A stretch of 64,000 bases of DNA, from NCBI GenBank assembly GCA_029782095.1, contig JAKOVL010000190.1, forward strand, positions 1-64,000, read 5' to 3'. Below are positions 1 through 64,000 of the stretch, in pieces. This DNA comes from Bacillota bacterium. GTDB lineage: Bacteria > Bacillota > Dethiobacteria > DTU022. The position numbers and the translations under genes are program-made. How positions within the stretch are numbered: the first letter of the stretch is position 1; every line of letters starts with the position of its first letter. Under the pieces are notes generated by a model, which saw only the letters and a program-made list of their open reading frames with translations, had not been told where the DNA came from and searched no databases.

Positions 1-59
1 CATGCTTTTCTCTCTTTTTTTTACGCTTATTCAACCATACACCAGGAGGAGGGATAATC

Positions 60-839
60 ATGGAAGGCATTGAGAATTTCTCCATGGACTTTTTTTCGCT
101 GAAAGGGAAGAACGCCATTGTCACCGGCGGCAACACCGGCCTGGGGCAGTCCTTCTCACTGGCCCTGGCCAAGGCCGGAGCCAACGTGTTTATCCCGAGC
201 ATTCAAGAAGGGGACGAGATTATCAAGCTCATCGAGGCCGAAGGAACAAAAGCTGCACTTTTACACGTTGATCTTACCCAAAGCGGCGCCGCGGCGAAGG
301 TGATCCGCTCCTGCGTGGATGCCTTCGGCTCCGTGGATAGCCTGGTCAACAGCGCCGGCCTCTGCATCAATGAGAAGGATGTCCTCTCCTTCGGCCGGAA
401 ACAGTGGGACCTCATGACCGCCATTAACTTTACCGCGCCCTTCGAGTTAAGCTATGAAGCGGCTAAATTCATGATTCCGCAGCGCAGCGGCAAGATTATC
501 AACATCTGTTCTCTCTTTTCCTTCCTGGGCGGCCGCTGGTCCCCGGCCTATGCCGCCACCAAGCACGGGCTGGCCGGCCTCACCAAGGCCTACAGCGACG
601 AGCTGGCGGAGTACAACATCCAGGTAAACGGCATCGCTCCGGGCTACTATGCCACTGAAATAACCGCCGATACGAGGCGCGACCCTGCCGCAAACAAGAG
701 AGTGCTGGACCATATTCCTGCCGGCCGCTGGGGCGAGCCCCTGGACCTGATGGGCGCCGTCGTTTTCCTGGCCAGCAGGGCCTCCGATTATATCAACGGC
801 CATATCCTGGTGGTCGACGGCGGCTACCTGGTCCGCTAA
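60..839 (+). CDS. SDR family NAD(P)-dependent oxidoreductase (gluconate 5-dehydrogenase/KduD-like)
   Basis: TGGNTGLG cofactor motif, NSAG, YAATK catalytic motif; AGGAGGAGGG RBS upstream. Confidence 0.93.
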   Translation: MEGIENFSMDFFSLKGKNAIVTGGNTGLGQSFSLALAKAGANVFIPSIQEGDEIIKLIEAEGTKAALLHVDLTQSGAAAKVIRSCVDAFGSVDSLVNSAGLCINEKDVLSFGRKQWDLMTAINFTAPFELSYEAAKFMIPQRSGKIINICSLFSFLGGRWSPAYAATKHGLAGLTKAYSDELAEYNIQVNGIAPGYYATEITADTRRDPAANKRVLDHIPAGRWGEPLDLMGAVVFLASRASDYINGHILVVDGGYLVR

Positions 840-878
840 GGGCGTCCGGTAATTGCGAAGGGAGGCAATGAAACGAAG

Positions 879-2315
879 ATGGGTAAGAAATACTTAATTG
901 GCGTAGACGGCGGTTCGCAGAGCTCCAAGGTGGTCATCTTCGACCTGGAGGGGAATATCATCTGCGAGGGAAGGCAGGAGCTGAGGCCCATGCATCTGCC
1001 TGCGCCGGGCGTAGCGGAGCACCCGGATGACGACCTGTGGGATTCGCTGGTGGCGGCAAGCCGCCAGGCCATGGAGCGGTTTCCGGGGAACAAATCCGAC
1101 ATCATCGGCCTTGGCCTCTGCACCATCCGCTGCTGCCGGGTTTTGCTTAAAGAAGACGGCAGCCTGGCCGCACCGGTAATCAGCTGGATGGATCTGCGCC
1201 TCTCCAGGCCTTACGAGCATACCAATCCCGAAGTTAAATACGTGACCACCACCACCGGCTACATGACGCACCGGCTCACGGGGGAGTTCAACGATACGGC
1301 GGCCAACTACGAGGGCCAGTGGCCCATCGACAAGGATACCTGGCAGTGGAGCAAAGACGAGGCCGTCATCAAGCAGTACAACATCCCGCGGGAGATGCTC
1401 TTCAACCTGCTGCCCCCGGCCAGGATTGCCGGCTACCTCACCGAGGAGGCCGCCGCAGCCACCGGCTTTCCAGCGGGCATACCGGTGGTGACCACGGCCA
1501 ACGACAAGGCCGTGGAGGCGCTGGGGGCGGGCCTGCTGCCCGGCAAGACGGCCCTCATCTCCCTGGGCACCTATATCACGGGCATGGTGCACGGGCATAA
1601 GAACATTAAGGAGGCCACGCATTTCTTTACCAACCTTGCCTCCGTGCCCTACCAGTATCTTTACGAAAGCGGCGGCATCCGCAGGGGCATGTGGACGGTG
1701 AGCTGGATCAAGGATCTGCTGGGCGACGAGGTGGCCCTCAAGGCCAAAGCCCGGGGCCTGACCCCGGAAGACTACCTGAACGAAATCGCCGCGGCGGTGC
1801 CCGCCGGCAGCGACGGCCTGATGACTGTGCTGGAGTGGCTGGCTCCGCCGGAGAAGCCTTACAAAAGGGGCCTCATGATCGGCTTTGACGCGCGCCATAC
1901 CGCGGCCCACATCTTCCGCTCCATCCTGGAGGGCATTGCCCTGACCATGAAAAATCACGTTGCGGCCATGTGCGCGGAGCTGGGCCTGCCGCTGGAGCGG
2001 ATCATTGTCTCCGGGGGCGGCTCCAACGGCGACCTCTTTATGCAGATTTTCGCCGATGTTTTCGGCCTTCCCGCCTGCAGGAACGTGGTCAACAGCTCGG
2101 CCGGCCTAGGCTCGGCCATCTGCGCCGCCCTGGCCCTGGGAGTTTACGATGACTACCGCGAAGCCGTGGCCAGGATGGTGCGGGTGCGGGATGTTTTCCA
2201 GCCCAACGGGGCCAACCACGCCCTCTACCGGCGCATGAACGAAGAAGTTTATCGGCACATCACCCGTTATACCGACGAAGTCCTGAAAAAAGCACACCCC
2301 ATTTTCGGCCAATAA
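879..2315 (+). CDS. FGGY-family carbohydrate kinase
   Basis: GVDGGSQSSKVVIFD N-terminal motif, C-terminal VSGGGSNGDLFMQIFADVFGLP FGGY signature region. Confidence 0.92.
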   Translation: MGKKYLIGVDGGSQSSKVVIFDLEGNIICEGRQELRPMHLPAPGVAEHPDDDLWDSLVAASRQAMERFPGNKSDIIGLGLCTIRCCRVLLKEDGSLAAPVISWMDLRLSRPYEHTNPEVKYVTTTTGYMTHRLTGEFNDTAANYEGQWPIDKDTWQWSKDEAVIKQYNIPREMLFNLLPPARIAGYLTEEAAAATGFPAGIPVVTTANDKAVEALGAGLLPGKTALISLGTYITGMVHGHKNIKEATHFFTNLASVPYQYLYESGGIRRGMWTVSWIKDLLGDEVALKAKARGLTPEDYLNEIAAAVPAGSDGLMTVLEWLAPPEKPYKRGLMIGFDARHTAAHIFRSILEGIALTMKNHVAAMCAELGLPLERIIVSGGGSNGDLFMQIFADVFGLPACRNVVNSSAGLGSAICAALALGVYDDYREAVARMVRVRDVFQPNGANHALYRRMNEEVYRHITRYTDEVLKKAHPIFGQ

Positions 2316-2332
2316 CAAAAGGAAGGAGTTAG

Positions 2333-3775
2333 ATGATGTCGCTGACAAAAGCAGAAATTGTAGAGCAGCTAATCAAAATCTTAAGCGAAGACCAGGTCGT
2401 TACCGACGAGGAGGTCCTGAAAAGAAGCAGTGTAGACCGCTTCCGCCGCTTCGAGGAGATACACGGCGTCTTTACCGGACCCTTTCCCGCCGCCGTGGTT
2501 TACGTGGAGAGCGCCGCGGAAGCGGCGGAGGTGCTCAAGTTCGCCAATAAGCATGGCATCAACGTGGTCCCCCGGACCGGGCAGACGGCCACGGAGGGGG
2601 GGCTGGAAACGGCCGTGGAAAATTCCATCGTCCTGGACGGCTCCCGGATGAACAAGATCATCAACATTGACACCTACAACATGCAGGCCACCTGCCAGTG
2701 CGGCACCCCCCTGCAGCTGCTGGAGGATCGGCTGAGGGACCTCGGCTACACCACCGGCCACTCCCCCCAGTCGAAACCCATGGCTCACCTGGGCGGCCTG
2801 GTGGCCACCAGGAGCATCGGCCAATTTTCCACCCTTTACGGCGGCATTGAAGACATGGTGGTGGGCCTGGAGGCCGTTTTCCCGGACGGCCATATCGCCA
2901 GGATCAAGAATGTGCCGCGCCGGGCGGCGGGGCCTGACATCCGCCACGTGATCATCGGCAACGAGGGCGCCCTCTGCTTCATCACCGAGGTAACGGTAAA
3001 AATCTACAAGTATATGCCCGAGAACAACATCCTTTTTGGATACACCCTGGAGAGCATGAAAACGGGATTTGAAATACTGCGCGAGGTAATGGTCAACGGC
3101 TACCGCCCCTCCGTGACCAGGCTTTACGATCAAGAAGACGCCTTCTACCATTTTCCACATTTTTCCGAAGGCAAGTGCGTACTCATCTTCATGACGGAGG
3201 GGCCGAAGGCCATCTCCGAGGCCTCCGCCGCCGCCATCAGGGAGATCGTGGCCCGCTACCCCGAGTGCAAGGAAGTAGACAGCCGCTACATCGAGACGTG
3301 GTTTGAAAACCTGAACTGGGATGCCTCGGACGTGGCCCAGGAGCGGGCTGAAATCCTGGAAACAAAGAACATTGGCAATACTACCGAGATTTCAGCCGGC
3401 TGGGACAAGATCTACGACATCTACGAGGCCTGCGTGGAACGGATCCGCAACGAAGTCCCCGACATGACCCTGGTGGGCGGCCACGCCTCGCACTGCTATA
3501 TCAACGGAACCAATCTCTATTTCGTCCATTACTACAACGTGGTGGACTGCAAGCCCGAAGAGGAGATTACCAAGTACCACCTGCCCATAAAGAAGATCAT
3601 CGTGGAAGAGACGCTTAAGGCCGGGGGCTCCATGTGCCACCACCACGGGGTGGGCAAGTATCGCAGTCCCTGGATCAAGGAGGAGCACGGCTCCGCCTAC
3701 TATATCCTGGAAACGCTGAAGAAGTCTTTTGATCCCCGCGGCATCATGAACAAGGGAACCATTTTCCCGGGGTGA
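2333..3775 (+). CDS. FAD-binding oxidase/transferase (GlcD/alkyl-DHAP-synthase-like)
   Basis: PCMH-type FAD domain (VVPRTGQTATEGGLE), C-terminal HHHGVG and FDPRGIMNKG motifs. Confidence 0.9.
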   Translation: MMSLTKAEIVEQLIKILSEDQVVTDEEVLKRSSVDRFRRFEEIHGVFTGPFPAAVVYVESAAEAAEVLKFANKHGINVVPRTGQTATEGGLETAVENSIVLDGSRMNKIINIDTYNMQATCQCGTPLQLLEDRLRDLGYTTGHSPQSKPMAHLGGLVATRSIGQFSTLYGGIEDMVVGLEAVFPDGHIARIKNVPRRAAGPDIRHVIIGNEGALCFITEVTVKIYKYMPENNILFGYTLESMKTGFEILREVMVNGYRPSVTRLYDQEDAFYHFPHFSEGKCVLIFMTEGPKAISEASAAAIREIVARYPECKEVDSRYIETWFENLNWDASDVAQERAEILETKNIGNTTEISAGWDKIYDIYEACVERIRNEVPDMTLVGGHASHCYINGTNLYFVHYYNVVDCKPEEEITKYHLPIKKIIVEETLKAGGSMCHHHGVGKYRSPWIKEEHGSAYYILETLKKSFDPRGIMNKGTIFPG

Positions 3776-4578
3776 TGCCCATGCGTGTCCTGGTCTGCTT
3801 CAAGGTGGTGCCCGACCTGGATCAGATCCCCCCCGGCAGGTGGGAAATAGATAGCGCTTTAAGGGTGGAAACCGGCTTTGTCAAAACCATGCTCAACCCC
3901 TACGACGAGAGCGCCCTGGAGATGGCTCTGCGGCTTGCCGAAGGCGCCCCCTGCCCGGTTAAATTAACCGCCTTAACCGTGGGCGGCCGGGAAGTGGAGA
4001 GCTATCTGAAAACCCTTTACGCGCTCAAGTTTGACCGGGCCGTGCGCCTGGAGAGCGATGCCGACCTGCGCTTCTCGCCGGAGGGGGTGGCGGCAGCCAT
4101 CTGCGCCTTCGTCCGCCATAACCCCCAGGATCTGATCATCATGGGGCGGCAAAGCGGGGTCGGCGACAATGCCGCCACCCCCCTCATAGCCGCAGAGATG
4201 CTGGGGTGGCCCTGCATCAGCCAGGTCACCGAAATAAAGCTCCATGGGGAAGGCTGGCTGGAGGTGGGCAGCACGGTGGACGACGGCTTTTTGCGGCAGG
4301 CCGCCCGCCTTCCCCTTGTTGCCGCCGTAGGCAATGCGCCGCACGCCTACTTGAGGGTGCCCACGCTGAAAGATAGGCTTGCCTGCAGGGATAAACCGGT
4401 GGAAGTGCTCGAAGCGGCCATTGCCGCCGGCGAAAAGAAAGCCGCAGGCTGCTCCCTGACGGGCCTGGCGGTAATCAACCGCCGCAGGGCCGGGGTGAAG
4501 ATTGAGGGGGCCAGCCCGCAGGAGAAGGCCCGGAAGCTATACGACGAATACTTGAAGGGGTGGCTGGCGGAGCTATGA
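3772..4578 (+). CDS. Electron transfer flavoprotein beta subunit (EtfB/FixA family); true start probably 3781
   Basis: MRVLVCFKVVPD N-terminus, MLNPYDESALEMALRL, GRQSGVGDNAATPLIAAEMLGWP. Confidence 0.92.
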   Translation: MMPMRVLVCFKVVPDLDQIPPGRWEIDSALRVETGFVKTMLNPYDESALEMALRLAEGAPCPVKLTALTVGGREVESYLKTLYALKFDRAVRLESDADLRFSPEGVAAAICAFVRHNPQDLIIMGRQSGVGDNAATPLIAAEMLGWPCISQVTEIKLHGEGWLEVGSTVDDGFLRQAARLPLVAAVGNAPHAYLRVPTLKDRLACRDKPVEVLEAAIAAGEKKAAGCSLTGLAVINRRRAGVKIEGASPQEKARKLYDEYLKGWLAEL

Positions 4579-5549
4579 ACTATACGGTTGTTTTAAACGG
4601 CTGCTCGCGCACTGTGCAGAGCCAGGCCGAAGAGATGGCGGCCTTTATCGAGACCAACCTGGGCGCCGCGGCGCCGGGGCGATGCATCATTTTCTACAGC
4701 GCGCCGGAAAAGAAAGATGAGCTGGCCACCCTCTCGCCAGCAGAAACCCTGCTGCTGGTGAGGGTGCAGCGCTACCAGCCGGAAGTTTTCCTCTCTACCC
4801 TGGCCCGGCTGGCGCAGGAGGAGGCCGCCCCGATGTACCTCTTCCCCGGCGACTACAGCGGCAGCGAGCTGGCGGTGCGCCTCGCCTGCCGCCTGGGGGG
4901 CAGTTCCCTCACGGCGGTGCAGAAGCTGGAGCCGGCGCAGGAACCGCCGGCCTGCTACAAGACCGTCTACTCCGGCTACCTGCAGGCGCGGCTGACGCTG
5001 CGGCGGAAGCCATACTGCCTCTCCATCGCCCGGGGCGGCGCCGGGCAGAGCCGGCGCACCGCCAAGGTGCGGGAAACGGCGGAGCTCGACATGACCGGAG
5101 CGGCTGAAGCATCTTTCAGCCGGATGCTGGAATTTAAAGAAGCGGGCCGCGGCGGCCTGGAGGAGGCTTCCTTTGTCATGGCCGCAGGCCGGGGCGTCGA
5201 CAGCAAGGCGAAAATTGAGAAATTCAGGCAGGCCGCTGCAGAATTGGGCGCCGCTTTCGGGGTGAGCCGGCCGGTGGCCATGAACGCCTGGGCCCCGCTG
5301 AGCTCCCTCATCGGGGCCTCGGGAGCGATTACCCGGCCACGGCTCTGCATCGCCGCCGGAGTATCCGGCGCCGCCGCCTTTTACGCCGGCATTGAGAAAA
5401 GCGAGCATATCGTGGCCTTGAACACGGACGAGTTCGCACCCCTGGTGCAAGCGGCCGACGTGGCGGTAATTGATGACTACGCAGCGGTGCTGGAGGAGCT
5501 GCTGCGCTTAATCAGACAGGAGCGGGAGCTTAAGGCAAAGGAAGAATAA
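4575..5549 (+). CDS. Electron transfer flavoprotein alpha subunit-like (divergent FAD site)
   Basis: Overlaps etfB by ATGA; C-terminal SRPVAMNAWAPLSSLIGASGAITRPRLCIAAGVSGAAAFYAGIEKSEHIVALN resembles the EtfA FAD domain. Confidence 0.85.
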   Translation: MNYTVVLNGCSRTVQSQAEEMAAFIETNLGAAAPGRCIIFYSAPEKKDELATLSPAETLLLVRVQRYQPEVFLSTLARLAQEEAAPMYLFPGDYSGSELAVRLACRLGGSSLTAVQKLEPAQEPPACYKTVYSGYLQARLTLRRKPYCLSIARGGAGQSRRTAKVRETAELDMTGAAEASFSRMLEFKEAGRGGLEEASFVMAAGRGVDSKAKIEKFRQAAAELGAAFGVSRPVAMNAWAPLSSLIGASGAITRPRLCIAAGVSGAAAFYAGIEKSEHIVALNTDEFAPLVQAADVAVIDDYAAVLEELLRLIRQERELKAKEE

Positions 5550-5554
5550 AACTC

Positions 5555-7000
5555 ATGAAAGATAAAATCTACAACGTGGAGGAGAAGTTCCAGGATTACC
5601 TTTCCGATGAATCGAGGCTGCAGGGCCAGGCTGACGGCATCTTTTTCCCTGAAAGTGAGGCCGACATCCAAGAATTTGCCGCCTGGGCCTACGAGAGCAG
5701 GGCTGCCGCAACGATCCAGGGCGGAAGAACGGGCCTCGCCGGGGGCGCCGTGCCGGCGGGAGGCTGCCTGCTCAACCTCTCCCGGATGAGCCGCACGGGC
5801 GAGCTGGCCCGGGGCAGGGGCGGCGAATTTTACCTGGAGGTGGAGCCCGGCTTATCCCTGCTCCAATTGAGACAGGAACTTAAGCGGCTGAAAAGCGAAG
5901 TGGAGCTCTTTTGGCCCCCGGACCCCACTGAGACCGCGGCCTCAGTGGGAGGAATCGCCTCCTGCGGCGCCAGGGGTATCTGTGCCCCGCGCTATGGGAA
6001 TACGGGCCGGCATATTGCGAGAGCCCGGATCGTCCTCGCCGGCGGCCGGGTCATGGAGCTGCGCCGGGGCGAGCAGTTCATTTCTCTCGCCGGGAAAAAG
6101 ATTGACCTGCTGGATCTCTTTATCGGCGGCGAGGGCATCTTCGGCGTCCTCAGCAGGCTCACCCTGCAGCTGCAGCCCAGGCCGCGGCACACCTGGGGCT
6201 TTATGTTCTTCCTCGAGCAGAAGGAGGCGCTCTATGCCTTTGTCGAAAACCTGAAAAAGAACTGGCGCGAACTGATGCCGCTCGGCCTGGCGGCCGCCGA
6301 ATACATGGACCGCTCAACCCTGCAATTGATGGAAGAATATAAAGAGGCGGCGGAGAGCTTAAAAGCGGCGCCGCCCCTGGATCCCGGGGTTTTGGCGGCG
6401 GTCTACCTGGAAGCCCACTGCAGCAGGGAAGAGGCCGCCCTGGAAATTGCCGACAGGCTGGTGGATATGGCCGTGGAGTCGAGCTGCGACCCCGACCGGG
6501 CCTGGGCGGTGACCGGCGAAAACGACGTGGAAAAGATGAGAGACTTCCGCCATGCCGCGGCGACAGCGGTAAATTATCACCTGGCCAGGGCCAGGCTCGC
6601 AGAGCCGCGCCTGACGGGGCTGGAAGTTTACCTGGAAGCGGATTGTGAAGATTTTGCCGGCGTGGTGGAAAAATATAAAGCCGGCTGTGCCGGCGCGGGA
6701 CTGAAGGCGGCCATTTACGGCCATATCCTGGGAAACCGGCTCCGGGTCAACCTGCTGCCGGAAAGCTATGCCCAGTATGAGGAGGGACGGCGGCTCATTA
6801 AACGGTGGGCGCTTGAGTTGGCGGGACGCCGGGGCAAGGTGGACCGGCAGCACGGCATCGGTAAACTGAAAAGGGAGCTCTTCCTGCAGATGGCGCCCCG
6901 CGAATACCTGGAAGATTTGCAAAGGCTCAAGGAGCACTACGATCCTGCGGGGCTGTGGAACCGGGGCACCCTCCTGCCGCCTCCCTGTGAAAGCCGCTAG
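5555..7000 (+). CDS. FAD-binding oxidoreductase, GlcD-like (D-2-hydroxyacid dehydrogenase type)
   Basis: IQGGRTGLAGGAVP FAD motif, DRQHGIGKLKRELF and YDPAGLWNRGTLL C-terminal motifs. Confidence 0.88.
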   Translation: MKDKIYNVEEKFQDYLSDESRLQGQADGIFFPESEADIQEFAAWAYESRAAATIQGGRTGLAGGAVPAGGCLLNLSRMSRTGELARGRGGEFYLEVEPGLSLLQLRQELKRLKSEVELFWPPDPTETAASVGGIASCGARGICAPRYGNTGRHIARARIVLAGGRVMELRRGEQFISLAGKKIDLLDLFIGGEGIFGVLSRLTLQLQPRPRHTWGFMFFLEQKEALYAFVENLKKNWRELMPLGLAAAEYMDRSTLQLMEEYKEAAESLKAAPPLDPGVLAAVYLEAHCSREEAALEIADRLVDMAVESSCDPDRAWAVTGENDVEKMRDFRHAAATAVNYHLARARLAEPRLTGLEVYLEADCEDFAGVVEKYKAGCAGAGLKAAIYGHILGNRLRVNLLPESYAQYEEGRRLIKRWALELAGRRGKVDRQHGIGKLKRELFLQMAPREYLEDLQRLKEHYDPAGLWNRGTLLPPPCESR

Positions 7001-8016
7001 CGCAGCGTAAAGCCATATTTAAGGGGATCAGCCGCGTCGATGATGAGCTGGCCCATGCCGGTCAAGAAGGCTCTCCCCTTCACCTGGGGCAGAATGGCCG
7101 GAAAGTGGCCTACCTTGGTCTCCCCCATCACCGAGCCTTCAAAAATCGCCCCGGTAATGCTTTCATGGTAAAAAAGATCACCCCTGCCCAGCGCACCCCG
7201 TGCATAGAGGGCTGCCATGCGGGCGCAGGTTCCCGTCCCGCAGGGGGAGCGATCGACCATGGCATGCCCGAGGACAACCAGGCTTTTATGGGTATCGCCG
7301 GAAAACTGCGGCTCCTTAACAAAGAGGATATCTTCAACAAAATTGATATGGGGCTTTTCGGGATGGACGACGGAAAGATTCTGGTTGATCTCTTCCCGTA
7401 TGGCCAGCCCGCAGCGAATGAAGTCGGGGATAGATTCCTTGGAATGCTTCAACCCCAGCTGGTCCATCTCCACGATCACAAAAAAATTGCCGCCGAAAGC
7501 GAGATCCACTAAAATCTCGCCGCCGGGCAGATGAACCGGCACCTCACTCCGGTAAAGAAAGGAAGGCACTCCCTTCAGGGTAGCTTCGCCGGCCCTCCCA
7601 TTCTTTACCTCCACCTCAACTCTAACTAGGCCCGCGCCAGTTTCCAGGATCACGGCGGTGAGCGGCTCTTTCACCGGCACCAGGCCCAGTTCTACGGCAA
7701 TGGTGGCGATGGCCATGGCCCCATGCCCGCACATGTTGTTATAAAAAGCGCCGTCAATAAAGATGACGCCCAGATCCGCCTCGGGATGGCAGGGATCCAC
7801 AGCCACGGCGCCGTACATATCATCATGGCCCCGGGGCTCCAGCAAGGCGGCAGTGCGGACAAAATCATATTTTTTCATCATGTATTCGCGTTTTTCCAGC
7901 AGCGTCTTCCCTTTAAGCTGCGGGCCGCGCATAATGAGCCGCAAGGGCTCGCCGCCCACGTGGGCATCGACGTAGTTTAGAATATGCTTGCCCATTATCC
8001 CGCCTCCCGCGACCAT
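6997..8016 (-). CDS. Proline racemase-family protein
   Basis: DAHVGGEPLR, NMCGHGAMA and DRSPCGTGTCARMA; both catalytic Cys positions occupied. Confidence 0.92.
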   Translation of the reverse strand: MVAGGGIMGKHILNYVDAHVGGEPLRLIMRGPQLKGKTLLEKREYMMKKYDFVRTAALLEPRGHDDMYGAVAVDPCHPEADLGVIFIDGAFYNNMCGHGAMAIATIAVELGLVPVKEPLTAVILETGAGLVRVEVEVKNGRAGEATLKGVPSFLYRSEVPVHLPGGEILVDLAFGGNFFVIVEMDQLGLKHSKESIPDFIRCGLAIREEINQNLSVVHPEKPHINFVEDILFVKEPQFSGDTHKSLVVLGHAMVDRSPCGTGTCARMAALYARGALGRGDLFYHESITGAIFEGSVMGETKVGHFPAILPQVKGRAFLTGMGQLIIDAADPLKYGFTLR

Positions 8017-8040
8017 GATAGTTCCAGGATTGTCTTCCCC

Positions 8041-9252
8041 TTATTCCCTGCCGGCAGCTCCATAGTAGGCCCGGTAAAAAATGGAGAGCATCTGTGCTTC
8101 ATCGGGAACGCGGGGATTGGTGCAAAGATTGGCCTTCTCCTCCATTGATTCCCGGGCCAGCAGGGGCAGATCCTCTTCGGGGATGTTTAGCTCCTGCAGC
8201 GTCCGGGGCAGGCCCAGATCGCCGATCAGCCTCCGCACGGCCAGGGGCGCCGCCTCTGCGGCGGCAAAAAGATCCATCCCGGCAATATCGACGCCTAAAG
8301 CTGCGGCAATATCCCGGTAAAGCTCCGGGCAGGCCATCAAGTTAAATTCCATCACTGCCGGCAGCATTATGGCAGTGGCCAGGCCATGGCTCACCGCGAA
8401 GTGGGCGCCCAGGGGATGGCTGCAGGCATGCACCGCGCCGAGGCCGGCATAATCAAAGCAAAGCCCCCCGAACATGCTGGCCACCAGCATGTTGGACCGG
8501 GCCTCGAGATTTTGCGGCTGGGCCACCGCCTTGCGCAGCCATTGGCCAATCATGGCCGTCCCCTTCAACGCAAGGGCCTGGGCAAAGGGGTCCGTGCCGG
8601 TGGAGGTGTACGCTTCAATCACGTTGGTCAGCGCATCCATTCCCGTCTCCGCCGTAACCCTGGGCGGCAGTCCCAGAGTTAGCTCGGGATCGAGCAGGGC
8701 AAAGCGGGGCCAGAGCTGCGGCCCCTCCAGGACAACCTTCTTCTTCCTGGAAGGGTCGGAGATGACCGCGTAGGGCGAAACCTCGGCCCCTGTTCCGGCC
8801 GTAGTGGGGATGGCGATATAGGGGGGACAGCTTTTTTCGATCTTCCTCCCCCCCCGCCGGTAGTCAATGGCGCTGCCGCCATGGGCCGCCACTACCACGG
8901 CGGCCTTGACCGTATCGATGACGCTGCCGCCTCCCACGGCTACAAAGAAAGTGTCATCGCAATTCCCCCTGGCCAGGGCGGCAACGCCGTCGCAGACCTC
9001 ACCGCAGGGGTCCGGCTCCACCCCGGTAAAGAGGGTTGCCCGCAGGCCGGCTCCCTCTAAAGAGGCCATAATGGGCTCTAAAAGACCGGCCCGGGCAATC
9101 CCGGGGTCGCTGACAACTATGGCTTTCCTTCTCTTTAGCGACGCCGCCTTCTCGTGGACTCTCTGAGAGATGCCGCAGCCAAATTCCACCCAGGCGGGGT
9201 AGCTAAAGCCAAATTGCCTGGTGCTTAGAATCAAAGGACTCCACTCCAACAA
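8041..9252 (-). CDS. Iron-containing alcohol dehydrogenase
   Basis: FVAVGGGSVIDTVKA, IPTTAGTGAEVSPYAVI, GLGAVHACSHPLGAHFAVSHGLA motifs. Confidence 0.94.
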   Translation of the reverse strand: MLEWSPLILSTRQFGFSYPAWVEFGCGISQRVHEKAASLKRRKAIVVSDPGIARAGLLEPIMASLEGAGLRATLFTGVEPDPCGEVCDGVAALARGNCDDTFFVAVGGGSVIDTVKAAVVVAAHGGSAIDYRRGGRKIEKSCPPYIAIPTTAGTGAEVSPYAVISDPSRKKKVVLEGPQLWPRFALLDPELTLGLPPRVTAETGMDALTNVIEAYTSTGTDPFAQALALKGTAMIGQWLRKAVAQPQNLEARSNMLVASMFGGLCFDYAGLGAVHACSHPLGAHFAVSHGLATAIMLPAVMEFNLMACPELYRDIAAALGVDIAGMDLFAAAEAAPLAVRRLIGDLGLPRTLQELNIPEEDLPLLARESMEEKANLCTNPRVPDEAQMLSIFYRAYYGAAGRE

Positions 9253-9262
9253 TTCAGATCAA

Positions 9263-9928
9263 TCACTTAAGGCTTTCCATACCATATTTCCTCTGGACAA
9301 TCTTTTCCAGCCAGCCCAGCAAGCGGTCGAGCAAAACCGTGGTCACCGCCAGCAGAATGGTCCCCGCAACGAGCATGCCGTCGTTAAAGGTGCGCATGCC
9401 GACCAGAATGATGGTGCCCATGCCGGCTGCGCCGATAAAAACGGCGTAGGTGGCCACGGAAAAATTCATCACTATGGCCGTGCGTATGCCGGCAAAGATC
9501 ACCGGAAAGGCCAGGGGCAGCTCCACCCTGAAAAGGAGCTGGAGCCTATTGGCGCCCATGCCGATGGCCGCCTCTTTAACCGCTGGAGAGACATTCTCAA
9601 TACCCACACAGGCATTCCGGATTACCGGCAGAATACCATAAATGGTCAGAGCAATTAAGGCCGGCTTTAAGCCAATACCCATCAGCGGGATGAGAAAGCC
9701 AAAAAGCCCCAGTATGGGAATGGTGTAAAGAACGCCGATAAAGCCGAGTACAGGATCACGCAAAGACCGATGGCGTGAAATGAGAATACCGATGGGTATA
9801 CCAAGAACAATCACGATGCAACTGGCCAAGACTACCAGCTTAACGTGTGATCCGAGCATGGAGATCCAGAAATCGCTCTTGCTAACAATATAGTTCCATA
9901 CATTTGCCCACAGAAAGTTGCTCTTCAC
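9263..9928 (-). CDS. Betaine/choline-type ABC transporter permease (OpuCB/YehW-like)
   Basis: Hydrophobic; LPLAFPVIFAGIRTAIVMN EAA-like loop; adjacent to ATPase. Confidence 0.9.
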   Translation of the reverse strand: MKSNFLWANVWNYIVSKSDFWISMLGSHVKLVVLASCIVIVLGIPIGILISRHRSLRDPVLGFIGVLYTIPILGLFGFLIPLMGIGLKPALIALTIYGILPVIRNACVGIENVSPAVKEAAIGMGANRLQLLFRVELPLAFPVIFAGIRTAIVMNFSVATYAVFIGAAGMGTIILVGMRTFNDGMLVAGTILLAVTTVLLDRLLGWLEKIVQRKYGMESLK

Positions 9929-9946
9929 AAAACATTAATACCTCCC

Positions 9947-11041
9947 CTAGCCGGCTAAAAGGGATGCGCAGGATTGAAAAGAGACGATTCCCAAAAAGCA
10001 GCCTTCTTCGGTAACCACGGGCAGCCAGCCCCGGCTGCCCCAGAGCATCTCCTCGATGGCCTTTTTCAAGGAGTCGCCCGGGAGGCAGGAAGAAGATAGG
10101 GGTTGAACTTTCTCCATGTCAATTTTTTCGCGCCCTTTCATCTCTGCCAGCGAAATGTAGCCCAAACATTGCCGATGATCGTCCACCACAAAGGCGTATT
10201 CCCAGCCTTTGAAGGAGGAATCGGCGGGATCTACAACGGCTCCCTCCTTGACGACAGGAAGATCGCGGATTAAGGCCTGGGCTACAGGAATTGTATCGAG
10301 GGCGCTGAATACGGCCCCTTGACCGACAAAACTCCGGATAAACTCGTCCCTCTCCTTGACAATATCCATGGCCGTGCCGATGGTTACAAGCTTGCCCCCG
10401 CGCATGATGCCGATGCGGCTGCCCATCTTGAAAGCCTCTTGGATATCATGGGTGACAAAGACTATGGTTTTCTTGATTGTTTCCTGCAGGCGCAGCAGCT
10501 CATTCTGCAGCTGTTCCCTGGTTACCGGGTCCACTGCCCCAAAGGGTTCGTCCATCAACAATATCTCCGGATCTGCCGCCAGGGCGCGGGCTACGCCGAC
10601 GCGCTGCTGCTGGCCGCCGCTCAGTTCCCGGGGATAGCGGTCCAGGTACGAAACCGGCAGCCCCACTGTTTCAATGAGTTCCATGGCTCGCTCCCGCTGC
10701 ATCTTTTTGTCGCATTTTTTCAGCTGCAGGACAAAGGCAATGTTGTCCCGAATGGTCAGGTGCGGCAGTAAACCAATATATTGGATCACGTAACCGATGG
10801 AGCGACGGAGCTCGACCGTATCGAGCTCCGTCACATCCTTCCCTCGCACGAGTATGCGCCCTGAAGTATGGGGAACGAGCTGGTTAATCATTTTCAAAGT
10901 GGTCGTTTTACCGCATCCAGAAGGACCAATGAGGACAAAGATCTCCCCCTGGTTAACCTGGAAGCTAACCCCGTCTACCACTTTGTCTTCGCCATAGAAT
11001 TTGCTCACATTTTGGAGCTCTACTTCTATGCTGCCTGTCAT
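9947..11041 (-). CDS. Betaine-type ABC transporter ATP-binding protein with C-terminal CBS-like region (OpuCA/ProV-like)
   Basis: Walker A GPSGCGKTT, signature LSGGQQQRVGVARAL, Walker B ILLMDEPFGAVD. Confidence 0.94.
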   Translation of the reverse strand: MTGSIEVELQNVSKFYGEDKVVDGVSFQVNQGEIFVLIGPSGCGKTTTLKMINQLVPHTSGRILVRGKDVTELDTVELRRSIGYVIQYIGLLPHLTIRDNIAFVLQLKKCDKKMQRERAMELIETVGLPVSYLDRYPRELSGGQQQRVGVARALAADPEILLMDEPFGAVDPVTREQLQNELLRLQETIKKTIVFVTHDIQEAFKMGSRIGIMRGGKLVTIGTAMDIVKERDEFIRSFVGQGAVFSALDTIPVAQALIRDLPVVKEGAVVDPADSSFKGWEYAFVVDDHRQCLGYISLAEMKGREKIDMEKVQPLSSSCLPGDSLKKAIEEMLWGSRGWLPVVTEEGCFLGIVSFQSCASLLAG

Positions 11042-11060
11042 GATTAAACCTCTCCTCGTT

Positions 11061-11978
11061 TTAGATAAGCCCCCGTGACTTCAGGAATTCTTCTGCCACA
11101 TCAGCGGGATCCTGGTTTTCCACTTCCACCTTGAAGTTCAAATCGATCATGGTCTCTTCGTCAATGGAATTGAACAGCGGCTTGAGAGCTTCTTCCACTT
11201 CGGGATGCTTCTCCAAGATCTCGGTGCGGATCACATACATGGCATCGTACGGCGGGAAGAAGCTCTTATCGTCTTCCAATACGACAAACTGGTATTCTTT
11301 GAGCCGGCCGTCCGTGGAGAAGCAGGTGGTCACATGGCCGTGCCCTTCGGCCAGGGCGTCGTAGAAGAAGGCGGTGTCCACAACTTTTTGCTGCATATCA
11401 ATGCCGTAAGTCTCCTGCAGTCCCAGGTAAACATCGGGCCGTTCAAAGGTGGTGGAGTCGCCGACGAAAATTAAATCATTGTGGCCGGCCAGGTCGGAAA
11501 GGGTTTTTATACCCAGTTCATCAGAGACCTCCTGGGGCATGGCAATGGCGAAGGTGTTCTGGAAGCCCAGGGGATCGAGGCAGGTGATGTTGAACTTCTC
11601 CTGGTAAGCCGCCTTTGTTTTCTCAAAGATCTCCTGGCGGTCTTGAATGACCTCTCCTTCGAGGACCACCATCCAGGCTGTACCCGTGTACTCGGGGTAG
11701 AGATCAATTTGTCCCTCCACCAGGGCCGGGTGCAGCATCTCTGTTGCGCCCATGCCGATCTTGCTGATATCTACTTCCAGATCGGTTTTCGCTTCGATTA
11801 ACAGTGCCGCCATGTGCGCAAGAGTTAAGCTCTCGGCAAACTGCTTGCTGGCAATGACCACCTTGCCCGCGGTCTCCTCCGATCCTCCCCCCCCACAGCC
11901 AACTGCTCCAAACATTGCTGCAACCAAGGCCACACAAAGCAACAAACAGGTCAACCTACGCTTCTGTAACACCGACAA
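11061..11978 (-). CDS. Betaine-type ABC transporter substrate-binding lipoprotein (OpuCC/OsmF-like)
   Basis: Lipobox ...FGAVGC, KVVIASKQFAESLTLAHMAALLIE, DLYPEYTGTAW motifs. Confidence 0.93.
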   Translation of the reverse strand: MSVLQKRRLTCLLLCVALVAAMFGAVGCGGGGSEETAGKVVIASKQFAESLTLAHMAALLIEAKTDLEVDISKIGMGATEMLHPALVEGQIDLYPEYTGTAWMVVLEGEVIQDRQEIFEKTKAAYQEKFNITCLDPLGFQNTFAIAMPQEVSDELGIKTLSDLAGHNDLIFVGDSTTFERPDVYLGLQETYGIDMQQKVVDTAFFYDALAEGHGHVTTCFSTDGRLKEYQFVVLEDDKSFFPPYDAMYVIRTEILEKHPEVEEALKPLFNSIDEETMIDLNFKVEVENQDPADVAEEFLKSRGLI

Positions 11979-12004
11979 AAACCTCCTTTTATTTTTTACG
12001 GGGT

Positions 12005-12658
12005 TTACCCGCGAACCCCCATCTTTAAGCTGGCTTTATGCTCCAGGACGCCCAGGAGCTTATCCACAAGGACGGCCAGCGCGGAAACGGGAATGGTTCC
12101 CGCCAGGATCATGCGGTTATCCATCATGGAAATACCGGTAAAGATCAGGTTGCCCAGCCCTCCCGCGGCAACTAGGGCGCCCATGGTCGTAATCCCCACG
12201 GTGAGGACGGCAACGGTGCGAATGCCGGCCATGATCACGGGAAAAGCCATGGGAAGCTCAACGCGGAAGAGAAGCTGGCTTGACGTAGCGCCCATCCCTA
12301 AGGCTGCCTCCTTGGCCGCCGGATCTACGCCGAGAATTCCGGCGCAGGTATTCCTTAAAACGGGCAGCCATGAATAGATCGTTAGAGCCACGATCGTCGG
12401 CAGCCAGCCCAATCCAAGGAAGGGGAGCAGGAAGCCCAGTATGGCCAGCGAAGGGATGGTATAGAGCATTCCCGCGATATCGATGACGTAATTGCTGATT
12501 TTCGGGCGCCTGGAAATAAATACGCCCAGCGGTACCGCAGTAAGGGTGCCTGCCAGCACGCCGGCCAGTGAGATCCAGGTATGCTGCAGGGTAAGCTCGG
12601 CCACCTGCCCCCTTATCTCCCAAAAATATGCGAAGAAAGATACTATGCTTTCAATCAA
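12005..12658 (-). CDS. Betaine-type ABC transporter permease (second permease)
   Basis: Paralogous to 9263..9928; LPMAFPVIMAGIRTVAVLTVGITTMGALVAAGGLG. Confidence 0.9.
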   Translation of the reverse strand: MIESIVSFFAYFWEIRGQVAELTLQHTWISLAGVLAGTLTAVPLGVFISRRPKISNYVIDIAGMLYTIPSLAILGFLLPFLGLGWLPTIVALTIYSWLPVLRNTCAGILGVDPAAKEAALGMGATSSQLLFRVELPMAFPVIMAGIRTVAVLTVGITTMGALVAAGGLGNLIFTGISMMDNRMILAGTIPVSALAVLVDKLLGVLEHKASLKMGVRG

Positions 12659-12754
12659 CGCCCCTTTTAAGCCTCCTTTTTATGCTTGCTCCAAGCGCAT
12701 GGCCGGCTCTGCTGCAGGGCCCGGCGAGGAGTTTTCTCCGGACCCGGGCCTCAT

Positions 12755-13606
12755 TTACTTTTTGAACTCCTTAAACATCTTTTCAAACTCTTCCATGGGC
12801 TCCACCACATGGTAAGCGTGTTCATCAGAGGGGAAGATGCCTTCTTTCACTTCGTGAACATAGGTCTTGATGGCGTTTATTTCTATCTCGGCCACGTTGG
12901 CATACTGCTTTACAAATTTGGGCGTAAAAGCCTGGAACATCCCCAGCATATCGCCGCAGATGAGCAGCTGCCCATCTGCCGGCCCCGCCCCGATGCCGTA
13001 CACCGGTATTTCCAGGAGATCGCAGATAAATGCCGTGACCTCCGGGGGGACAGCTTCCACAAGCAGCGCAAAAGCGCCCGCCTCCTGCACCGCCAGGGCG
13101 TCCTTGATTAAAGCGCGGGCGTTCTTCACATCACGCCCCTGGGCTTTAAAACCGCCCAGCTGGCCCGAACTCTGGGGGGTTAACCCAATATGGCCCATGA
13201 CCGGTATGCCGGCATCAACGATGGCCCTGATCCGGGAGGTTACCCGCACGCCGCCCTCCAGCTTGATCGAATCCACTGCCGCTTCCTTGATCAGGCGGCC
13301 CGCATTAAATACGGCCTCTTCATCAGAAACCTGGTAAGACATAAAGGGCATGTCCCCCACAACCCAGGTGTTTGGCGCCCCGCGGCGCACCGCCTTGCAG
13401 TGGGAAAGGCATTCTTCCATGGTTACCGGGTTCGTTGATTTATAGCCAAGCACAACCATGCCCAGGGAATCGCCCACCAGGATCATGTCTACACCGGCCT
13501 GCTCGGCAAACGAGGCCATGGGATAATCGTAGGCGGTGATCCAGGCCACCTGCTGCTTCTCTTTTTTCATCCTGATGAAATCTAGAATCGTTTTTTTCCT
13601 GGCCAT
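12755..13606 (-). CDS. Ketopantoate hydroxymethyltransferase (PanB) family protein
   Basis: VGDSLGMVVLGYKSTNPVTMEE, GDMPFMSYQ, KLEGG, GHIGLTPQS, YGIGAG motifs; start at 13606 chosen from AAGGAGGC RBS. Confidence 0.92.
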   Translation of the reverse strand: MARKKTILDFIRMKKEKQQVAWITAYDYPMASFAEQAGVDMILVGDSLGMVVLGYKSTNPVTMEECLSHCKAVRRGAPNTWVVGDMPFMSYQVSDEEAVFNAGRLIKEAAVDSIKLEGGVRVTSRIRAIVDAGIPVMGHIGLTPQSSGQLGGFKAQGRDVKNARALIKDALAVQEAGAFALLVEAVPPEVTAFICDLLEIPVYGIGAGPADGQLLICGDMLGMFQAFTPKFVKQYANVAEIEINAIKTYVHEVKEGIFPSDEHAYHVVEPMEEFEKMFKEFKK

Positions 13607-13635
13607 TAAGCTGCCTCCTTCTTTCTGTTGATTGC

Positions 13636-15027
13636 TCAATACAGGTGCTGCGCCAAAATATTCTCTTGCTCAGGAGTAAGCGGGGGCGGTTCATAATCTT
13701 GAAGCCTCCCGTTCAATATCTCCTGAGCCTGCTGTTCCAATGTCCGGGAACCGCCCTGCTCCCAGCTGGAGTAGCTCTCGCGCGAAAGCAGCGGCGGTAT
13801 AGAGAGCTCGCTCCGGTAATGCAAAGCGGTATGCTCTTCATCCAGGTACATGCCGCCCGGGCCAACTCTCTCGATAACCTCTACAGCCAGCTTCTGCTCA
13901 TCCACGTCAAAGCCGGCGACAAATCTTTCCGCCACAGCCACGGTAGCCTCGTCGATAATAAACTTTTCGAAGCTAACCGTGTTAAAAGAATCAATAATCC
14001 CACAGGAGTGCAGGATGAAATCTGCGCCGGAAATCATCGTGCTCAGCATCAGCATCATGGATTCTAAACCGGCCTGCATATCCGGCAGCTTTGCATCCGT
14101 TAACGTGCCGCCGGTGCGGCAGGGCAGCCCGTAGTATTTGGCCAGCGCTGCAGTGGCCATAGCCATGAGCGCAGCTTCCGGTGAACCTATGGCCGGCGCA
14201 GCGTAGCGCATATCACAGGAGACAGAGGTGCTGCCGTATATAACCGGCAGTCCGGGCTTGCAAAGCTGGCTGAACACAATCCCGGCCAGCTGTTGGGCAT
14301 TATCCACAACCACGGTCCCGGCCAGCGTTGCGGGGCTGCTGAACCCCGGCTGGGAGCATGAGGCAAACAAAAGGGGCTGGCCGGCATGGGCATACTCCAT
14401 AATGCGCTCAATCATCCCCCGGTCATAGGTTAACGGTGAGATGGGGCTGATAAAGCCCAGCAACCGGTTTTCTGACAGGCCTCCGTAAAAATCGCGCACC
14501 AGCTTAAAGCACTCCCTGGTTTCTCCCTCCCCCACGTTCATCCCCGCCAGGGGCTTCGTGGAATATTTAAGGGCCGCCGCCACCTGGAACAATCTCCGCC
14601 TGCTCCCGGCAATATCCTGGGGTTCAACGACGATATAATTGGCCACCCCCAGCACGGGGCTGTCCTGGGTCAGCTTCATTAAATCGATAAAGTCTTGCCT
14701 TGAAGCCGGCCTTTTCTGGGAACCCCTTTTCACAAATACCGGGCCGGAAGCTGGCGCATAGACGGGCCGCCCGCCGCCGACAACAACATGGTCCCGGCTC
14801 TCGCGGCCATAAAGCGTAAAGCTCTTCGGTGTGCTTTCCAGGGCTCGCTCCAGGAGCTTCTGATCAATAAAGACCTTATCGCCTTCGATTTTAGCGCCGC
14901 TCTTTTTGAATATTTCCAGCGCCTGCCCGTGAGCAAACCTCACTCCGGTCCTGGAGAGCACTTTTAGCGTCGCTTTATGAAGATTCTGAATCTCTTTTGG
15001 GGACAGGCAGCTGCCCGAGACCCTCAT
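13636..15027 (-). CDS. Trimethylamine methyltransferase (MttB) family protein, non-pyrrolysine type
   Basis: VLSRTGVRF N-terminus, GGTLTDAKLPDMQAGLESMMLMLSTMISGADFILHSCG, ERVGPGGMYLDEEHT; no in-frame stop across the family. Confidence 0.9.
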   Translation of the reverse strand: MRVSGSCLSPKEIQNLHKATLKVLSRTGVRFAHGQALEIFKKSGAKIEGDKVFIDQKLLERALESTPKSFTLYGRESRDHVVVGGGRPVYAPASGPVFVKRGSQKRPASRQDFIDLMKLTQDSPVLGVANYIVVEPQDIAGSRRRLFQVAAALKYSTKPLAGMNVGEGETRECFKLVRDFYGGLSENRLLGFISPISPLTYDRGMIERIMEYAHAGQPLLFASCSQPGFSSPATLAGTVVVDNAQQLAGIVFSQLCKPGLPVIYGSTSVSCDMRYAAPAIGSPEAALMAMATAALAKYYGLPCRTGGTLTDAKLPDMQAGLESMMLMLSTMISGADFILHSCGIIDSFNTVSFEKFIIDEATVAVAERFVAGFDVDEQKLAVEVIERVGPGGMYLDEEHTALHYRSELSIPPLLSRESYSSWEQGGSRTLEQQAQEILNGRLQDYEPPPLTPEQENILAQHLY

Positions 15028-15045
15028 CTGTCCTCACCTTTCCGC

Positions 15046-15837
15046 TTAAACATGGCCGTAGTAATCTCGATGGGCAATAACCGAATAGGCATAATCCAAA
15101 AGGGTGCCCCAGCTAAACACGGGCAGGTCCGTCTCCCGCTGTATGGCCCGGGCAAAAGGCTGCATCCCCGTGCATTCCAGCAAGAGCGCACCAATCGTCG
15201 GATGCTTTTCAATAAACCTCTTGCAGCAGGAGATCATCTGCTTTTCAGCCTTATCGTAATAGGCTTCCGGCTTCTCGGGCCTCACATGGGGATTCCAGAG
15301 GTTGTCAAATTCGCTGACGCCGTACTCATCCTGGGCCCCGGCGATGACATAGTTGCTGTCGGGATCAATGCCCACGTTGATGAGATGCTCCCTGGATAAA
15401 AATTGTTTCTGGACGCAGACGATGCCCACGCTTTTCTGCGGCCCGATGACCTGCTGAATAAACGGCACCTGCAGCAGGCTGGACATGAATACGGGCACAT
15501 CGACAACAGCCCGCACATCCTGCTGGAAAAAGGCAAAATATCCACATTCAGCGGCAATGGCCCGGCAGCCATACCTCTCCAATCTTTTTGCTGCGGCAAT
15601 GACCGCCTCCCGGCATTGCGCCGGATTATTGTCATAGACCAGCGTCTTATTGGTTACGCCCTCCGCTATTTCATACTGTATGGGATAGGGATAGGCGCTC
15701 GGGTTTCGCACGTCCCCCGGAAATCCCGGATAGACATCATCAAGCAGGATTATCCCCAGGCCCATGCCGTAGCAGACATGATTCTTGCGCGCTTTGATAT
15801 GATTTATTCCCGGATCACGGCTTTGCCAAAAGATCAT
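15046..15837 (-). CDS. Aspartate/glutamate racemase-like protein
   Basis: AAECGYFAFFQ and LLLECTGMQPFARAIQ carry the paired Cys expected in the Asp/Glu/hydantoin racemase superfamily. Confidence 0.75.
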   Translation of the reverse strand: MIFWQSRDPGINHIKARKNHVCYGMGLGIILLDDVYPGFPGDVRNPSAYPYPIQYEIAEGVTNKTLVYDNNPAQCREAVIAAAKRLERYGCRAIAAECGYFAFFQQDVRAVVDVPVFMSSLLQVPFIQQVIGPQKSVGIVCVQKQFLSREHLINVGIDPDSNYVIAGAQDEYGVSEFDNLWNPHVRPEKPEAYYDKAEKQMISCCKRFIEKHPTIGALLLECTGMQPFARAIQRETDLPVFSWGTLLDYAYSVIAHRDYYGHV

Positions 15838-15873
15838 GGCTTCCTCCCCCTCAAAATTTTTTTGGCGATGCTC

Positions 15874-17298
15874 TTAAAGGCCCAGCTTCTTCTCCCATTC
15901 ATCGAGGAGCTCTGCCTGGCCCTGTTCGAGGGCGGGGCCGGCATCGCTTTCCAGTATTCCCTTGATCTTCTGCCTGATTTTTTCTCCTATCGCTGAGCCC
16001 GGCTGAGTAATTTTTTCGCGGCTAAAAATTTCAGGATACCAGACCCGCCTGAAATTTTCCAGGGTGTGCATCTGGTCAATGTAGTGGCCTCCCGGGCCCA
16101 CCGTTTCCACAAGATCGAGGACAAAATCATCTTCCCCGGCTTCGATCCCCCGGGTATAGGACTTCAACGATTCGATAATCTCGTTGGCCAGCACCACCAT
16201 TTCCGGCGAAACATTATTGCAATGATCCAGCACCCCCACATCATGGACCAGGTTGGCCTTGCTCAGCATGGTGGATAAAATCTGGAAGGTGACTTCGCTT
16301 ACAGATTGTTCATCCACCGCCTTGGCATCCGAGCATCCCGCGGTCCCGTAGAAGGGCAGGCCATAGTAGGCCGCCAGGTCAGCCATGGCCGCAACGCAAA
16401 GATGGAATTCCGGGGCGGCGTAGCTGCCGATAGTGGTCCGCATGTCCAGGATGGAGGGCATGGCTCCGTAGATAAAGGGAGCGCCTTCGCTGACCAGCTG
16501 GGAGAGAACCAGGCCGAATAAAATTTCGGCGTTGCACTGGGCCAGGGTTGTGGCCAGGTTCATTGGCGCAGTGCCGCCCATCATGCAATAGGGCATATAG
16601 ATTAAGGGAATGCGATTTTCAGCGCTAATATAAGCCTTCTCCGTGCTGTCAGACGGATGGGTCAGCGGCGGGATGGGTTCGCAGTAATAGAAAATAAAGG
16701 GTTTCTCCTGCAGCTTCTCCATGCCGCCGGCAAAATCTGCCGCAATGTTAAGGCAGTCTTTGAGGGAATCAACGCTGTTGGAGGAGAAATTAATGGTCTT
16801 GTTAAAATTTCTGAGCGTTTCGATAAATGTGCTCTGCGTTTGCACCCTGGGGTCAACATCTGCAGTCATCCCCACGGAGAGAACAAAGTGGATGTTGGGC
16901 AGGGCATCGGCAATGCGGCACATGGTCGCCACATCTTTTTTCAAAAACTTTCTTACCCCGCCCGCGAAGGGATCGACAATCTCGAGCTGATCCGCATGGG
17001 TACCGAAGTAGACCTGGTTGTTCTCGTTATCAACAACCATGGTTTCTTCCCCGTTCCGGTTATAGAGCACCAGCTTCTTCGGAGCGCTCTCTATGGCCTT
17101 TGCCACCATGTCGGCGCTGATGCGCATCAACCCATCCTTGCCGATGCGGGCTCCGTGGGCGGTGAGGATGTCCACGGCACGCTCACCGCCCACCTTCATC
17201 CCTATATTTTCCATAATGAATAGGGTTTTCTCGTGTATTTTTTTGATCTTCTCATCATCGAGGACCCGAAACTCAATGTTGCGCACAATCTGGCTCAC
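15874..17298 (-). CDS. Trimethylamine methyltransferase (MttB) family protein, non-pyrrolysine type (second copy)
   Basis: IMENIGMKVGG N-terminus, GTAGCSDAKAVDEQSVSEVTFQILSTMLSKANLVHDVGVLDH, ETVGPGGHYIDQMHT. Confidence 0.9.
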   Translation of the reverse strand: MSQIVRNIEFRVLDDEKIKKIHEKTLFIMENIGMKVGGERAVDILTAHGARIGKDGLMRISADMVAKAIESAPKKLVLYNRNGEETMVVDNENNQVYFGTHADQLEIVDPFAGGVRKFLKKDVATMCRIADALPNIHFVLSVGMTADVDPRVQTQSTFIETLRNFNKTINFSSNSVDSLKDCLNIAADFAGGMEKLQEKPFIFYYCEPIPPLTHPSDSTEKAYISAENRIPLIYMPYCMMGGTAPMNLATTLAQCNAEILFGLVLSQLVSEGAPFIYGAMPSILDMRTTIGSYAAPEFHLCVAAMADLAAYYGLPFYGTAGCSDAKAVDEQSVSEVTFQILSTMLSKANLVHDVGVLDHCNNVSPEMVVLANEIIESLKSYTRGIEAGEDDFVLDLVETVGPGGHYIDQMHTLENFRRVWYPEIFSREKITQPGSAIGEKIRQKIKGILESDAGPALEQGQAELLDEWEKKLGL

Positions 17299-17369
17299 TT
17301 TCTTCCTATACCCCCAAACATCTCCGCACCCTGGCGGGAGAGAAAGCCTGGGTATCCCGACCGGGAACC

Positions 17370-18587
17370 TTACTTCCTTTCCCCGAAGCGCAGATAATTG
17401 TTCAACTGCTCTTTATCCATACCGCCAATGCCCAGGTAGTCAAGAGAGTACCCCGTGGAGTAAAAATCCCTCTGCAAGATGGCCGAGGCAATGTTGATCA
17501 TGGAGTCGATCACCGGCGTTTTTACCCCAAAGACTTTCCCCAGTTGATGGTACACGTTGCAGCCAACCGGGATATCCTCGGTGATATACCGATTCTCTAC
17601 GGTGAAGGGGCCGGTGCCGTACTGGATATAGTCATGCTGGTCAAAGGGTATTTTGTAATCTTTGCCCATGTACTCCTGGCCCAGGATGCTTTCCCTGGAG
17701 AAGAAGTCTTCTTCGTCATATTCCTGAACACCCACGCCGATCGCCTTGGCCACGGCGCAGACCTCCTGGTAGAAGGCATACTGGACCCGGGCAATGGAAG
17801 GACAGTAGGCATGAGAATAGATGCTGAATTCATACTTGTCTTTCCCGTAGATCACACCCCAGTTTTCCATGGTGCCGAGGCCGAGAATGGTGCCCGGACA
17901 GTGCAGAACGGGGTTCACATTGCTAAAGCCGATATCGAGGACCGTATCGCCCGCCACAGGCCCGTCGCCATTGGTGACCGCGTCCATGGAAGGGAGATAG
18001 CGGGAGCTTTCGATAAAGGCAGGGGTATCGCAATCGGGCATGGCGGCGCCGCGCAGGGTAATGGCCCGATAATAGACCCTGATTTGAGGCAAAATCACTC
18101 CACCCTTGGTCACCACCCGGCTGCCGTAGGTGGAGCTGGACCATCCACCCACGATAACATCTTTATCGCAGCCCGCTTCCCGCATCATTTTGCGCAGCAA
18201 GAGGGAGCCGTAATTGTCGGGGAAAATGTGGATTACCTGCCCATCTTCCAGGGCGGGAATTAATTTTTCAAAGAAAGGCCTGTGCCCGAGGGCAGGCGTA
18301 GCCACGACAATAATCCCGGCGCCTTTTACTGCTTCGGCTACATCTTCGGTTACCAATTCCATTACTGCAGTTCCGCTGCGTTCAAAGCCATATAAGTTTA
18401 GCTGATCTCCAAAAAATTTGATGCCTGATTCTTTGACTCCAAAAAGTGTTTTTTCCGCGAAAGGCGGCAGGTCGCAGAGGCGCACCCTGGCGCCGCCCAA
18501 GGCACAATCGCCGGCAATAGCTTTGGCTACGGCCCCTCCCCCGAGCACGGCAATGGGTTTTTCCTTCAAGTAGTCCAACTTTTTCAT
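17370..18587 (-). CDS. NAD/NADP octopine/nopaline dehydrogenase-family protein
   Basis: IAVLGGGAVAKAIAGDCALGGARVRLCD Rossmann N-terminus; C-terminal HQLGKVFGVKTPVIDSMINIASAI. Confidence 0.85.
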   Translation of the reverse strand: MKKLDYLKEKPIAVLGGGAVAKAIAGDCALGGARVRLCDLPPFAEKTLFGVKESGIKFFGDQLNLYGFERSGTAVMELVTEDVAEAVKGAGIIVVATPALGHRPFFEKLIPALEDGQVIHIFPDNYGSLLLRKMMREAGCDKDVIVGGWSSSTYGSRVVTKGGVILPQIRVYYRAITLRGAAMPDCDTPAFIESSRYLPSMDAVTNGDGPVAGDTVLDIGFSNVNPVLHCPGTILGLGTMENWGVIYGKDKYEFSIYSHAYCPSIARVQYAFYQEVCAVAKAIGVGVQEYDEEDFFSRESILGQEYMGKDYKIPFDQHDYIQYGTGPFTVENRYITEDIPVGCNVYHQLGKVFGVKTPVIDSMINIASAILQRDFYSTGYSLDYLGIGGMDKEQLNNYLRFGERK

Positions 18588-18667
18588 GGCAAAACTCCTC
18601 CTGATCGTTGCATTTGTGGCTCTAGTTATGGCTGCGGCTACTTCTTTTTATTTCAGCTACATCTACT

Positions 18668-18683
18668 TGCAATATCTGTGCCA
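18668..18683 (-). promoter_or_regulatory. Sigma-54 promoter candidate TGGCACAGATATTGCA directed at the 18587->6997 operon
   Basis: Reverse complement of tgcaatatctgtgcca; GG and GC separated by exactly 10 nt; about 80 nt upstream of the operon's first start codon; divergent EBP gene adjacent. Confidence 0.85.
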
Positions 18684-18711
18684 AAAATCCGGGGTGCTTG
18701 ACAGACCGCGC

Positions 18712-18734
18712 GAGCTATTCCCTGGCAATAGCTC
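18712..18734. promoter_or_regulatory. Inverted repeat GAGCTATT-N7-AATAGCTC (candidate operator)
   Basis: Perfect 8-bp arms; just upstream of the -24 element. Confidence 0.5.
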
Positions 18735-18880
18735 TCTCTGGCTTCGTTTGATATCTTCCCTGCAACACCACTATAACACAAGCACCAGCAGAGCGGCCCA
18801 GCCAATTTCTGCATCCGGCCTAAATCGCCCTTGAAAACCGCTTGAAACAGCTGTAAACGCCCACGGGGGGGCCTTGAACC

Positions 18881-18977
18881 GCAATTTATTTTGCATGCAA
18901 TATTTTTTGCAGAGTCCGGCAAGGGCAGGATTTATTAGGGTTGCGGCGAATTGATCATAAAACGCAAAAATATTTGC
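18881..18977. promoter_or_regulatory. Candidate enhancer cluster: three GCAA-[AT]6-TTGC dyads (18881-18894, 18897-18910, 18964-18977)
   Basis: GCAATTTATTTTGC, GCAATATTTTTTGC, GCAAAAATATTTGC; about 200-290 bp from the -24 element and directly upstream of the EBP gene. Confidence 0.65.
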
Positions 18978-18996
18978 ACCCATCGGGAGAGATTTT

Positions 18997-20430
18997 ATGC
19001 CTAATGAAACCCTGCAAAGGAATGAATTAGAAAAAATTCGCCGGGAAAACGAGCTGCTGACCAGCGCATTAAATATTATCGAAGAAGGTATTCACATTGT
19101 TGACAGCAGCGGCAAAACCTTTTTTTATTCAAAATCCCTGGAGAAGATCGAGAATACCAGGGCGGAGAATGTCCTGGGGAAGCATATCACGGAAGCATAC
19201 CAGCTGGATGAAGACAGCAGCATCCTTTTAAAAGTGTTAAAAACGGGGAAGCCGGTGAAGAATCATCACACCACTTATTTTACTAAAAAAGGGAAAAAGA
19301 TTGATATAATCACCAACACTTTTCCCATCAGCGCAAATGGCGCCGTCATCGGGGCGGTCTCGGTCAACAGCGACATCACCAACAAAAAGCAGCTGGTCGA
19401 TACCTTGATCCAGCTGCAAAAGCAGCTTTATTCCAGCCATACCCGCAACGGCACGCAGTACTCCTTTGAAGATATTATCGGAGAGAGCGCCGCCATACAG
19501 GAGACCGTAGATCATGCCCAGCGTGTTGCCGTGAACATGTCGCCGGTGCTGATTTTCGGTGAAACGGGAACGGGAAAAGAACTTTTCGCCCAAAGCCTCC
19601 ATAATTACAGCCTTCGCGCCAAGGGCCCCTTCGTGGCCGTGAACTGCGCCGCCATTCCGGCCACTCTGCTGGAGAGCATTCTTTTTGGAACAGAAAAGGG
19701 TGCTTTTACCGGGGCCGAAGATAAGCCCGGCCTGTTTGAAGAGGCGGACAAGGGCACCCTTTTCCTCGATGAAATCAGCTCCATGGATGTCTCCCTGCAG
19801 ACCAAGCTGCTGCGGGTGCTGGAATCGAAAACGGTGCGGCGCTTGGGCGGGAAATCGGACATCCGCGTGAATCCGCGGATTTTTAGCGCCATCAACACCG
19901 ATCCCCTGGAAGCGATTAAGCAGGGCAAGCTGCGCCAGGATCTCTATTACCGCCTGGCCGTGGTTACGCTGACCATCCCGCCCCTGCGCAAGCGCATGGA
20001 AGATCTGCCCCTGCTGGTGCGCCACTTTATCAATAAATCAAACAAGATCATGTATAAACAGGTTAAAGATGTCACGCCGGAAGTAATGGCCATTTTCCAG
20101 CGGCACAACTGGCCCGGGAATGTGCGCGAACTGCAGCATGCCGTGGAGCACGCCATGAACTTTGCTGAAGAAGATGCCGACTACATTGAGCCGAGACACA
20201 TCCCGGCCCATTTGCGGCAAAAATACCAGGAACCCGGCTACGAGCATGATTATGATTACAAAAGCAGCCGGGAGAAACAGAACCTCAAGCTGCTGCTGCA
20301 AAGAATTGAAAGAAAAATTATTGTGGAGACGCTGAACAGCAACGACCATAACATTACCCGCACAGCCAAGGCCCTGGGTATTTCCAGGCAAAATCTCCAG
20401 CAGCGGATAAAACGCCTCAATATAAAGTAG
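18997..20430 (+). CDS. Sigma-54-dependent transcriptional activator (PAS - AAA+ - Fis HTH)
   Basis: PAS-like N-terminus, [39 protein letters not shown]-terminal [28 protein letters not shown]. Confidence 0.96.
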
Positions 20431-20609
20431 CGGCGCGAACAAGCCGGCCTGGCAGGAGAGGCAGGATTGCCGGCGCCGGCAGGGGCCCAGGAGCACATGG
20501 CCAAGCTGAACGTCCCATCCCCATGAAAGAAGCCATTTTAGTTAAACCTGGGCGGATCTATAAGGTATAATGAAAAAAAGCTGCCAAATCTGTGCACTGG
20601 AGGTGCAGT

Positions 20610-22055
20610 ATGCCACACTGGGTTTACCTGATCCTGGCAGGAGTTGTTATCATAATCGCTGTGATCCTGGGCCGGACCGCTGCCTTTCGTTCCCGGCGCT
20701 ACGCGGTGGAACCGCAGCGCGGCCTCAAGATCGATGTTAACCGGGCGGCGGAGCGCCTGTCGGGGGCGGTTCAACTGCCCACAATTACTGTATCAGATCC
20801 GGAGAAAGGGGATTGGGCCCCCTTTGAACAGTTTATCCGCTACCTGGAGCAGGCCTATCCCTCCGCCCATGCGGTTCTGGAGCGGGAGATCGTCAACAAT
20901 TACAGCCTCCTTTACCGCTGGAAGGGGCTTGATCAGAGCCTGAAACCGGTCCTTTTCCTGGCCCATATTGATGTAGTTCCCGTGGAAGAGGGCACAGAGC
21001 AGGACTGGCGCTACCCGCCCTTCAGCGGCGCCCTGGCCGAAAGCTTTGTCTGGGGCCGGGGGACGATGGATATGAAAAGCCAGCTCATCTCTGTGCTGGA
21101 GGCGGTGGAGTATCTTGCGGCGGAGGGCTTCACCCCGGCCCGCGATTTTTACCTTGCTTTTGGCCATGACGAAGAGACGCGCGGCGCAGAGGGGGCGGTG
21201 AAACTGTCGGAGCTGCTGCAATCCCGCGGGCTTTCCTTTGAATATATCCTGGACGAAGGGGGAGCCGTCACCGTGGGAGCCATGCCCGGCGTAGAGCGCC
21301 CCATCGCCCTGGTGGGCATCGCCGAGAAAGGCTACGCCGATATCCGGATTACCGCTCTAGGCGAGGCCGGCCACTCCTCCATACCCCCCAGGCATACCGC
21401 GGCCGGAATGATCGGGCGGGCGGTGGCTGCCCTGGAAAAACGGCAGCGCCCGGCCCGAATTAGCCCCTACCTGAAAGAGACGCTGGCCCACATCGGCCCG
21501 GAAATGGGCTTCGGGCTGCGGCTTATCCTGGCCAACCTGTGGCTCTTCGGCCCCCTGTTCAAGCTTGCCTTTAAATCTTCCCGGGCGGGCAACGCGCTGC
21601 TGCGCACCACTACAGCGGTGACGGTCCTGGAAGGAGGCAGCAAGCCCAACGTCCTGCCCAAGAAAGCCAGCGCGGTAATCAATTACCGCATCGCCCCGGG
21701 AGAAACCGTCCAGGAGCTGCTGGATCATGTGCGCAGGGTCGTGGGAGATGAGATCGAAGTGGAAGCAATCCAGGCCAACGAGCCCTCCCGGATTTCGCCG
21801 GTGGACGGCTCCGGGTTCAAGGCCATAGAGCAGGCCATCTACGCCGTCTTCCCCGAAGCGGTAACGGTGCCCTACATCGTCATGGCCGGCACCGATGCCA
21901 TCCGCTATGAACCGCTCTGCGATCAAATTTACCGCTTTACCCCCATACTCGTCTCCGCGGAAGACCTGGAGCGGATCCACGGTACCAATGAGCGGGTCTC
22001 GTTGGAGAATATTGAACGGGGCATCCGCTTTTATATCGAACTTTTTAAAAAGTAA
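20610..22055 (+). CDS. M20-family metallopeptidase (carboxypeptidase S-like), N-terminal membrane anchor
   Basis: LAHIDVVPVEEG, GRGTMDMKSQL, FGHDEETRGAEGA; ATG at 20610 follows GGAGGT. Confidence 0.93.
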   Translation: MPHWVYLILAGVVIIIAVILGRTAAFRSRRYAVEPQRGLKIDVNRAAERLSGAVQLPTITVSDPEKGDWAPFEQFIRYLEQAYPSAHAVLEREIVNNYSLLYRWKGLDQSLKPVLFLAHIDVVPVEEGTEQDWRYPPFSGALAESFVWGRGTMDMKSQLISVLEAVEYLAAEGFTPARDFYLAFGHDEETRGAEGAVKLSELLQSRGLSFEYILDEGGAVTVGAMPGVERPIALVGIAEKGYADIRITALGEAGHSSIPPRHTAAGMIGRAVAALEKRQRPARISPYLKETLAHIGPEMGFGLRLILANLWLFGPLFKLAFKSSRAGNALLRTTTAVTVLEGGSKPNVLPKKASAVINYRIAPGETVQELLDHVRRVVGDEIEVEAIQANEPSRISPVDGSGFKAIEQAIYAVFPEAVTVPYIVMAGTDAIRYEPLCDQIYRFTPILVSAEDLERIHGTNERVSLENIERGIRFYIELFKK

Positions 22056-22295
22056 GCCCTCTCTCTTCCCGGTGACAGGAAACAAATTTTCTACTATTTG
22101 GGGCGGACGAACACAGTCCGCCCCTCCCTGTTCCCCACTCCCTGTTTAGCCCGGAGATCCGCTGCGCTCGGGATGACAGCAAGGCGAGGCAGGCCTGTGG
22201 CCATATCCACCGGCTGACGAGGCAGGAACAGGACTGCAGAATCTTGAATATATTTTTTGCCTGTTGGCAGGTAAAGTGGAAGGGATGGGATTTAT

Positions 22296-23021
22296 TTGAG
22301 AGATTTTAACCTCAACAGCATTTTTTTGTTCATCACCGCCGGAGTGATAATCCTTTTTGTGATTGCCCAGTCATTTTTCTTTCTGCGCCGGGCCTGGCGC
22401 CGGGCCAGGGAGCTGGGGATCGAGGTGCGGGTATTGAGAAGAGTGGTCCGGAGCAGCGCCGCCTTTACCGTGGCCCCGGCCATTGCCATTATCCTGGGTG
22501 TAATCACCCTCTCCAGGTTCCTGGGCCTGCCCCTGCCCTGGCTGAGGCTGAGCGTTCTGGGCGCCCTGACCTACGAGCTGCCGGCAGCTGCTTCCGCAGC
22601 GGACGCCCTCGGCGTCTCCGTATCCGAAGGGGTGGCCAACCCGCAGGCATACACTACCATCGCCTGGGTCATGACCCTGGGAATCATGTCCGGGCTGATC
22701 ATCGTCACACTCTTTCTGAAGAAGATCCAGGGCGGCATCCAGAGCTTGAAAAAGCGGGATACCAAATGGGGAGATATTTTCCTCACCGCCCTCTTCATGG
22801 GCATGATCTCGGCCTTCCTGGGGATGATCTTTGCCGATATCACCGCCGGCCTCAGGGGCTGGATTCCCGTCTTTGTCATGGCGGTCTCTTCCCTGCTCAT
22901 GCTGGTCTGCGGCTTTTTCGTGAAAGTCCTCAAGGTCAAATGGATGGAAGATTATGCCCTGCCCATCAGCATGCTGGGGGCCATGGCCCTCTCCATTCCC
23001 ATTACCAGGCTTCTTGGATAG
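22296..23021 (+). CDS. DUF5058-like integral membrane protein (probable TTG start)
   Basis: Multiple TM segments; family recalled from sequence style, not searched. Confidence 0.7.
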   Translation: MRDFNLNSIFLFITAGVIILFVIAQSFFFLRRAWRRARELGIEVRVLRRVVRSSAAFTVAPAIAIILGVITLSRFLGLPLPWLRLSVLGALTYELPAAASAADALGVSVSEGVANPQAYTTIAWVMTLGIMSGLIIVTLFLKKIQGGIQSLKKRDTKWGDIFLTALFMGMISAFLGMIFADITAGLRGWIPVFVMAVSSLLMLVCGFFVKVLKVKWMEDYALPISMLGAMALSIPITRLLG

Positions 23022-23032
23022 GAGGAGGAAAA

Positions 23033-23689
23033 ATGAAATCATCTTACAGTGAAAAGGTCCATACCTGGGGCAGAATCTGGTGTTCACTGGCCATGGTCAT
23101 GTTTATGCTGTTCCCGGCAGCGGCAAGCATATACTACAGCGCCTGGCCCGACGGGATGGCGCTGCTTAAAGGGCTGATGGGGGTGGCGCCCATCTTCTGG
23201 ACGGTGGGAGCAATCGAGGCTTTCACCTATTCGCCCATGCTCGGTTCAGGCGGCTCCTACCTCGGTTTTGTCACCGGCAACCTGGCCAATCTCAAACTCC
23301 CCTGCGCCCTGAACGCCATGGAGATTGCTGGGGTTAAACCGGGCACCGAGGAAGGCGAGTTGATCTCCACCATAGCCATCGCCGTCTCCTCCATCGTCAC
23401 CACCCTGATCATTTTTGCCGGGGTGCTCCTCCTATCCCGGCTGCAGCCCATCCTGGAATCGGAGCTGCTGGCCCCGGCCTTTGCCAATATCCTGCCCGCT
23501 CTCTTTGGCGCCCTGGCCGTGGTCTTTATCGCGAAAAACTGGAAAATAGCCCTGGCCCCCCTCCTGTTCATGCTCATCCTCTTTATCTCGGTGCCGTCCC
23601 TGGCCGGATCCGTCAGTGTTCTGGTGCCGGTGGGGGCGATTATCGCCATAGCCTCAGCCAGGGTATTGTATAAAAAAGGTTACCTGTAA
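23033..23689 (+). CDS. Integral membrane protein, partner of the preceding DUF5058-like gene
   Basis: Multiple TM segments; ATG after GGAGGAGGAAAA; follows the upstream gene by 11 nt. Confidence 0.75.
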   Translation: MKSSYSEKVHTWGRIWCSLAMVMFMLFPAAASIYYSAWPDGMALLKGLMGVAPIFWTVGAIEAFTYSPMLGSGGSYLGFVTGNLANLKLPCALNAMEIAGVKPGTEEGELISTIAIAVSSIVTTLIIFAGVLLLSRLQPILESELLAPAFANILPALFGALAVVFIAKNWKIALAPLLFMLILFISVPSLAGSVSVLVPVGAIIAIASARVLYKKGYL

Positions 23690-23852
23690 AACCGGAAGCT
23701 GCCCCGTGGTTCTCCTGTTCATGCTGGCGGCGGCGCTGCGGGCGACGGCCGGTAATAGCGGCGGTGGAGAAGTGACCAATGAAAGAAGCGGCCTAACTTA
23801 TGAAACAATACAGAGGCGGTAGAGAACGCTATAGAAAGTGATGTGCTCTGGG

Positions 23853-23892
23853 CACCCCTCCCCCCTTGTGGGGGAGGGTCAGGGTGGGGGGA
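23853..23892. repeat. GC-rich palindromic intergenic element (CCCTCCCCCC..GGGGGAGGGTCAGGGTGGGGGG)
   Basis: Inverted repeat in noncoding DNA; resembles elements at 31.45-31.68 kb. Confidence 0.7.
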
Positions 23893-24181
23893 GAGCTCTT
23901 TCGGGCCGCACCCCTCAGGATGACCGGTGAGAAGGATTTCCAGCTGGCCTTTGATCATTACTCCGCTGGACGGTTATCCTCCGGCGGCAGCTGCAGCGCG
24001 CCGCTAGCATTTCGCCAGGGCACCCTTAAGAGGCAGGCCCTCTTTCTGGGCTGCACACCGGGCAGGCAGCACGCCCAGGCAGCGCCTGCGCAAGTGATTT
24101 TTCCCAGAAAAACTATACTTCCCAGAATGCACACTTTATGTTAGTATCAAAAAAGCAAAAACGGAAAAGGTGATTGCTACA

Positions 24182-25285
24182 GTGATTATCGGAATACCCA
24201 AAGAGATCATGTCCGGTGAAAACCGCGTCGCCATCACCCCGGGGGCGGTTACGGCATTCGTTAACCGGGGGCACCGGGTGCTGATTGAAAGAGGGGCCGG
24301 CAAGGGCAGCGGTATCGAAGACGACGAATTTCAGCATTTCGGAGCCGAAATAGTCCCCACGGCAAAAGAGCTTTATGAGCGAGCCGAGATGATTTACAAA
24401 GTTAAGGAGCCCCAGCCGGAGGAGTATGATCTGCTGCGGGAAGGACAGATCCTCTTTGCTTACCTGCACCTGGCGGCTAAGCCGGAGGTGGCCCGCGTGC
24501 TTATGGAGAAAAAAGTGGCGGCGCTCGCTTACGAGACGGTTGTCGTTAATGGCACTATTCCCATGCTGGCACCGATGAGCGAAATTGCGGGGCGCATGGC
24601 CACGCAGATTGGGGCTCATTTTTTGGAGAAATCAAACGGCGGCATCGGGATACTCCTCGGGGGGGTGCCCGGCGTGACCCCCGCAAACGTGGTTGTCCTG
24701 GGCGGCGGCATCGTGGGGATGAATGCAGCCCGGGTGGCCATGGGGATGGGTGCTACAGTAACCGTTATTGATAACAATATCCAGAGGCTGCGCTACCTGG
24801 ATGAAGCCAACGGCGGCCGCCTGTTAACCCTATACTCCAATCCTGAAAACATCGCCCGGGCCGTGGCGGGAGCCGACCTGCTCATCGGCGCGGTCCTCAT
24901 TCCCGGCGGCCGGACGCCGATTCTCTGCACCAAGGAGATGGTTAAAACGATGCGCCCGGGAACGGTAATCGTGGACGTGGCCATTGACCAGGGCGGGTGC
25001 ATTGAGACGGCGGACCGCACGACCAGCCACAGCGCGCCAACCTATGAGCGCTACGGCGTGCTCCATTACGCCGTCTCCAATATTCCCGGAGCCGTGCCCC
25101 GCACCTCCACCTACGCCCTCAATAACGCCACCCTTCCCTTTGCCCTGGAGCTGGCAGATAAAGGATGTGCGCGAATTATGGCCGAGAAAGGGACGCTCAG
25201 CCAGGGCATTAATATCATCAACGGCAAGGTGGTCAACCGGGCGGTGGCCGAGGCGCTCTCCCTGGACTGCGACAACCTGGATTAA
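24182..25285 (+). CDS. ald: Alanine dehydrogenase
   Basis: IGIPKEIMSGENRVAITPGAV, KVKEPQPEEYDLL, YLHLA, GGGIVGMNAARVAMGMGATVTVID; GTG at 24182 gives a canonical N-terminus. Confidence 0.95.
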   Translation: MIIGIPKEIMSGENRVAITPGAVTAFVNRGHRVLIERGAGKGSGIEDDEFQHFGAEIVPTAKELYERAEMIYKVKEPQPEEYDLLREGQILFAYLHLAAKPEVARVLMEKKVAALAYETVVVNGTIPMLAPMSEIAGRMATQIGAHFLEKSNGGIGILLGGVPGVTPANVVVLGGGIVGMNAARVAMGMGATVTVIDNNIQRLRYLDEANGGRLLTLYSNPENIARAVAGADLLIGAVLIPGGRTPILCTKEMVKTMRPGTVIVDVAIDQGGCIETADRTTSHSAPTYERYGVLHYAVSNIPGAVPRTSTYALNNATLPFALELADKGCARIMAEKGTLSQGINIINGKVVNRAVAEALSLDCDNLD

Positions 25286-25467
25286 TTGTCCCCGGCCCCC
25301 GCGAGGCCGGTGTGAAGTTCGCTGCCCAACACCCCCTGCCAGACTGCCTTTCCAAGCAGGGAAGCGCGCGGCACCCCCGCCCTTATGCTGGTCCAGCCCG
25401 GCTTCTTCCCCTGGCCCCCTATTGTAAGTGGGGAAAGGGGAATTGTGGCGCATGGCTGGATACAGTG

Positions 25468-27642
25468 CTATTGGCGCTTCAGGACGATGAGGGCGTCGGC
25501 AGCCACTGCTCCCGCCCCCGCTTCGTAAACCATAACCGGATTGAGATCCAGCTCGGCAATATGATCTTCCAGCTCCACGGCCAGGCGGGAAAGCTTCATT
25601 AATATGGATACCAGCGCAGCGCGGTCGCGGGGCGCCTGGCCGCGCACCCCCTCTAAGAGCGCCCGGCCCCTGATTTCGTCCAGCATGGAGCGGGCGTCCT
25701 GCTCCCTCAGGGGCGCCACCCGCACCGCCACATCTTTCAACACTTCGACAAAGATCCCGCCCAGTCCAAAGAGAACAGCCGGCCCGAAAACCGGATCGCT
25801 TTTCAGGCCGATGATTACTTCCAGGCCGGGCGGCAGCATCTCCTGAACCAGGACGCCGTCGATAACGGCGTCGGGGTTGTAGTCCCGGGCCCGCCGCAGA
25901 ATCTGCTCATAAGCGCTGGCTACCGCCGCTTCGTCAGGCAGGTTTAGGGCCACCCCGCCGGCCTCGGTTTTATGGAGGATTTGCGGCGATTCAATTTTTA
26001 ATGCCACAGGATAACCGATCTCCGCAGCGTACTGCACCGCTTCGGCGGCGCTGCGGGCCAGTTTTTCCCGGGTCACCGGAATGCCGTAGGCAGCCAGGAC
26101 CCTTTTGGATTGAGATTCGGTCAGGGTGCTGCGCTGCTCGCTTTGTGCCTGCCTGATGATTTCCAGGGCCTTATGGCGCCCTTGATCCGGTATATAAACA
26201 GGGAAGGGCTGCCTCTGCTCAGCCTGTTTAACCCAGTCGGCCAGGGCGGCGATGGCCCACAGACCGCTGGGAATATGTTCGATCACCGGTACCCCAGCCT
26301 GGATCAGTGTTTTTTTCGACTCCACGGCAAAATCGACGCCTGTGGGCCAGGTGAAGACGACCAGGGGTTTTTTGACCTGGTGGTAAGTTTCAATAATTTT
26401 TTCCGTTGAACCCGGGCTGGGCATTTCCAGGTTGTAAAAAAAGCCTCCCACGTCTACCCGGGGATCTTCAATGACCATGCGAATGGCCTTCTGGAACAGC
26501 TCCGGCTCCAGCATGAGCTGGGAAGTCAAGTCAACGGGATTGCGCACCGCTCCGAAGGAAGGGAAAAACTCACGCAGGCCCCTCTGGGTTTCCTCGCTTA
26601 AACCGACTACCTCCAGGCCATACTGGGGACACTTATCGGCCACCACCACGCCGCCGCCGCCGGAAATAGTAATAATTCCCATCCTCTTGCCAGCAGGGAG
26701 GCGCCCGGCAGCGTATAGGGTAATCAGGGCATTCATCTGCTCCACATCATCGCAGCGCAGCACCCCCAGCTGCTTAAACACCCCGTCGTACACGCGATCT
26801 TCGCCTACCAGGGCGCCGGTATGGGAGGCTGCCGCCGCTGCACCGCTGGCGGTGCGGCCCATTTTGAGAAGGGTAACGAGCTTGCGCTGCTTCAGCGCAT
26901 GGTCACAGGCGGCCATGAAAAGGCGCCCGTCCCGCTGCAGCCCTTCCATGTAGCCGCCAATCAGGGACACTTCTTCCCGCCGGGCCAGGTAATTTAGGAT
27001 TTCGGCAAAGGTGATGTCAGCTTCATTGCCGGTGCTGACAAAGTAGTTGAATCCCACTGAAAATTGAATCACCATCTGGTAAATGATCCCGCCCAAGCCG
27101 CCGCTCTGGGTGATGTATGACAGGGTTTGCGGGTGGACTAAATTTTCCGGCTTCTGGTGATAGAAAAAGCTCGCCGTGTTGCCGTTGTAATAGTTAAGTA
27201 TGCCGAGGCAGTTCGGTCCAAGCAGGCGCATCCCCGCCTCCGCGGCCACCCTGTGCATCTCTTCCTGCAGGCGCCGCCCAGCGGACCCGGTTTCGGCAAA
27301 TCCCGAGGTGAAGACGATTGCCGCCTTGATTCCCTTAGCCGCACATTCTTCGATAACCTTAAGGGCCTGGGGCGCCGCCACCCCGACGATGGCCAGGTCC
27401 ACGACTTCGGGCAAGTCCAAAACAGAGGGAAAGCACTTTAACCCGGCCACATTTTCATACTTCGGATTAACCGGGTAGAGGCGGCCCCGGTAGCCGAACA
27501 TCGAAAAAAGAACCAGGGGAATACCGTTGGGCTTAAACGGGTTTTGGCTGGCCCCGATGATCGCTATAGACTCGGGATAAAAAAAAGGATCAAGCTCTGC
27601 AGCGGAGTGTCTGGCCAGCTCCTCTACCGTCTTGGCGCTCAT
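25468..27642 (-). CDS. Acetate/acyl-CoA ligase (ADP-forming), fused alpha-beta
   Basis: CoA-binding domain (SIAIIGASQNPFKPNG), GPNCLGILN, C-terminal ATP-grasp (GYPVALKIESPQILHKTEAGGVALNL). Confidence 0.93.
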   Translation of the reverse strand: MSAKTVEELARHSAAELDPFFYPESIAIIGASQNPFKPNGIPLVLFSMFGYRGRLYPVNPKYENVAGLKCFPSVLDLPEVVDLAIVGVAAPQALKVIEECAAKGIKAAIVFTSGFAETGSAGRRLQEEMHRVAAEAGMRLLGPNCLGILNYYNGNTASFFYHQKPENLVHPQTLSYITQSGGLGGIIYQMVIQFSVGFNYFVSTGNEADITFAEILNYLARREEVSLIGGYMEGLQRDGRLFMAACDHALKQRKLVTLLKMGRTASGAAAAASHTGALVGEDRVYDGVFKQLGVLRCDDVEQMNALITLYAAGRLPAGKRMGIITISGGGGVVVADKCPQYGLEVVGLSEETQRGLREFFPSFGAVRNPVDLTSQLMLEPELFQKAIRMVIEDPRVDVGGFFYNLEMPSPGSTEKIIETYHQVKKPLVVFTWPTGVDFAVESKKTLIQAGVPVIEHIPSGLWAIAALADWVKQAEQRQPFPVYIPDQGRHKALEIIRQAQSEQRSTLTESQSKRVLAAYGIPVTREKLARSAAEAVQYAAEIGYPVALKIESPQILHKTEAGGVALNLPDEAAVASAYEQILRRARDYNPDAVIDGVLVQEMLPPGLEVIIGLKSDPVFGPAVLFGLGGIFVEVLKDVAVRVAPLREQDARSMLDEIRGRALLEGVRGQAPRDRAALVSILMKLSRLAVELEDHIAELDLNPVMVYEAGAGAVAADALIVLKRQ

Positions 27643-27994
27643 TTGCCAACTCCTCCTTCATCCGCTACTGGAATTAACGGCAAAATTTAACTGCATTAAT
27701 ATTTTACCCGATCAAAGGTAATTTTGGTATATTATTTATTTCGGATATCGCAGCAGCGGGGGCACGCTGCCAGCCGGATTGAAAGTCTGCAGCAGCCATA
27801 AGTATATGCAGAGTTCCGGCACGGCTGTTTTTACCACAAGGTTTTAATTCACACACTGCCTAAATTATGATTTGCCAGGAATGGTTTTGTTAACAGCAGT
27901 TAAATTTATTTAAAAAGGTGAAGCTAGTGTGAAGATTGTGCTATAATGTGCATGATCTTGCGTTCTCTTTATGCAGAGAGGAGGCTTTCACAAG

Positions 27995-30900
27995 ATGGCT
28001 GAAAGAAAGACGCCCCTGGATCAGAAAAAAAAGCGAGGCAGCAGCCGCCATAAAAGTAGAAAATTATTGAAAAACGATCTGGTACGAAAGATTCTCATTG
28101 CCGCAGGCATATTCGTCCTTGTAGCCGGGATTGCTGGCGCCATCATGGGGTTAATCTTTATCTCGGACGCACCCGAAATCGATCGGGCCGCCCTGGAGAC
28201 TGTGCAGACCTCTTACCTTTACGACAAAAACAATCAAGAAGTGGCGGCCCTGCACGGGGAAGAAAACCGCATTCTCGTACCCCTGTCGGATATCCCGGAC
28301 CACGTGCAGAAGGCGTTTATCGCCATAGAGGACGAGCGCTTTGAAAAGCATTTTGGCTGGGATATAATCGGCTTTATGCGGGCCATAGTGGTGAATTTGC
28401 GCACCCGCAGCTTCACCCAGGGCGCCAGCACGATTACCCAGCAGCTGGTGCAGAACGCCTTCCTCACCACCGAGAAAACCATCAAGCGCAAAACCCAGGA
28501 GATCTGGCTGGCGATCAAATTCGAGCGCCAGTATTCCAAGGAAGAGATCCTGGAGATGTACCTGAACCGGATCTATTTCGGCAATGGCGCTTACGGCGTG
28601 GAAGCTGCCGCCCAAACTTACTTCAACAAAAGTGTAGGCGAGCTGGACCTCCATGAAGCGGCCTACCTGGCGGCCATAGTGCGTTCACCCGAGTATTACA
28701 ATCCTTTTGCCAATGAAGAAGCGGGGATCGCCCGGACAAAACTGGTGCTGGGCAATATGAAGCGCCTTAAGTTCATCGGTGACGCAGAATACCAGCAGGC
28801 TCTGAACGCTGAATTCGTCTATGGAGAGCCGCCCACTTTTGCTTACCCCCACCCCTACTTTGTCGATTACGTGGTCCACCATGAACTGGTCGATATTTTA
28901 AGCGAACTGCCGGAATACGGAAGCCGGGAGGAAGCGTACAAGGCCATCTATACGGGGGGGTTAAAGGTTTACACCACCCTGGATAGAGCCATCCAGGCCC
29001 ACGTGGAAAATGTGCTTAACAACCACGATCTGTACCCCCGCACCCTCTATATCAACATGGATAAGCTGCAGGAAGCGATCAACGCCAACAACGGCAGGCT
29101 CCCGGCGGACTACCCCAACGCTTACATCGACGAAGAAAACGGTAAACCGCAGCCCCAGTCCGCCCTGGTTTTGGCTGACCCGAAAACAGGGGCCATCTGG
29201 GCCCTGGGCGGCGGCCGGGACTACGCCAAAAAACGCAACGAAGATCTGCGCTATTTGAGCAAACGCCAGCCCGGTTCGGCGATCAAGCCGGTCATCACCT
29301 ACGCTCCGGCCATCGAGGAAGGACTGCTGGGCGCCGGCTCGGCCCTGGACGACGCGCCCCTGATCGGGCCGGGGGGCTGGTTCCCGGAAAACTATGATGG
29401 CAACTTCCGGGGCATGGTCACCGCGCGCACCGCCCTGGCTTATTCGTACAACCTTCCCGCAGTGCGGGCCTACCAGGCCCTGGGCCTGGAGAAGGGAGCC
29501 GATTACGCCTACCGGATGGGCCTTTCCACCTACGATCTCTCCAAGAAAGAAGTGCGGGACAAGCTGGGCCCCAGCTGGACCCTCGGCTCCCGCGAGGTGA
29601 CCGCCCTGGAGATGGCCCAGGCTTTCAGCGTTTTCGCCAATAACGGGGTCAGGGTCGATTTGCACGCCGTCCAGCGGATCGAGGACCACAACGGGCAGGT
29701 CATTTATGAGCATAAAGCTGATCCACAGCAGATTTTATCGCCCCAGACCACTTTTATCATTAACGACATCCTCCAGGACGTGGTCCGCTACACCACCGCC
29801 CGGGGGCTGCAAAGCCCGCGCCCCATGGCGGCCAAGACCGGCACCACTGACGACGCCCGGGATATTTACCTGTGCGCCTATGCCCCCAACATCGTCGCCT
29901 CTTTCTGGATGGGCTACGACATCAACCTGATGGGTTCTATTCCCAACGGCTGGAATTACACCACCGCCGTCTTGCGGCAGGTTTTCAGCAAAGTATTTGA
30001 AACCCTGCCGGTGGAACATTTCCCGCCGGCGCCCGGCGGCGTGGTGCGGCGGGAAGTATGCTCCAAGTCGGGCCTGCTGCCCAGCGATGAGTGCCGGGAG
30101 GCAGAGGCGGTGGTTTCCGATTATTTCCTGGCCAACCACGTTCCCCGGGTCACCTGCAACATGCACGTCACGCTGGAAATTTGCGAGGCTTCCGGGGACC
30201 TGGCCAATGAGTACTGCCCGGAAGATCAGGTTAAGACAAAGTCATTTTTTATCCGCCCCGATTATATCACCACCGATGGGCGCTGGCCGAAGGGGGCGGG
30301 GCGGAAGCCGGCAGATGCAGGGGATAAGCCGCCCACCGAAAAGTGCAGCGTCCACACGGAGTTTTCCGGAGGGATAACCTCTTTCACCGCCGAAGAAAGA
30401 GGCAATTATATCCGCCTGGAATGGAAGCACAGCGGCCCGCGGGTGGAAGAGTTTTATCTTTACAGGCAAACCGTGGGCGAAACCGATCTGGAGTTTCTGG
30501 CAACCCGGCCCGGCAACCTTCGCCGCTATGACGACAGGGACGTGCAGCCCGGAAAGACCTATATTTACAGTATTTACGCCGTCTACCAGCACGGCCACTC
30601 CGAGGCGGTGTCAGTGAGGATCACCTTCAAAGAGCCGCCCCAGCCGCCGCCCAGACCCAAGTCTTTCAAGGCTGAACAAATTGATGACAACAAGATCAAA
30701 CTTAGCTGGGATTATAGTGATGCGAATATTGACGGTTTTATTATTACTAGAATTGTTAATGATGCAAGTAAGCTACAGATAAATATTGAGAAAACAATGA
30801 ACAGTTATGTTGACGAAGATCTGACACCCGGAGATTATGCCTATACTATTGTAGCAGTAAAGGATGGCATCACTTCTGAAGCAGCAGGGCCTACACAAAC

Positions 30901-31000
30901 AATTACTATTGGAGAAACCGGTGCTGCCGGCACCGGCAGCTTCCTCTGGTCCTTGCTCAGCCGGGCCCTGCCGCAGCGGCTTGCCTCCTGGATTTACTAA
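27995..31000 (+). CDS. Penicillin-binding protein 1A family with two C-terminal fibronectin type III-like domains
   Basis: Transglycosylase EDERFEKHFGWD, GASTITQQLVQN; transpeptidase RQPGSAIKP, KTGTTDDARD; FN3-like tail; ATG at 27995 after AGAGGAGGC. Confidence 0.95.
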   Translation: MAERKTPLDQKKKRGSSRHKSRKLLKNDLVRKILIAAGIFVLVAGIAGAIMGLIFISDAPEIDRAALETVQTSYLYDKNNQEVAALHGEENRILVPLSDIPDHVQKAFIAIEDERFEKHFGWDIIGFMRAIVVNLRTRSFTQGASTITQQLVQNAFLTTEKTIKRKTQEIWLAIKFERQYSKEEILEMYLNRIYFGNGAYGVEAAAQTYFNKSVGELDLHEAAYLAAIVRSPEYYNPFANEEAGIARTKLVLGNMKRLKFIGDAEYQQALNAEFVYGEPPTFAYPHPYFVDYVVHHELVDILSELPEYGSREEAYKAIYTGGLKVYTTLDRAIQAHVENVLNNHDLYPRTLYINMDKLQEAINANNGRLPADYPNAYIDEENGKPQPQSALVLADPKTGAIWALGGGRDYAKKRNEDLRYLSKRQPGSAIKPVITYAPAIEEGLLGAGSALDDAPLIGPGGWFPENYDGNFRGMVTARTALAYSYNLPAVRAYQALGLEKGADYAYRMGLSTYDLSKKEVRDKLGPSWTLGSREVTALEMAQAFSVFANNGVRVDLHAVQRIEDHNGQVIYEHKADPQQILSPQTTFIINDILQDVVRYTTARGLQSPRPMAAKTGTTDDARDIYLCAYAPNIVASFWMGYDINLMGSIPNGWNYTTAVLRQVFSKVFETLPVEHFPPAPGGVVRREVCSKSGLLPSDECREAEAVVSDYFLANHVPRVTCNMHVTLEICEASGDLANEYCPEDQVKTKSFFIRPDYITTDGRWPKGAGRKPADAGDKPPTEKCSVHTEFSGGITSFTAEERGNYIRLEWKHSGPRVEEFYLYRQTVGETDLEFLATRPGNLRRYDDRDVQPGKTYIYSIYAVYQHGHSEAVSVRITFKEPPQPPPRPKSFKAEQIDDNKIKLSWDYSDANIDGFIITRIVNDASKLQINIEKTMNSYVDEDLTPGDYAYTIVAVKDGITSEAAGPTQTITIGETGAAGTGSFLWSLLSRALPQRLASWIY

Positions 31001-31024
31001 CCTCATACAGTGGCGCAAAACACG

Positions 31025-31056
31025 AAGGGGCGGTCGCACCGCCCCTTAAATTTTTT
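31025..31056 (+). terminator. Rho-independent terminator of the PBP gene
   Basis: AAGGGGCGGT-CGC-ACCGCCCCTT followed by AAATTTTTT. Confidence 0.88.
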
Positions 31057-31110
31057 CTAAGATTTAACGGGCCAGCGAAGTCTGAACTGTTCAGTAATCC
31101 GCCCTGGCTG

Positions 31111-31407
31111 CTATTCCGATTCCCGGCCTGCGGCTTCCTGCCTCTGGGACCACCAGTAGACCCCGTCTTTACGCCGGCTGCAGCGCTTTTTGGCGTAAAG
31201 ATCGAACAGGGCCTGGGCGACCCGGGTGGCCGGCTGCTGGTGAGCTCCGCACCCGGCGCCAAAAAGCCGCTCTCCCTCCCGCTTCAGTTCACGCCACTGC
31301 CGCGGGTATTCCATGCGCAGCTCCTCTACCAGCTGGGCGGTGGTTTTCTCCACCCCCGGCTCCAGCAGGCTCAACAGCAGCTGCTCCAGCTGCTCTTGCT
31401 CCACCAT
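31111..31407 (-). CDS. Small hypothetical protein (about 98 aa)
   Basis: Start at MVEQEQLEQ after AGGAGG; the longer ORF upstream of it is repeat-derived. Confidence 0.65.
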   Translation of the reverse strand: MVEQEQLEQLLLSLLEPGVEKTTAQLVEELRMEYPRQWRELKREGERLFGAGCGAHQQPATRVAQALFDLYAKKRCSRRKDGVYWWSQRQEAAGRESE

Positions 31408-31448
31408 CTCGATCCTCCTAAACCGAAATCTTGCCAACGACGGCTGTG

Positions 31449-31485
31449 CCCTCTCCCACCAGGGGAGAGGGTTAGGGAGAGGGGG
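31449..31485. repeat. GC-rich palindromic element (CCCTCTCCCACCAGGGGAGAGGGTTAGGGAGAGGGGG)
   Basis: Inverted repeat, same type as the neighbours. Confidence 0.7.
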
Positions 31486-31528
31486 AAAAACCGAAAGCAG
31501 GACGATTCCTAAAACCGTCACCCCCTCC

Positions 31529-31559
31529 CCGACCCTCCCCCATCAAGGGGGAGGGGGTT
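31529..31559. repeat. Palindromic element copy A: CCGACCCTCCCCCATCAAGGGGGAGGGGGTT
   Basis: 31-nt identical to 31651..31681; self-complementary arms. Confidence 0.85.
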
Positions 31560-31650
31560 TTTAACTCCTGGCCCCTGAATTTCCTTAAATGCCTAAGGCC
31601 TGCTTCCCCGTTTCTCCTGGCTCCCGAATCCTGTCTCCAGCTTCAAGCCC

Positions 31651-31681
31651 CCGACCCTCCCCCATCAAGGGGGAGGGGGTT
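31651..31681. repeat. Palindromic element copy B, identical to copy A
   Basis: Exact 31-nt match by eye. Confidence 0.85.
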
Positions 31682-31693
31682 CAAACCCCGCCT

Positions 31694-34084
31694 TTATCCC
31701 AGCTCTACAACGGTAACCCCTTCTCCCCCCTCGGCGGGGGCGCCGCCCCGGAAGGTGCGCACCAGGCGGTGCTCCTTTAAATAAGCACGCAGTCCGGCTT
31801 TCAATTTGCCCGTGCCCTTGCCGTGGATCAGGGTGACCCGGGTCAATCCGGCCCAGGCAGCGTCATCAAGGTATTTATCCACCGCGGGCAACGCTTCCTC
31901 CACGGTGAAGCCGCGCAGGTCCATCTCACTGCGCACGTCCACATCTTTGCTTACAGTATAGCCGCCCGGGCGGGCCGGCTTTTCTTCCTTTTCCCGGCCG
32001 TGCCAGCGACACAGTTCCTGCCTGGGGAGCTGAACCCGCATCGGCCCCACCTGGACCAAAACCTCTTCTCCGGCCAGGGCGATAATCTCCCCCTTCTGGC
32101 GCAGGCTGCGCACCAGGATTTCTTTGCCCGGAACAATTTCTTCTTCCGGCAAGGGAGAATACGCCCCCGGTTCATGCTCTGCCGGCTGCTCCAGTTCCCG
32201 GCGCAGGGCATGCAGCTTCTGGCGGACCTGCTCCGCCCGCCCCAGGCCTTCCGCCCCCCCGGCAGAGCGAATCCGGTGCAGCTCGGCAATCAGGGCATCG
32301 GCGCTGCTCTTGGCGCGGCGGATGATCCGCCGGGCTTCCTCCCGGGCTTCCCTTAAAATTTCCTCCCTGCGGGCGTGCAGCTGCTCTCGCTGCTGCTCCA
32401 GCTCCCGGCGCAGCGCATCGGCGCGGGCCTGGTCCAGAGAAGCCTGGCGGCTGTCCCGCTGAAAGCGCCGCTGCTCCTCCACCAGGCTGGTAATAATCTC
32501 CTCCAGCTGCTCGTGTTCGCGGTGCAGCATCTCCCGGGCCTGCTCCAGCAGCTCCGGCGCCAGCCCCAGCCTGCCGGCGATGACAAAGGCATTGCTCTGG
32601 CCGGGCACGCCCTGCAGCAGGCGGTAAGTGGGGGAAAGGGTTTCCGGGTCAAATTCCATGGCCCCGTTCTGCATCCCTTCGCGAACCTGGGCAAAAAGTT
32701 TCAACTCATTGATATGGGTGGTGGCTACCGCCAGGCCGCCGCGACGGGAGAGCTCCGCCAGGATGGCCATGGCCAGGGCCGCCCCTTCCGATGGATCAGT
32801 CCCGGCACCCAGTTCATCCAGGAGGACCAGGGAAGAGGAGGTCGCCTCTTCCATGATCGAAATGATATTTTTCATATGCCCGGAAAAAGTGCTTAAACTC
32901 TGGGCGATACTCTGTTCGTCACCAATATCGGCGCGAATGCAATCAAAAACCGGAAGAGCGCTGTCCGGGCCCGCCGGAATATGCAGGCCGCACTGGGCCA
33001 TGATGCACAACAGGCCGATGGTCTTTAAGGCTACCGTCTTGCCCCCGGTATTGGGACCGGTAATCACCAGGATGCGGTTGTCGCCGCCCAGGGTTACATT
33101 CAGGGGGACTGGTTCCTGCAGCAGTGGATGGCGGGCATCTACCAGGCGCAGCCACGCGCTGCTGGAGCTGTGCAGCGCCGGCTCAACTCCCCCTTGGGCC
33201 AGGCTGAGCCTTCCCCGGGCCACGATCAGGTCCAGCTCGGCATAGAGGAGGCGATCCTGCAGCAGCTCTGCGGCGTCGGCGGCCACAAGCGCGCTGAGCT
33301 CGCTTAAAATCCTCTCTATTTCACGCTCAACCTGGTTATTTAATGCGGTAAGCCGGTTCTGCAGCTGCACCACCGGCAAAGGCTCGATGAACAGCGTGGC
33401 CCCGCTGGCCGACTGGTCATGCAGCACTCCGTTCAGCTGCCGGCGGTACTCCTGCTTTACCGGTAGAACATAGCGCCCATTGCGAATGGTCACCAGCGGC
33501 TCCTGCAGGTAGCGGCGGGTGTGGGGACTATGGAGGTAGCTGTCCAGTTTCTCCCGGATCTGCTCCTGCAGGGCGCGCTGCTTTCTTCTTAAATCTGACA
33601 GCGCTGCCGAGGCGCTGTCCAGAACCTGTCCTTCCTCATCAACAGAAGTTTGCAGCCGCCGGGCCAGAGGGGCAAAGTCCTCCAGAGAGGATACTATTTC
33701 TGCAAGCAAGGGGAAAAGGTCGCGCTGCTCCGGCGCTTTCATAAACTGCTTCCAGCGGGCCACCCCTTTTAAAAACTGACAGAGGCCGGCCAGCTCGGCT
33801 CCGCTTAAGACGCCGCCCTTTTGCGCACGCAGCACCGCCGGCTCAATGTCCGCGGTGGGTTGAGGCGAAAAAAGCGCGCGGGCGCAGAGCAGGCGTCCCT
33901 CACCCGTCTCTTTTTGCCGGCGCGCCACGGTTTCAATGCTCTCTGCAGGCATGATCTCCAGTGCCAGCCGGCGGCCCATGGGGGTCACCGTTAGGTCGGC
34001 CAATGACCGGCGAATTTCTGCAAATTCCAGCGATTTAATCTCCCGTTCCCGGATTACGTTCAATGCTGGCTCTCCTCGATACAT
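31694..34084 (-). CDS. mutS2: Endonuclease MutS2 (start may be TTG near 34063)
   Basis: GPNTGGKTVALKTIGLL, LVLLDELGAGTDPSEGAALA, C-terminal Smr domain VTLIHGKGTGKLKAGLRAYL. Confidence 0.96.
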   Translation of the reverse strand: MYRGEPALNVIREREIKSLEFAEIRRSLADLTVTPMGRRLALEIMPAESIETVARRQKETGEGRLLCARALFSPQPTADIEPAVLRAQKGGVLSGAELAGLCQFLKGVARWKQFMKAPEQRDLFPLLAEIVSSLEDFAPLARRLQTSVDEEGQVLDSASAALSDLRRKQRALQEQIREKLDSYLHSPHTRRYLQEPLVTIRNGRYVLPVKQEYRRQLNGVLHDQSASGATLFIEPLPVVQLQNRLTALNNQVEREIERILSELSALVAADAAELLQDRLLYAELDLIVARGRLSLAQGGVEPALHSSSSAWLRLVDARHPLLQEPVPLNVTLGGDNRILVITGPNTGGKTVALKTIGLLCIMAQCGLHIPAGPDSALPVFDCIRADIGDEQSIAQSLSTFSGHMKNIISIMEEATSSSLVLLDELGAGTDPSEGAALAMAILAELSRRGGLAVATTHINELKLFAQVREGMQNGAMEFDPETLSPTYRLLQGVPGQSNAFVIAGRLGLAPELLEQAREMLHREHEQLEEIITSLVEEQRRFQRDSRQASLDQARADALRRELEQQREQLHARREEILREAREEARRIIRRAKSSADALIAELHRIRSAGGAEGLGRAEQVRQKLHALRRELEQPAEHEPGAYSPLPEEEIVPGKEILVRSLRQKGEIIALAGEEVLVQVGPMRVQLPRQELCRWHGREKEEKPARPGGYTVSKDVDVRSEMDLRGFTVEEALPAVDKYLDDAAWAGLTRVTLIHGKGTGKLKAGLRAYLKEHRLVRTFRGGAPAEGGEGVTVVELG

Positions 34085-34658
34085 AGTTGTTGCCTTTTAT
34101 GTAAAAGCGCAGCAGCTTCTCCTTGGCCTGAGAAATGCCGATACGCGGTGCACTGACCACGTCAAAATGCGCAGGCCCGCCTGTCGCGATCCATAGCGGC
34201 TCCTCGCGCAGATCATGGCCGTTCAATGAAGTGTCAATGTTCAAAGCGCGGCACAGCTTTCCCGGTCCGTTGGCCAGGTTCACCAGGTTTAAAGCTATAC
34301 CGCGGCGCCGCCGCATCAGCTCCACCCCTTCCAGGGGCTGCAGGGCCCGCACCAGCACCGCCTCACCCACGCCCTCCGGGCCGGAGGTGACATTAAAACA
34401 GTAATGGTTGCCGTAAATGAAGTAGACATAGGCCCGGCCAGGGGGGCCGAACATGGGCGCATTGCGGCGGGTCATGCCCCGGGCGGCGTGGCACGCCGGG
34501 TCGTCTTTGCTTAAGTAGGCTTCGGTTTCCACGATGATGCCGGCCGCCAGTCCTTCTGCCGTGCGGCGGCAGAGAAGTTGGCCCAAGAGGGCCCGGGCCA
34601 GGCTCACCGTGTCCTGGAGGTAAAAGGAAAACGGTAAAGGCTGCGGCCGCAAATTCAT
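34035..34658 (-). CDS. DNA-3-methyladenine glycosylase (AAG/MPG family)
   Basis: ETEAYLSKDDPACHAARGMTRRNAPMFGPPGRAYVYFIYGNHYCFNVTS. Confidence 0.95.
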   Translation of the reverse strand: MNLRPQPLPFSFYLQDTVSLARALLGQLLCRRTAEGLAAGIIVETEAYLSKDDPACHAARGMTRRNAPMFGPPGRAYVYFIYGNHYCFNVTSGPEGVGEAVLVRALQPLEGVELMRRRRGIALNLVNLANGPGKLCRALNIDTSLNGHDLREEPLWIATGGPAHFDVVSAPRIGISQAKEKLLRFYIKGNNYVSRRASIERNPGTGD

Positions 34659-36409
34659 CTCTTACAGCCGCGGCGCCGCTTCGCTTTGAGGACCATTTCC
34701 AGCCGCTCCCGGGGTAAAGTATTGAGCACATCCGCCTCCTCCAGCCAGCCCCGGCGCGCCGCGGTGACGCCGTAGCGCATATCTTCCATGGTCACAGTGC
34801 TATGGGCGTCGGTATTTATGGTTATCAACACCCCTGCTTCCCTGGCCCGGCGCAGGTGGATATCGGGCAGGTCCAGCCGCTGGGGCGAAGCATTTAACTC
34901 GAGGATGGTGCCCGTGGCCGCCGCCTGCCGGATCAGGCACTCCACGTCCACCTGGTAGCTGCCGCGGCTGCCCAAAAGCCGCCCCGTGGGGTGACCGATG
35001 ATCTGTACCGCCGGGTGCTCCATGGCCCGGCAGATGCGCGCGGTCATCTCTTCGCGCCCCTGTTTAAAGTGGCTGTGCACAGAAGCGATAACCACATCCA
35101 GCTCATCGAGCAAATCGTCGGGGAGATCCAGGGAGCCATCCGGGCGGATATCCACCTCAATGCCGCATAATAGCCGGCAGCGGGGGTTTTTCACGTTAAT
35201 GCTCCGGATCTGGGCGATCTGGCACCGCAGCCGCTCCGGGGAGAGGCCGCCGGCAATCTGCAAGGAGGGCGAGTGATCGGTTATGGCCGCATACTCATAA
35301 CCGAGGGCCTCCGCGGCCGCGGCCATGGCCTCAATGGTGGCAACGCCGTCGCTCCAGTCGCTGTGCAGGTGCAGGTCGCCGCAAATCATATCCGCTTCGA
35401 TCAATTGCGGCAGCCGCCCTTCCTGCGCCGCACGGATCTCTGACCCGTCCTCCCTTAGCTCGGGCGGGATTGGCGGCAGTCCCAGGGCGGCATACAGATC
35501 CGTTTCTTCAGAGAGGGGGACGCGGCCGCGGCTGCTGAACAGACCCTCCCTGGAAAGTGCCAGCCCCGCCTCCCGGGCCAGCGCAGCCAGGCGGGTCCAG
35601 TGTTCGTCCGACCCGGTGGCTGCGGCCAGGGCTGTAGGGAATTCCTCTTCCCCGGTAAAATAAAGCCGCACCGGTACACCGGCTATGGTCCGCACCGTCA
35701 ACCCGTTTTGCTCCGGCGACACATCGAGAAGGCCCGGCTGCCGGGACAAATCTTTCTCCAGGGCAGATCGGCCTGCTTGCCTGCGCAGCGCCACCACCAG
35801 GACAACTTCTCCGACCAGTTCAACGCCGCGCCTCAGCTCTCCGGCAGCCCCGGCCCGCGCTACCGCGGGATGCTCCAGCAGATAACTGTTGAGCTGGTCG
35901 GCCAGGGGTACGGCCACGCCGCGGTGGAATTTTTCCGCGCGGTGGTGCCGCTGCTCGAAGAAATGAATAATATTTTGCTCCAGGCTCCGCCCCAACCCGG
36001 CAAGTTCAGCCACCCGCCCGGCCCGCGCCGCCTCTTCCAGCTGCTCCATGTGCTGAAGCTGCAGCTTTTGAACCAGGGTTGCCGCCGTCTTATAACCCAC
36101 GCCGGGTATGGAAAAAAGAGCCAGCAAGGAGGGGGACACCTCCGCCTCCAGGCGCGCTAGGAATTCGCTGCGCCCGCTTTTCACCAGCTCCGTGATTTTG
36201 CGCGCCAGGGCCGGGCCGATCCCGGGAAGCTGCTCCAGTTTTCCGGCCTCAATCAGCGCAGCCAGGGGCTCGGCGGTGCGAATAACCTGCCGGGCGGCCT
36301 GGCTATAGGCGCGAACTTTATAATCTTTTTCCCCTTTCAAGGCCAGCAGCCCGGCCATGCGCTCCAGGGCTGCCGCCACTTGCCAGTTTTCCACAGCCTT
36401 TTGGACCAC
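34655..36409 (-). CDS. polX: PolX-like protein: HhH/Pol-beta-type N-terminus plus PHP phosphoesterase domain
   Basis: LPGIGPALARKI, IPGVGYKTA HhH motifs; GDLHLHSDWSDG, TDHSPS, NTDAHS PHP motifs. Confidence 0.88.
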   Translation of the reverse strand: MVQKAVENWQVAAALERMAGLLALKGEKDYKVRAYSQAARQVIRTAEPLAALIEAGKLEQLPGIGPALARKITELVKSGRSEFLARLEAEVSPSLLALFSIPGVGYKTAATLVQKLQLQHMEQLEEAARAGRVAELAGLGRSLEQNIIHFFEQRHHRAEKFHRGVAVPLADQLNSYLLEHPAVARAGAAGELRRGVELVGEVVLVVALRRQAGRSALEKDLSRQPGLLDVSPEQNGLTVRTIAGVPVRLYFTGEEEFPTALAAATGSDEHWTRLAALAREAGLALSREGLFSSRGRVPLSEETDLYAALGLPPIPPELREDGSEIRAAQEGRLPQLIEADMICGDLHLHSDWSDGVATIEAMAAAAEALGYEYAAITDHSPSLQIAGGLSPERLRCQIAQIRSINVKNPRCRLLCGIEVDIRPDGSLDLPDDLLDELDVVIASVHSHFKQGREEMTARICRAMEHPAVQIIGHPTGRLLGSRGSYQVDVECLIRQAAATGTILELNASPQRLDLPDIHLRRAREAGVLITINTDAHSTVTMEDMRYGVTAARRGWLEEADVLNTLPRERLEMVLKAKRRRGCKR

Positions 36410-36418
36410 CTGCGTTCT

Positions 36419-37000
36419 TTAAGCTCCGCCGCCGGCAACAGCGTCAAGGTAGAATTCCACGAGCCAATTCTTAAGCGACGTTGCCACCAGGGGCAGGTAT
36501 TCTCCGGCCCAGAGCACCAGTTGCGAGCCGTTGACCGCCTCCACGCACAGGGGCACCGGCACCAGTTGGGCCATGCTGACCAAAAGATAACAGAGGGCCA
36601 CGCCGATAACCAGCCCGATCAGGGCGCCGCCGAGGCGGTTGACCAGGCCGATTACCGGCAGTTTATTAATTGCTTTAAACGAACCGGAAAGCAGGCGGAA
36701 TAAAATCGAAAACACCACGAAAAGCACCACAAAGAGCAGCACCCCCGCCATCAACTCCGCCGCCCGCTCCACTGCCGCTTCCACGCCCAGGAACTGCAGC
36801 GCTTCATGGTAAGAAATGGCACTGAGGGGATCCAGATGCCGCGCCAGCGGCCCGCTGAAAAAGCGGCTGCCGACAAAGGCGAAGACCAGGGCAATCACGA
36901 AGCCAAAGAGGCTGAACAGCTGCTTGACCAGCCCCCGGGAAAAGCCGCTGGCCAGGTAAAATACCAGTATCCCTGCCAGCAGGAGATCAAACCAGTTCAT
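36419..37000 (-). CDS. CvpA family membrane protein
   Basis: MNWFDLLLAGILVFYLASGFSRGLVKQLFSLFG; TM segments; precedes mutS2-like cluster. Confidence 0.85.
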   Translation of the reverse strand: MNWFDLLLAGILVFYLASGFSRGLVKQLFSLFGFVIALVFAFVGSRFFSGPLARHLDPLSAISYHEALQFLGVEAAVERAAELMAGVLLFVVLFVVFSILFRLLSGSFKAINKLPVIGLVNRLGGALIGLVIGVALCYLLVSMAQLVPVPLCVEAVNGSQLVLWAGEYLPLVATSLKNWLVEFYLDAVAGGGA

Positions 37001-37262
37001 CTTCGTCTCCCCTTTCCCTATTCTCGTCAGGGTAGCGCCGCAGCTGCTGTTTCAACCTCAACAGCTCATCGGCCAGGTTAATCGCCGTCAGGACGGCAAT
37101 CTTATAGCGGCTGATACCGCTTTTGCCCGCAGCCAGGATGCGCATCATCTGATCCACGTGGGCAGCGGCCTGCTCCATTTCCCGGGGCGATGAAGGGCCT
37201 TTGATAATATAATCTTCTCCCATTATCGTTACTGTTACCCTGTTTTTCGGTTTATCCTCCAC
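36987..37262 (-). CDS. zapA: Cell division protein ZapA
   Basis: NRVTVTIMGEDYIIKG..., AVLTAINLADELLRLKQQL. Confidence 0.88.
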   Translation of the reverse strand: MEDKPKNRVTVTIMGEDYIIKGPSSPREMEQAAAHVDQMMRILAAGKSGISRYKIAVLTAINLADELLRLKQQLRRYPDENRERGDEDELV

Positions 37263-37334
37263 CCTACTGCTCCTCCCGGCCCGCGACGCATTGCTCTAAT
37301 ATTTCGCGACAGCGGCAGTCAGTTCCTGCCTGGC

Positions 37335-39764
37335 TCAACGCCTGAGCGAAGCGCCGAGCTGCGCCAGGGCCCGCTCCACCCTTTCCAGCGCGGCCTGGAC
37401 CTCTTCATCGGTCAGGGTGCCTTCGGGGCGCCTGAAGGTGAGGCTGTAGGCGATACTGCGTTTACCCGGCGGCACCTGCTCGCCTTCGTAAAGGTCAAAT
37501 AGAACAACCTGTTCCAGCAGCTCTCCGCCCGCCTCGCGGATGCGGCGTTCCAGCTCTCCCGCCGGTATTTCCCGGGAAACGACCACGGCCAGATCGCGCC
37601 AGGCTGCAGGATAGCGGGGCAGCGGCGACAGGCGGGGCACCAGGACCGCGGCTTCTGCCAAAGCGTCCAGGTCCAGTTCGCATATGGTTACCGGCTGGCG
37701 GAAATCCCAGGTCTCCGCCACTTCGGGATGAACTTCTCCGATGAAACCAATCTCCGTGCCGCCAATGACTACCGCGGCGCTCCGGGTAGGATGAAGGAAG
37801 GGCAGCGCCGCAGGGACAAGCTCCATGCCGCTGATATGCAGCCGCGAGCAGAGCATCTCCAGGGCCCCCTTGACCAGGTAAAAATCGGCCGGAGACGGGG
37901 CAGTCAACCAGTTGGGATCCGGCAGCTGTCCCGTTGCCGCCAGGGCGAGACGCAGCGGTTCCTGGGGCAGTTCATCCAGGGGCAGCCGGCGCGGCAGAAA
38001 AACCGCACCGATTTCAAAAAACAACTGGTTCATTTCCTGGTGGTTAAAATTGTGCTGCAGTACCTTGAACAGCCCCGGCAGCAGGGTGGTGCGCATGACG
38101 CCCTGCTCTTCGGAAAGGGGATTTTGCAGGGCAATCGCCCGCCGCCGCGGATCATTCTCCTCCAGCCGCAGCCTCTCCAGGTGAGACCGGTTAATAAATG
38201 AAAGAGTTATGGCCTCGAAAAAGCCGCAGCCGACCAGGGTCTGCCGCACCAGGGAGTGAATTTGCTGCCGCTTTGTTTCGCGGCTTGACAGCAGCTCGCC
38301 CCGGGGCAGCGTTAGGGGAATGCGTTCATAGCCGTAGATGCGGGCCACCTCTTCCACCACATCTTCTTCGATAAGCACATCACCACGGCGCAGCGGCACC
38401 GTCAACTCCAGCACACCGCCGCTTCCCCTGGCCACGCCAAAATCCAGCCTGGCCAGGATCTCTGTTACTTCTGATACCGGTATTTTCACCCCCAAAATTT
38501 CATTAATCCGATGGGGGCGAACAGTGATGCGGCGGGGTTCGGGCGGAACGGGATTGGTGTCCACAACCCCTTTCATCACATGCCCGCCGGTGTAGCGGGC
38601 CAGCAGCAGGGCCGCCCGGTTTTGGGCTGCAAGGGTGGCGCCGGGATTAACGCCGCGCTCAAAGCGCTGCGACGCTTCAGAGGGAAGGTTGTAGCGGCGC
38701 GCGGTGCGCCGGATGCTGGCCGGGTTGAACATGGCCGCTTCCAGCAGGACGGTCCGGGTGCGCGGGTTGATTTCGGTGCTCTCCCCGCCCATCACCCCGG
38801 CCAGGCCAATGGGGCCGCCCGGGTCGGCGATGACCAGGGCTTCTTCATCCAGCTCCCTGGTGATGCCGTCTAAGGTAACCAGGGTTTCTCCGGCGGCGGC
38901 GCGCCTGACGATAATTTCCTTTGCGGCCAGAAGGTCGTAGTCAAAGGCATGGAGGGGTTGTCCGTATTCCCACATGACGTAATTGGTAATATCGACAATG
39001 TTGTTAATGGGGCGGATTCCCGCCTTTAAAAGGCGCAGCTGCATCCACAGGGGCGCCGGCCCGGTGGCGACCTCGCGAATCACCCGGGCGGTATAGCGGG
39101 GACATAGCTCTGGCTCGAGCACGTTCACCTGCACCGCACTGTGGACGCTTTCTTCACTCTGCGGCGGCTCCTCCGGCGGCAGTTTTACAACGGCTCCCGT
39201 CAGTGCCGCCACCTCGTACGCCACCCCCAGCATGCCCATACAATCGGCCCGGTTCGGGGTCAGGCTCAAGTAAAGGATGGGGTCGTCAAACTCCAACACC
39301 TCATCGACAGCGGTCCCGGGTGCCGTGGCCGGATCCAGAACCAGGATGCCCGCTTCTGCCGCCTCGCCCAGATCCAGGCCCAGCTCCCGGGGCGAGCAGA
39401 GCATGCCTTCGGACTTTTCGCCGAGGATAGTGGCTGTTTCGATCCGCCCTATCCCCGGCAGCACGGCCCCGCTAAGGGCCAGAGGCACCTTCTGCCCCAC
39501 GGCCACGTTGGGAGCGCCGCAGACGATATTAAGGGGCGGCGAAACGCCCGGGTCCACCGTCACCAGGGACAGTTTTGAACTCCCGGGATGAGGCTTTACC
39601 GCCATCACCGCGGCCGCCACCACCCGCGGCAGCCGCGGCCGGAAAGCTTCCACCGCCTCCACCTCAATGCCGGAGAGGGTCAGCTTTTCGGCCAGCTCCC
39701 GGGGGGATAAGCCGCAGTCTATGTATTCTTTAAGCCAGTTATATGATAAGCGCACAGTATCCAA
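37335..39764 (-). CDS. pheT: Phenylalanine--tRNA ligase beta subunit
   Basis: Full-length about 809 aa; SYNWLKEYIDCGLSPRELAEKLTLSGIEVE N-terminus, tRNA-binding, B5 and FDX-ACB-like regions. Confidence 0.97.
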   Translation of the reverse strand: MDTVRLSYNWLKEYIDCGLSPRELAEKLTLSGIEVEAVEAFRPRLPRVVAAAVMAVKPHPGSSKLSLVTVDPGVSPPLNIVCGAPNVAVGQKVPLALSGAVLPGIGRIETATILGEKSEGMLCSPRELGLDLGEAAEAGILVLDPATAPGTAVDEVLEFDDPILYLSLTPNRADCMGMLGVAYEVAALTGAVVKLPPEEPPQSEESVHSAVQVNVLEPELCPRYTARVIREVATGPAPLWMQLRLLKAGIRPINNIVDITNYVMWEYGQPLHAFDYDLLAAKEIIVRRAAAGETLVTLDGITRELDEEALVIADPGGPIGLAGVMGGESTEINPRTRTVLLEAAMFNPASIRRTARRYNLPSEASQRFERGVNPGATLAAQNRAALLLARYTGGHVMKGVVDTNPVPPEPRRITVRPHRINEILGVKIPVSEVTEILARLDFGVARGSGGVLELTVPLRRGDVLIEEDVVEEVARIYGYERIPLTLPRGELLSSRETKRQQIHSLVRQTLVGCGFFEAITLSFINRSHLERLRLEENDPRRRAIALQNPLSEEQGVMRTTLLPGLFKVLQHNFNHQEMNQLFFEIGAVFLPRRLPLDELPQEPLRLALAATGQLPDPNWLTAPSPADFYLVKGALEMLCSRLHISGMELVPAALPFLHPTRSAAVVIGGTEIGFIGEVHPEVAETWDFRQPVTICELDLDALAEAAVLVPRLSPLPRYPAAWRDLAVVVSREIPAGELERRIREAGGELLEQVVLFDLYEGEQVPPGKRSIAYSLTFRRPEGTLTDEEVQAALERVERALAQLGASLRR

Positions 39765-39835
39765 CCTCCTAACCTAAACTGCTGTAGCTGAGCTGCGCCG
39801 CGGACGCCGCAGAGCTATCTGCGCACCTGCAATCT

Positions 39836-40861
39836 TCACCGGAACTGCTTCAGGAAACGCAAATCATTGGTGAAAAAAAGGCGCAGGTCTTCGACCCCAT
39901 ACTTGAGCATGGCGATGCGCTCCACTCCCATGCCGAACGCAAAGCCGGTCACATCCTGCGGATCGTAGCCGCCTGCCCTTAAGACCTGCGGGTGCACCAT
40001 CCCCGCGCCCAGAATCTCCAGCCAGCCGGTCTGCCCGCAGACACGGCAGCCCTCTCCATCGCAGATGATACAGGATATATCCACTTCGGCGCTGGGCTCG
40101 GTAAAGGGAAAGAAGCTGGGGCGCAGACGGATCCGCTGCTTCGGCCCGAACATCTCCCGGGCGAAGAGGAGCAGCGTCCCTTTCAGATCGGCAAAAGTAA
40201 TGCCGCGGTCCACGGCCAGCCCTTCCACCTGGCTGAACATGGGTGAATGGGTGGCGTCGTCGTCGCGGCGGTAAACCTTGCCCGGGGCAATTATGCGCAC
40301 CGGCAGCCTGGGCGCCTGCAGCTCCATGGTCCGGATCTGGACAGGCGAGGTATGGGTGCGCAGCAAATACTGGGGCGCCACATAGAAAGAATCCTGCATG
40401 TCCCGGGCGGGGTGATCCGGCGGCATGTTCAAAGCCTCGAAATTGTAATAGTCGCTTTCGATTTCCGGGCCCGTGGCCACCTGGAATCCCAGGCCGATAA
40501 AGATTGCCTTGATTTCCTCGAGGATGGCGGTAAGGGGGTGCACCTGCCCCGCGGCAAAGGGATAGCCGGGCAGAGTAATATCAATACGCTCCCGCTCCCA
40601 CTTCTCTTCCGCCGCCGCTTTTTTAAGGGCGGCTTCACGCTGGCGCAGCAGCTCTTCCAGGGTACTGCGCAGGGCATTGGCTTTCTGCCCCACCAGGGGC
40701 CTTTGCTCCGGCGGCAGCTGTCCCATACCGCGCAGCAGTGTGGTCAGTTCACCTTTTTTCCCCAGGTAGCGCACCCTTACGTTTGCCAGTTCCTGCAGTC
40801 CGGAAACGGAGGCCACCGCCTCCCGTGCTTCCTGCTCCAGCCGGGCCAGCCTGTCCAACAT
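39836..40861 (-). CDS. pheS: Phenylalanine--tRNA ligase alpha subunit
   Basis: [12 protein letters not shown] start; [49 protein letters not shown]. Confidence 0.97.
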
Positions 40862-40887
40862 ATGCACCACTCCTTTTCTAAAGTGAC

Positions 40888-41155
40888 CCCAAAAATAAAA
40901 ATCCCTCCTCCGAGGGACGAAAATAAATTCCGCGGTACCACCCACGTTAGCTTAGTTAAAGCTCTGCTCCATTTCGATAACGGCATTTCCCGCCCGCGCC
41001 TACCCAGAAACGGCGCGCCATTTCCTTCAGCGCGGAAGCTCCGGAGAGAACTTCAACAGGTGCGGCCGGATAGGGCTTGCAGTCTACGGCCCTATCTCCC
41101 TTGGACGGCCCCGGTCCTGCCTACTTTGCTCCTTCACTGCATTTCCATATTTAAC
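40888..41155 (-). ncRNA. T-box leader of pheST (with terminator/antiterminator)
   Basis: GGTGGTACCGCGG T-box (40930-40942, rc), terminator TCCCTCGGAGGAGGGA + T-run (40889-40917), stem I region with AGTA element and a UUC compatible with a Phe specifier. Confidence 0.93.
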
Positions 41156-41173
41156 TGTCCTGAATTGCTTCAA

Positions 41174-41202
41174 ATTATAGCATAAACAATTTCTGTTTAC
41201 AA
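41174..41202 (-). promoter_or_regulatory. Sigma-A type promoter for the T-box/pheST transcript
   Basis: TTGTAA-N17-TATAAT immediately upstream of the T-box leader. Confidence 0.82.
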
Positions 41203-41259
41203 TTAACATGACCCTTGAACAAATGACCGTTAAACTGGAAATCAACCCGGGAGAAGCAC

Positions 41260-42075
41260 CTAGCGGCCACCGGCATGGTGGCGCTGGCGTACTGCCTCAT
41301 AAATGAGGATGGCGGCGGCCACGGCGGCGTTTAAAGAATCCTGCCCGCCCGCCTGGGGAATGGCTACAGTGCCATCTGCGGCGGCACACAGGTCCGGGGA
41401 GATGCCGCTTTTTTCGTTGCCGATGATGAACAGGGTCGGGCGCCTAAAGTCGGCATTCCAGTAAATCTGCTCCGCACGGGGCGCGGCGGCGGTCACCTGC
41501 AACCCGTCCCTTTGCAGTTTTTCGACCAGCGGCAGCGGTTCGCGCACCCGGGCCACGGGAATTTGAAAAAGAGCGCCAGCCGTGGATCGCAGGACCTTGG
41601 GGCTTAAAGGATCGGCGCTGCCCGGGGTATAAAAAACGGCCTCCACTCCCGCTGCGGCGGCGGTGCGCAGGATCGTGCCCATGTTGCCGGGATCCTGCAG
41701 GCGATCCAGGAGCAGGGCCAGGGTTAAGGTTCCGGTTAGAAGCGCGGCGGGGTCGGGCTCCCGGTACGGAATCAGCGCGGCCACGCCCTGGGGAGTTTCA
41801 GTGGCGGAGAGCTTTGCGAATACCTTTTCGACCACCGGGGCCCGCCTCACCGTTATAGGCAAAGAGTCAATCAGCAAGCGGCCCCGGCCGGCATAGTACT
41901 CCGGGGTAAACAGAACCACCGCCGGCGCCAGCCCGGCAGCCAAAGCCTGCTCCAGCAAGTTCGGCCCCTCTATGGCCACCAGCCCGGAGGCACGGCGCTG
42001 TTTGCGGCTGCGCGCCAGGCGGGCGAATTCCTTAATCAGAGGGTTGTCCGGGCTGCTGATCAGGTGCGGCGGCAA
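41260..42075 (-). CDS. TrmH/SpoU family RNA methyltransferase
   Basis: LLDRLQDPGNMGTILRTAAAAGVEAVF, IGNEKSGIS, VAIPQAGGQDSLNAAVAAAILIYE knot motifs. Confidence 0.95.
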   Translation of the reverse strand: MPPHLISSPDNPLIKEFARLARSRKQRRASGLVAIEGPNLLEQALAAGLAPAVVLFTPEYYAGRGRLLIDSLPITVRRAPVVEKVFAKLSATETPQGVAALIPYREPDPAALLTGTLTLALLLDRLQDPGNMGTILRTAAAAGVEAVFYTPGSADPLSPKVLRSTAGALFQIPVARVREPLPLVEKLQRDGLQVTAAAPRAEQIYWNADFRRPTLFIIGNEKSGISPDLCAAADGTVAIPQAGGQDSLNAAVAAAILIYEAVRQRHHAGGR

Positions 42076-42254
42076 ACTGGATCCACTCCGTCTTTGAAAA
42101 ATTTATGCTCAACCACGGCTGCCCTGATCCCCGGGGCTCTGCGCAGCCGGGGAGATGCCTGCTGCCGGGCAATATCAACTGGTCGCCCATAAAGCCCGCT
42201 AAAGCAATCCCCCTCGTTAAGAGGGGGGATGAACAGCTTTGGCATCCCTGTGTC

Positions 42255-42611
42255 TTAGATATTTTCCTTGGCCACCTGGATCAGCCGGTCAAAGCCGGCC
42301 TTATCGTTAACAGCCATATCCGCCAGCATCTTCCGGTTAATTTGCACATCAGCCTTTTTTAAACCGTTAATGAAACGGCTGTAGCTGAGGCCTTCGGAAC
42401 GGGCCGCTGCATTTATGCGGGCGATCCAGAGCTTGCGGAAATCACGCTTGCGCTGGCGGCGATCACGATAGGCATACTGCAGGGATTTCATGACCTGCTG
42501 TTTTGCTACTCTAAAAAGTTTGCTCTTGGCGCCATAATAGCCCTTGGCCAGTTTGAGTATTTTCTTGCGCCGTCTCCGGGCGATAGTCCCTCTTTTAACG
42601 CGAGGCATCAC
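42255..42611 (-). CDS. rplT: 50S ribosomal protein L20
   Basis: [42 protein letters not shown]. Confidence 0.98.
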
Positions 42612-42654
42612 CTAGCCCCCCTTTCCTAATATTGCCTGGTAGTTTCTCAGGTTG

Positions 42655-42846
42655 CTAAGGCAGCAAACGCTGCACTCGCTTTAAATCTGAAGCGCTGACA
42701 GTAGCAGATTTGCGCAATCTTCTCTTGCGTGAAGGGCTCTTCTTCTGCAGGAGGTGGCTGCTAAACGCACGATAGCGCTTGATTTTGCCCCCGCCGGTTT
42801 TCTTAAAGCGCTTGGCCGCTCCCCGATGGGTTTTCATTTTGGGCAT
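42655..42846 (-). CDS. rpmI: 50S ribosomal protein L35
   Basis: [33 protein letters not shown]. Confidence 0.97.
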
Positions 42847-42859
42847 GGTACGACCTCCT

Positions 42860-43372
42860 TTACGATGTTTTGGGGGATAAGATCATGATCATATTACGTC
42901 CTTCCAGCTTGGGAGCACGCTCAATGGCGCCGACATCTTCCACCTCTTCAGCCATCTGGTTAAGCAATCGCTGCGCTTTTTCAGGATGGGTGATCTCTCT
43001 CCCCCTGAACATGACCGTTACTTTTACCTTGTCGCCGCTCTCGAGAAAACGACGGCAGTTTTTTACTTTCACTGCAAAGTCGTGTTTCTCAATATTGGGC
43101 CGCAGCTTAACCTCTTTAACCACAATCGTTTTCTGGTGCTTGCGCGCTTCCCGGTCCCGTTTGCTCTGCTCATACTTATACTTTCCATAATCCATGAGGC
43201 GGCATACCGGGGGGCGGGCATTGGGAGCCACATTGACCAGGTCGAGCCTTTTCTGCTGGGCAATCTCCAGGGCCTGGTCGATTTTCATAACTCCCAGCTG
43301 GGTGCCGTCGGAATCGATGAGAAGCACTTCCCGGGCCTTAATTTGCTCGTTGACGAACAAATTTTTAGTAAT
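42860..43372 (-). CDS. infC: Translation initiation factor IF-3, probable ATT start codon
   Basis: [22 protein letters not shown]; in-frame ATT at 43370-43372, 8 nt after GGAGGT (43381-43386). Confidence 0.93.
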
Positions 43373-43407
43373 CTCATTTCACCTCCCCACTTAAATCTTC
43401 GTTTTAC

Positions 43408-43452
43408 AAAAAAAGTAAAGAGCAGGTCGCATCCGCCTGCTCTCGCCTTTAC
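43408..43452 (-). terminator. Rho-independent terminator upstream of infC (candidate attenuator/L20-leader terminator)
   Basis: GTAAAG..GAGCAGG cggatgcga CCTGCTCTTTAC followed by TTTTTTT, between thrS and infC. Confidence 0.85.
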
Positions 43453-43584
43453 TTATTTTTAATTGCGGCAACCCTGGTAGCAGTATCTTCACGCCCCAGG
43501 GTGAGAAGCGGGCTGCTTCTACTTGTCTTTGATTATAGGTTTTATTCTGATAGAACTATACCAAATTAACCTGTCCCGGTCAAA

Positions 43585-45492
43585 TTATTTTTTTAAATCG
43601 ATCTCTTGCCGCAGCATCTCCATAAAAGCGTTTAGCTCCGTGCCGCCCTGGTCTCCCCTTTCCCGATGGCGCACGGAAACCAGGTTGTCTTTTTCTTCCC
43701 GGTCGCCCACAATGAGCATATACGGAATTTTCTTTAACTGGGCCTCGCGGATTTTATAACCCACTTTCTCGCTGCGATCGTCCAGCTGCACCCTGAACGA
43801 GGCTTCCTGTAGCGCTGAGAACACTTTTTTCCCGTAGGCGTGGTGGCGCTCCGTAAGGGGAATGACCACTGCCTGCACCGGCGCCAGCCAGGCCGGGAAA
43901 GCCCCGCCATAGTGCTCGATCAGGAGAGCCATGAAGCGCTCCATGGCCCCGTAGATGACGCGGTGGATGATGACCGGGCGGTGTTTCTGGCCGTCTTCCC
44001 CGATATAAGTCAGATCAAATTTTTCAGGCATTTGAAAATCCAGCTGGATGGTACTGCACTGCCAGCTGCGGCCGAGGCAGTCCTGCAGGTGAAAGTCGAT
44101 TTTGGGCCCGTAAAAAGCGCCGTCACCGGGGTTGATTTTGTACTCGAGCCCCTTATCCTGCAGCACCTTCTCCAAAATGGCCGTGGCCTTGTCCCACATC
44201 TCCACGCTGCCCATGGCTTTTTCCGGCCGCGTGCTCAGCTCGACCCGGTACTCAAACCCGAAAACCCGGTAGAAGCGGTCAACCATATCGATTACGCCGG
44301 CCACTTCCGCTTCAATCTGTTCGGGCAGCATAAAGATATGGGCGTCATCCTGGGTAAAGCTGCGCACCCGCATCAGACCGTGCAGCGTTCCGGAGAGCTC
44401 GTGCCGGTGCACCAGCCCCATCTCGGCGATGCGGCGGGGCAGATCCCGGTAGCTGTGCATGCGCGAGCGAAATACCAGCATCGCCCCGGGGCAGTTCATG
44501 GGCTTGACCGCATAGTCCTGATCATCGATGCGGGTGAAATACATGTTATTACGGTAATGATCCCAGTGTCCCGACTGCTCCCACAGGTGCCGGTTCAAAA
44601 TAATCGGCGTTTTTATTTCTTCATAGCCCGCACGGCGGTGCTCCCGGCGCCAAAAGTCGGTCAGCTCCTGCCAGATGATCATGCCGTTGTGGTGCAGGAA
44701 AGGAAAACCGGGGCCTTCCTCCTGCAGGCTGAACAGGTCCAGTTCGCGGCCCAGCTTGCGGTGATCCCTCTTTTTGGCCTCCTCCAGCAGATCCAGGTGC
44801 TGCTGCAGCTGCTCCCGGGAGGGGAAGGCGGTGCCGTAGATGCGCTGCAGCATCGGATTTTTTTCATCCCCGAGCCAGTAGGCCCCGGCCAGGCCGGTCA
44901 GCTTGATCGCTTTGACCATTCCGGTGTGGGGCAGGTGCGGGCCGGCGCACAGATCGATGAAATCTCCCTGTTCGTAAACGGAGATAACCGACTCTTCAGG
45001 GAGCTCGTTGATCAGCTCAACCTTGTAGGTTTCGCCCTTCTCCGCAAAATATTTTACCGCCTCCGCACGGCTCAGTTCCCGGCGCTTTATGGGCAGCTTT
45101 TCTTTAATAATCTTTTTCATCTCCTGCTCAATCCGATCCAAATCGGCGGCGGAGATGGGCTGCTCAAACTCAAAGTCATAATAAAAGCCGTTCTCTATGG
45201 CCGGTCCGATCCCCAGCTTGGCCGTAGGATAAAGTCTTTTTACGGCCTGGGCCAGAATATGGCTGGCGCTATGGCGGTAAATCCTGGCTCCCTGGGGTGT
45301 ATTAAAATCGAGGAAAGTAAGAGTACAATCCCCGGTCAAAGGACTGTGCAGATCGCATTCCCGGTCATTGACCATGGCGGCAAGGACCTGCTCCCCGGAA
45401 CCGGGATGGTCCCGGTAAACCTCCAGGCAGGTTGTTCCGGAAGGATATGTCGCTTCAATGTTATCGCCAATTTTTACTTTAATTTCTGACAT
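43585..45492 (-). CDS. thrS: Threonine--tRNA ligase
   Basis: TGS N-terminus, HSASHILAQAVKRL, MNCPGAMLVFRSRMHSYRDLPRRIAEMGLVHRHELSG; MSEIKVKIG start after GAAGGAGG. Confidence 0.97.
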   Translation of the reverse strand: MSEIKVKIGDNIEATYPSGTTCLEVYRDHPGSGEQVLAAMVNDRECDLHSPLTGDCTLTFLDFNTPQGARIYRHSASHILAQAVKRLYPTAKLGIGPAIENGFYYDFEFEQPISAADLDRIEQEMKKIIKEKLPIKRRELSRAEAVKYFAEKGETYKVELINELPEESVISVYEQGDFIDLCAGPHLPHTGMVKAIKLTGLAGAYWLGDEKNPMLQRIYGTAFPSREQLQQHLDLLEEAKKRDHRKLGRELDLFSLQEEGPGFPFLHHNGMIIWQELTDFWRREHRRAGYEEIKTPIILNRHLWEQSGHWDHYRNNMYFTRIDDQDYAVKPMNCPGAMLVFRSRMHSYRDLPRRIAEMGLVHRHELSGTLHGLMRVRSFTQDDAHIFMLPEQIEAEVAGVIDMVDRFYRVFGFEYRVELSTRPEKAMGSVEMWDKATAILEKVLQDKGLEYKINPGDGAFYGPKIDFHLQDCLGRSWQCSTIQLDFQMPEKFDLTYIGEDGQKHRPVIIHRVIYGAMERFMALLIEHYGGAFPAWLAPVQAVVIPLTERHHAYGKKVFSALQEASFRVQLDDRSEKVGYKIREAQLKKIPYMLIVGDREEKDNLVSVRHRERGDQGGTELNAFMEMLRQEIDLKK

Positions 45493-45585
45493 CGGGGCGC
45501 CTCCTTCTTCAGGCCATAGTCTAATGATAAAACTTGTCAAAAGGCCTGTCAAGCGAAGGAGACGCCTAAACGGGGAGAAAACTGT

Positions 45586-46479
45586 TTACCCCTTGGTTTT
45601 GTCCGTATGGACCAGGTGCATCGCCTCCTGGCGGCAGTAAGCGCAATTGCTGCAAAAAATTAGCCGGTCGTCAAAAATCCGGCGCAGGGTGTCGACGGTC
45701 TTCGGATAATGGGGCAGGACATTTTGATGGAGCATAATCTGCCGCGGCGCCACTGAAACGAGCATGCTCACCAGAACGTCTTCGTAGTCGCTGTCCTTTT
45801 CAAATTCCTCCAGGTCGAATTCTTCCCATTCCCGGGGATCTATTTTTTGAAAATGCTGGTCAGTAATCTGAAACTGCCCCTTTTCGTCCACGGCCAGGTG
45901 AACCAGGTTAATCTTGGGCTGCTGGATCTCCAGAAAATATTTCAACAAGCGAACAAATTCGCGATATTCTTTTTCAGTAAGATAGTTTTCCACGGCCTCG
46001 TCAATAACCCGTTTCAACTCGGCCTGGTAGTCCCGCAGCCGGAAATAGATAAAACCTTCAATATTAAGGTGCCTGTTGTCAAGCAGGTACTCTTTTAATT
46101 TCCGCTCGATGACCTCTTTGAATGTATCCTGGCGGCTGCTGGGCAGCTCCTTTTCCAGCTCGCGCCTGGCTTTCAGCAATATTTCATCGCGTTCTTCTTT
46201 GCGAAAATAAAAATAATTATAGCGCAATATATCCTGAAGCAATAAATCGCGCAAGTCAGTAATGATAAACTGGGAAATTAATGAAGCGATAAATGATTCC
46301 ATCCTGCCCGGCTGTGCGGCTTCTTCCGACTGCGGCATCAGGTAAAGCATCTTGCCGGATTTTCCGCAGTCCTGCCAACAGCAGCAGGGCTCAACGGTAT
46401 TTAAACAAACGCATTTTTGCTTTAGTTTGCTCTGCAACTGGGCAAAAGCGCGTTTGACGATAATCAAAAAAATTTTCAC
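45586..46479 (-). CDS. YtxC-like sporulation protein
   Basis: EGFIYFRLRDYQAELKRVIDEAVENYL and overall length/composition typical of YtxC; no search done. Confidence 0.75.
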   Translation of the reverse strand: MKIFLIIVKRAFAQLQSKLKQKCVCLNTVEPCCCWQDCGKSGKMLYLMPQSEEAAQPGRMESFIASLISQFIITDLRDLLLQDILRYNYFYFRKEERDEILLKARRELEKELPSSRQDTFKEVIERKLKEYLLDNRHLNIEGFIYFRLRDYQAELKRVIDEAVENYLTEKEYREFVRLLKYFLEIQQPKINLVHLAVDEKGQFQITDQHFQKIDPREWEEFDLEEFEKDSDYEDVLVSMLVSVAPRQIMLHQNVLPHYPKTVDTLRRIFDDRLIFCSNCAYCRQEAMHLVHTDKTKG

Positions 46480-46679
46480 CGTTTTTCCTCCTCTCTACCT
46501 ATTATATGAGGAACGGTGAAAATGTAATACCTGCGTCGCAGCAGCTTTCTTATCAATATACCGTGTTTTTTTCGCCCCCCGCAGCCCGATGAAATAGCGG
46601 AAGCAGCCTACGAATGTTATAATGAAAGTGCCAACATCTGCCATATTTATAAGCACCGCTTGCAGGTTAGAAAAATTAA

Positions 46680-46715
46680 CCGGCGGCGTTTAGATTGAAG
46701 TCTAAACAGCGCCGG
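46680..46715. promoter_or_regulatory. Strong dyad CCGGCG-gc-GTTTAGA-ttgaag-TCTAAAC-ag-CGCCGG upstream of the thiolase gene
   Basis: 6+7 bp arms with small symmetric mismatch, no T-run, about 35 nt upstream of the start. Confidence 0.6.
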
Positions 46716-46742
46716 TAAGGAGTATGCATAATCCAAAAAGGA

Positions 46743-47984
46743 GTGGTAAAGTTGCGTAACGTGGTCATCGCCGGGTATTTGCGCACTCCGATCTCCCGGG
46801 CTTACCCGGCTAAACCGGAACGGGATGCCTTTAATGCCCTGCGCATGGACGAATGCGCGGCCAGGCTAATCAAAGAGCTGCTGCGGCGGGAGGGTCTCGA
46901 CCCCGGGAAGGTAAACCGCTGTATTATCGGCTGCGCCAATCAAAGCGGAGAGCAGTGGCTATACGGGGGGCGCGCGGTCAGCCTGCTTGCCGATTTGCCC
47001 TATACAACCCCGGCCATGGCCATGGATATTCAGTGCGGTTCATCCATGGGCGCCGTGCATGCGGGAACGATGGAAATAAAGCTCGGCTACAGCGATATTG
47101 TTTTGGCCGGAGGGCTGGAGCATATGACCCATGTGCCCATGCGGCACGGCACCAGGCCCAACCCTAATTTACTGCGGCAGCAAAAGTTTGACCTGAAGAA
47201 GATCGGCAAGACGGTGGAGGAGATGTATTTTCCTGAAGAGGATCGCTATGCCCTGCCTTCCATGGGGGATACCGCTGAACTGCTGGCCGAAGAAGCGAAT
47301 ATCAGCAGGGAAGAAATGGATCGCTGGGCCGAAAAAAGCCATCGCCGGGCAGTCAAAGCGCTGAAGGAAGGGTTTTTCAGCGAGGAAATTCTGCCCATAG
47401 AGGTTGAAACCGGCGCAAACGGCAAAACAGTTATTGACCGGGATCTCAGTATCAGGGAAGATACGTCGTATGAGAAAATTGCTTCGCTGCCGCCGGCCTT
47501 CAGGGAAAACGGCCGCATCACCGCCGGCAACTCTTCACCCCTTAATTCCGGCGCCAGCATGGTCCTGCTGATGAGCGAAGAGAAAGCCAAAGAGTTGGGA
47601 ATCCGTCCCCTGGGGAGCATTGTTTCCCTGGGTTGGGGCGGGGTGGATCCCATGTTCATGGGTAAAGGCCCCCTTCCGGCCAGTTTAATGGCCCTGGAGA
47701 AGGCAGGTTTGACCAAGGATGATATTGATTTTTGGGAAATCAATGAAGCCTTTGCCGTAGTGACCCTCTGGAACATAAAGCAAATGGGGCTTGACCCCGA
47801 AAAAGTAAACGTTAAAGGCGGCGCCATTGCCCTGGGCCACGCCCTGGGCGCCACCGGGGCGAGGCTGGTCGGCACGCTGGCCAGGATTCTGAACCATGAA
47901 GGCGGCCGCTACGGTTTGGCCTCGGCATGCATCGGCGGCGGTCAGGGCCTGGCTACCATTATTAAAGCGTATGAGCCGTCATAA
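46743..47984 (+). CDS. Thiolase (acetyl-CoA C-acyltransferase); start may be TTG at 46752
   Basis: DIQCGSSMGAVHAG, NEAFAVV, GGAIALGHALGATGARL, CIGGGQGLATII. Confidence 0.95.
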   Translation: MVKLRNVVIAGYLRTPISRAYPAKPERDAFNALRMDECAARLIKELLRREGLDPGKVNRCIIGCANQSGEQWLYGGRAVSLLADLPYTTPAMAMDIQCGSSMGAVHAGTMEIKLGYSDIVLAGGLEHMTHVPMRHGTRPNPNLLRQQKFDLKKIGKTVEEMYFPEEDRYALPSMGDTAELLAEEANISREEMDRWAEKSHRRAVKALKEGFFSEEILPIEVETGANGKTVIDRDLSIREDTSYEKIASLPPAFRENGRITAGNSSPLNSGASMVLLMSEEKAKELGIRPLGSIVSLGWGGVDPMFMGKGPLPASLMALEKAGLTKDDIDFWEINEAFAVVTLWNIKQMGLDPEKVNVKGGAIALGHALGATGARLVGTLARILNHEGGRYGLASACIGGGQGLATIIKAYEPS

Positions 47985-48010
47985 TACCACACCACTAATT
48001 TCTTGAAATT

Positions 48011-48046
48011 AAACGGGCCGTCCCATTTAAAAAGGACGGCCCGTTT
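48011..48046 (+). terminator. Hairpin after the thiolase gene, likely terminator
   Basis: AAACGGGCCGTCC..GGACGGCCCGTTT 13-bp arms. Confidence 0.7.
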
Positions 48047-48139
48047 GAGTTGCTCTAAAGGCGCAAGCGAAGCAGAAGGTGTCGGGGCGGTCGCACGCAT
48101 GCAGCCCCGGATTCCCGGAAAAAAGCAGCGTTATCAACG

Positions 48140-48164
48140 AAACGGGCGGTTTAACCGCCCGTTT
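48140..48164 (-). terminator. Hairpin at the 3' end of the lipid-kinase gene, likely terminator
   Basis: AAACGGGCGG-TTTAA-CCGCCCGTTT in the convergent gap. Confidence 0.65.
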
Positions 48165-48190
48165 ATATGAATAAATGGATTGAATAAGAC

Positions 48191-49117
48191 CTATCCCTGC
48201 ACCTGCAGCGCCAGGGGTATGAGTTCGAACTCTGCCGGCGCCCGCCCGGGTTGCTCGCCGTCCAGGTCAAGCAACGCCATTCCGCTGGAATCCACGGAAA
48301 CTTTGCGGCCGCGCAGGTGCATGATCTGGGGATGATCCAGGTGGGTGCCGCGATAAACTTTGGGCAGGTTCGCCAAAAGGCCGATTTTGCTCAGGTTGTG
48401 CAGCAGGACAATATCAAAAAGGCCGTCCGCCATCTCCGCCTGCGGCGCTATATGCATCCCGCCGCCAAAATAGCGCCCGTTGCCGACAACCACCACTGTC
48501 ACCGGGCCGTCATAGATCAGCTTGCCGTCCACGGTTATGGCCATGGGCTGGTTGCGGTAGAGCAGCAGGCTAACCACGGTCCCCCATAAAAAGGAGATGA
48601 AGCCGCCCAAGGCCTTGCTGGTCCGGTTGACCCGGGCCACCGTGTCTCCGTCCAGCCCCAGGCCGGCGATATTGATAAAGTAGCGGGTTTCGCTTTCCCC
48701 GTTATGCCCGATATATGTAACCCTGCCCACGTCCACCGGACGCCGCCTGCTCTTAAGCAGGTGCCGGACCGCCTCCTGCGGCTCTTTGGGTATGCCCAGT
48801 GTTCTGACCAGGTCCCCCCCCGTGCCCATGGAAATAAAGCCGATGGCGGCGTCTTCCCGCACCGGTCCGGACGGGGTGAAAAAACCGTTGACCACCTCGT
48901 TGGCGGTGCCGTCGCCACCCACGGAAACAACCAGGTCATATCCCTCCTTCAGCGCCCGGCGGGTTAGCAACGTGGCCTCTCCGGGGCCGGAGGTTGTATG
49001 CACGGCGAAATCCAGGCCTTCCTGCTCCATAAAGGCGGCAACTTCAGGCCAGCGCCTGGCGGTAGTGCCGTTGGCGGAAGCAGGGTTAACGATAACGGCC
49101 ATCTTAGCAGGTTTCAA
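48191..49117 (-). CDS. Diacylglycerol/lipid kinase family protein (YegS/DgkB type)
   Basis: AVIVNPASANG, LVVSVGGDGTANEVVNGF, GFISMGTGGDLVRTLGIP. Confidence 0.93.
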   Translation of the reverse strand: MKPAKMAVIVNPASANGTTARRWPEVAAFMEQEGLDFAVHTTSGPGEATLLTRRALKEGYDLVVSVGGDGTANEVVNGFFTPSGPVREDAAIGFISMGTGGDLVRTLGIPKEPQEAVRHLLKSRRRPVDVGRVTYIGHNGESETRYFINIAGLGLDGDTVARVNRTSKALGGFISFLWGTVVSLLLYRNQPMAITVDGKLIYDGPVTVVVVGNGRYFGGGMHIAPQAEMADGLFDIVLLHNLSKIGLLANLPKVYRGTHLDHPQIMHLRGRKVSVDSSGMALLDLDGEQPGRAPAEFELIPLALQVQG

Positions 49118-49163
49118 GCGATCACCACTCCTTCCGGAAAATGTATTACAGAAGTCCCAGGGG

Positions 49164-49198
49164 CAGAATTCAGAATTAAGAAGCCAGAATCCAGAATA
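49164..49198. repeat. Heptad tandem repeat CAGAATT x5 (degenerate)
   Basis: CAGAATT CAGAATT AAGAAGC CAGAATC CAGAATA in strict 7-nt phase. Confidence 0.8.
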
Positions 49199-49343
49199 CC
49201 ATCACCCGCCCTTGTTGCCACAATCAATTAAATCTCTGAAGCTCGGCGGCAGCTAAGATCCGTCTCTGTAACGAATTATCTATTCAACACATTCCCGAAA
49301 TAGTATCATCTTCCAGGGGTATCATTCGATTGAGAAGATTTCC

Positions 49344-49371
49344 CACATCTCACCTCTCACATCTCACCTCT
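49344..49371. repeat. Direct tandem repeat CACATCTCACCTCT x2 (14 bp)
   Basis: Exact two copies, running into the 3' end of the Fe-S protein ORF. Confidence 0.85.
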
Positions 49372-50452
49372 CAAGACATGCCCGTCCTAAGAGTTCGGTC
49401 AGCTCCATGACCGTCCCCCCACCGACCAGCAGGTTTTCCCGGCAGAAAGGACAGTCGGTCAGCGCGGCGGATACGGCAGGCAGCTCTGTCAGGCGGCGCC
49501 GCGCCATGGTTTCGGCCAGGGCGGGGAAAGTCAGCTGGGCCATCTGTCCGCCGCCGCAGCAGCGCACCTTCTCTTTAGATGGATCGGCTTCAACCAGGGT
49601 CAGGCCGGGTATTAGGCTGATCAGCTCCCGCGGCCTATCCCAATCTTCCTCCAACCGTGCCCGCAGGCAGGGATCATGGTAAGTTACCGTGTCAATTCCC
49701 TGGACCGGCCGCGGCTGCAGCCGTCCTTCCTTGATTAAGCCCAAAAAGAAGGTCGTGCTGTCGACCACCTCCAGGGGCAGCTCTATCCCCCATGCGGCGT
49801 AGCGGCGGGTAAAAGTCCAGCGGCATTCCGGGCAGCCGGTAACCAGTGTCCTGGCGCCGCTGGCAGCAAAGCTCTCCCGGTTGTCCGCGGCAAACTGGCG
49901 GGCCAGCTCTGTATCGCCCCATATTTCAGCCGGGTAGCCGCAGCAAAATTCATCCGCCAGGGTTTGGTAGGAAACCCCGGCCTTTTCCAGCAGGGCCAGG
50001 GCCGTCTCCACCGACTGGGGATTGTTGGCTGCGGCGGTGCAGCCGGCAAAATAAAGCACCGCGGCGCCCCTTTCCCCGGCCTGCGCCACTCCCCGGCCCT
50101 GTCCGTAGGGGCTGCCAAATTTTTTAAGGTTGCCCAGGTAGGGGGCCACGTTGTTCAGGCGCACACCCGCTTGTGCAGCCTCCTGCCGCGCCGCCAGCAG
50201 CTCTTCCGCCAGGTCCAGTTTTGGAAAGGGGCAAAGGGTCTGGCAGCCGCGACAGCCGACACAGGCGGTAAGCGCTTCCAGGAACTCTTCATTCCATGGC
50301 AGCCGCCCTTCCAGGAGCAGGTGCGCCAGCCGGGCCTTGCCCGAAGGGGAGACCGCCTCTTTACCCCAGGCCTGGACCACGGGGCATTCGCAGCGACACA
50401 TGTTGGGGCAGAGTGCACAGTCCAGCAGTTGTTCACGATTTACTTGCGCCAT
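49364..50452 (-). CDS. (Fe-S)-binding protein, GlcF-like
   Basis: CALCPNMCRCECP, CVGCRGCQTLCPFPK, CCG-type motifs (GCPECRWTF, VRCCGGGQM). Confidence 0.9.
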   Translation of the reverse strand: MAQVNREQLLDCALCPNMCRCECPVVQAWGKEAVSPSGKARLAHLLLEGRLPWNEEFLEALTACVGCRGCQTLCPFPKLDLAEELLAARQEAAQAGVRLNNVAPYLGNLKKFGSPYGQGRGVAQAGERGAAVLYFAGCTAAANNPQSVETALALLEKAGVSYQTLADEFCCGYPAEIWGDTELARQFAADNRESFAASGARTLVTGCPECRWTFTRRYAAWGIELPLEVVDSTTFFLGLIKEGRLQPRPVQGIDTVTYHDPCLRARLEEDWDRPRELISLIPGLTLVEADPSKEKVRCCGGGQMAQLTFPALAETMARRRLTELPAVSAALTDCPFCRENLLVGGGTVMELTELLGRACLER

Positions 50453-51909
50453 CTTAAAGCCTCCTCCAGGCCCATCTTTCCGGGGTTCATAATGCCGTCC
50501 GGATCCAAAGCTTTTTTAATGAGCTTTAATACCTCCAGCCCGGGGCCGTGTTCCTGCTCCATCCACAGCCCCCGGTGCAGCCCGACGCCGTGATGATGGC
50601 TGATCGCCCCTCCCAGGGAGAGGCAGGAGGTCATGGCTGCGTCCCAAAGCTGTTTGAAATAGTCGCTTTTATCGCCGGGCGGAAAACCGCACAAAGTGAA
50701 GTAGAGCGCAGCGCCGTCGGGGTAAACATGGGACCAGTGGCCCGAGGCCAGCGCCGTTCCCTCCACTTTGATCATGGCCTCTTGCATGGTGTGGTAGAGG
50801 GAGGCGGCGTTGCTCCAGTTGGCGCTTACCTCGATGGTGTCGATCACGGCGCCCTGGCGGAACAGGGTCGAAGCCAGGCTGACATTAAAACGCCTCTCCA
50901 GCCAGTGCTTCACCGGCTCCGGGCCGCAGGCCACCGCGCCGTGCTCCCGGGCATAAGCATCGATTATTTTTTCTTCGGCGGAGACAATGTCACTGTGACC
51001 TTCGCTGATCAGCACCAGCATGCACCGCCCCTCCGCCTCCTTGGTCTCCGGAAAATGGTGGCTTGTTTCGACATAGTCATAGAGGCGCACCACCGCCGGG
51101 CGGGCGCCGCTCTGGATGACCAGCCGGACCGCTTCCAGGGCCGCTTCTATGGTTTCAAAGGCATAGGAAAGGCGGGCCTGCTTCTCCGGCAGGGGCCAGA
51201 TGCGCAGTACTGCTTCGGTGATTACGCCCAGCGTGCCTTCCGATCCAAGAAAGAGGTGGTCCAGGCGGGGGCCGGTGGACGTGCGGGGCACCGGTCGCCC
51301 CTGGAAAATTGTGCCGTCCGGGAGCACCACCTTTAGAGAAGCGACCATATCTTCAATTTTGCCGTAGCGGGTGGAAAACTGGCCCGCAGCGCGGCAGGCC
51401 AGCCAGCCGCCCACGGTAGAGCAGCGTATGGACTGGGGTATATGACCGCCGGTAAAGCCCTGCCGGTTCAAGTACTCTTCGTAGAGGGCTCCGTTGAGCC
51501 CGCATTCAACGGTCACCAGAAGATTCTCCCGGTCAAGATGCTTGACCCGGTTCATCCGCTTCATATCGAGAACAATGCCGCCGCGCAAAGGGATGGCCCC
51601 ACCCAGGGCCCCCGAGCCCTCGCCGTAAGGCGTTACCGGAACGCCATGCTTGCGGGCCAGGGCCAGCACAGCGGCAACCTCCTCTGTGCTGCGGGGCCAG
51701 ACCACCAGATCCGGCAAAGCCGGGGCCTTGCCTTCCAAAAACCAGAGTGTGCCCATGGGCCAGTAATCGCGGCAGGTGGCAAGGCGATCTACGGCAGCGG
51801 CGGAAACATTGTCTTCTCCCACTATGGCGCGCAGCTGTTGCTGCAATTGGGAAGATTCCAACTTGTCCAACCCTGTTTCCTGAATAGTCGTCTCCGGCAG
51901 TTGTGACAA
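50440..51909 (-). CDS. FAD-binding oxidase (GlcD/alkyl-DHAP-synthase-like)
   Basis: VTPYGEGSGALGGAIP, HHHGVGLHRG, LDPDGIMNPGKMG; overlaps the GlcF-like start. Confidence 0.9.
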   Translation of the reverse strand: MSQLPETTIQETGLDKLESSQLQQQLRAIVGEDNVSAAAVDRLATCRDYWPMGTLWFLEGKAPALPDLVVWPRSTEEVAAVLALARKHGVPVTPYGEGSGALGGAIPLRGGIVLDMKRMNRVKHLDRENLLVTVECGLNGALYEEYLNRQGFTGGHIPQSIRCSTVGGWLACRAAGQFSTRYGKIEDMVASLKVVLPDGTIFQGRPVPRTSTGPRLDHLFLGSEGTLGVITEAVLRIWPLPEKQARLSYAFETIEAALEAVRLVIQSGARPAVVRLYDYVETSHHFPETKEAEGRCMLVLISEGHSDIVSAEEKIIDAYAREHGAVACGPEPVKHWLERRFNVSLASTLFRQGAVIDTIEVSANWSNAASLYHTMQEAMIKVEGTALASGHWSHVYPDGAALYFTLCGFPPGDKSDYFKQLWDAAMTSCLSLGGAISHHHGVGLHRGLWMEQEHGPGLEVLKLIKKALDPDGIMNPGKMGLEEALRWRK

Positions 51910-51964
51910 ATATACCTACCTCCCGGTATGAAAAGTCTTTGCGACCTATACAGTAATCACTTTC

Positions 51965-51993
51965 ATTATACCGGTTTTTGTACGATTTGACAA
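51965..51993 (-). promoter_or_regulatory. Sigma-A promoter for the GlcD-GlcF pair
   Basis: TTGTCA-N17-TATAAT on the minus strand. Confidence 0.8.
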
Positions 51994-52166
51994 AAGATTT
52001 TACCAGAGTCTGCCCTGGAAAGACGGTGGGCCGGTACAGGCGTTATCCCGAAAATCACAACCGCCGGCCCCGGGTTGCCTGGTGCTCTGCCACCGCCGCT
52101 CCTGGATAAAGTCGCTTCAGCCCGATAAAGAGCATCACTTGCTACGACACAAATGGCTCCTGGCAG

Positions 52167-52991
52167 TTAGCAAGCTGATGGCGGCTTTTGCATAATCAGC
52201 AGGTACTCGTGGACCTTGTTTACCCTGAAGACAGACGGGTAGCCCAGGGGGCGGAGGCTGCTGTATTCATGCCTTCGGTCCCAGATGATGATATCGTCCA
52301 GCAGGAAGCCTGTTTCACGCAGCGCCAGGGCCAGGTCCATGTGCAGGGGGTAGAACAAATTTTTCTTGCGCAGATCCATCACTACCACGACGCAGCAACG
52401 GCCGGGTTTAAGGACCTGAAAAACCTGGCCGAATACAGACTGCAACTCCTTCAGAAATGTCCCGTAATCTCCGCTTTGGCCCAAGTCGGCCGGATCGTCG
52501 CCGTAAAAGCGCCTTTCGCGGCGGTCAGCGGAGCGCCGGGCCAGAAGCACATCCCAGTACGGCGGCGAAGTGAGGACAAAATCAACAGCGGTGACGGGAA
52601 GAAGCCGGTTTAACTGACGGGCGTCGCCCTGGATGAGCTGCGGCTTTAACCCCGGGCGTTCGCCGCCCTCCCGCGCCTCTTTACGCATCCGCTCTTCAAA
52701 AAGAGGGAGGTAGTGCGGGTAGAGTTCCAGGCCGAGGCCGCGGCGGCCCAGGTTGCTGGCGGCGATTAGCGTGGTGCCGCTGCCGGCGAAGGGATCGAGC
52801 ACAACTTCCCCGGGCCCCGCCGTAAAGATCTCAATGCACCGCTCGGCTAACTGCAGTGGAAAGGCAGCCGGGTGCCCCATACCCATTTCCGCCGCTGTTT
52901 TGCGAATATCGCTCCAGATGCTGATGCTGTAGCGGGTCCAGGTTTTGCCATCCAATTCGTTGCAGCGCCGTTTGGCTTTCATGGTATCCAA
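52167..52991 (-). CDS. DNA methyltransferase (amino-MTase, TSPPYW type), no restriction partner seen
   Basis: DPFAGSGTTLIAASNLGRRGLGLEL (motif I) and TSPPYWD (motif IV). Confidence 0.88.
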   Translation of the reverse strand: MDTMKAKRRCNELDGKTWTRYSISIWSDIRKTAAEMGMGHPAAFPLQLAERCIEIFTAGPGEVVLDPFAGSGTTLIAASNLGRRGLGLELYPHYLPLFEERMRKEAREGGERPGLKPQLIQGDARQLNRLLPVTAVDFVLTSPPYWDVLLARRSADRRERRFYGDDPADLGQSGDYGTFLKELQSVFGQVFQVLKPGRCCVVVVMDLRKKNLFYPLHMDLALALRETGFLLDDIIIWDRRHEYSSLRPLGYPSVFRVNKVHEYLLIMQKPPSAC

Positions 52992-53036
52992 TTCCTTTTT
53001 GCGCTATCTTTTCGGCTTTGTCCAGGCTGTTCCTTA

Positions 53037-53588
53037 TTAAAATTCCACCTTGACGGCCTGGCGGGCTTCCACCTCGTCATCCAGGTTAAAGTAAGCTTCC
53101 TGGGTAAAGCCAAACATTCCGGCGATAAGCACCGCGGGGAAGCGTTGAATGGCCGTATTGTACTTGAGCACCGCATCATTGTAAAACTGGCGGGAAAAGG
53201 CAATCTTCCCCTCGGTGTTGGTCAGCTCTTGCTGAAGCTGCATGAAATTGGTGTTTGCTTTCAACTCAGGGTAGTTCTCGGCCAGGGCAAAAAGCTGCCG
53301 CAGGGCGCCGGTAAGCATATTTTCCGCCCCGGCCTGCTCCTGCACATTTTTCGCGTTGATGGCCGTATTCCGGGCCTGGATTACCCGCTCGAAAGTCTCT
53401 TTCTCGTGGGAGGCGTAGCCTTTCACCGTTGAGACAAGATTCGGGATTAAATCGTAGCGCCGCTTTAACTGCACTTCAATTTGCGCCCAGGCATTTTTCA
53501 GCATCTGCCTTAAGGCAACCAACCGGTTATAGATGGAGATCAAGGCAATGACAATGACTAAGACAAGCCCGCCGATAATCCATCCCAT
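53037..53588 (-). CDS. LemA family protein
   Basis: YNRLVALRQMLKNAWAQIEVQLKRRYDLIPNLVSTVKGYASHEKETFE. Confidence 0.95.
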   Translation of the reverse strand: MGWIIGGLVLVIVIALISIYNRLVALRQMLKNAWAQIEVQLKRRYDLIPNLVSTVKGYASHEKETFERVIQARNTAINAKNVQEQAGAENMLTGALRQLFALAENYPELKANTNFMQLQQELTNTEGKIAFSRQFYNDAVLKYNTAIQRFPAVLIAGMFGFTQEAYFNLDDEVEARQAVKVEF

Positions 53589-53771
53589 TTATATGCCTCC
53601 TTTGGTGTGCACAACCGTTCAATTTAATGGTCAGGTTATAAGTATTTCCCATTAAGCAAATTATTCGCAACGCGGCAAATTTGTCCTGCAATAAAAACCC
53701 CGGCTTCTTTTTAAAATCAGCCGGGGTTGCGCAGTGGCAAAGGATTGCATGCATCGCAAAAGGCCTTCCCC

Positions 53772-54743
53772 TTAAAGCTGCAGCTCCACCACATCGCGGT
53801 CTTCCAGCACATAATCCCGGGGCACCGCCTGGCCGTCGAAGCGGGAGGAACCCCAAACCAGGGCGCTTTTTAACTTTTTAGCAAAATCCTTGTGCACCAT
53901 TTCGGCAAAATCAAGCACTGTGCTGCCCCTTCTGAGAATAAAAGGCTGATCCATCTCCGGCGGGCGCCCCGGCGCTTTGCCGTAGACGCGAATAATATTG
54001 AGCAGGGCAAACAACTTGCCCTTCAGCTCATTTAGAGTGTCGCTTTGGTTCACCGATACGGGCACGATCTCCAGTTCAGGTCTTAACTGCCGCAAAACCT
54101 CCAGGTTGTCCTCGCTGCCTGCCTGATCCATCTTGGAGGCCAGCACCATAAACGGCACCGGGGCGATAATTTCACCTTCTTCGGACAGGTCAATCACTTC
54201 CCGCTCCTGCAGGACCTCCAGCAGCCCTTCCAGTTGATCCAGGCATTCCGGAGTCGAACAGTCGATCACCAGCAGCAGGGCGTCAGCCTCCCGGAAGGTG
54301 CCGATCAGGCCGGAAGGAACATTGTCGGAAGTCAGGGGGGGCGTGTCGACAAGCTGAATATAGGTGTCCTCGTAAGGCATCATCCCCGAAACAGGCAGCG
54401 GTGTAGCAAAAGGATAGTCGGTCACCTTTACCTTGGCCCGGGTAAGGGCCCCTACCAGGGCTGATTTGCCGCTATTGGGGTAGCCGGCCAGCACAATCTG
54501 CCCGGCACCCTGCTTTTCCACGCTGAAAGGGTTGTAACCGCCCTTGGTTTGCTTCTTTTTCTGGCCTTCTTCCTTCAACCGGGCTATGCGCCTCTTAATA
54601 TCCGCCTGCAGCTTCTCCGTCCCTTTATGCTTAGGGATAACGGCCATCATTTCCTGAAGAGCCTTAAGCTTCTCTTCCGTGGTCTTGGCCTGGCGGTAGC
54701 GCTCTTCGGCATTGTGATACTGCTGGGTCAAGTTGGCCGGCAC
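53772..54743 (-). CDS. OBG/DRG-type GTPase with C-terminal TGS domain
   Basis: GYPNSGKSALVGALTRA, DTPPL, TGS-like VLDFAEMVHKDFAKKLKSALVWGSSRFDGQAVPRDYVLEDRDVVEL. Confidence 0.93.
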   Translation of the reverse strand: MPANLTQQYHNAEERYRQAKTTEEKLKALQEMMAVIPKHKGTEKLQADIKRRIARLKEEGQKKKQTKGGYNPFSVEKQGAGQIVLAGYPNSGKSALVGALTRAKVKVTDYPFATPLPVSGMMPYEDTYIQLVDTPPLTSDNVPSGLIGTFREADALLLVIDCSTPECLDQLEGLLEVLQEREVIDLSEEGEIIAPVPFMVLASKMDQAGSEDNLEVLRQLRPELEIVPVSVNQSDTLNELKGKLFALLNIIRVYGKAPGRPPEMDQPFILRRGSTVLDFAEMVHKDFAKKLKSALVWGSSRFDGQAVPRDYVLEDRDVVELQL

Positions 54744-54833
54744 AAAAACCCCTCCCGGTCAGCTCTCTCAAATTTATTGTAGGGAATCCGGCCATAAAGA
54801 TCAAGCAGCAAAGGCGGGCGGCTTTGCCGGGGA

Positions 54834-54867
54834 ATAAAAAAACGACGGCAGGCAACCTACCGTCGTT
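54834..54867 (-). terminator. Rho-independent terminator downstream of tRNA-Val
   Basis: AACGACGGTAGG-TTG-CCTGCCGTCGTT + T-run on the minus strand. Confidence 0.9.
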
Positions 54868-54873
54868 GGCGAG

Positions 54874-54948
54874 TGGTGCGCCCGACAAGATTTGAACTTG
54901 TGACCTCCTGCGTGTCAAGCAGGCGCTCTCCCCCTGAGCTACGGGCGC
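54874..54948 (-). tRNA. tRNA-Val (anticodon GAC), CCA encoded
   Basis: GCGCCCG..CGGGCGC acceptor, TAGCTCAGGGGGAGAGC D-arm, CCTGC-TTGACAC-GCAGG anticodon arm, GTTCAAATC T-loop, 3' ACCA. Confidence 0.95.
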
Positions 54949-55009
54949 GTGGCGCAGTTGTATTGTAGCACCGCCCGCGGTTCATGTCAAGGGCTGCACC
55001 TACGATTTC

Positions 55010-55552
55010 CTATGATTTAAACACTTCTGCAGCGGAGTCCCGGTAAACCTCGTAGTCGGCTTCGCTGAACAGCACAAAGCGTATGAGCTCCAGCCCCTGG
55101 TGTTCCATGACAAAGTCGCGCACTGCCTGCAGCGCCACCGGCGCCGCTTCCTTGACCGGATAGCCAAAGATGCCGGTACTGATGGAAGGAAAAGCGATCG
55201 ATTTTAAGCCATGCTTCAGGGCGACGGCGAGGCTGTTTTGATAGCACTGCCGCAGCAATGCCGCATCCTGCTTTGAACCGCTGTAAACAGGGCCCACCGT
55301 GTGAATGACATGTTTCGCTTTCAGGTTGTATCCGCCGGTAATCTTCGCTTCACCCGTGGCGCAGCCGTTCAGCTTGCGGCATTCTTCCCACAGCGAAGGG
55401 CCGGCCGCCCGGTGAATCGCTCCCGAAACACCCCCGCCGGGCGCCAGTTTATTATTGGCAGCGTTAACAATTGCATCGGTGTCCTGGAGAGTAAGATCTC
55501 CCCTGACAACTTCCACCGTTGTGCCTTTAATCCTCCAAGCTGAAACAGCCAT
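55010..55552 (-). CDS. Macro-domain (O-acetyl-ADP-ribose deacetylase-like) protein
   Basis: DAIVNAANNKLAPGGGVSGAIHRAAG, HTVGPVYSG, AFPSISTGIFGYP. Confidence 0.95.
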   Translation of the reverse strand: MAVSAWRIKGTTVEVVRGDLTLQDTDAIVNAANNKLAPGGGVSGAIHRAAGPSLWEECRKLNGCATGEAKITGGYNLKAKHVIHTVGPVYSGSKQDAALLRQCYQNSLAVALKHGLKSIAFPSISTGIFGYPVKEAAPVALQAVRDFVMEHQGLELIRFVLFSEADYEVYRDSAAEVFKS

Positions 55553-55794
55553 CAGTTCACCCCCTTGAGGCTGGATGCACAACTGACCTGAAGTGCCTCT
55601 GCGTCTTTAAAAGAAGAATGCATAAACAGATTAATCAACATGTCCAAGCGGCGGCTCACTTTCAACATTTCCGGGTCTGTTAACTCATAAACGGTCCCGA
55701 GTTGATCCAGTTCGCATCGCAGCTCTTCAATGGTTGTTAATATGTTTGTACATTCTCTTGTTTGACCTTTTGTTCTGAAAGTTCGACAAAACAT
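55552..55794 (-). CDS. Spo0E-like aspartyl-phosphate phosphatase
   Basis: IEELRCELDQLGTVYELTDPEMLKVSRRLDMLIN matches the Spo0E signature pattern; overlaps the macro start. Confidence 0.75.
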   Translation of the reverse strand: MFCRTFRTKGQTRECTNILTTIEELRCELDQLGTVYELTDPEMLKVSRRLDMLINLFMHSSFKDAEALQVSCASSLKGVN

Positions 55795-55943
55795 GGTTGT
55801 ATTATATACTGCAATGTTGAAATTTCCAATTTCCGTTATTTAGCGTTTACCATGTTTTTAGCCTTATTTTGCCTGTTATATACCATATACTCTTTTTTAC
55901 GCTATAATTCGATTTTCCGTATTTACCCATAAATAGCAAACAA

Positions 55944-56774
55944 CTACGCTTTAATCTTGCCTTTACAATACTGCACCAGGGCCGTTTCGTGTCCCGGCAA
56001 AACAAATTCTTTTTTCCACTGGGCCAGAACTTTTGCTTTATAAACGCTATCATAGAAGGCGAAGTAATCATAAATCATGGGTGAAGGTATGGCCGGGCCG
56101 TAGGTTTCCACATTGGTTTTTATTTTATGGCGGTTGCCCTCCATGTCGATAAACACATCGGTCTCGGGGAATATATGGGAATAAGTATTGCACAGATCGC
56201 CCAGTATAACCATGGTTCCCTTTTGCGTAGCCACAGCAATTAACTGGCTTCCCAATGAATGGCCCGGGGCTTTATATACGGTTATCCCCGGCAGCAGTTC
56301 AAGGTCTCCATCAATCATTGCCGTATCAAGTTTTTCGAGCACCGGAATAATGCTGGGATCATAATCTTTTCGCACTTTTTGAGCCGGTATCGGATTTAGC
56401 AGATTGAGCCATTCATCTTTTTGAAAGACGTGCTTCGCTTTAGGGAATAGATGGCAGTTTCCGGCATGATCATTATGCAAATGGGTATAAATAACCATAT
56501 CGATCTGTTCCGGGCTGACATTTACGTTTCGGAGAGCCTCCACAACATGTGCTTCGCCCCCCACGGCGGGAAAGCCGCCCCAGGCTTTTCCGCCAACAAT
56601 GAAGTTTTCATTAATGCCGTTGTCCACCAGGATGTTGTGCTCTCCATTCTGGAGTAAAAATCCCAGGTAAGGGACATCAAATTCTTGATCACCAAGCCCG
56701 GAGCCCGCAATAATAAATTCACCCGGACCTCTGATTTTTCCATAAAGCAAAACTTCAATGGTCCATACATGCAT
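55944..56774 (-). CDS. Metallo-beta-lactamase-fold hydrolase (AHL-lactonase-like)
   Basis: YTHLHNDHAGNC metal motif, APGHSLGSQ, VLPGHE. Confidence 0.9.
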   Translation of the reverse strand: MHVWTIEVLLYGKIRGPGEFIIAGSGLGDQEFDVPYLGFLLQNGEHNILVDNGINENFIVGGKAWGGFPAVGGEAHVVEALRNVNVSPEQIDMVIYTHLHNDHAGNCHLFPKAKHVFQKDEWLNLLNPIPAQKVRKDYDPSIIPVLEKLDTAMIDGDLELLPGITVYKAPGHSLGSQLIAVATQKGTMVILGDLCNTYSHIFPETDVFIDMEGNRHKIKTNVETYGPAIPSPMIYDYFAFYDSVYKAKVLAQWKKEFVLPGHETALVQYCKGKIKA

Positions 56775-56862
56775 GATCCTTCAATCCTTTCATTTGGTCT
56801 GGCAATAATTTGCTGCTTGATTTAAGGGTGGCCGCCATCCTGTCGTTTTCAAACGCGGAAAA

Positions 56863-57834
56863 TTATTTTAATCCGATAAAACGCCTGTAATCGTCGGCCG
56901 TCCCCCTTCTTCTGCCTAAAGCTTCGGCAATAGCGATCACCTTTTCCACAACCGGCCTGTTTGAAGCAATCATTTCGTCTTTGTGGGGATACATGTAGAG
57001 GGCATCTTCCATTCCCACCCTGACGCCATAAGCCCCCAGCAGGATGGCCATGGCAACAATATACAGGCCTCCGCGGCCGGCCATATCGACCATGATGGCA
57101 CAATCCGGATCGATTTTTTTAAGCTCTGTAAACATAAATGGAAGAAGAGCGGCCATGGAAAACTGGTCTTCAATATATCCCCAGCCAGGGTTGCCCATGG
57201 CGATCCTGAAGGAGTAAGGCTTTTTTAATACCCCTGTATCAATCAACCACCGCTTGGCCAGAGATATATCACCCACATTGTGCAGCACAATTTCAGGTTT
57301 ACACCCGACATCCTGCATTATTTCCACATGGGCCTGCACCATTTCCGCATGGGTACATGCCAGCACCTCCCCGGTGAGGTTAACTGTGGTCACGGTGATG
57401 GGGGCTGTTTCCATGATGCCCTTAAATTCCACAATGGGATAGGTCGACTCTTCCACCGTTTTCCCGCCTTCGGGGCAGCCGCAAACCAAAACATTGTCTC
57501 CATATTTTTGTTTAATTGGATCAATGACCTCGTGGTAATGCTTCACATCAAGGCAATGATTGCCTTTCTCGTCTCTGACATGAACATGAAAAGCGCAGGC
57601 TCCCGCTTCAATGCAGGCAATCACTTCATCTCGTATTTCTTCATTTTTTAGCTTTTGGTGGGGATTGTCTGCATGGGTTATAAAGGCTCCCACCGGCGCC
57701 ACTTTGACCACTAAAACATCCGGTATATCCCATTTACGCTGTTCGACCCACGCTTTCTTCGGTTTCGCAAAGCCGTCGGGATCCGAAACATACGCGGCTG
57801 GGATATGTTGATATTTGCTGAAATCATATTTCAT
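56863..57834 (-). CDS. 3-keto-5-aminohexanoate cleavage protein family (BKACE)
   Basis: ACAFHVHVRDEKGNHCLD, GVRVGMEDALYMYPHKD. Confidence 0.92.
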   Translation of the reverse strand: MKYDFSKYQHIPAAYVSDPDGFAKPKKAWVEQRKWDIPDVLVVKVAPVGAFITHADNPHQKLKNEEIRDEVIACIEAGACAFHVHVRDEKGNHCLDVKHYHEVIDPIKQKYGDNVLVCGCPEGGKTVEESTYPIVEFKGIMETAPITVTTVNLTGEVLACTHAEMVQAHVEIMQDVGCKPEIVLHNVGDISLAKRWLIDTGVLKKPYSFRIAMGNPGWGYIEDQFSMAALLPFMFTELKKIDPDCAIMVDMAGRGGLYIVAMAILLGAYGVRVGMEDALYMYPHKDEMIASNRPVVEKVIAIAEALGRRRGTADDYRRFIGLK

Positions 57835-57946
57835 TGGGCATCCTCCTCTTTTGCCTGATTATTAATCGTTGACTTTCCCTGTAATCCGCTCTTATTACGG
57901 CCACCCTCTCTTTCTTCCAAGCCGGCAGGGGGAAAGCGCCCGCAGG

Positions 57947-59326
57947 TTAAAGGGGTTCAAAACGGCACGTAAAATGCCTTAAAACCGGGGTTTCATATAC
58001 CAGCTTAAAGCCTTTGTACTTGTGGCGGTTTTGAAAGACATGAATAACGCTGTTTGCCACAAACTCAAGGTGGGTATTGGTGTATACCCGGCGGGGTATG
58101 GCCAATCTAACCAGTTCCAGGCGAGGATAGATGATCTTTCCGGTCTCGGCATCCTTTTCGGCAAAAGCACAGGACCCAAGCTCAGTGGCCCTGATCCCGC
58201 TTTCAACATATAGAGCTACCACCAGGGCTATGCCGGGGAATTCCTCTTGCGGAATATGGGGGAAGAATTTTTTGGCATCCAGATAGACAGCATGCCCCCC
58301 GGCAGGAACAACCACGGGCACGCCGGCCGCTTCCAACTGCGACGCCAGCTGCGCGACCTGCCCGGTTCGATGGCGCAGATAGGGTATTTCCATGGCTTCT
58401 TTAAGGCCCACGGCCAGCGCTTCCATATCCCTTCCAGCCATGCCGCCATAAGTGGGAAATCCCTCGTAAATGATTGAAAGCTGCGCGGCCTGTTGATAAA
58501 GCGACCGGTCTTTCAGGGCTATAAAACCTCCGATATTGACCAGCCCGTCCTTTTTGGAGCTCATCAAACAGCCATGGCCATAGGAAAACATTTCCCGGGC
58601 TATCTCTATAATCTCCTTATTTTGATAGCCGGCTTCCCTTTCCCTGATGAAGAAGCAGTTCTCCGCAAAGCGCGCCATATCAAAAAATAGAGGAACATTG
58701 TAATGTGAGGCCAGTTCAGCCGCCGCTCTAATATTTTCCATGGACACAGGCTGGCCGCCGTTATTGTTGCAGGTTACCGTAATTAGAATAAAGGGAACCT
58801 TTTCCGGTCCATATTCCTTCAAAGTCGACTCCAGTTTGTTTAAATCCAGGTTCCCTTTAAACGGATGAACTACTTCAGGGTGCATCCCTTCTTCGATAAC
58901 CAGGTCTAACGGCCGCCCTCCCTTAAGCGCCAGGTGCCCCCGTGTGGTGTCAAAATGCATGTTGCCGGGGATAATATCCCCTGGCTTTACCATCATTTCC
59001 GTAAAAATATGTTCTGCGCCGCGCCCCTGGTGAACCGGCAAGACATGATCAAAACCGGTGATCGCAGTTACGGTTTCCTTGAGGCGATAAAAACTCCTGG
59101 AGCCCGCATAGGATTCATCACCCACCAGCAAAGAGGCCCACTGGGCCTGGCTCATGGCCGCAACCCCGCTGTCTGTAAGCAAATCAATATAGACATCTTC
59201 TGCCTTAAGATTAAAACAATTGTAACCTGCTTCAACAATCAGCTTCTCTCTCTCTTCCCTGGTCGTGTAACGCAGGGGCTCAACCACCTTGATCTTAAAA
59301 GGTTCTGGATTAATATTCTTTTCCAA
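57947..59326 (-). CDS. Beta-eliminating lyase, tryptophanase-like
   Basis: Tnase/TPL family (LTDSGVAAMSQAQWASLLVGDESYAGS, SSKKDGLVNIGG); TTG at 59326 after AGAGAGGT gives the canonical N-terminus; substrate-pocket positions read as Tnase-like. Confidence 0.88.
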   Translation of the reverse strand: MEKNINPEPFKIKVVEPLRYTTREEREKLIVEAGYNCFNLKAEDVYIDLLTDSGVAAMSQAQWASLLVGDESYAGSRSFYRLKETVTAITGFDHVLPVHQGRGAEHIFTEMMVKPGDIIPGNMHFDTTRGHLALKGGRPLDLVIEEGMHPEVVHPFKGNLDLNKLESTLKEYGPEKVPFILITVTCNNNGGQPVSMENIRAAAELASHYNVPLFFDMARFAENCFFIREREAGYQNKEIIEIAREMFSYGHGCLMSSKKDGLVNIGGFIALKDRSLYQQAAQLSIIYEGFPTYGGMAGRDMEALAVGLKEAMEIPYLRHRTGQVAQLASQLEAAGVPVVVPAGGHAVYLDAKKFFPHIPQEEFPGIALVVALYVESGIRATELGSCAFAEKDAETGKIIYPRLELVRLAIPRRVYTNTHLEFVANSVIHVFQNRHKYKGFKLVYETPVLRHFTCRFEPL

Positions 59327-59474
59327 AAAGATCAACCTCTCTAGAAGTTTTGGCAAAGCGGCTGCGCCATGGTGCCGGGACCTTGAAAGCAGCCGCTTCA
59401 AGAGGGATCATCGCGTCGTGTATGCGGTATCGTTGAAAATAAAATTACCTGTCATCTTTACGGCCTGCTTTGTT

Positions 59475-60686
59475 TTAAACGACCCGCAGCTCTCGGACTG
59501 GATATTTATTTAATTCCCTTAAGCCGTCTTCTGTGAAGATGCAGGTACTGCCCACCCATACTCCCTTGGTAAAGCCCGGCCCGATGGGATAGGCCAGCAC
59601 TTGCACACAGAAACCCGGTTTAAAGACAAAATCAAGATGGGATTGCTTTTGCTTGCTGGGAAATTCCGGGTTGGTCTGCCCGACAAAAGGCAGCGAGTTG
59701 TAGTTGCACCAGCCGGAAACCAGTTGTGCGGCCATATAGCCCTCCTTTCTGAAAGGCTCCATGAATCTGTCCACATCACTGCCCTTCATGCCCGGTTTGA
59801 GTTCACGGATCACCTGTTCATGAACCGAGGCGGCCAGCTCGAACATGCGGCGATATTCCGGGGTCGGCTCTCCCAGGAAATAGGTGCCCATGATCTTGGT
59901 GTAGTACATGCCGTATCCCACCGGCAGTTCCGTCATAATCAGATGACCCTCTTCAACAGTGCGATTGGTGGGCCAAAAATCGGGATAGGGCCAGCTCTGG
60001 TTTGACATGGGCCAGGAGCTCAAATGCATCATGCAAAGATTGCCTTTGTGCATAAAAGCAACCTGTTCGGCGACACGGCGCAGGTCGGCATGGCTCATAC
60101 CCGGTCGGGTGGCATGAACTACTGCTTCATGGCAAAGATCATTCAGCGCGGCGGCCCGTTCAATCAGCGCAATTTCCTCTTCGCTTTTTACGGAGCGGAT
60201 GCATTCATACCATTCGCTCACATCCAGGAATTCTGCCTCTGGAAAATCCTCGAGAAAGCGCTTGTAATGCTCGTAGGGAATGGTAATGGGCAGGAAATAG
60301 TTGACGGCCGGGCCGACAATGCCAATCCTGCCTTTCTCCAGGCCAAGCTCCTTTAACCGGGCGCTTACGGTTGCCTCAAGCTCCACGCCGGCGCGCACAT
60401 CTTGAATGGGGCTAATATCCCTGGCATTTTGTGCATGCAGCGGCATGCCGATATGCAAAGTCGGAGCTTCCTTTGCCGGAAATACCACGTAGGTCTGCCC
60501 GATCCCGGCATAATTTGATAAATACTGGGCGTTAATCTGGCCCGTATCGCTGCCTGCCAGGGAGGTGGATCCGTTGATGATCAGGCAATCCAGGCCCTCT
60601 TCCTGCATCGCTTCTGCCAGCAGGCGATAGCGCCGCTTGTATTCCTCTTCTGAAAATGGCGGAAAATAATGATTGGGCTCTAACAT
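59475..60686 (-). CDS. M24 (pita-bread fold) family protein, creatinase-like, metal ligands apparently missing
   Basis: N-terminal creatinase-like domain, LIMTELPVGYGMYYTKIMGTYFLGE region; TEDGLREL C-terminus. Confidence 0.82.
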   Translation of the reverse strand: MLEPNHYFPPFSEEEYKRRYRLLAEAMQEEGLDCLIINGSTSLAGSDTGQINAQYLSNYAGIGQTYVVFPAKEAPTLHIGMPLHAQNARDISPIQDVRAGVELEATVSARLKELGLEKGRIGIVGPAVNYFLPITIPYEHYKRFLEDFPEAEFLDVSEWYECIRSVKSEEEIALIERAAALNDLCHEAVVHATRPGMSHADLRRVAEQVAFMHKGNLCMMHLSSWPMSNQSWPYPDFWPTNRTVEEGHLIMTELPVGYGMYYTKIMGTYFLGEPTPEYRRMFELAASVHEQVIRELKPGMKGSDVDRFMEPFRKEGYMAAQLVSGWCNYNSLPFVGQTNPEFPSKQKQSHLDFVFKPGFCVQVLAYPIGPGFTKGVWVGSTCIFTEDGLRELNKYPVRELRVV

Positions 60687-60773
60687 AAAAGCACCCCTTT
60701 TCTTTTAATTGGTAAAGAAATGTGTCCCGGAAGAGAGGCAAGGCTCTCTTCCGGCAGAATCTCCTTTTACCTT

Positions 60774-62537
60774 TCAACCGCTATGTTTTGACACCGCTGT
60801 TTTTGGCGGCCCTGCCGGCAGCTTGACCCATTTTGCCACCAGGGGTGATATCAGCATGGCCATCACATAAGCTACAATCAGCAGGACAGGGAACATCTTG
60901 ATCCAGGAGCCAAACCACATCAGCCCCAGGGGCGGGGCCACTGCAGCCGGAATTTGGGCGTGGCTTCGACTAATACTGATGAAACTGACCACAATGCTGA
61001 TAATGAAAGAATTGACGAAAGAAATGGGCAAGCAGTTCAGGGCGGTGAACTTAAAAGTGCCCGGGCTGGCTTTCGCTTTAGCCGCCAGCGCACCGCCCCA
61101 TTTGGGCGAGGGTATGGTCAGCCAGATGATTAAGCCGACTGCCAGCGACAGCAAGACAGAACTGATCATCATGGCCGCCGCCGGGGGCGCCGCTGCGAGA
61201 GCCTGGGGCGGCATACCGCGGCGGGCCAATAAGGTCGCTACCAGGCCCATCATGGTCGACATGACTAAAGTCATAATCAGCCCCACTGAGCGTTTGCGCT
61301 GCTCCATGGTGCCCCGCCTGATCTCACCTGCATCGCTGGCCACACGAATGTGGGCGTCGCTGGTGGCAAAGGTGCAGCACGGATGGATATAGCCGGCCTT
61401 GACATCGGCCATGCGCCGGTAGTCCAGGCCCTCAGGAATGTAAAAGCTGCCGCTGACCAGCCGTGAACGGCAGAAACCGCACTCGCCGCTGCGGCATTGG
61501 CTGGGAGCGGCAATGCCCGCACGCTCCATGGCTACCAGAATGCTTTCACCGCTTTTGGCTGGGATAATCTTGCTTTGATCGTACATGTCGACCCGAAGCC
61601 TGAATGTTTTACCAACTGCGGCGGCGGGAAAAGCGCGATCTTTTTCAGGATTCTTATATTCCCCAAACAGCTCATGGCGGACACGCCGCCGGGGCAATCC
61701 CAGCCTGGCTATCTCCTGCTCCAGATATTTATGCATATCCACAGGGCCGCATACAAAAATGGAGTAGTCAGCGGCAGGGGCGTACTTCTTAATCAGCTCC
61801 GCAGTGATAAAGCCGTGTTCATAGCCTTCCGCGCCCGGATCATCGCTTAATACATGGACTACTTTAACCTTGTCGCAGGAAGCGGCCAGGGCCTCCAGCT
61901 CCTCTTTCAGCAGAATTTCATCGGCTCTCCTGCTTCCATAAAGCAAGGTAAGGGTGGCCTCTTCCGTCCCATCGGCAATGGCCTGGGCCAGGGCATAAAA
62001 GGGGGTAACACCGCTCCCGCCGGCCAGGCCGACAATGTTCGGCGCATCGCGGAGGGGCTCATAAACAAATTCGCCCAGCGGAGCGGAAGCCTCAATAACC
62101 GTCCCAACCTGCCAGTTGTCAAAAATGAAATTGGAAGCAAAGCCGTCCTCCTGGCGCTTGATGGTGAGCACATATCTACCTTTAAGGGCCTCGGCAGGGG
62201 CGGAGCTTATCGAGTAGGGGCGGGTAATAAAGGACTCGCCGATTTTCAGTTTTACGCTTAAGTATTGGCCTGCACGGAAATAAGCCAACGATTTAGTCTC
62301 CGTACCGGGAGCAGGTTCAAGGGTGTAGCTTTTTGCGTTTCCCGCATGCTCTTTAATTGCCGTAATTGCCAAATACTGGACCCTGGGGTGAAGCGCCCGC
62401 GCAACCCGGTTAGCGTTATATTCGCTTTGGGGCAGGTCTGCGCTGGCAGCATTGATTATGCTCCTGCGTTTGGAGATAATCTTCTCAAAACCGGCAAGAT
62501 CCAGACGCTCCAGGTATCTGGTAATATCTTTACCCAT
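60774..62537 (-). CDS. Ferredoxin reductase/2Fe-2S flavoprotein with C-terminal membrane domain
   Basis: RPYSISSAP, GLAGGSGVTPFYALAQA, CGPVDM, CRSGECGFCRSRL 2Fe-2S motif, then about 170 aa with several TM segments in the same frame. Confidence 0.88.
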   Translation of the reverse strand: MGKDITRYLERLDLAGFEKIISKRRSIINAASADLPQSEYNANRVARALHPRVQYLAITAIKEHAGNAKSYTLEPAPGTETKSLAYFRAGQYLSVKLKIGESFITRPYSISSAPAEALKGRYVLTIKRQEDGFASNFIFDNWQVGTVIEASAPLGEFVYEPLRDAPNIVGLAGGSGVTPFYALAQAIADGTEEATLTLLYGSRRADEILLKEELEALAASCDKVKVVHVLSDDPGAEGYEHGFITAELIKKYAPAADYSIFVCGPVDMHKYLEQEIARLGLPRRRVRHELFGEYKNPEKDRAFPAAAVGKTFRLRVDMYDQSKIIPAKSGESILVAMERAGIAAPSQCRSGECGFCRSRLVSGSFYIPEGLDYRRMADVKAGYIHPCCTFATSDAHIRVASDAGEIRRGTMEQRKRSVGLIMTLVMSTMMGLVATLLARRGMPPQALAAAPPAAAMMISSVLLSLAVGLIIWLTIPSPKWGGALAAKAKASPGTFKFTALNCLPISFVNSFIISIVVSFISISRSHAQIPAAVAPPLGLMWFGSWIKMFPVLLIVAYVMAMLISPLVAKWVKLPAGPPKTAVSKHSG

Positions 62538-62538
62538 T

Positions 62539-64000
62539 TTAACGACCTCCCGCTATTTCGCCCATTACTTGCTTGGCCGCAAGATCACCGGAGGTGTAGG
62601 TTGGCAAATAGCCGGAAAGGCGCACTCCGTGGCTCCCGACAAATTTAAGCCCGGGGATAGTCTGCTCCATGCTTTCTGAGAAAGTCCGTGCAATCATGCC
62701 ATCCCACCGGTCGGAGAAATAACCGTAAATCGCGCCTTGCGGCGAGCCTAAATAACGGGCAAAAGTAATCGGTGTGGCGATGACGAGCTCTTCAATGCTG
62801 TCTCGGATGCGAATGCCCATGGTATCCTCATAGCGCTTAATTAAATTTAAAGCGTACTCACGTTTAATCGCGGTGTAGTTTTCCGGGGTGACATCTCCCC
62901 AGCCCTCATCGGTAAACAAGCAGGTGATGCCAAAATGGGTGGTTCCCTCCGGGCTGGCATTGGGATTAACAATATTGAGGCAGGTTGCCGCAAGATTGTT
63001 ATTTGTTTCACGAGAAAAACAACGACGATACATGGTTGCACTATCGGGGGAAATGCTGATAAATACGTTGTAATCCTTAATGCCCAATTCTTCGGGAGAT
63101 TTGTCAAGACCCATCAATATGGTGAATCCCCGCCCGCCAAACGTACGGGCATTGGCCTTCTTCAATTCATATTCCGGGATTAGACTTGGATCATCAATCA
63201 GCTTGCTATAAACTACGTGGGGGAAAACGTTGGAAATGACGTGGCTGGTCCGGACAACCTCCCCGTCAGCGGTAACGACACCGGAAATGCGCCCCTTGTG
63301 GGTTATGATTTTCGCAACCTCCCGGTTATACCAGAAATCGCAGCCGAACTGGCGGGCGCGCTTTTCTATGGCTACCGAAATCTCATGGGAACGCATTTTG
63401 GGCAAGTAGGCGCCGTTGCTGAGATAACTATCGAGCATCTTAAAATAGCGCACGGCGTCCAGGGTGTACAAATCTCCTCCCTGGTAGGGCCAGTAAGCGC
63501 TCAGAATGTCGATGCAGCGCTGCGGCATTTCAATGGCCTTCCATGCTTCCATGACTGAAGCGCCGCAGAGGCGCGCAAAATTGCTGTACCTTGTACGCAA
63601 AACCTCCGGATCGGGCTTGCCCCGGCACAGGCCTAAATATTCTAAGCCTTCATCAATTTCACTGCATGCCTCGAAAAAACGATTGAGGGCAGGCGTGCAA
63701 CCGGGGCACTGCGACTCCATGTACGCTATGAATTTATCCCGGCCATGGGGGACGGTGGCGTCCAGTTCTCGTCCCTTTTCGCTTTCCACTATAACGCGGA
63801 AGGCATCGGGTATGGGGAGCCATTCCACCTCAATCCCCAGCTCATCAAACAGGTGCCCGAGCAGACCGCGAGCCGGACCTTCACCGAAATCAGAGACCTC
63901 ATGAAGTGTGGCTTCAAACTCAAAACGGCCGCGCCGGAAACTGGTGGCGCAACCGCCGGGAAGGTTATGCTTTTCTATAACCAGTGTCTTGAGACCCATC
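62539..64000 (-). CDS. Phytoene desaturase-like NAD(P)/FAD-dependent oxidoreductase, truncated by the window edge
   Basis: LVIEKHNLPGGCATSFRRGRFEFEATLH, C-terminal GLKFVGSHGVRLSGYLPTYTSGDLAAKQVMGEI; N-terminal GxGxxG lies off window. Confidence 0.85.
   Translation of the reverse strand, partial: MGLKTLVIEKHNLPGGCATSFRRGRFEFEATLHEVSDFGEGPARGLLGHLFDELGIEVEWLPIPDAFRVIVESEKGRELDATVPHGRDKFIAYMESQCPGCTPALNRFFEACSEIDEGLEYLGLCRGKPDPEVLRTRYSNFARLCGASVMEAWKAIEMPQRCIDILSAYWPYQGGDLYTLDAVRYFKMLDSYLSNGAYLPKMRSHEISVAIEKRARQFGCDFWYNREVAKIITHKGRISGVVTADGEVVRTSHVISNVFPHVVYSKLIDDPSLIPEYELKKANARTFGGRGFTILMGLDKSPEELGIKDYNVFISISPDSATMYRRCFSRETNNNLAATCLNIVNPNASPEGTTHFGITCLFTDEGWGDVTPENYTAIKREYALNLIKRYEDTMGIRIRDSIEELVIATPITFARYLGSPQGAIYGYFSDRWDGMIARTFSESMEQTIPGLKFVGSHGVRLSGYLPTYTSGDLAAKQVMGEIAGGR

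Follow-up and report, generated by a model that had tools for sequence, protein, structure and literature searches.

The gene of the sigma-54 activator (bEBP) NorR in Escherichia coli is divergent from its target, norVW. In that system, activation and the assembly of the activator oligomer both require three enhancer sites that precede the sigma-54 promoter (PMC2941729). In Clostridiales, Nie et al. (2019, PMC6615313) described 39 bEBP regulon groups, in which the enhancers (UAS) mostly precede the sigma-54 promoter by 100-250 bp and a single operon, usually a neighbour, is controlled by 65% of the activators. PrdR, the activator of proline reductase in Clostridia, has sites of the form TGT-N10-12-ACA (PMC6615313). 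As for methylamine-type catabolism, the betaine-induced cluster of Sporomusa sphaeroides KIAC has sigma-54 promoters of the TGGCA-N6-TTGC type, based on dRNA-seq, and sigma-54 activators (PMC12456013), and MttB (COG5598) was predicted to be sigma-54-regulated in Clostridia (PMC12316311).

The locus described here resembles each of these systems in part. We consider it highly probable that a site upstream of an 11-gene catabolic operon is its sigma-54 promoter, switched by a divergent PAS-AAA+-Fis activator through palindromes (Table 1). The nearest functional analogue is NorR/norVW, with its three enhancer sites and divergent bEBP gene. However, NorR senses NO via a GAF domain and has a different palindrome, whereas the protein predicted here has a PAS domain and the palindromes are GCAA-N6-TTGC, two of the three forming a tight tandem. 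Orthology with NorR was rejected, the activator scoring 299 bits with the NorR model for a cut-off of 476. Its best NCBIfam match is PrdR (NF041552, 405.7 bits, residues 9-473), and PrdR systems similarly place an amino-acid-type catabolic operon under sigma-54 control. Nevertheless, the cut-off of that model is 795 bits and its first ~120 residues are lacking in the activator, which is thus not PrdR. PrdR-type UAS were also discarded, as the intergenic region carries GCAA-N6-TTGC instead of TGT-N10-12-ACA.

With the Clostridiales groups (PMC6615313), the locus shares a Fis-type bEBP, multiple UAS and the usual arrangement of one adjacent sigma-54 operon. MttB, opine dehydrogenase or PanB are targets in none of the 39 groups listed in the text of that study. 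For 15 groups, the text mentions 'distinct' UAS motifs but does not show them, and one of these might match GCAA-N6-TTGC. The Sporomusa cluster is similar by its SigL control and by its betaine and trimethylamine methyltransferases. As described, however, it spans 58 kb and includes a glycine/sarcosine/betaine reductase, and the opine dehydrogenase/PanB set is not part of that description (PMC12456013). Opine dehydrogenase, ketopantoate enzymes and betaine are not mentioned in the main text of PMC12316311, nor are opine, hydroxymethyltransferase or racemase genes in the main text of the Formimonas DCMF proteomics paper. Our literature search found no paper on octopine dehydrogenase with MttB or sigma-54. 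As sigma-54 control was predicted for MttB in Clostridia and reported for the Sporomusa betaine cluster, while the listed targets of the 39 groups differ and PrdR does not fit, we regard the activator and its UAS as a new group within a known type of sigma-54 switch.

Table 1. Features of the operon, of the divergent activator gene and of the region between them.
Feature	Position	Strand	Basis
Proline racemase family protein, last gene of predicted operon	6997-8016	-	PF05544
Iron-containing alcohol dehydrogenase family protein	8041-9252	-	PF00465/PF25137
Betaine/choline-type ABC permease 2	9263-9928	-	PF00528
ProV-like ABC ATPase with CBS domain	9947-11041	-	PF00005, TIGR01186
OpuAC substrate-binding protein	11061-11978	-	PF04069
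Betaine/choline-type ABC permease 1	12005-12658	-	PF00528
PanB-like hydroxymethyltransferase	12755-13639	-	PF02548, TIGR00222
MttB-family methyltransferase 2	13636-15027	-	PF06253
Asp/Glu racemase family protein	15046-15837	-	PF01177, PRK07475
MttB-family methyltransferase 1, open without TAG codon	15874-17298	-	PF06253
Opine (octopine/nopaline) dehydrogenase family (ODH), first operon gene	17370-18587	-	PF02317
Shine-Dalgarno AGGAGGAG of first gene	18595-18602	-	Sequence
Predicted operon transcription start	18657	-	Sigma-54 promoter geometry, 12 nt downstream of -12 C
Predicted sigma-54 -24/-12 promoter of operon, TGGCAC-AGATA-TTGC-A	18668-18683	-	Sequence and conservation across lineages
UAS 1 (candidate), GCAA-N6-TTGC, promoter-proximal half of tandem pair	18881-18894		Palindrome, recurrence
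UAS 2 (candidate), GCAA-N6-TTGC, distal half of tandem pair, 16 bp register	18897-18910		Palindrome, recurrence
Predicted SigH-type promoter of activator gene, AGGA-N17-GAAT	18927-18951	+	Conserved motif; SigH in genome
UAS 3, GCAA-N6-TTGC, candidate autoregulatory operator just downstream of predicted activator start	18964-18977		Palindrome, spacing
Sigma-54 activator (bEBP), PAS - AAA+ with GAFTGA - Fis-type HTH, 477 aa	18997-20430	+	Domain and motif evidence

The -24/-12 site and its conservation

On the minus strand, 18668-18683 is TGGCACAGATATTGCA. This sequence agrees with TGGCAC-N5-TTGC at each of the ten specified positions, with 10 nt from GG to GC, and the 3' end of the motif is 80 nt from the ATG (18587) of the opine dehydrogenase gene; the motif and a distance of about 80 nt had both been proposed in the initial annotation. 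The C of the -12 GC is at 18669, and transcription is therefore predicted to start around 18657. Neither a structured 5' leader nor a riboswitch was found in the operon leader. Elsewhere in the 64-kb window, i.e. the whole stretch of DNA that was analysed, a T-box leader is present on the minus strand at 40910-41146 (Rfam RF00230, 105.7 bits).

A motif of this size might match by chance, in which case an ordinary sigma-A promoter would drive the operon. Over the genome, exact TGGCAC-N5-TTGC occurs 7 times and a backward control pattern 6 times, and thus the motif alone is weak evidence at that scale. Nor is the window rich in sigma-54-like sites, as 18668-18683 is the only one with at most one mismatch, versus a mean of 6.8 in shuffled sequences. 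For a single intergenic strand of 409 nt, the expected number of exact matches is about 0.0004 (409 x 4^-10). Given that the genome-wide motif statistics are not supportive, conservation was used as the test.

Orthologous loci were drawn from named genomes and from phylum genomes, and their gene order was mapped. Orthologs were defined by an ODH identity of at least 65%, and lineages as clusters collapsed at 90% ODH identity. A site with at least 9 of the 10 bases is present between -130 and -35 of the ODH start codon in 30 of the 42 orthologous loci, for which the background rate of these loci would give 0.18. After collapsing, it is found at -135 to -35 in 15 of 23 lineages (~0.1 expected), and in none of the 12 distant paralogue lineages with an ODH identity below 65%. 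The lineages covered include cultured Eubacterium, Maledivibacter and Ca. Formimonas, with a weaker form of the site in Desulfoluna. Four ortholog clusters (L035, L036, L065 and L070), in some of which the compared DNA is short, have no site of at least 9/10.

The site also follows changes in gene order: in several lineages it sits before whichever gene comes first, between activator and operon. Thus, Desulfosporosinus (L018/L020) has a 10/10 site 54 nt before PanB, Desulfosarcina a 9/10 site between activator and PanB, the latter probably being the first gene. In L031 and L011, a 9/10 site is found between the activator gene and the first operon gene. In a further locus (L014), an 8/10 site precedes MttB as the first gene. 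A position conserved to this extent in independent lineages, the dedicated enhancer motif that adjoins the site and the fact that no sigma-70-like site was found upstream of the ODH gene all argue against a chance match, which we regard as very improbable.

A check for rpoN had been suggested at the outset. The genome, a draft assembly with 6% contamination in which rpoN and sigH are on contigs other than that of the operon, contains one complete rpoN gene encoding the AID, core-binding and DNA-binding domains and the RpoN box. Altogether, the predicted promoter combines a -24/-12 match, rpoN in the genome, candidate enhancers with a neighbouring activator gene, and conservation. The genome also encodes seven strong sigma-54-activator genes. 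Among the other exact sites, one (G000:C48:31772-31786, L002) is just upstream of a Glu/Leu/Phe/Val dehydrogenase gene and beside another activator gene, and a second (G000:C101:13820-13834, L003) is at a formate/nitrite transporter gene, with an activator gene ~5 kb away.

The activator, the adjacent palindromes and a predicted SigH-type promoter

The divergent sigma-54 activator gene postulated initially proved genuine. Its product combines a Fis-type HTH with a sigma-54 interaction AAA+ domain, in which GAFTGA, the loop that contacts sigma-54, the Walker A and B motifs and GTLFLDEI are present. Orthologues with at least 59% identity are present in 7 of 399 phylum genomes, every one adjoining ODH, and the next matches do not exceed 49%.

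Three near-identical GCAA-N6-TTGC palindromes are found in the intergenic region between activator and operon. The tandem pair, with N6 or N7, recurs at that location in most divergent loci, and in lineages with three sites the third palindrome is usually 67-71 bp from the pair. The exact 30-bp tandem pattern occurs once in the genome, the next best match being 3 mismatches off. It has four matches in the 399 phylum genomes, each just upstream of ODH, and in that set the tandem motif is found only where the activator orthologue occurs. As the sigma-54 site and matching palindromes recur before the same gene cluster in many anaerobic bacteria, it is almost certainly the regulator next to the operon that switches it on.

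When loci were aligned by their palindromes, a conserved AGGA-N17/18-GAAT motif appeared on the activator side. This form of SigH promoter has been reported for an acetogen (PMC12456013), and the genome encodes SigH (TIGR02859, 372 bits for a cut-off of 294.8). The 17-18 nt between AGGA and GAAT and the presence of sigH fit a SigH (Spo0H-type) promoter, and we describe this predicted, conserved promoter of the activator gene as a new element. Of the 21 distinct evaluable loci, 18 have the relaxed motif AGG[AT]-N17/18-GAA[TA] before the activator gene, for an expectation below 0.1 per locus. Several of these loci are close relatives, so that they represent fewer independent lineages, and the statistics are post hoc, as the pattern was noticed while reading the aligned regions. 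The motif is missing in L014, L016 and L051. The tandem pair is upstream of the SigH-type -35, and the third palindrome is just downstream of the expected start. As the palindromes bracket the SigH-type promoter, they suggest autoregulation, and the arrangement as a whole suggests a cascade from SigH to the activator and then to sigma-54.

This bracketing of the predicted SigH promoter by three sites might also mean that the palindromes are purely autoregulatory, or operators of another regulator, with the activator acting on the operon promoter from solution or from sites elsewhere. The pair is indeed nearer the activator gene than the sigma-54 promoter, ~200 bp away. However, the distance from the pair to the predicted promoter, ~200-230 bp here and ~70-170 bp in other lineages, is typical for UAS, and in the phylum genomes the tandem motif comes only with this activator orthologue. 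Furthermore, one locus (L067) has its activator gene beyond ODH and in convergent orientation, and yet the sigma-54 site and one palindrome remain upstream of the operon. We therefore consider such roles quite improbable, and the palindromes are best read as candidate enhancers of the operon promoter.

The same code may be common to a wider activator family serving MttB operons, since near another MttB gene Eubacterium callanderi has a second activator, of 42% identity, with the same tandem palindrome (L027:5454-5485) and a 9/10 sigma-54 site (5608).

Gene content of the predicted operon and probable extent of the transcript

The predicted operon comprises 11 minus-strand genes, from 18587 to 6997, four of which encode an OpuB/ProU-type transporter. 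Its intergenic gaps are all at most 96 nt, and no minus-strand terminator-like sites were found in them. Together with the conserved gene order, the short and terminator-free gaps suggest that all 11 genes are on one transcript. The initial annotation had the promoter driving the whole operon: sigma-54 control was upheld, and a single transcript for all genes is the likely, sequence-based extension of it.

The largest gap, 96 nt (12659-12754), separates enzyme and transporter genes and contains a G+C-rich hairpin (GGCCCGG/CCGGGCC). The sigma-54 promoter might accordingly drive only the enzyme half, from ODH to PanB, while the half with the transporter, dehydrogenase and racemase would have its own promoter or be set apart by processing or attenuation in this gap. 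A weak 9/12 sigma-70-like site at 12654-12625 could be such a promoter, but the number of sigma-70-like sites in the region is that expected by chance. As for the hairpin, it lacks a T-run and is not conserved, its stability does not exceed that of shuffled sequences (z -0.5), and an internal terminator or attenuator was thus rejected. The order PanB-then-transporter is also retained in four other loci (L009, L017, L022 and L058). A split operon is therefore unlikely in our view, and we favour a single transcript.

As for the pathway, Pyl-dependent MttB (trimethylamine methyltransferase) was rejected, as both MttB genes are devoid of in-frame amber codons and score 329 and 338 bits with TIGR02369, for a cut-off of 525. 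No gene for a cognate corrinoid protein was found in the operon or on the window contig; there are ten B12-binding_2 matches genome-wide. Judged by protein family, the type of transporter and the MttB proteins suggest a quaternary or N-methylated amine as the substrate, and the opine dehydrogenase and racemases an amino-acid-like skeleton. The PanB-like gene stays near the opine dehydrogenase gene in most lineages, which suggests a step releasing or adding C1 on an alpha-keto acid, rather than pantothenate synthesis. On the plus strand, neighbouring genes at 2333-5549 encode a GlcD-type FAD-oxidase and the two ETF subunits; they may constitute a dehydrogenase module of the electron-bifurcating or the lactate/glycolate type.

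A proposed switch for the operon

The evidence strongly supports the prediction that the operon depends on sigma-54 and is controlled by the divergent activator. We infer the other steps, namely that the activator binds the palindromes with looping of the DNA, regulates its own gene and responds to a signal, that SigH heads the cascade, and that there is a single transcript. In the proposed mechanism, sigma-54 (RpoN/SigL) RNA polymerase would wait as a closed complex at the -24/-12 elements (18668-18683), while SigH RNA polymerase would make the activator from the promoter between the tandem pair and the third palindrome. The PAS domain would receive a signal, probably the substrate of the pathway or an intermediate. 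The activator would then assemble on the tandem palindromes ~200 bp upstream and on the third palindrome, and loop to the promoter, where ATP hydrolysis via the GAFTGA loops would open the closed complex. Bound activator would probably limit its own synthesis.

An operon that is activator-dependent and inducible had been proposed initially. The first part is supported by the conserved site, the dedicated tandem motif, GAFTGA and rpoN; inducibility by the substrate is what the mechanism would presumably entail.

The analysis extends a single motif to a whole regulatory unit that comprises a promoter, three candidate enhancers, an activator and a likely SigH input. Bacillota have conserved this unit, and looser versions of it are found in sulfate reducers. 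It is tempting to speculate, although we do so tentatively, that it represents a hitherto undescribed bEBP group with its own enhancer code, the tandem GCAA-N6/7-TTGC and a third operator. A two-step cascade from SigH to the activator to sigma-54, self-restrained by operators around the activator's own SigH promoter, might then tie the use of N-methylated or opine-like substrates, with C1 chemistry via MttB and the PanB-like enzyme, to the transition phase. Since no other operon in the genome carries the tandem site, the PAS domain would give direct access to the substrate of the MttB/opine-dehydrogenase/PanB pathway, which is widespread.

Follow-up and report, generated by a model that had tools for sequence, protein, structure and literature searches.

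Which sequences does the sigma-54 activator encoded in this 64-kb stretch of DNA (hereafter, the window) recognize, and which genes do they serve? The activator gene is separated from a divergent operon by an intergenic region that holds three GCAA-[AT]6-TTGC dyads (Table 1). From sequence comparisons, we propose that these dyads very probably constitute the enhancer, or upstream activator sequence, of the adjacent activator, through which it would switch on the divergent operon.

Table 1. Features of the locus and of two relatives in which the activator gene and the operon are separated.
Feature	Position	Strand	Sequence	Remarks
sigma-54 activator (EBP)	18997-20430	+		PF13426, PF00158, PF25601, PF02954
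sigma-54 -24/-12 element	18668-18683	-	TGGCACAGATATTGCA	divergent operon promoter; full consensus
Dyad site 1	18881-18894		GCAATTTATTTTGC	promoter-proximal half of tandem pair; exact match
Linker of tandem pair, 2 nt	18895-18896		AT	part of TTGCATGCAA at 18891-18900
Dyad site 2	18897-18910		GCAATATTTTTTGC	exact match; conserved in orthologs
Dyad site 3	18964-18977		GCAAAAATATTTGC	exact match; 19 bp before activator ATG (18997)
Octopine/nopaline-type (opine) dehydrogenase	17370-18587	-		first operon gene; PF02317, E = 1.5e-33
MttB-family methyltransferase 1	15874-17298	-		PF06253
Asp/Glu/hydantoin racemase-family protein	15046-15837	-		PF01177
MttB-family methyltransferase 2	13636-15027	-		PF06253
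PanB-like ketopantoate hydroxymethyltransferase	12755-13639	-		PF02548
Rest of apparent operon	6997-12658	-		betaine-type ABC transporter, iron alcohol dehydrogenase, proline racemase-family protein (Pfam)
G024 dyads	L147 6959, 7031, 7048			region L147 6934-7215
G014 dyads	L148 958, 1029, 1046			region L148 933-1216

By its Pfam domains, the activator consists of a PAS domain, an AAA+ sigma-54 interaction domain and a Fis-type helix-turn-helix (HTH). The AAA+ domain (PF00158, 216 bits) carries the GAFTGA loop and Walker motifs, with TLFLDE in the translation, and the C-terminal HTH (PF02954) spans residues 435-474; both are features of bacterial enhancer-binding proteins. The best-scoring named family is PrdR (NCBIfam NF041552, E = 2.7e-121). 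Since the score of 405.7 bits is about half of the equivalog cut-off of 795, we did not assign the protein to PrdR. Two further genes, for an M20 peptidase and a DUF5058 membrane protein (20592-23689), lie 3' of the activator gene and are conserved there in the two nearest relatives (G023 and G012).

On the other side, the operon (6997-18587) brings together an opine-type dehydrogenase, two MttB paralogs for MttB-type demethylation, PanB, betaine ABC transport and a proline racemase-family protein. The transporter parts are a permease, an OpuAC binding protein, an ATPase and a second permease, and the permease beside PanB is retained in several orthologous loci. Both MttB paralogs belong to the superfamily PF06253, but as the trimethylamine methyltransferase MttB itself (TIGR02369) they score 329 and 338 bits against an equivalog cut-off of 525, and that assignment was rejected. 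The gene set lets us guess at a proline- or hydroxyproline-type betaine as the substrate. The operon promoter is one of 26 matches to the TGGCACAGATATTGCA type of element in the genome.

The three dyads of the original prediction are all exact, and GCAAWWWWWWTTGC matches nowhere else in the window; 100 dinucleotide shuffles of the window gave a mean of 0.04 dyads, and none of them reached 3. As predicted, the centres of sites 1 and 2 are 16 nt apart and bridged by a perfect palindrome, and the distance of the cluster from the -24 element, put at about 200-290 bp, was measured as 198 bp for site 1 and 281 bp for site 3, so that the inverted repeats lie upstream of the -24/-12 promoter at a distance suited to looping. 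Site 3 is indeed located near the activator start, but it does not abut it: it ends before the ATG, just 5' of the ribosome-binding site. The suggested genome scan for a regulon, which we ran as pattern matching over the 2.97-Mb genome, returned 7 strict dyads versus 1 for a reversed-pattern control. The 4 matches beyond this locus are inside ORFs (C48:1314; C48:8317, in dnaE; C160:199) or 6 bp past a stop codon (C138:1534). Because the strict motif forms no second intergenic cluster in this genome, the regulon of the activator seems to be this locus.

Further evidence comes from relatives. An orthologous activator (60-92% identity) is present in 14 of 98 same-class genomes, one of the carriers (L052, matching G075) being a Dethiobacter MAG, and the dyads are retained in all 14. 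The group to which these genomes belong is therefore probably the class Dethiobacteria. Phylogenetic footprinting showed them to be conserved in both position and spacing on a shared plan, in which the sigma-54 element is followed by a tandem pair with a 2-nt linker and then by a single dyad. Measured from the beginning of site 1, this single dyad is 82-90 bp away in same-class relatives and 133 bp away in G075. Every ortholog region that holds the operon promoter has a counterpart of the sigma-54 element, and in all 14 of these regions the observed count of exact dyads was reached by at most 1 in 1000 of the region's own shuffles. When the window species is compared with its two nearest relatives, the arms are identical at 24 of 24 positions, the centres at 12 of 18 and the other intergenic bases at 164 of 352. 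Site 1 is present in all f1 and f6 orthologs with 0-1 mismatch, the 2-nt linker recurs in the best pair of 18 of 18 regions (AT, AC, GT, TT, CT or GC), and the recognition helices of the activator orthologs are alike (SRQ[NHRY]LQ). The all-A/T centre of 6 nt describes the window but not the family in general: exact dyads in relatives have centres of 6 nt (n = 20) or 7 nt (n = 19), and these are 89% A/T, compared with 59% over the whole regions. Since the dyads are kept in the same layout in about 15 related bacteria, we regard them as very probable landing sites of the activator, and co-conservation thus supports the original prediction. In particular, loss of the motif where the activator and operon are kept together was looked for and not found, and the tandem pair is found in four genomes of other families as well. 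Between sites 2 and 3 there is also a GGCAGGA-like block (about 18925-18935), kept in most same-class orthologs with an adjacent activator; a second sigma-54 promoter, for the activator gene, was sought in this block by eye and not found.

The pair also distinguishes genomes that have the activator from those that do not. Across the 98 same-class genomes, the exact tandem pair was found at 11 places, 10 of which are this enhancer, and the reversed pattern at none. It is thus present in 10 of the 14 genomes with an ortholog versus 1 of the 84 without (Fisher P = 8e-10); the other 4 ortholog-bearing genomes have degenerate pairs with one or two mismatches, and the eleventh pair belongs to G070, a genome without an ortholog. 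In two other families of the phylum, f35 and f54, four genomes encode activators with 57-62% identity and keep the pair, with GC as linker, upstream of the sigma-54 promoter of the corresponding dehydrogenase (two mismatches in G181, one in G290); the third dyad was not seen in these two more distant families. G181 has dyads before two different sigma-54 promoters, the second being that of an MttB gene. A second pair of directly abutting dyads occurs in three f35 genomes before another transcription unit (L173 11936-11963, L175 8045-8072, L176 8107-8134). A sigma-54-like AGGCAT-N5-TGC element, in which AGG replaces TGG, follows at a distance of roughly 100 bp; the case of G446, the first of the three, is weaker. 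A degenerate pair also precedes an ABC-first operon in G138, whose genome has no ortholog above 47% identity. Farther away, we examined the approximately 500 bp upstream at 17 more distant activator loci and found no dyad at 14 of them. The other three (L022-L024) form a single clade, g5, whose PAS/AAA+/Fis-HTH activators are about 41-42% identical and have the recognition helix KRQSLQYR; their GCAA-N7-TTGC dyads, such as GCAAAATGATTTTGC, precede the activator gene by 110-210 bp. These dyads and the related helix suggest that recognition of the GCAA half-site may be common to a wider HTH group.

Several other explanations should be weighed against this one. A short motif with A/T-rich centres might arise from the composition of an A/T-rich intergenic region, but the shuffle controls and the conservation across genomes leave chance a negligible probability. 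It is improbable, too, that the dyads are bound by another transcription factor or by a related sigma-54 activator encoded elsewhere. The half-sites are short, and the g5 dyads mean that another member of the same HTH group could bind them; against this, the tandem dyads track the activator ortholog over the 98 genomes, they are retained at the operon in genomes whose activator gene is present but lies elsewhere, they were not found at L177, where the operon occurs without an orthologous activator, and the strict motif lacks a second intergenic cluster here. The palindrome TTGCATGCAA might be the true site, with the flanking GCAA and TTGC secondary. An AT linker between intact arms does create a perfect 10-bp palindrome, in the window and several further pairs. 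About half of the pairs, however, have AC, GT, TT, CT or GC as their linker; the palindrome is broken in G027 (TTGCACGCAA) and G075 (TTGCTTGCAA) while the outer arms are intact; and site 3 is a lone GCAA-N6/7-TTGC dyad that lacks such a junction. Given this variation of the linker with the arms kept, we ruled out the palindrome as the primary site, and a primary role for it is highly improbable.

The most serious alternative, although still a somewhat unlikely one, is that site 3, perhaps together with site 2, chiefly controls the activator's own gene and not the operon. In the window species, G023 and G012, site 3 is 17-19 bp before the ATG, and site 2 falls between sigma-70-like -35 and -10 hexamers of the activator gene in G022, G010, G016 and G075; negative autoregulation through a shared site has a precedent in SoxR of Bacillus thuringiensis (PMC4941409). 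A sigma-70-like promoter was sought in the window's intergenic region, however, and not found. Two split loci help to separate the two readings of site 3. In G024 and G014, an alcohol dehydrogenase gene adjoins the operon and the activator ortholog is on another contig, but all three dyads are kept upstream of the operon's sigma-54 element (Table 1), so that the three-site layout is co-conserved in same-class orthologs even at split loci. Because site 3 stays with the operon where no activator gene is adjacent, we conclude from these sequences that it is part of the enhancer and not merely autoregulatory. The relocated activator gene of G024 begins shortly after a single dyad (L042 8876-8889, in region L042 8663-8911), and autoregulation therefore remains plausible; this observation covers G024 alone, as the contig with the activator gene of G014 ends before reaching the start of that gene. 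The autoregulation that had been predicted from the last dyad thus fits the lone dyad of G024 but would not be the sole role of that site. Less certainly, occupancy of sites 2 and 3 might also restrain transcription of the activator gene, giving negative autoregulation.

The distance between the enhancer and the promoter is more variable than the enhancer itself. The centre of the pair's linker is 70-212 bp from the -24 element across relatives and about 107 bp from it in most same-class genomes, and the same-class offsets from the commonest spacing amount to 10.0, 9.7, 6.9, 4.9, 2.1 and 2.0 turns of 10.5 bp. A periodicity of about 10.5 bp is documented for natural and synthetic sigma-54 enhancers (PMC4740811). 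A phasing simulation that took a single value from each same-class group returned P = 0.08 for a turn of 10.5 bp and 0.035 for 10.0; with the distant families added, P was 0.55 and 0.015, respectively. Given the weakness of these statistics, and with the f35 genomes out of phase by about half a turn, helical phasing of the enhancer-promoter distance stays only suggestive. A stricter version, in which the module is a rigid and obligatory hexamer scaffold, with three dimer sites, two of them held together by the fixed 2-bp linker, centres of 6 or 7 bp and promoter distances changing by whole turns, appears unlikely to us.

We suggest a plausible mechanism for the switch. What the sequences themselves establish is that the dyads exist in a fixed layout, that a sigma-54 promoter is present, and that these elements are inherited together with the activator ortholog and the operon. 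In the model, one HTH dimer would bind to each dyad. Three dimers on one short stretch could help the AAA+ hexamer to form, by analogy with NorR. A small molecule may act on the PAS domain; a quaternary amine or a product of the operon would be candidates. The intervening DNA would then loop so that the hexamer meets sigma-54 RNA polymerase at the -24/-12 element, and opening of the polymerase complex by the hexamer would turn on the opine-dehydrogenase/MttB/PanB/betaine-transport operon.

The closest parallel is a NorR-like three-site enhancer, which is a probable description of this locus by analogy. Both systems have three sites in the intergenic DNA between the activator gene and a sigma-54 operon. 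The NorR site is GT-N7-AC, unlike the dyads of the window. The three sites that lie between norR and norVW in Escherichia coli are indispensable and act as a scaffold for the hexamer (PMC2941729). NorR differs in having a GAF domain that senses NO and in having further target genes, and the scaffold role in the window is one that we infer. SoxR of B. thuringiensis likewise involves a divergent PAS-type sigma-54 activator, a methylamine-type catabolic operon and a shared site, but its site is an 11-bp inverted repeat of other sequence with a 7-bp spacer, and its operon is that of sarcosine oxidase (PMC4941409). As described in the main text of Nie 2019 (PMC6615313), clostridial sigma-54 activators with a Fis-type HTH are encoded beside a single target operon, as here, and usually have several sites each, at 100-250 bp from the promoter, with which the distance of about 90-200 bp in most relatives agrees. 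The same main text gives TGT/ACA repeats as PrdR's own sites, unlike the window's dyads, and names neither an MttB/opine-dehydrogenase group nor a GCAA-N6/7-TTGC motif. A published RocR site was sought for comparison and was not found in our literature search.

An earlier study predicted that sigma-54 controls MttB genes in the class Clostridia (PMC12316311). A switch of this type is ordinary in bacteria; the one proposed here would be new for an operon of the quaternary-amine type. For an uncharacterised activator, our findings supply a concrete candidate recognition sequence and point to one clear target operon, and the split loci reveal which sites serve activation. The conserved enhancer also offers a means of following the regulon through Dethiobacteria-like and related Bacillota.
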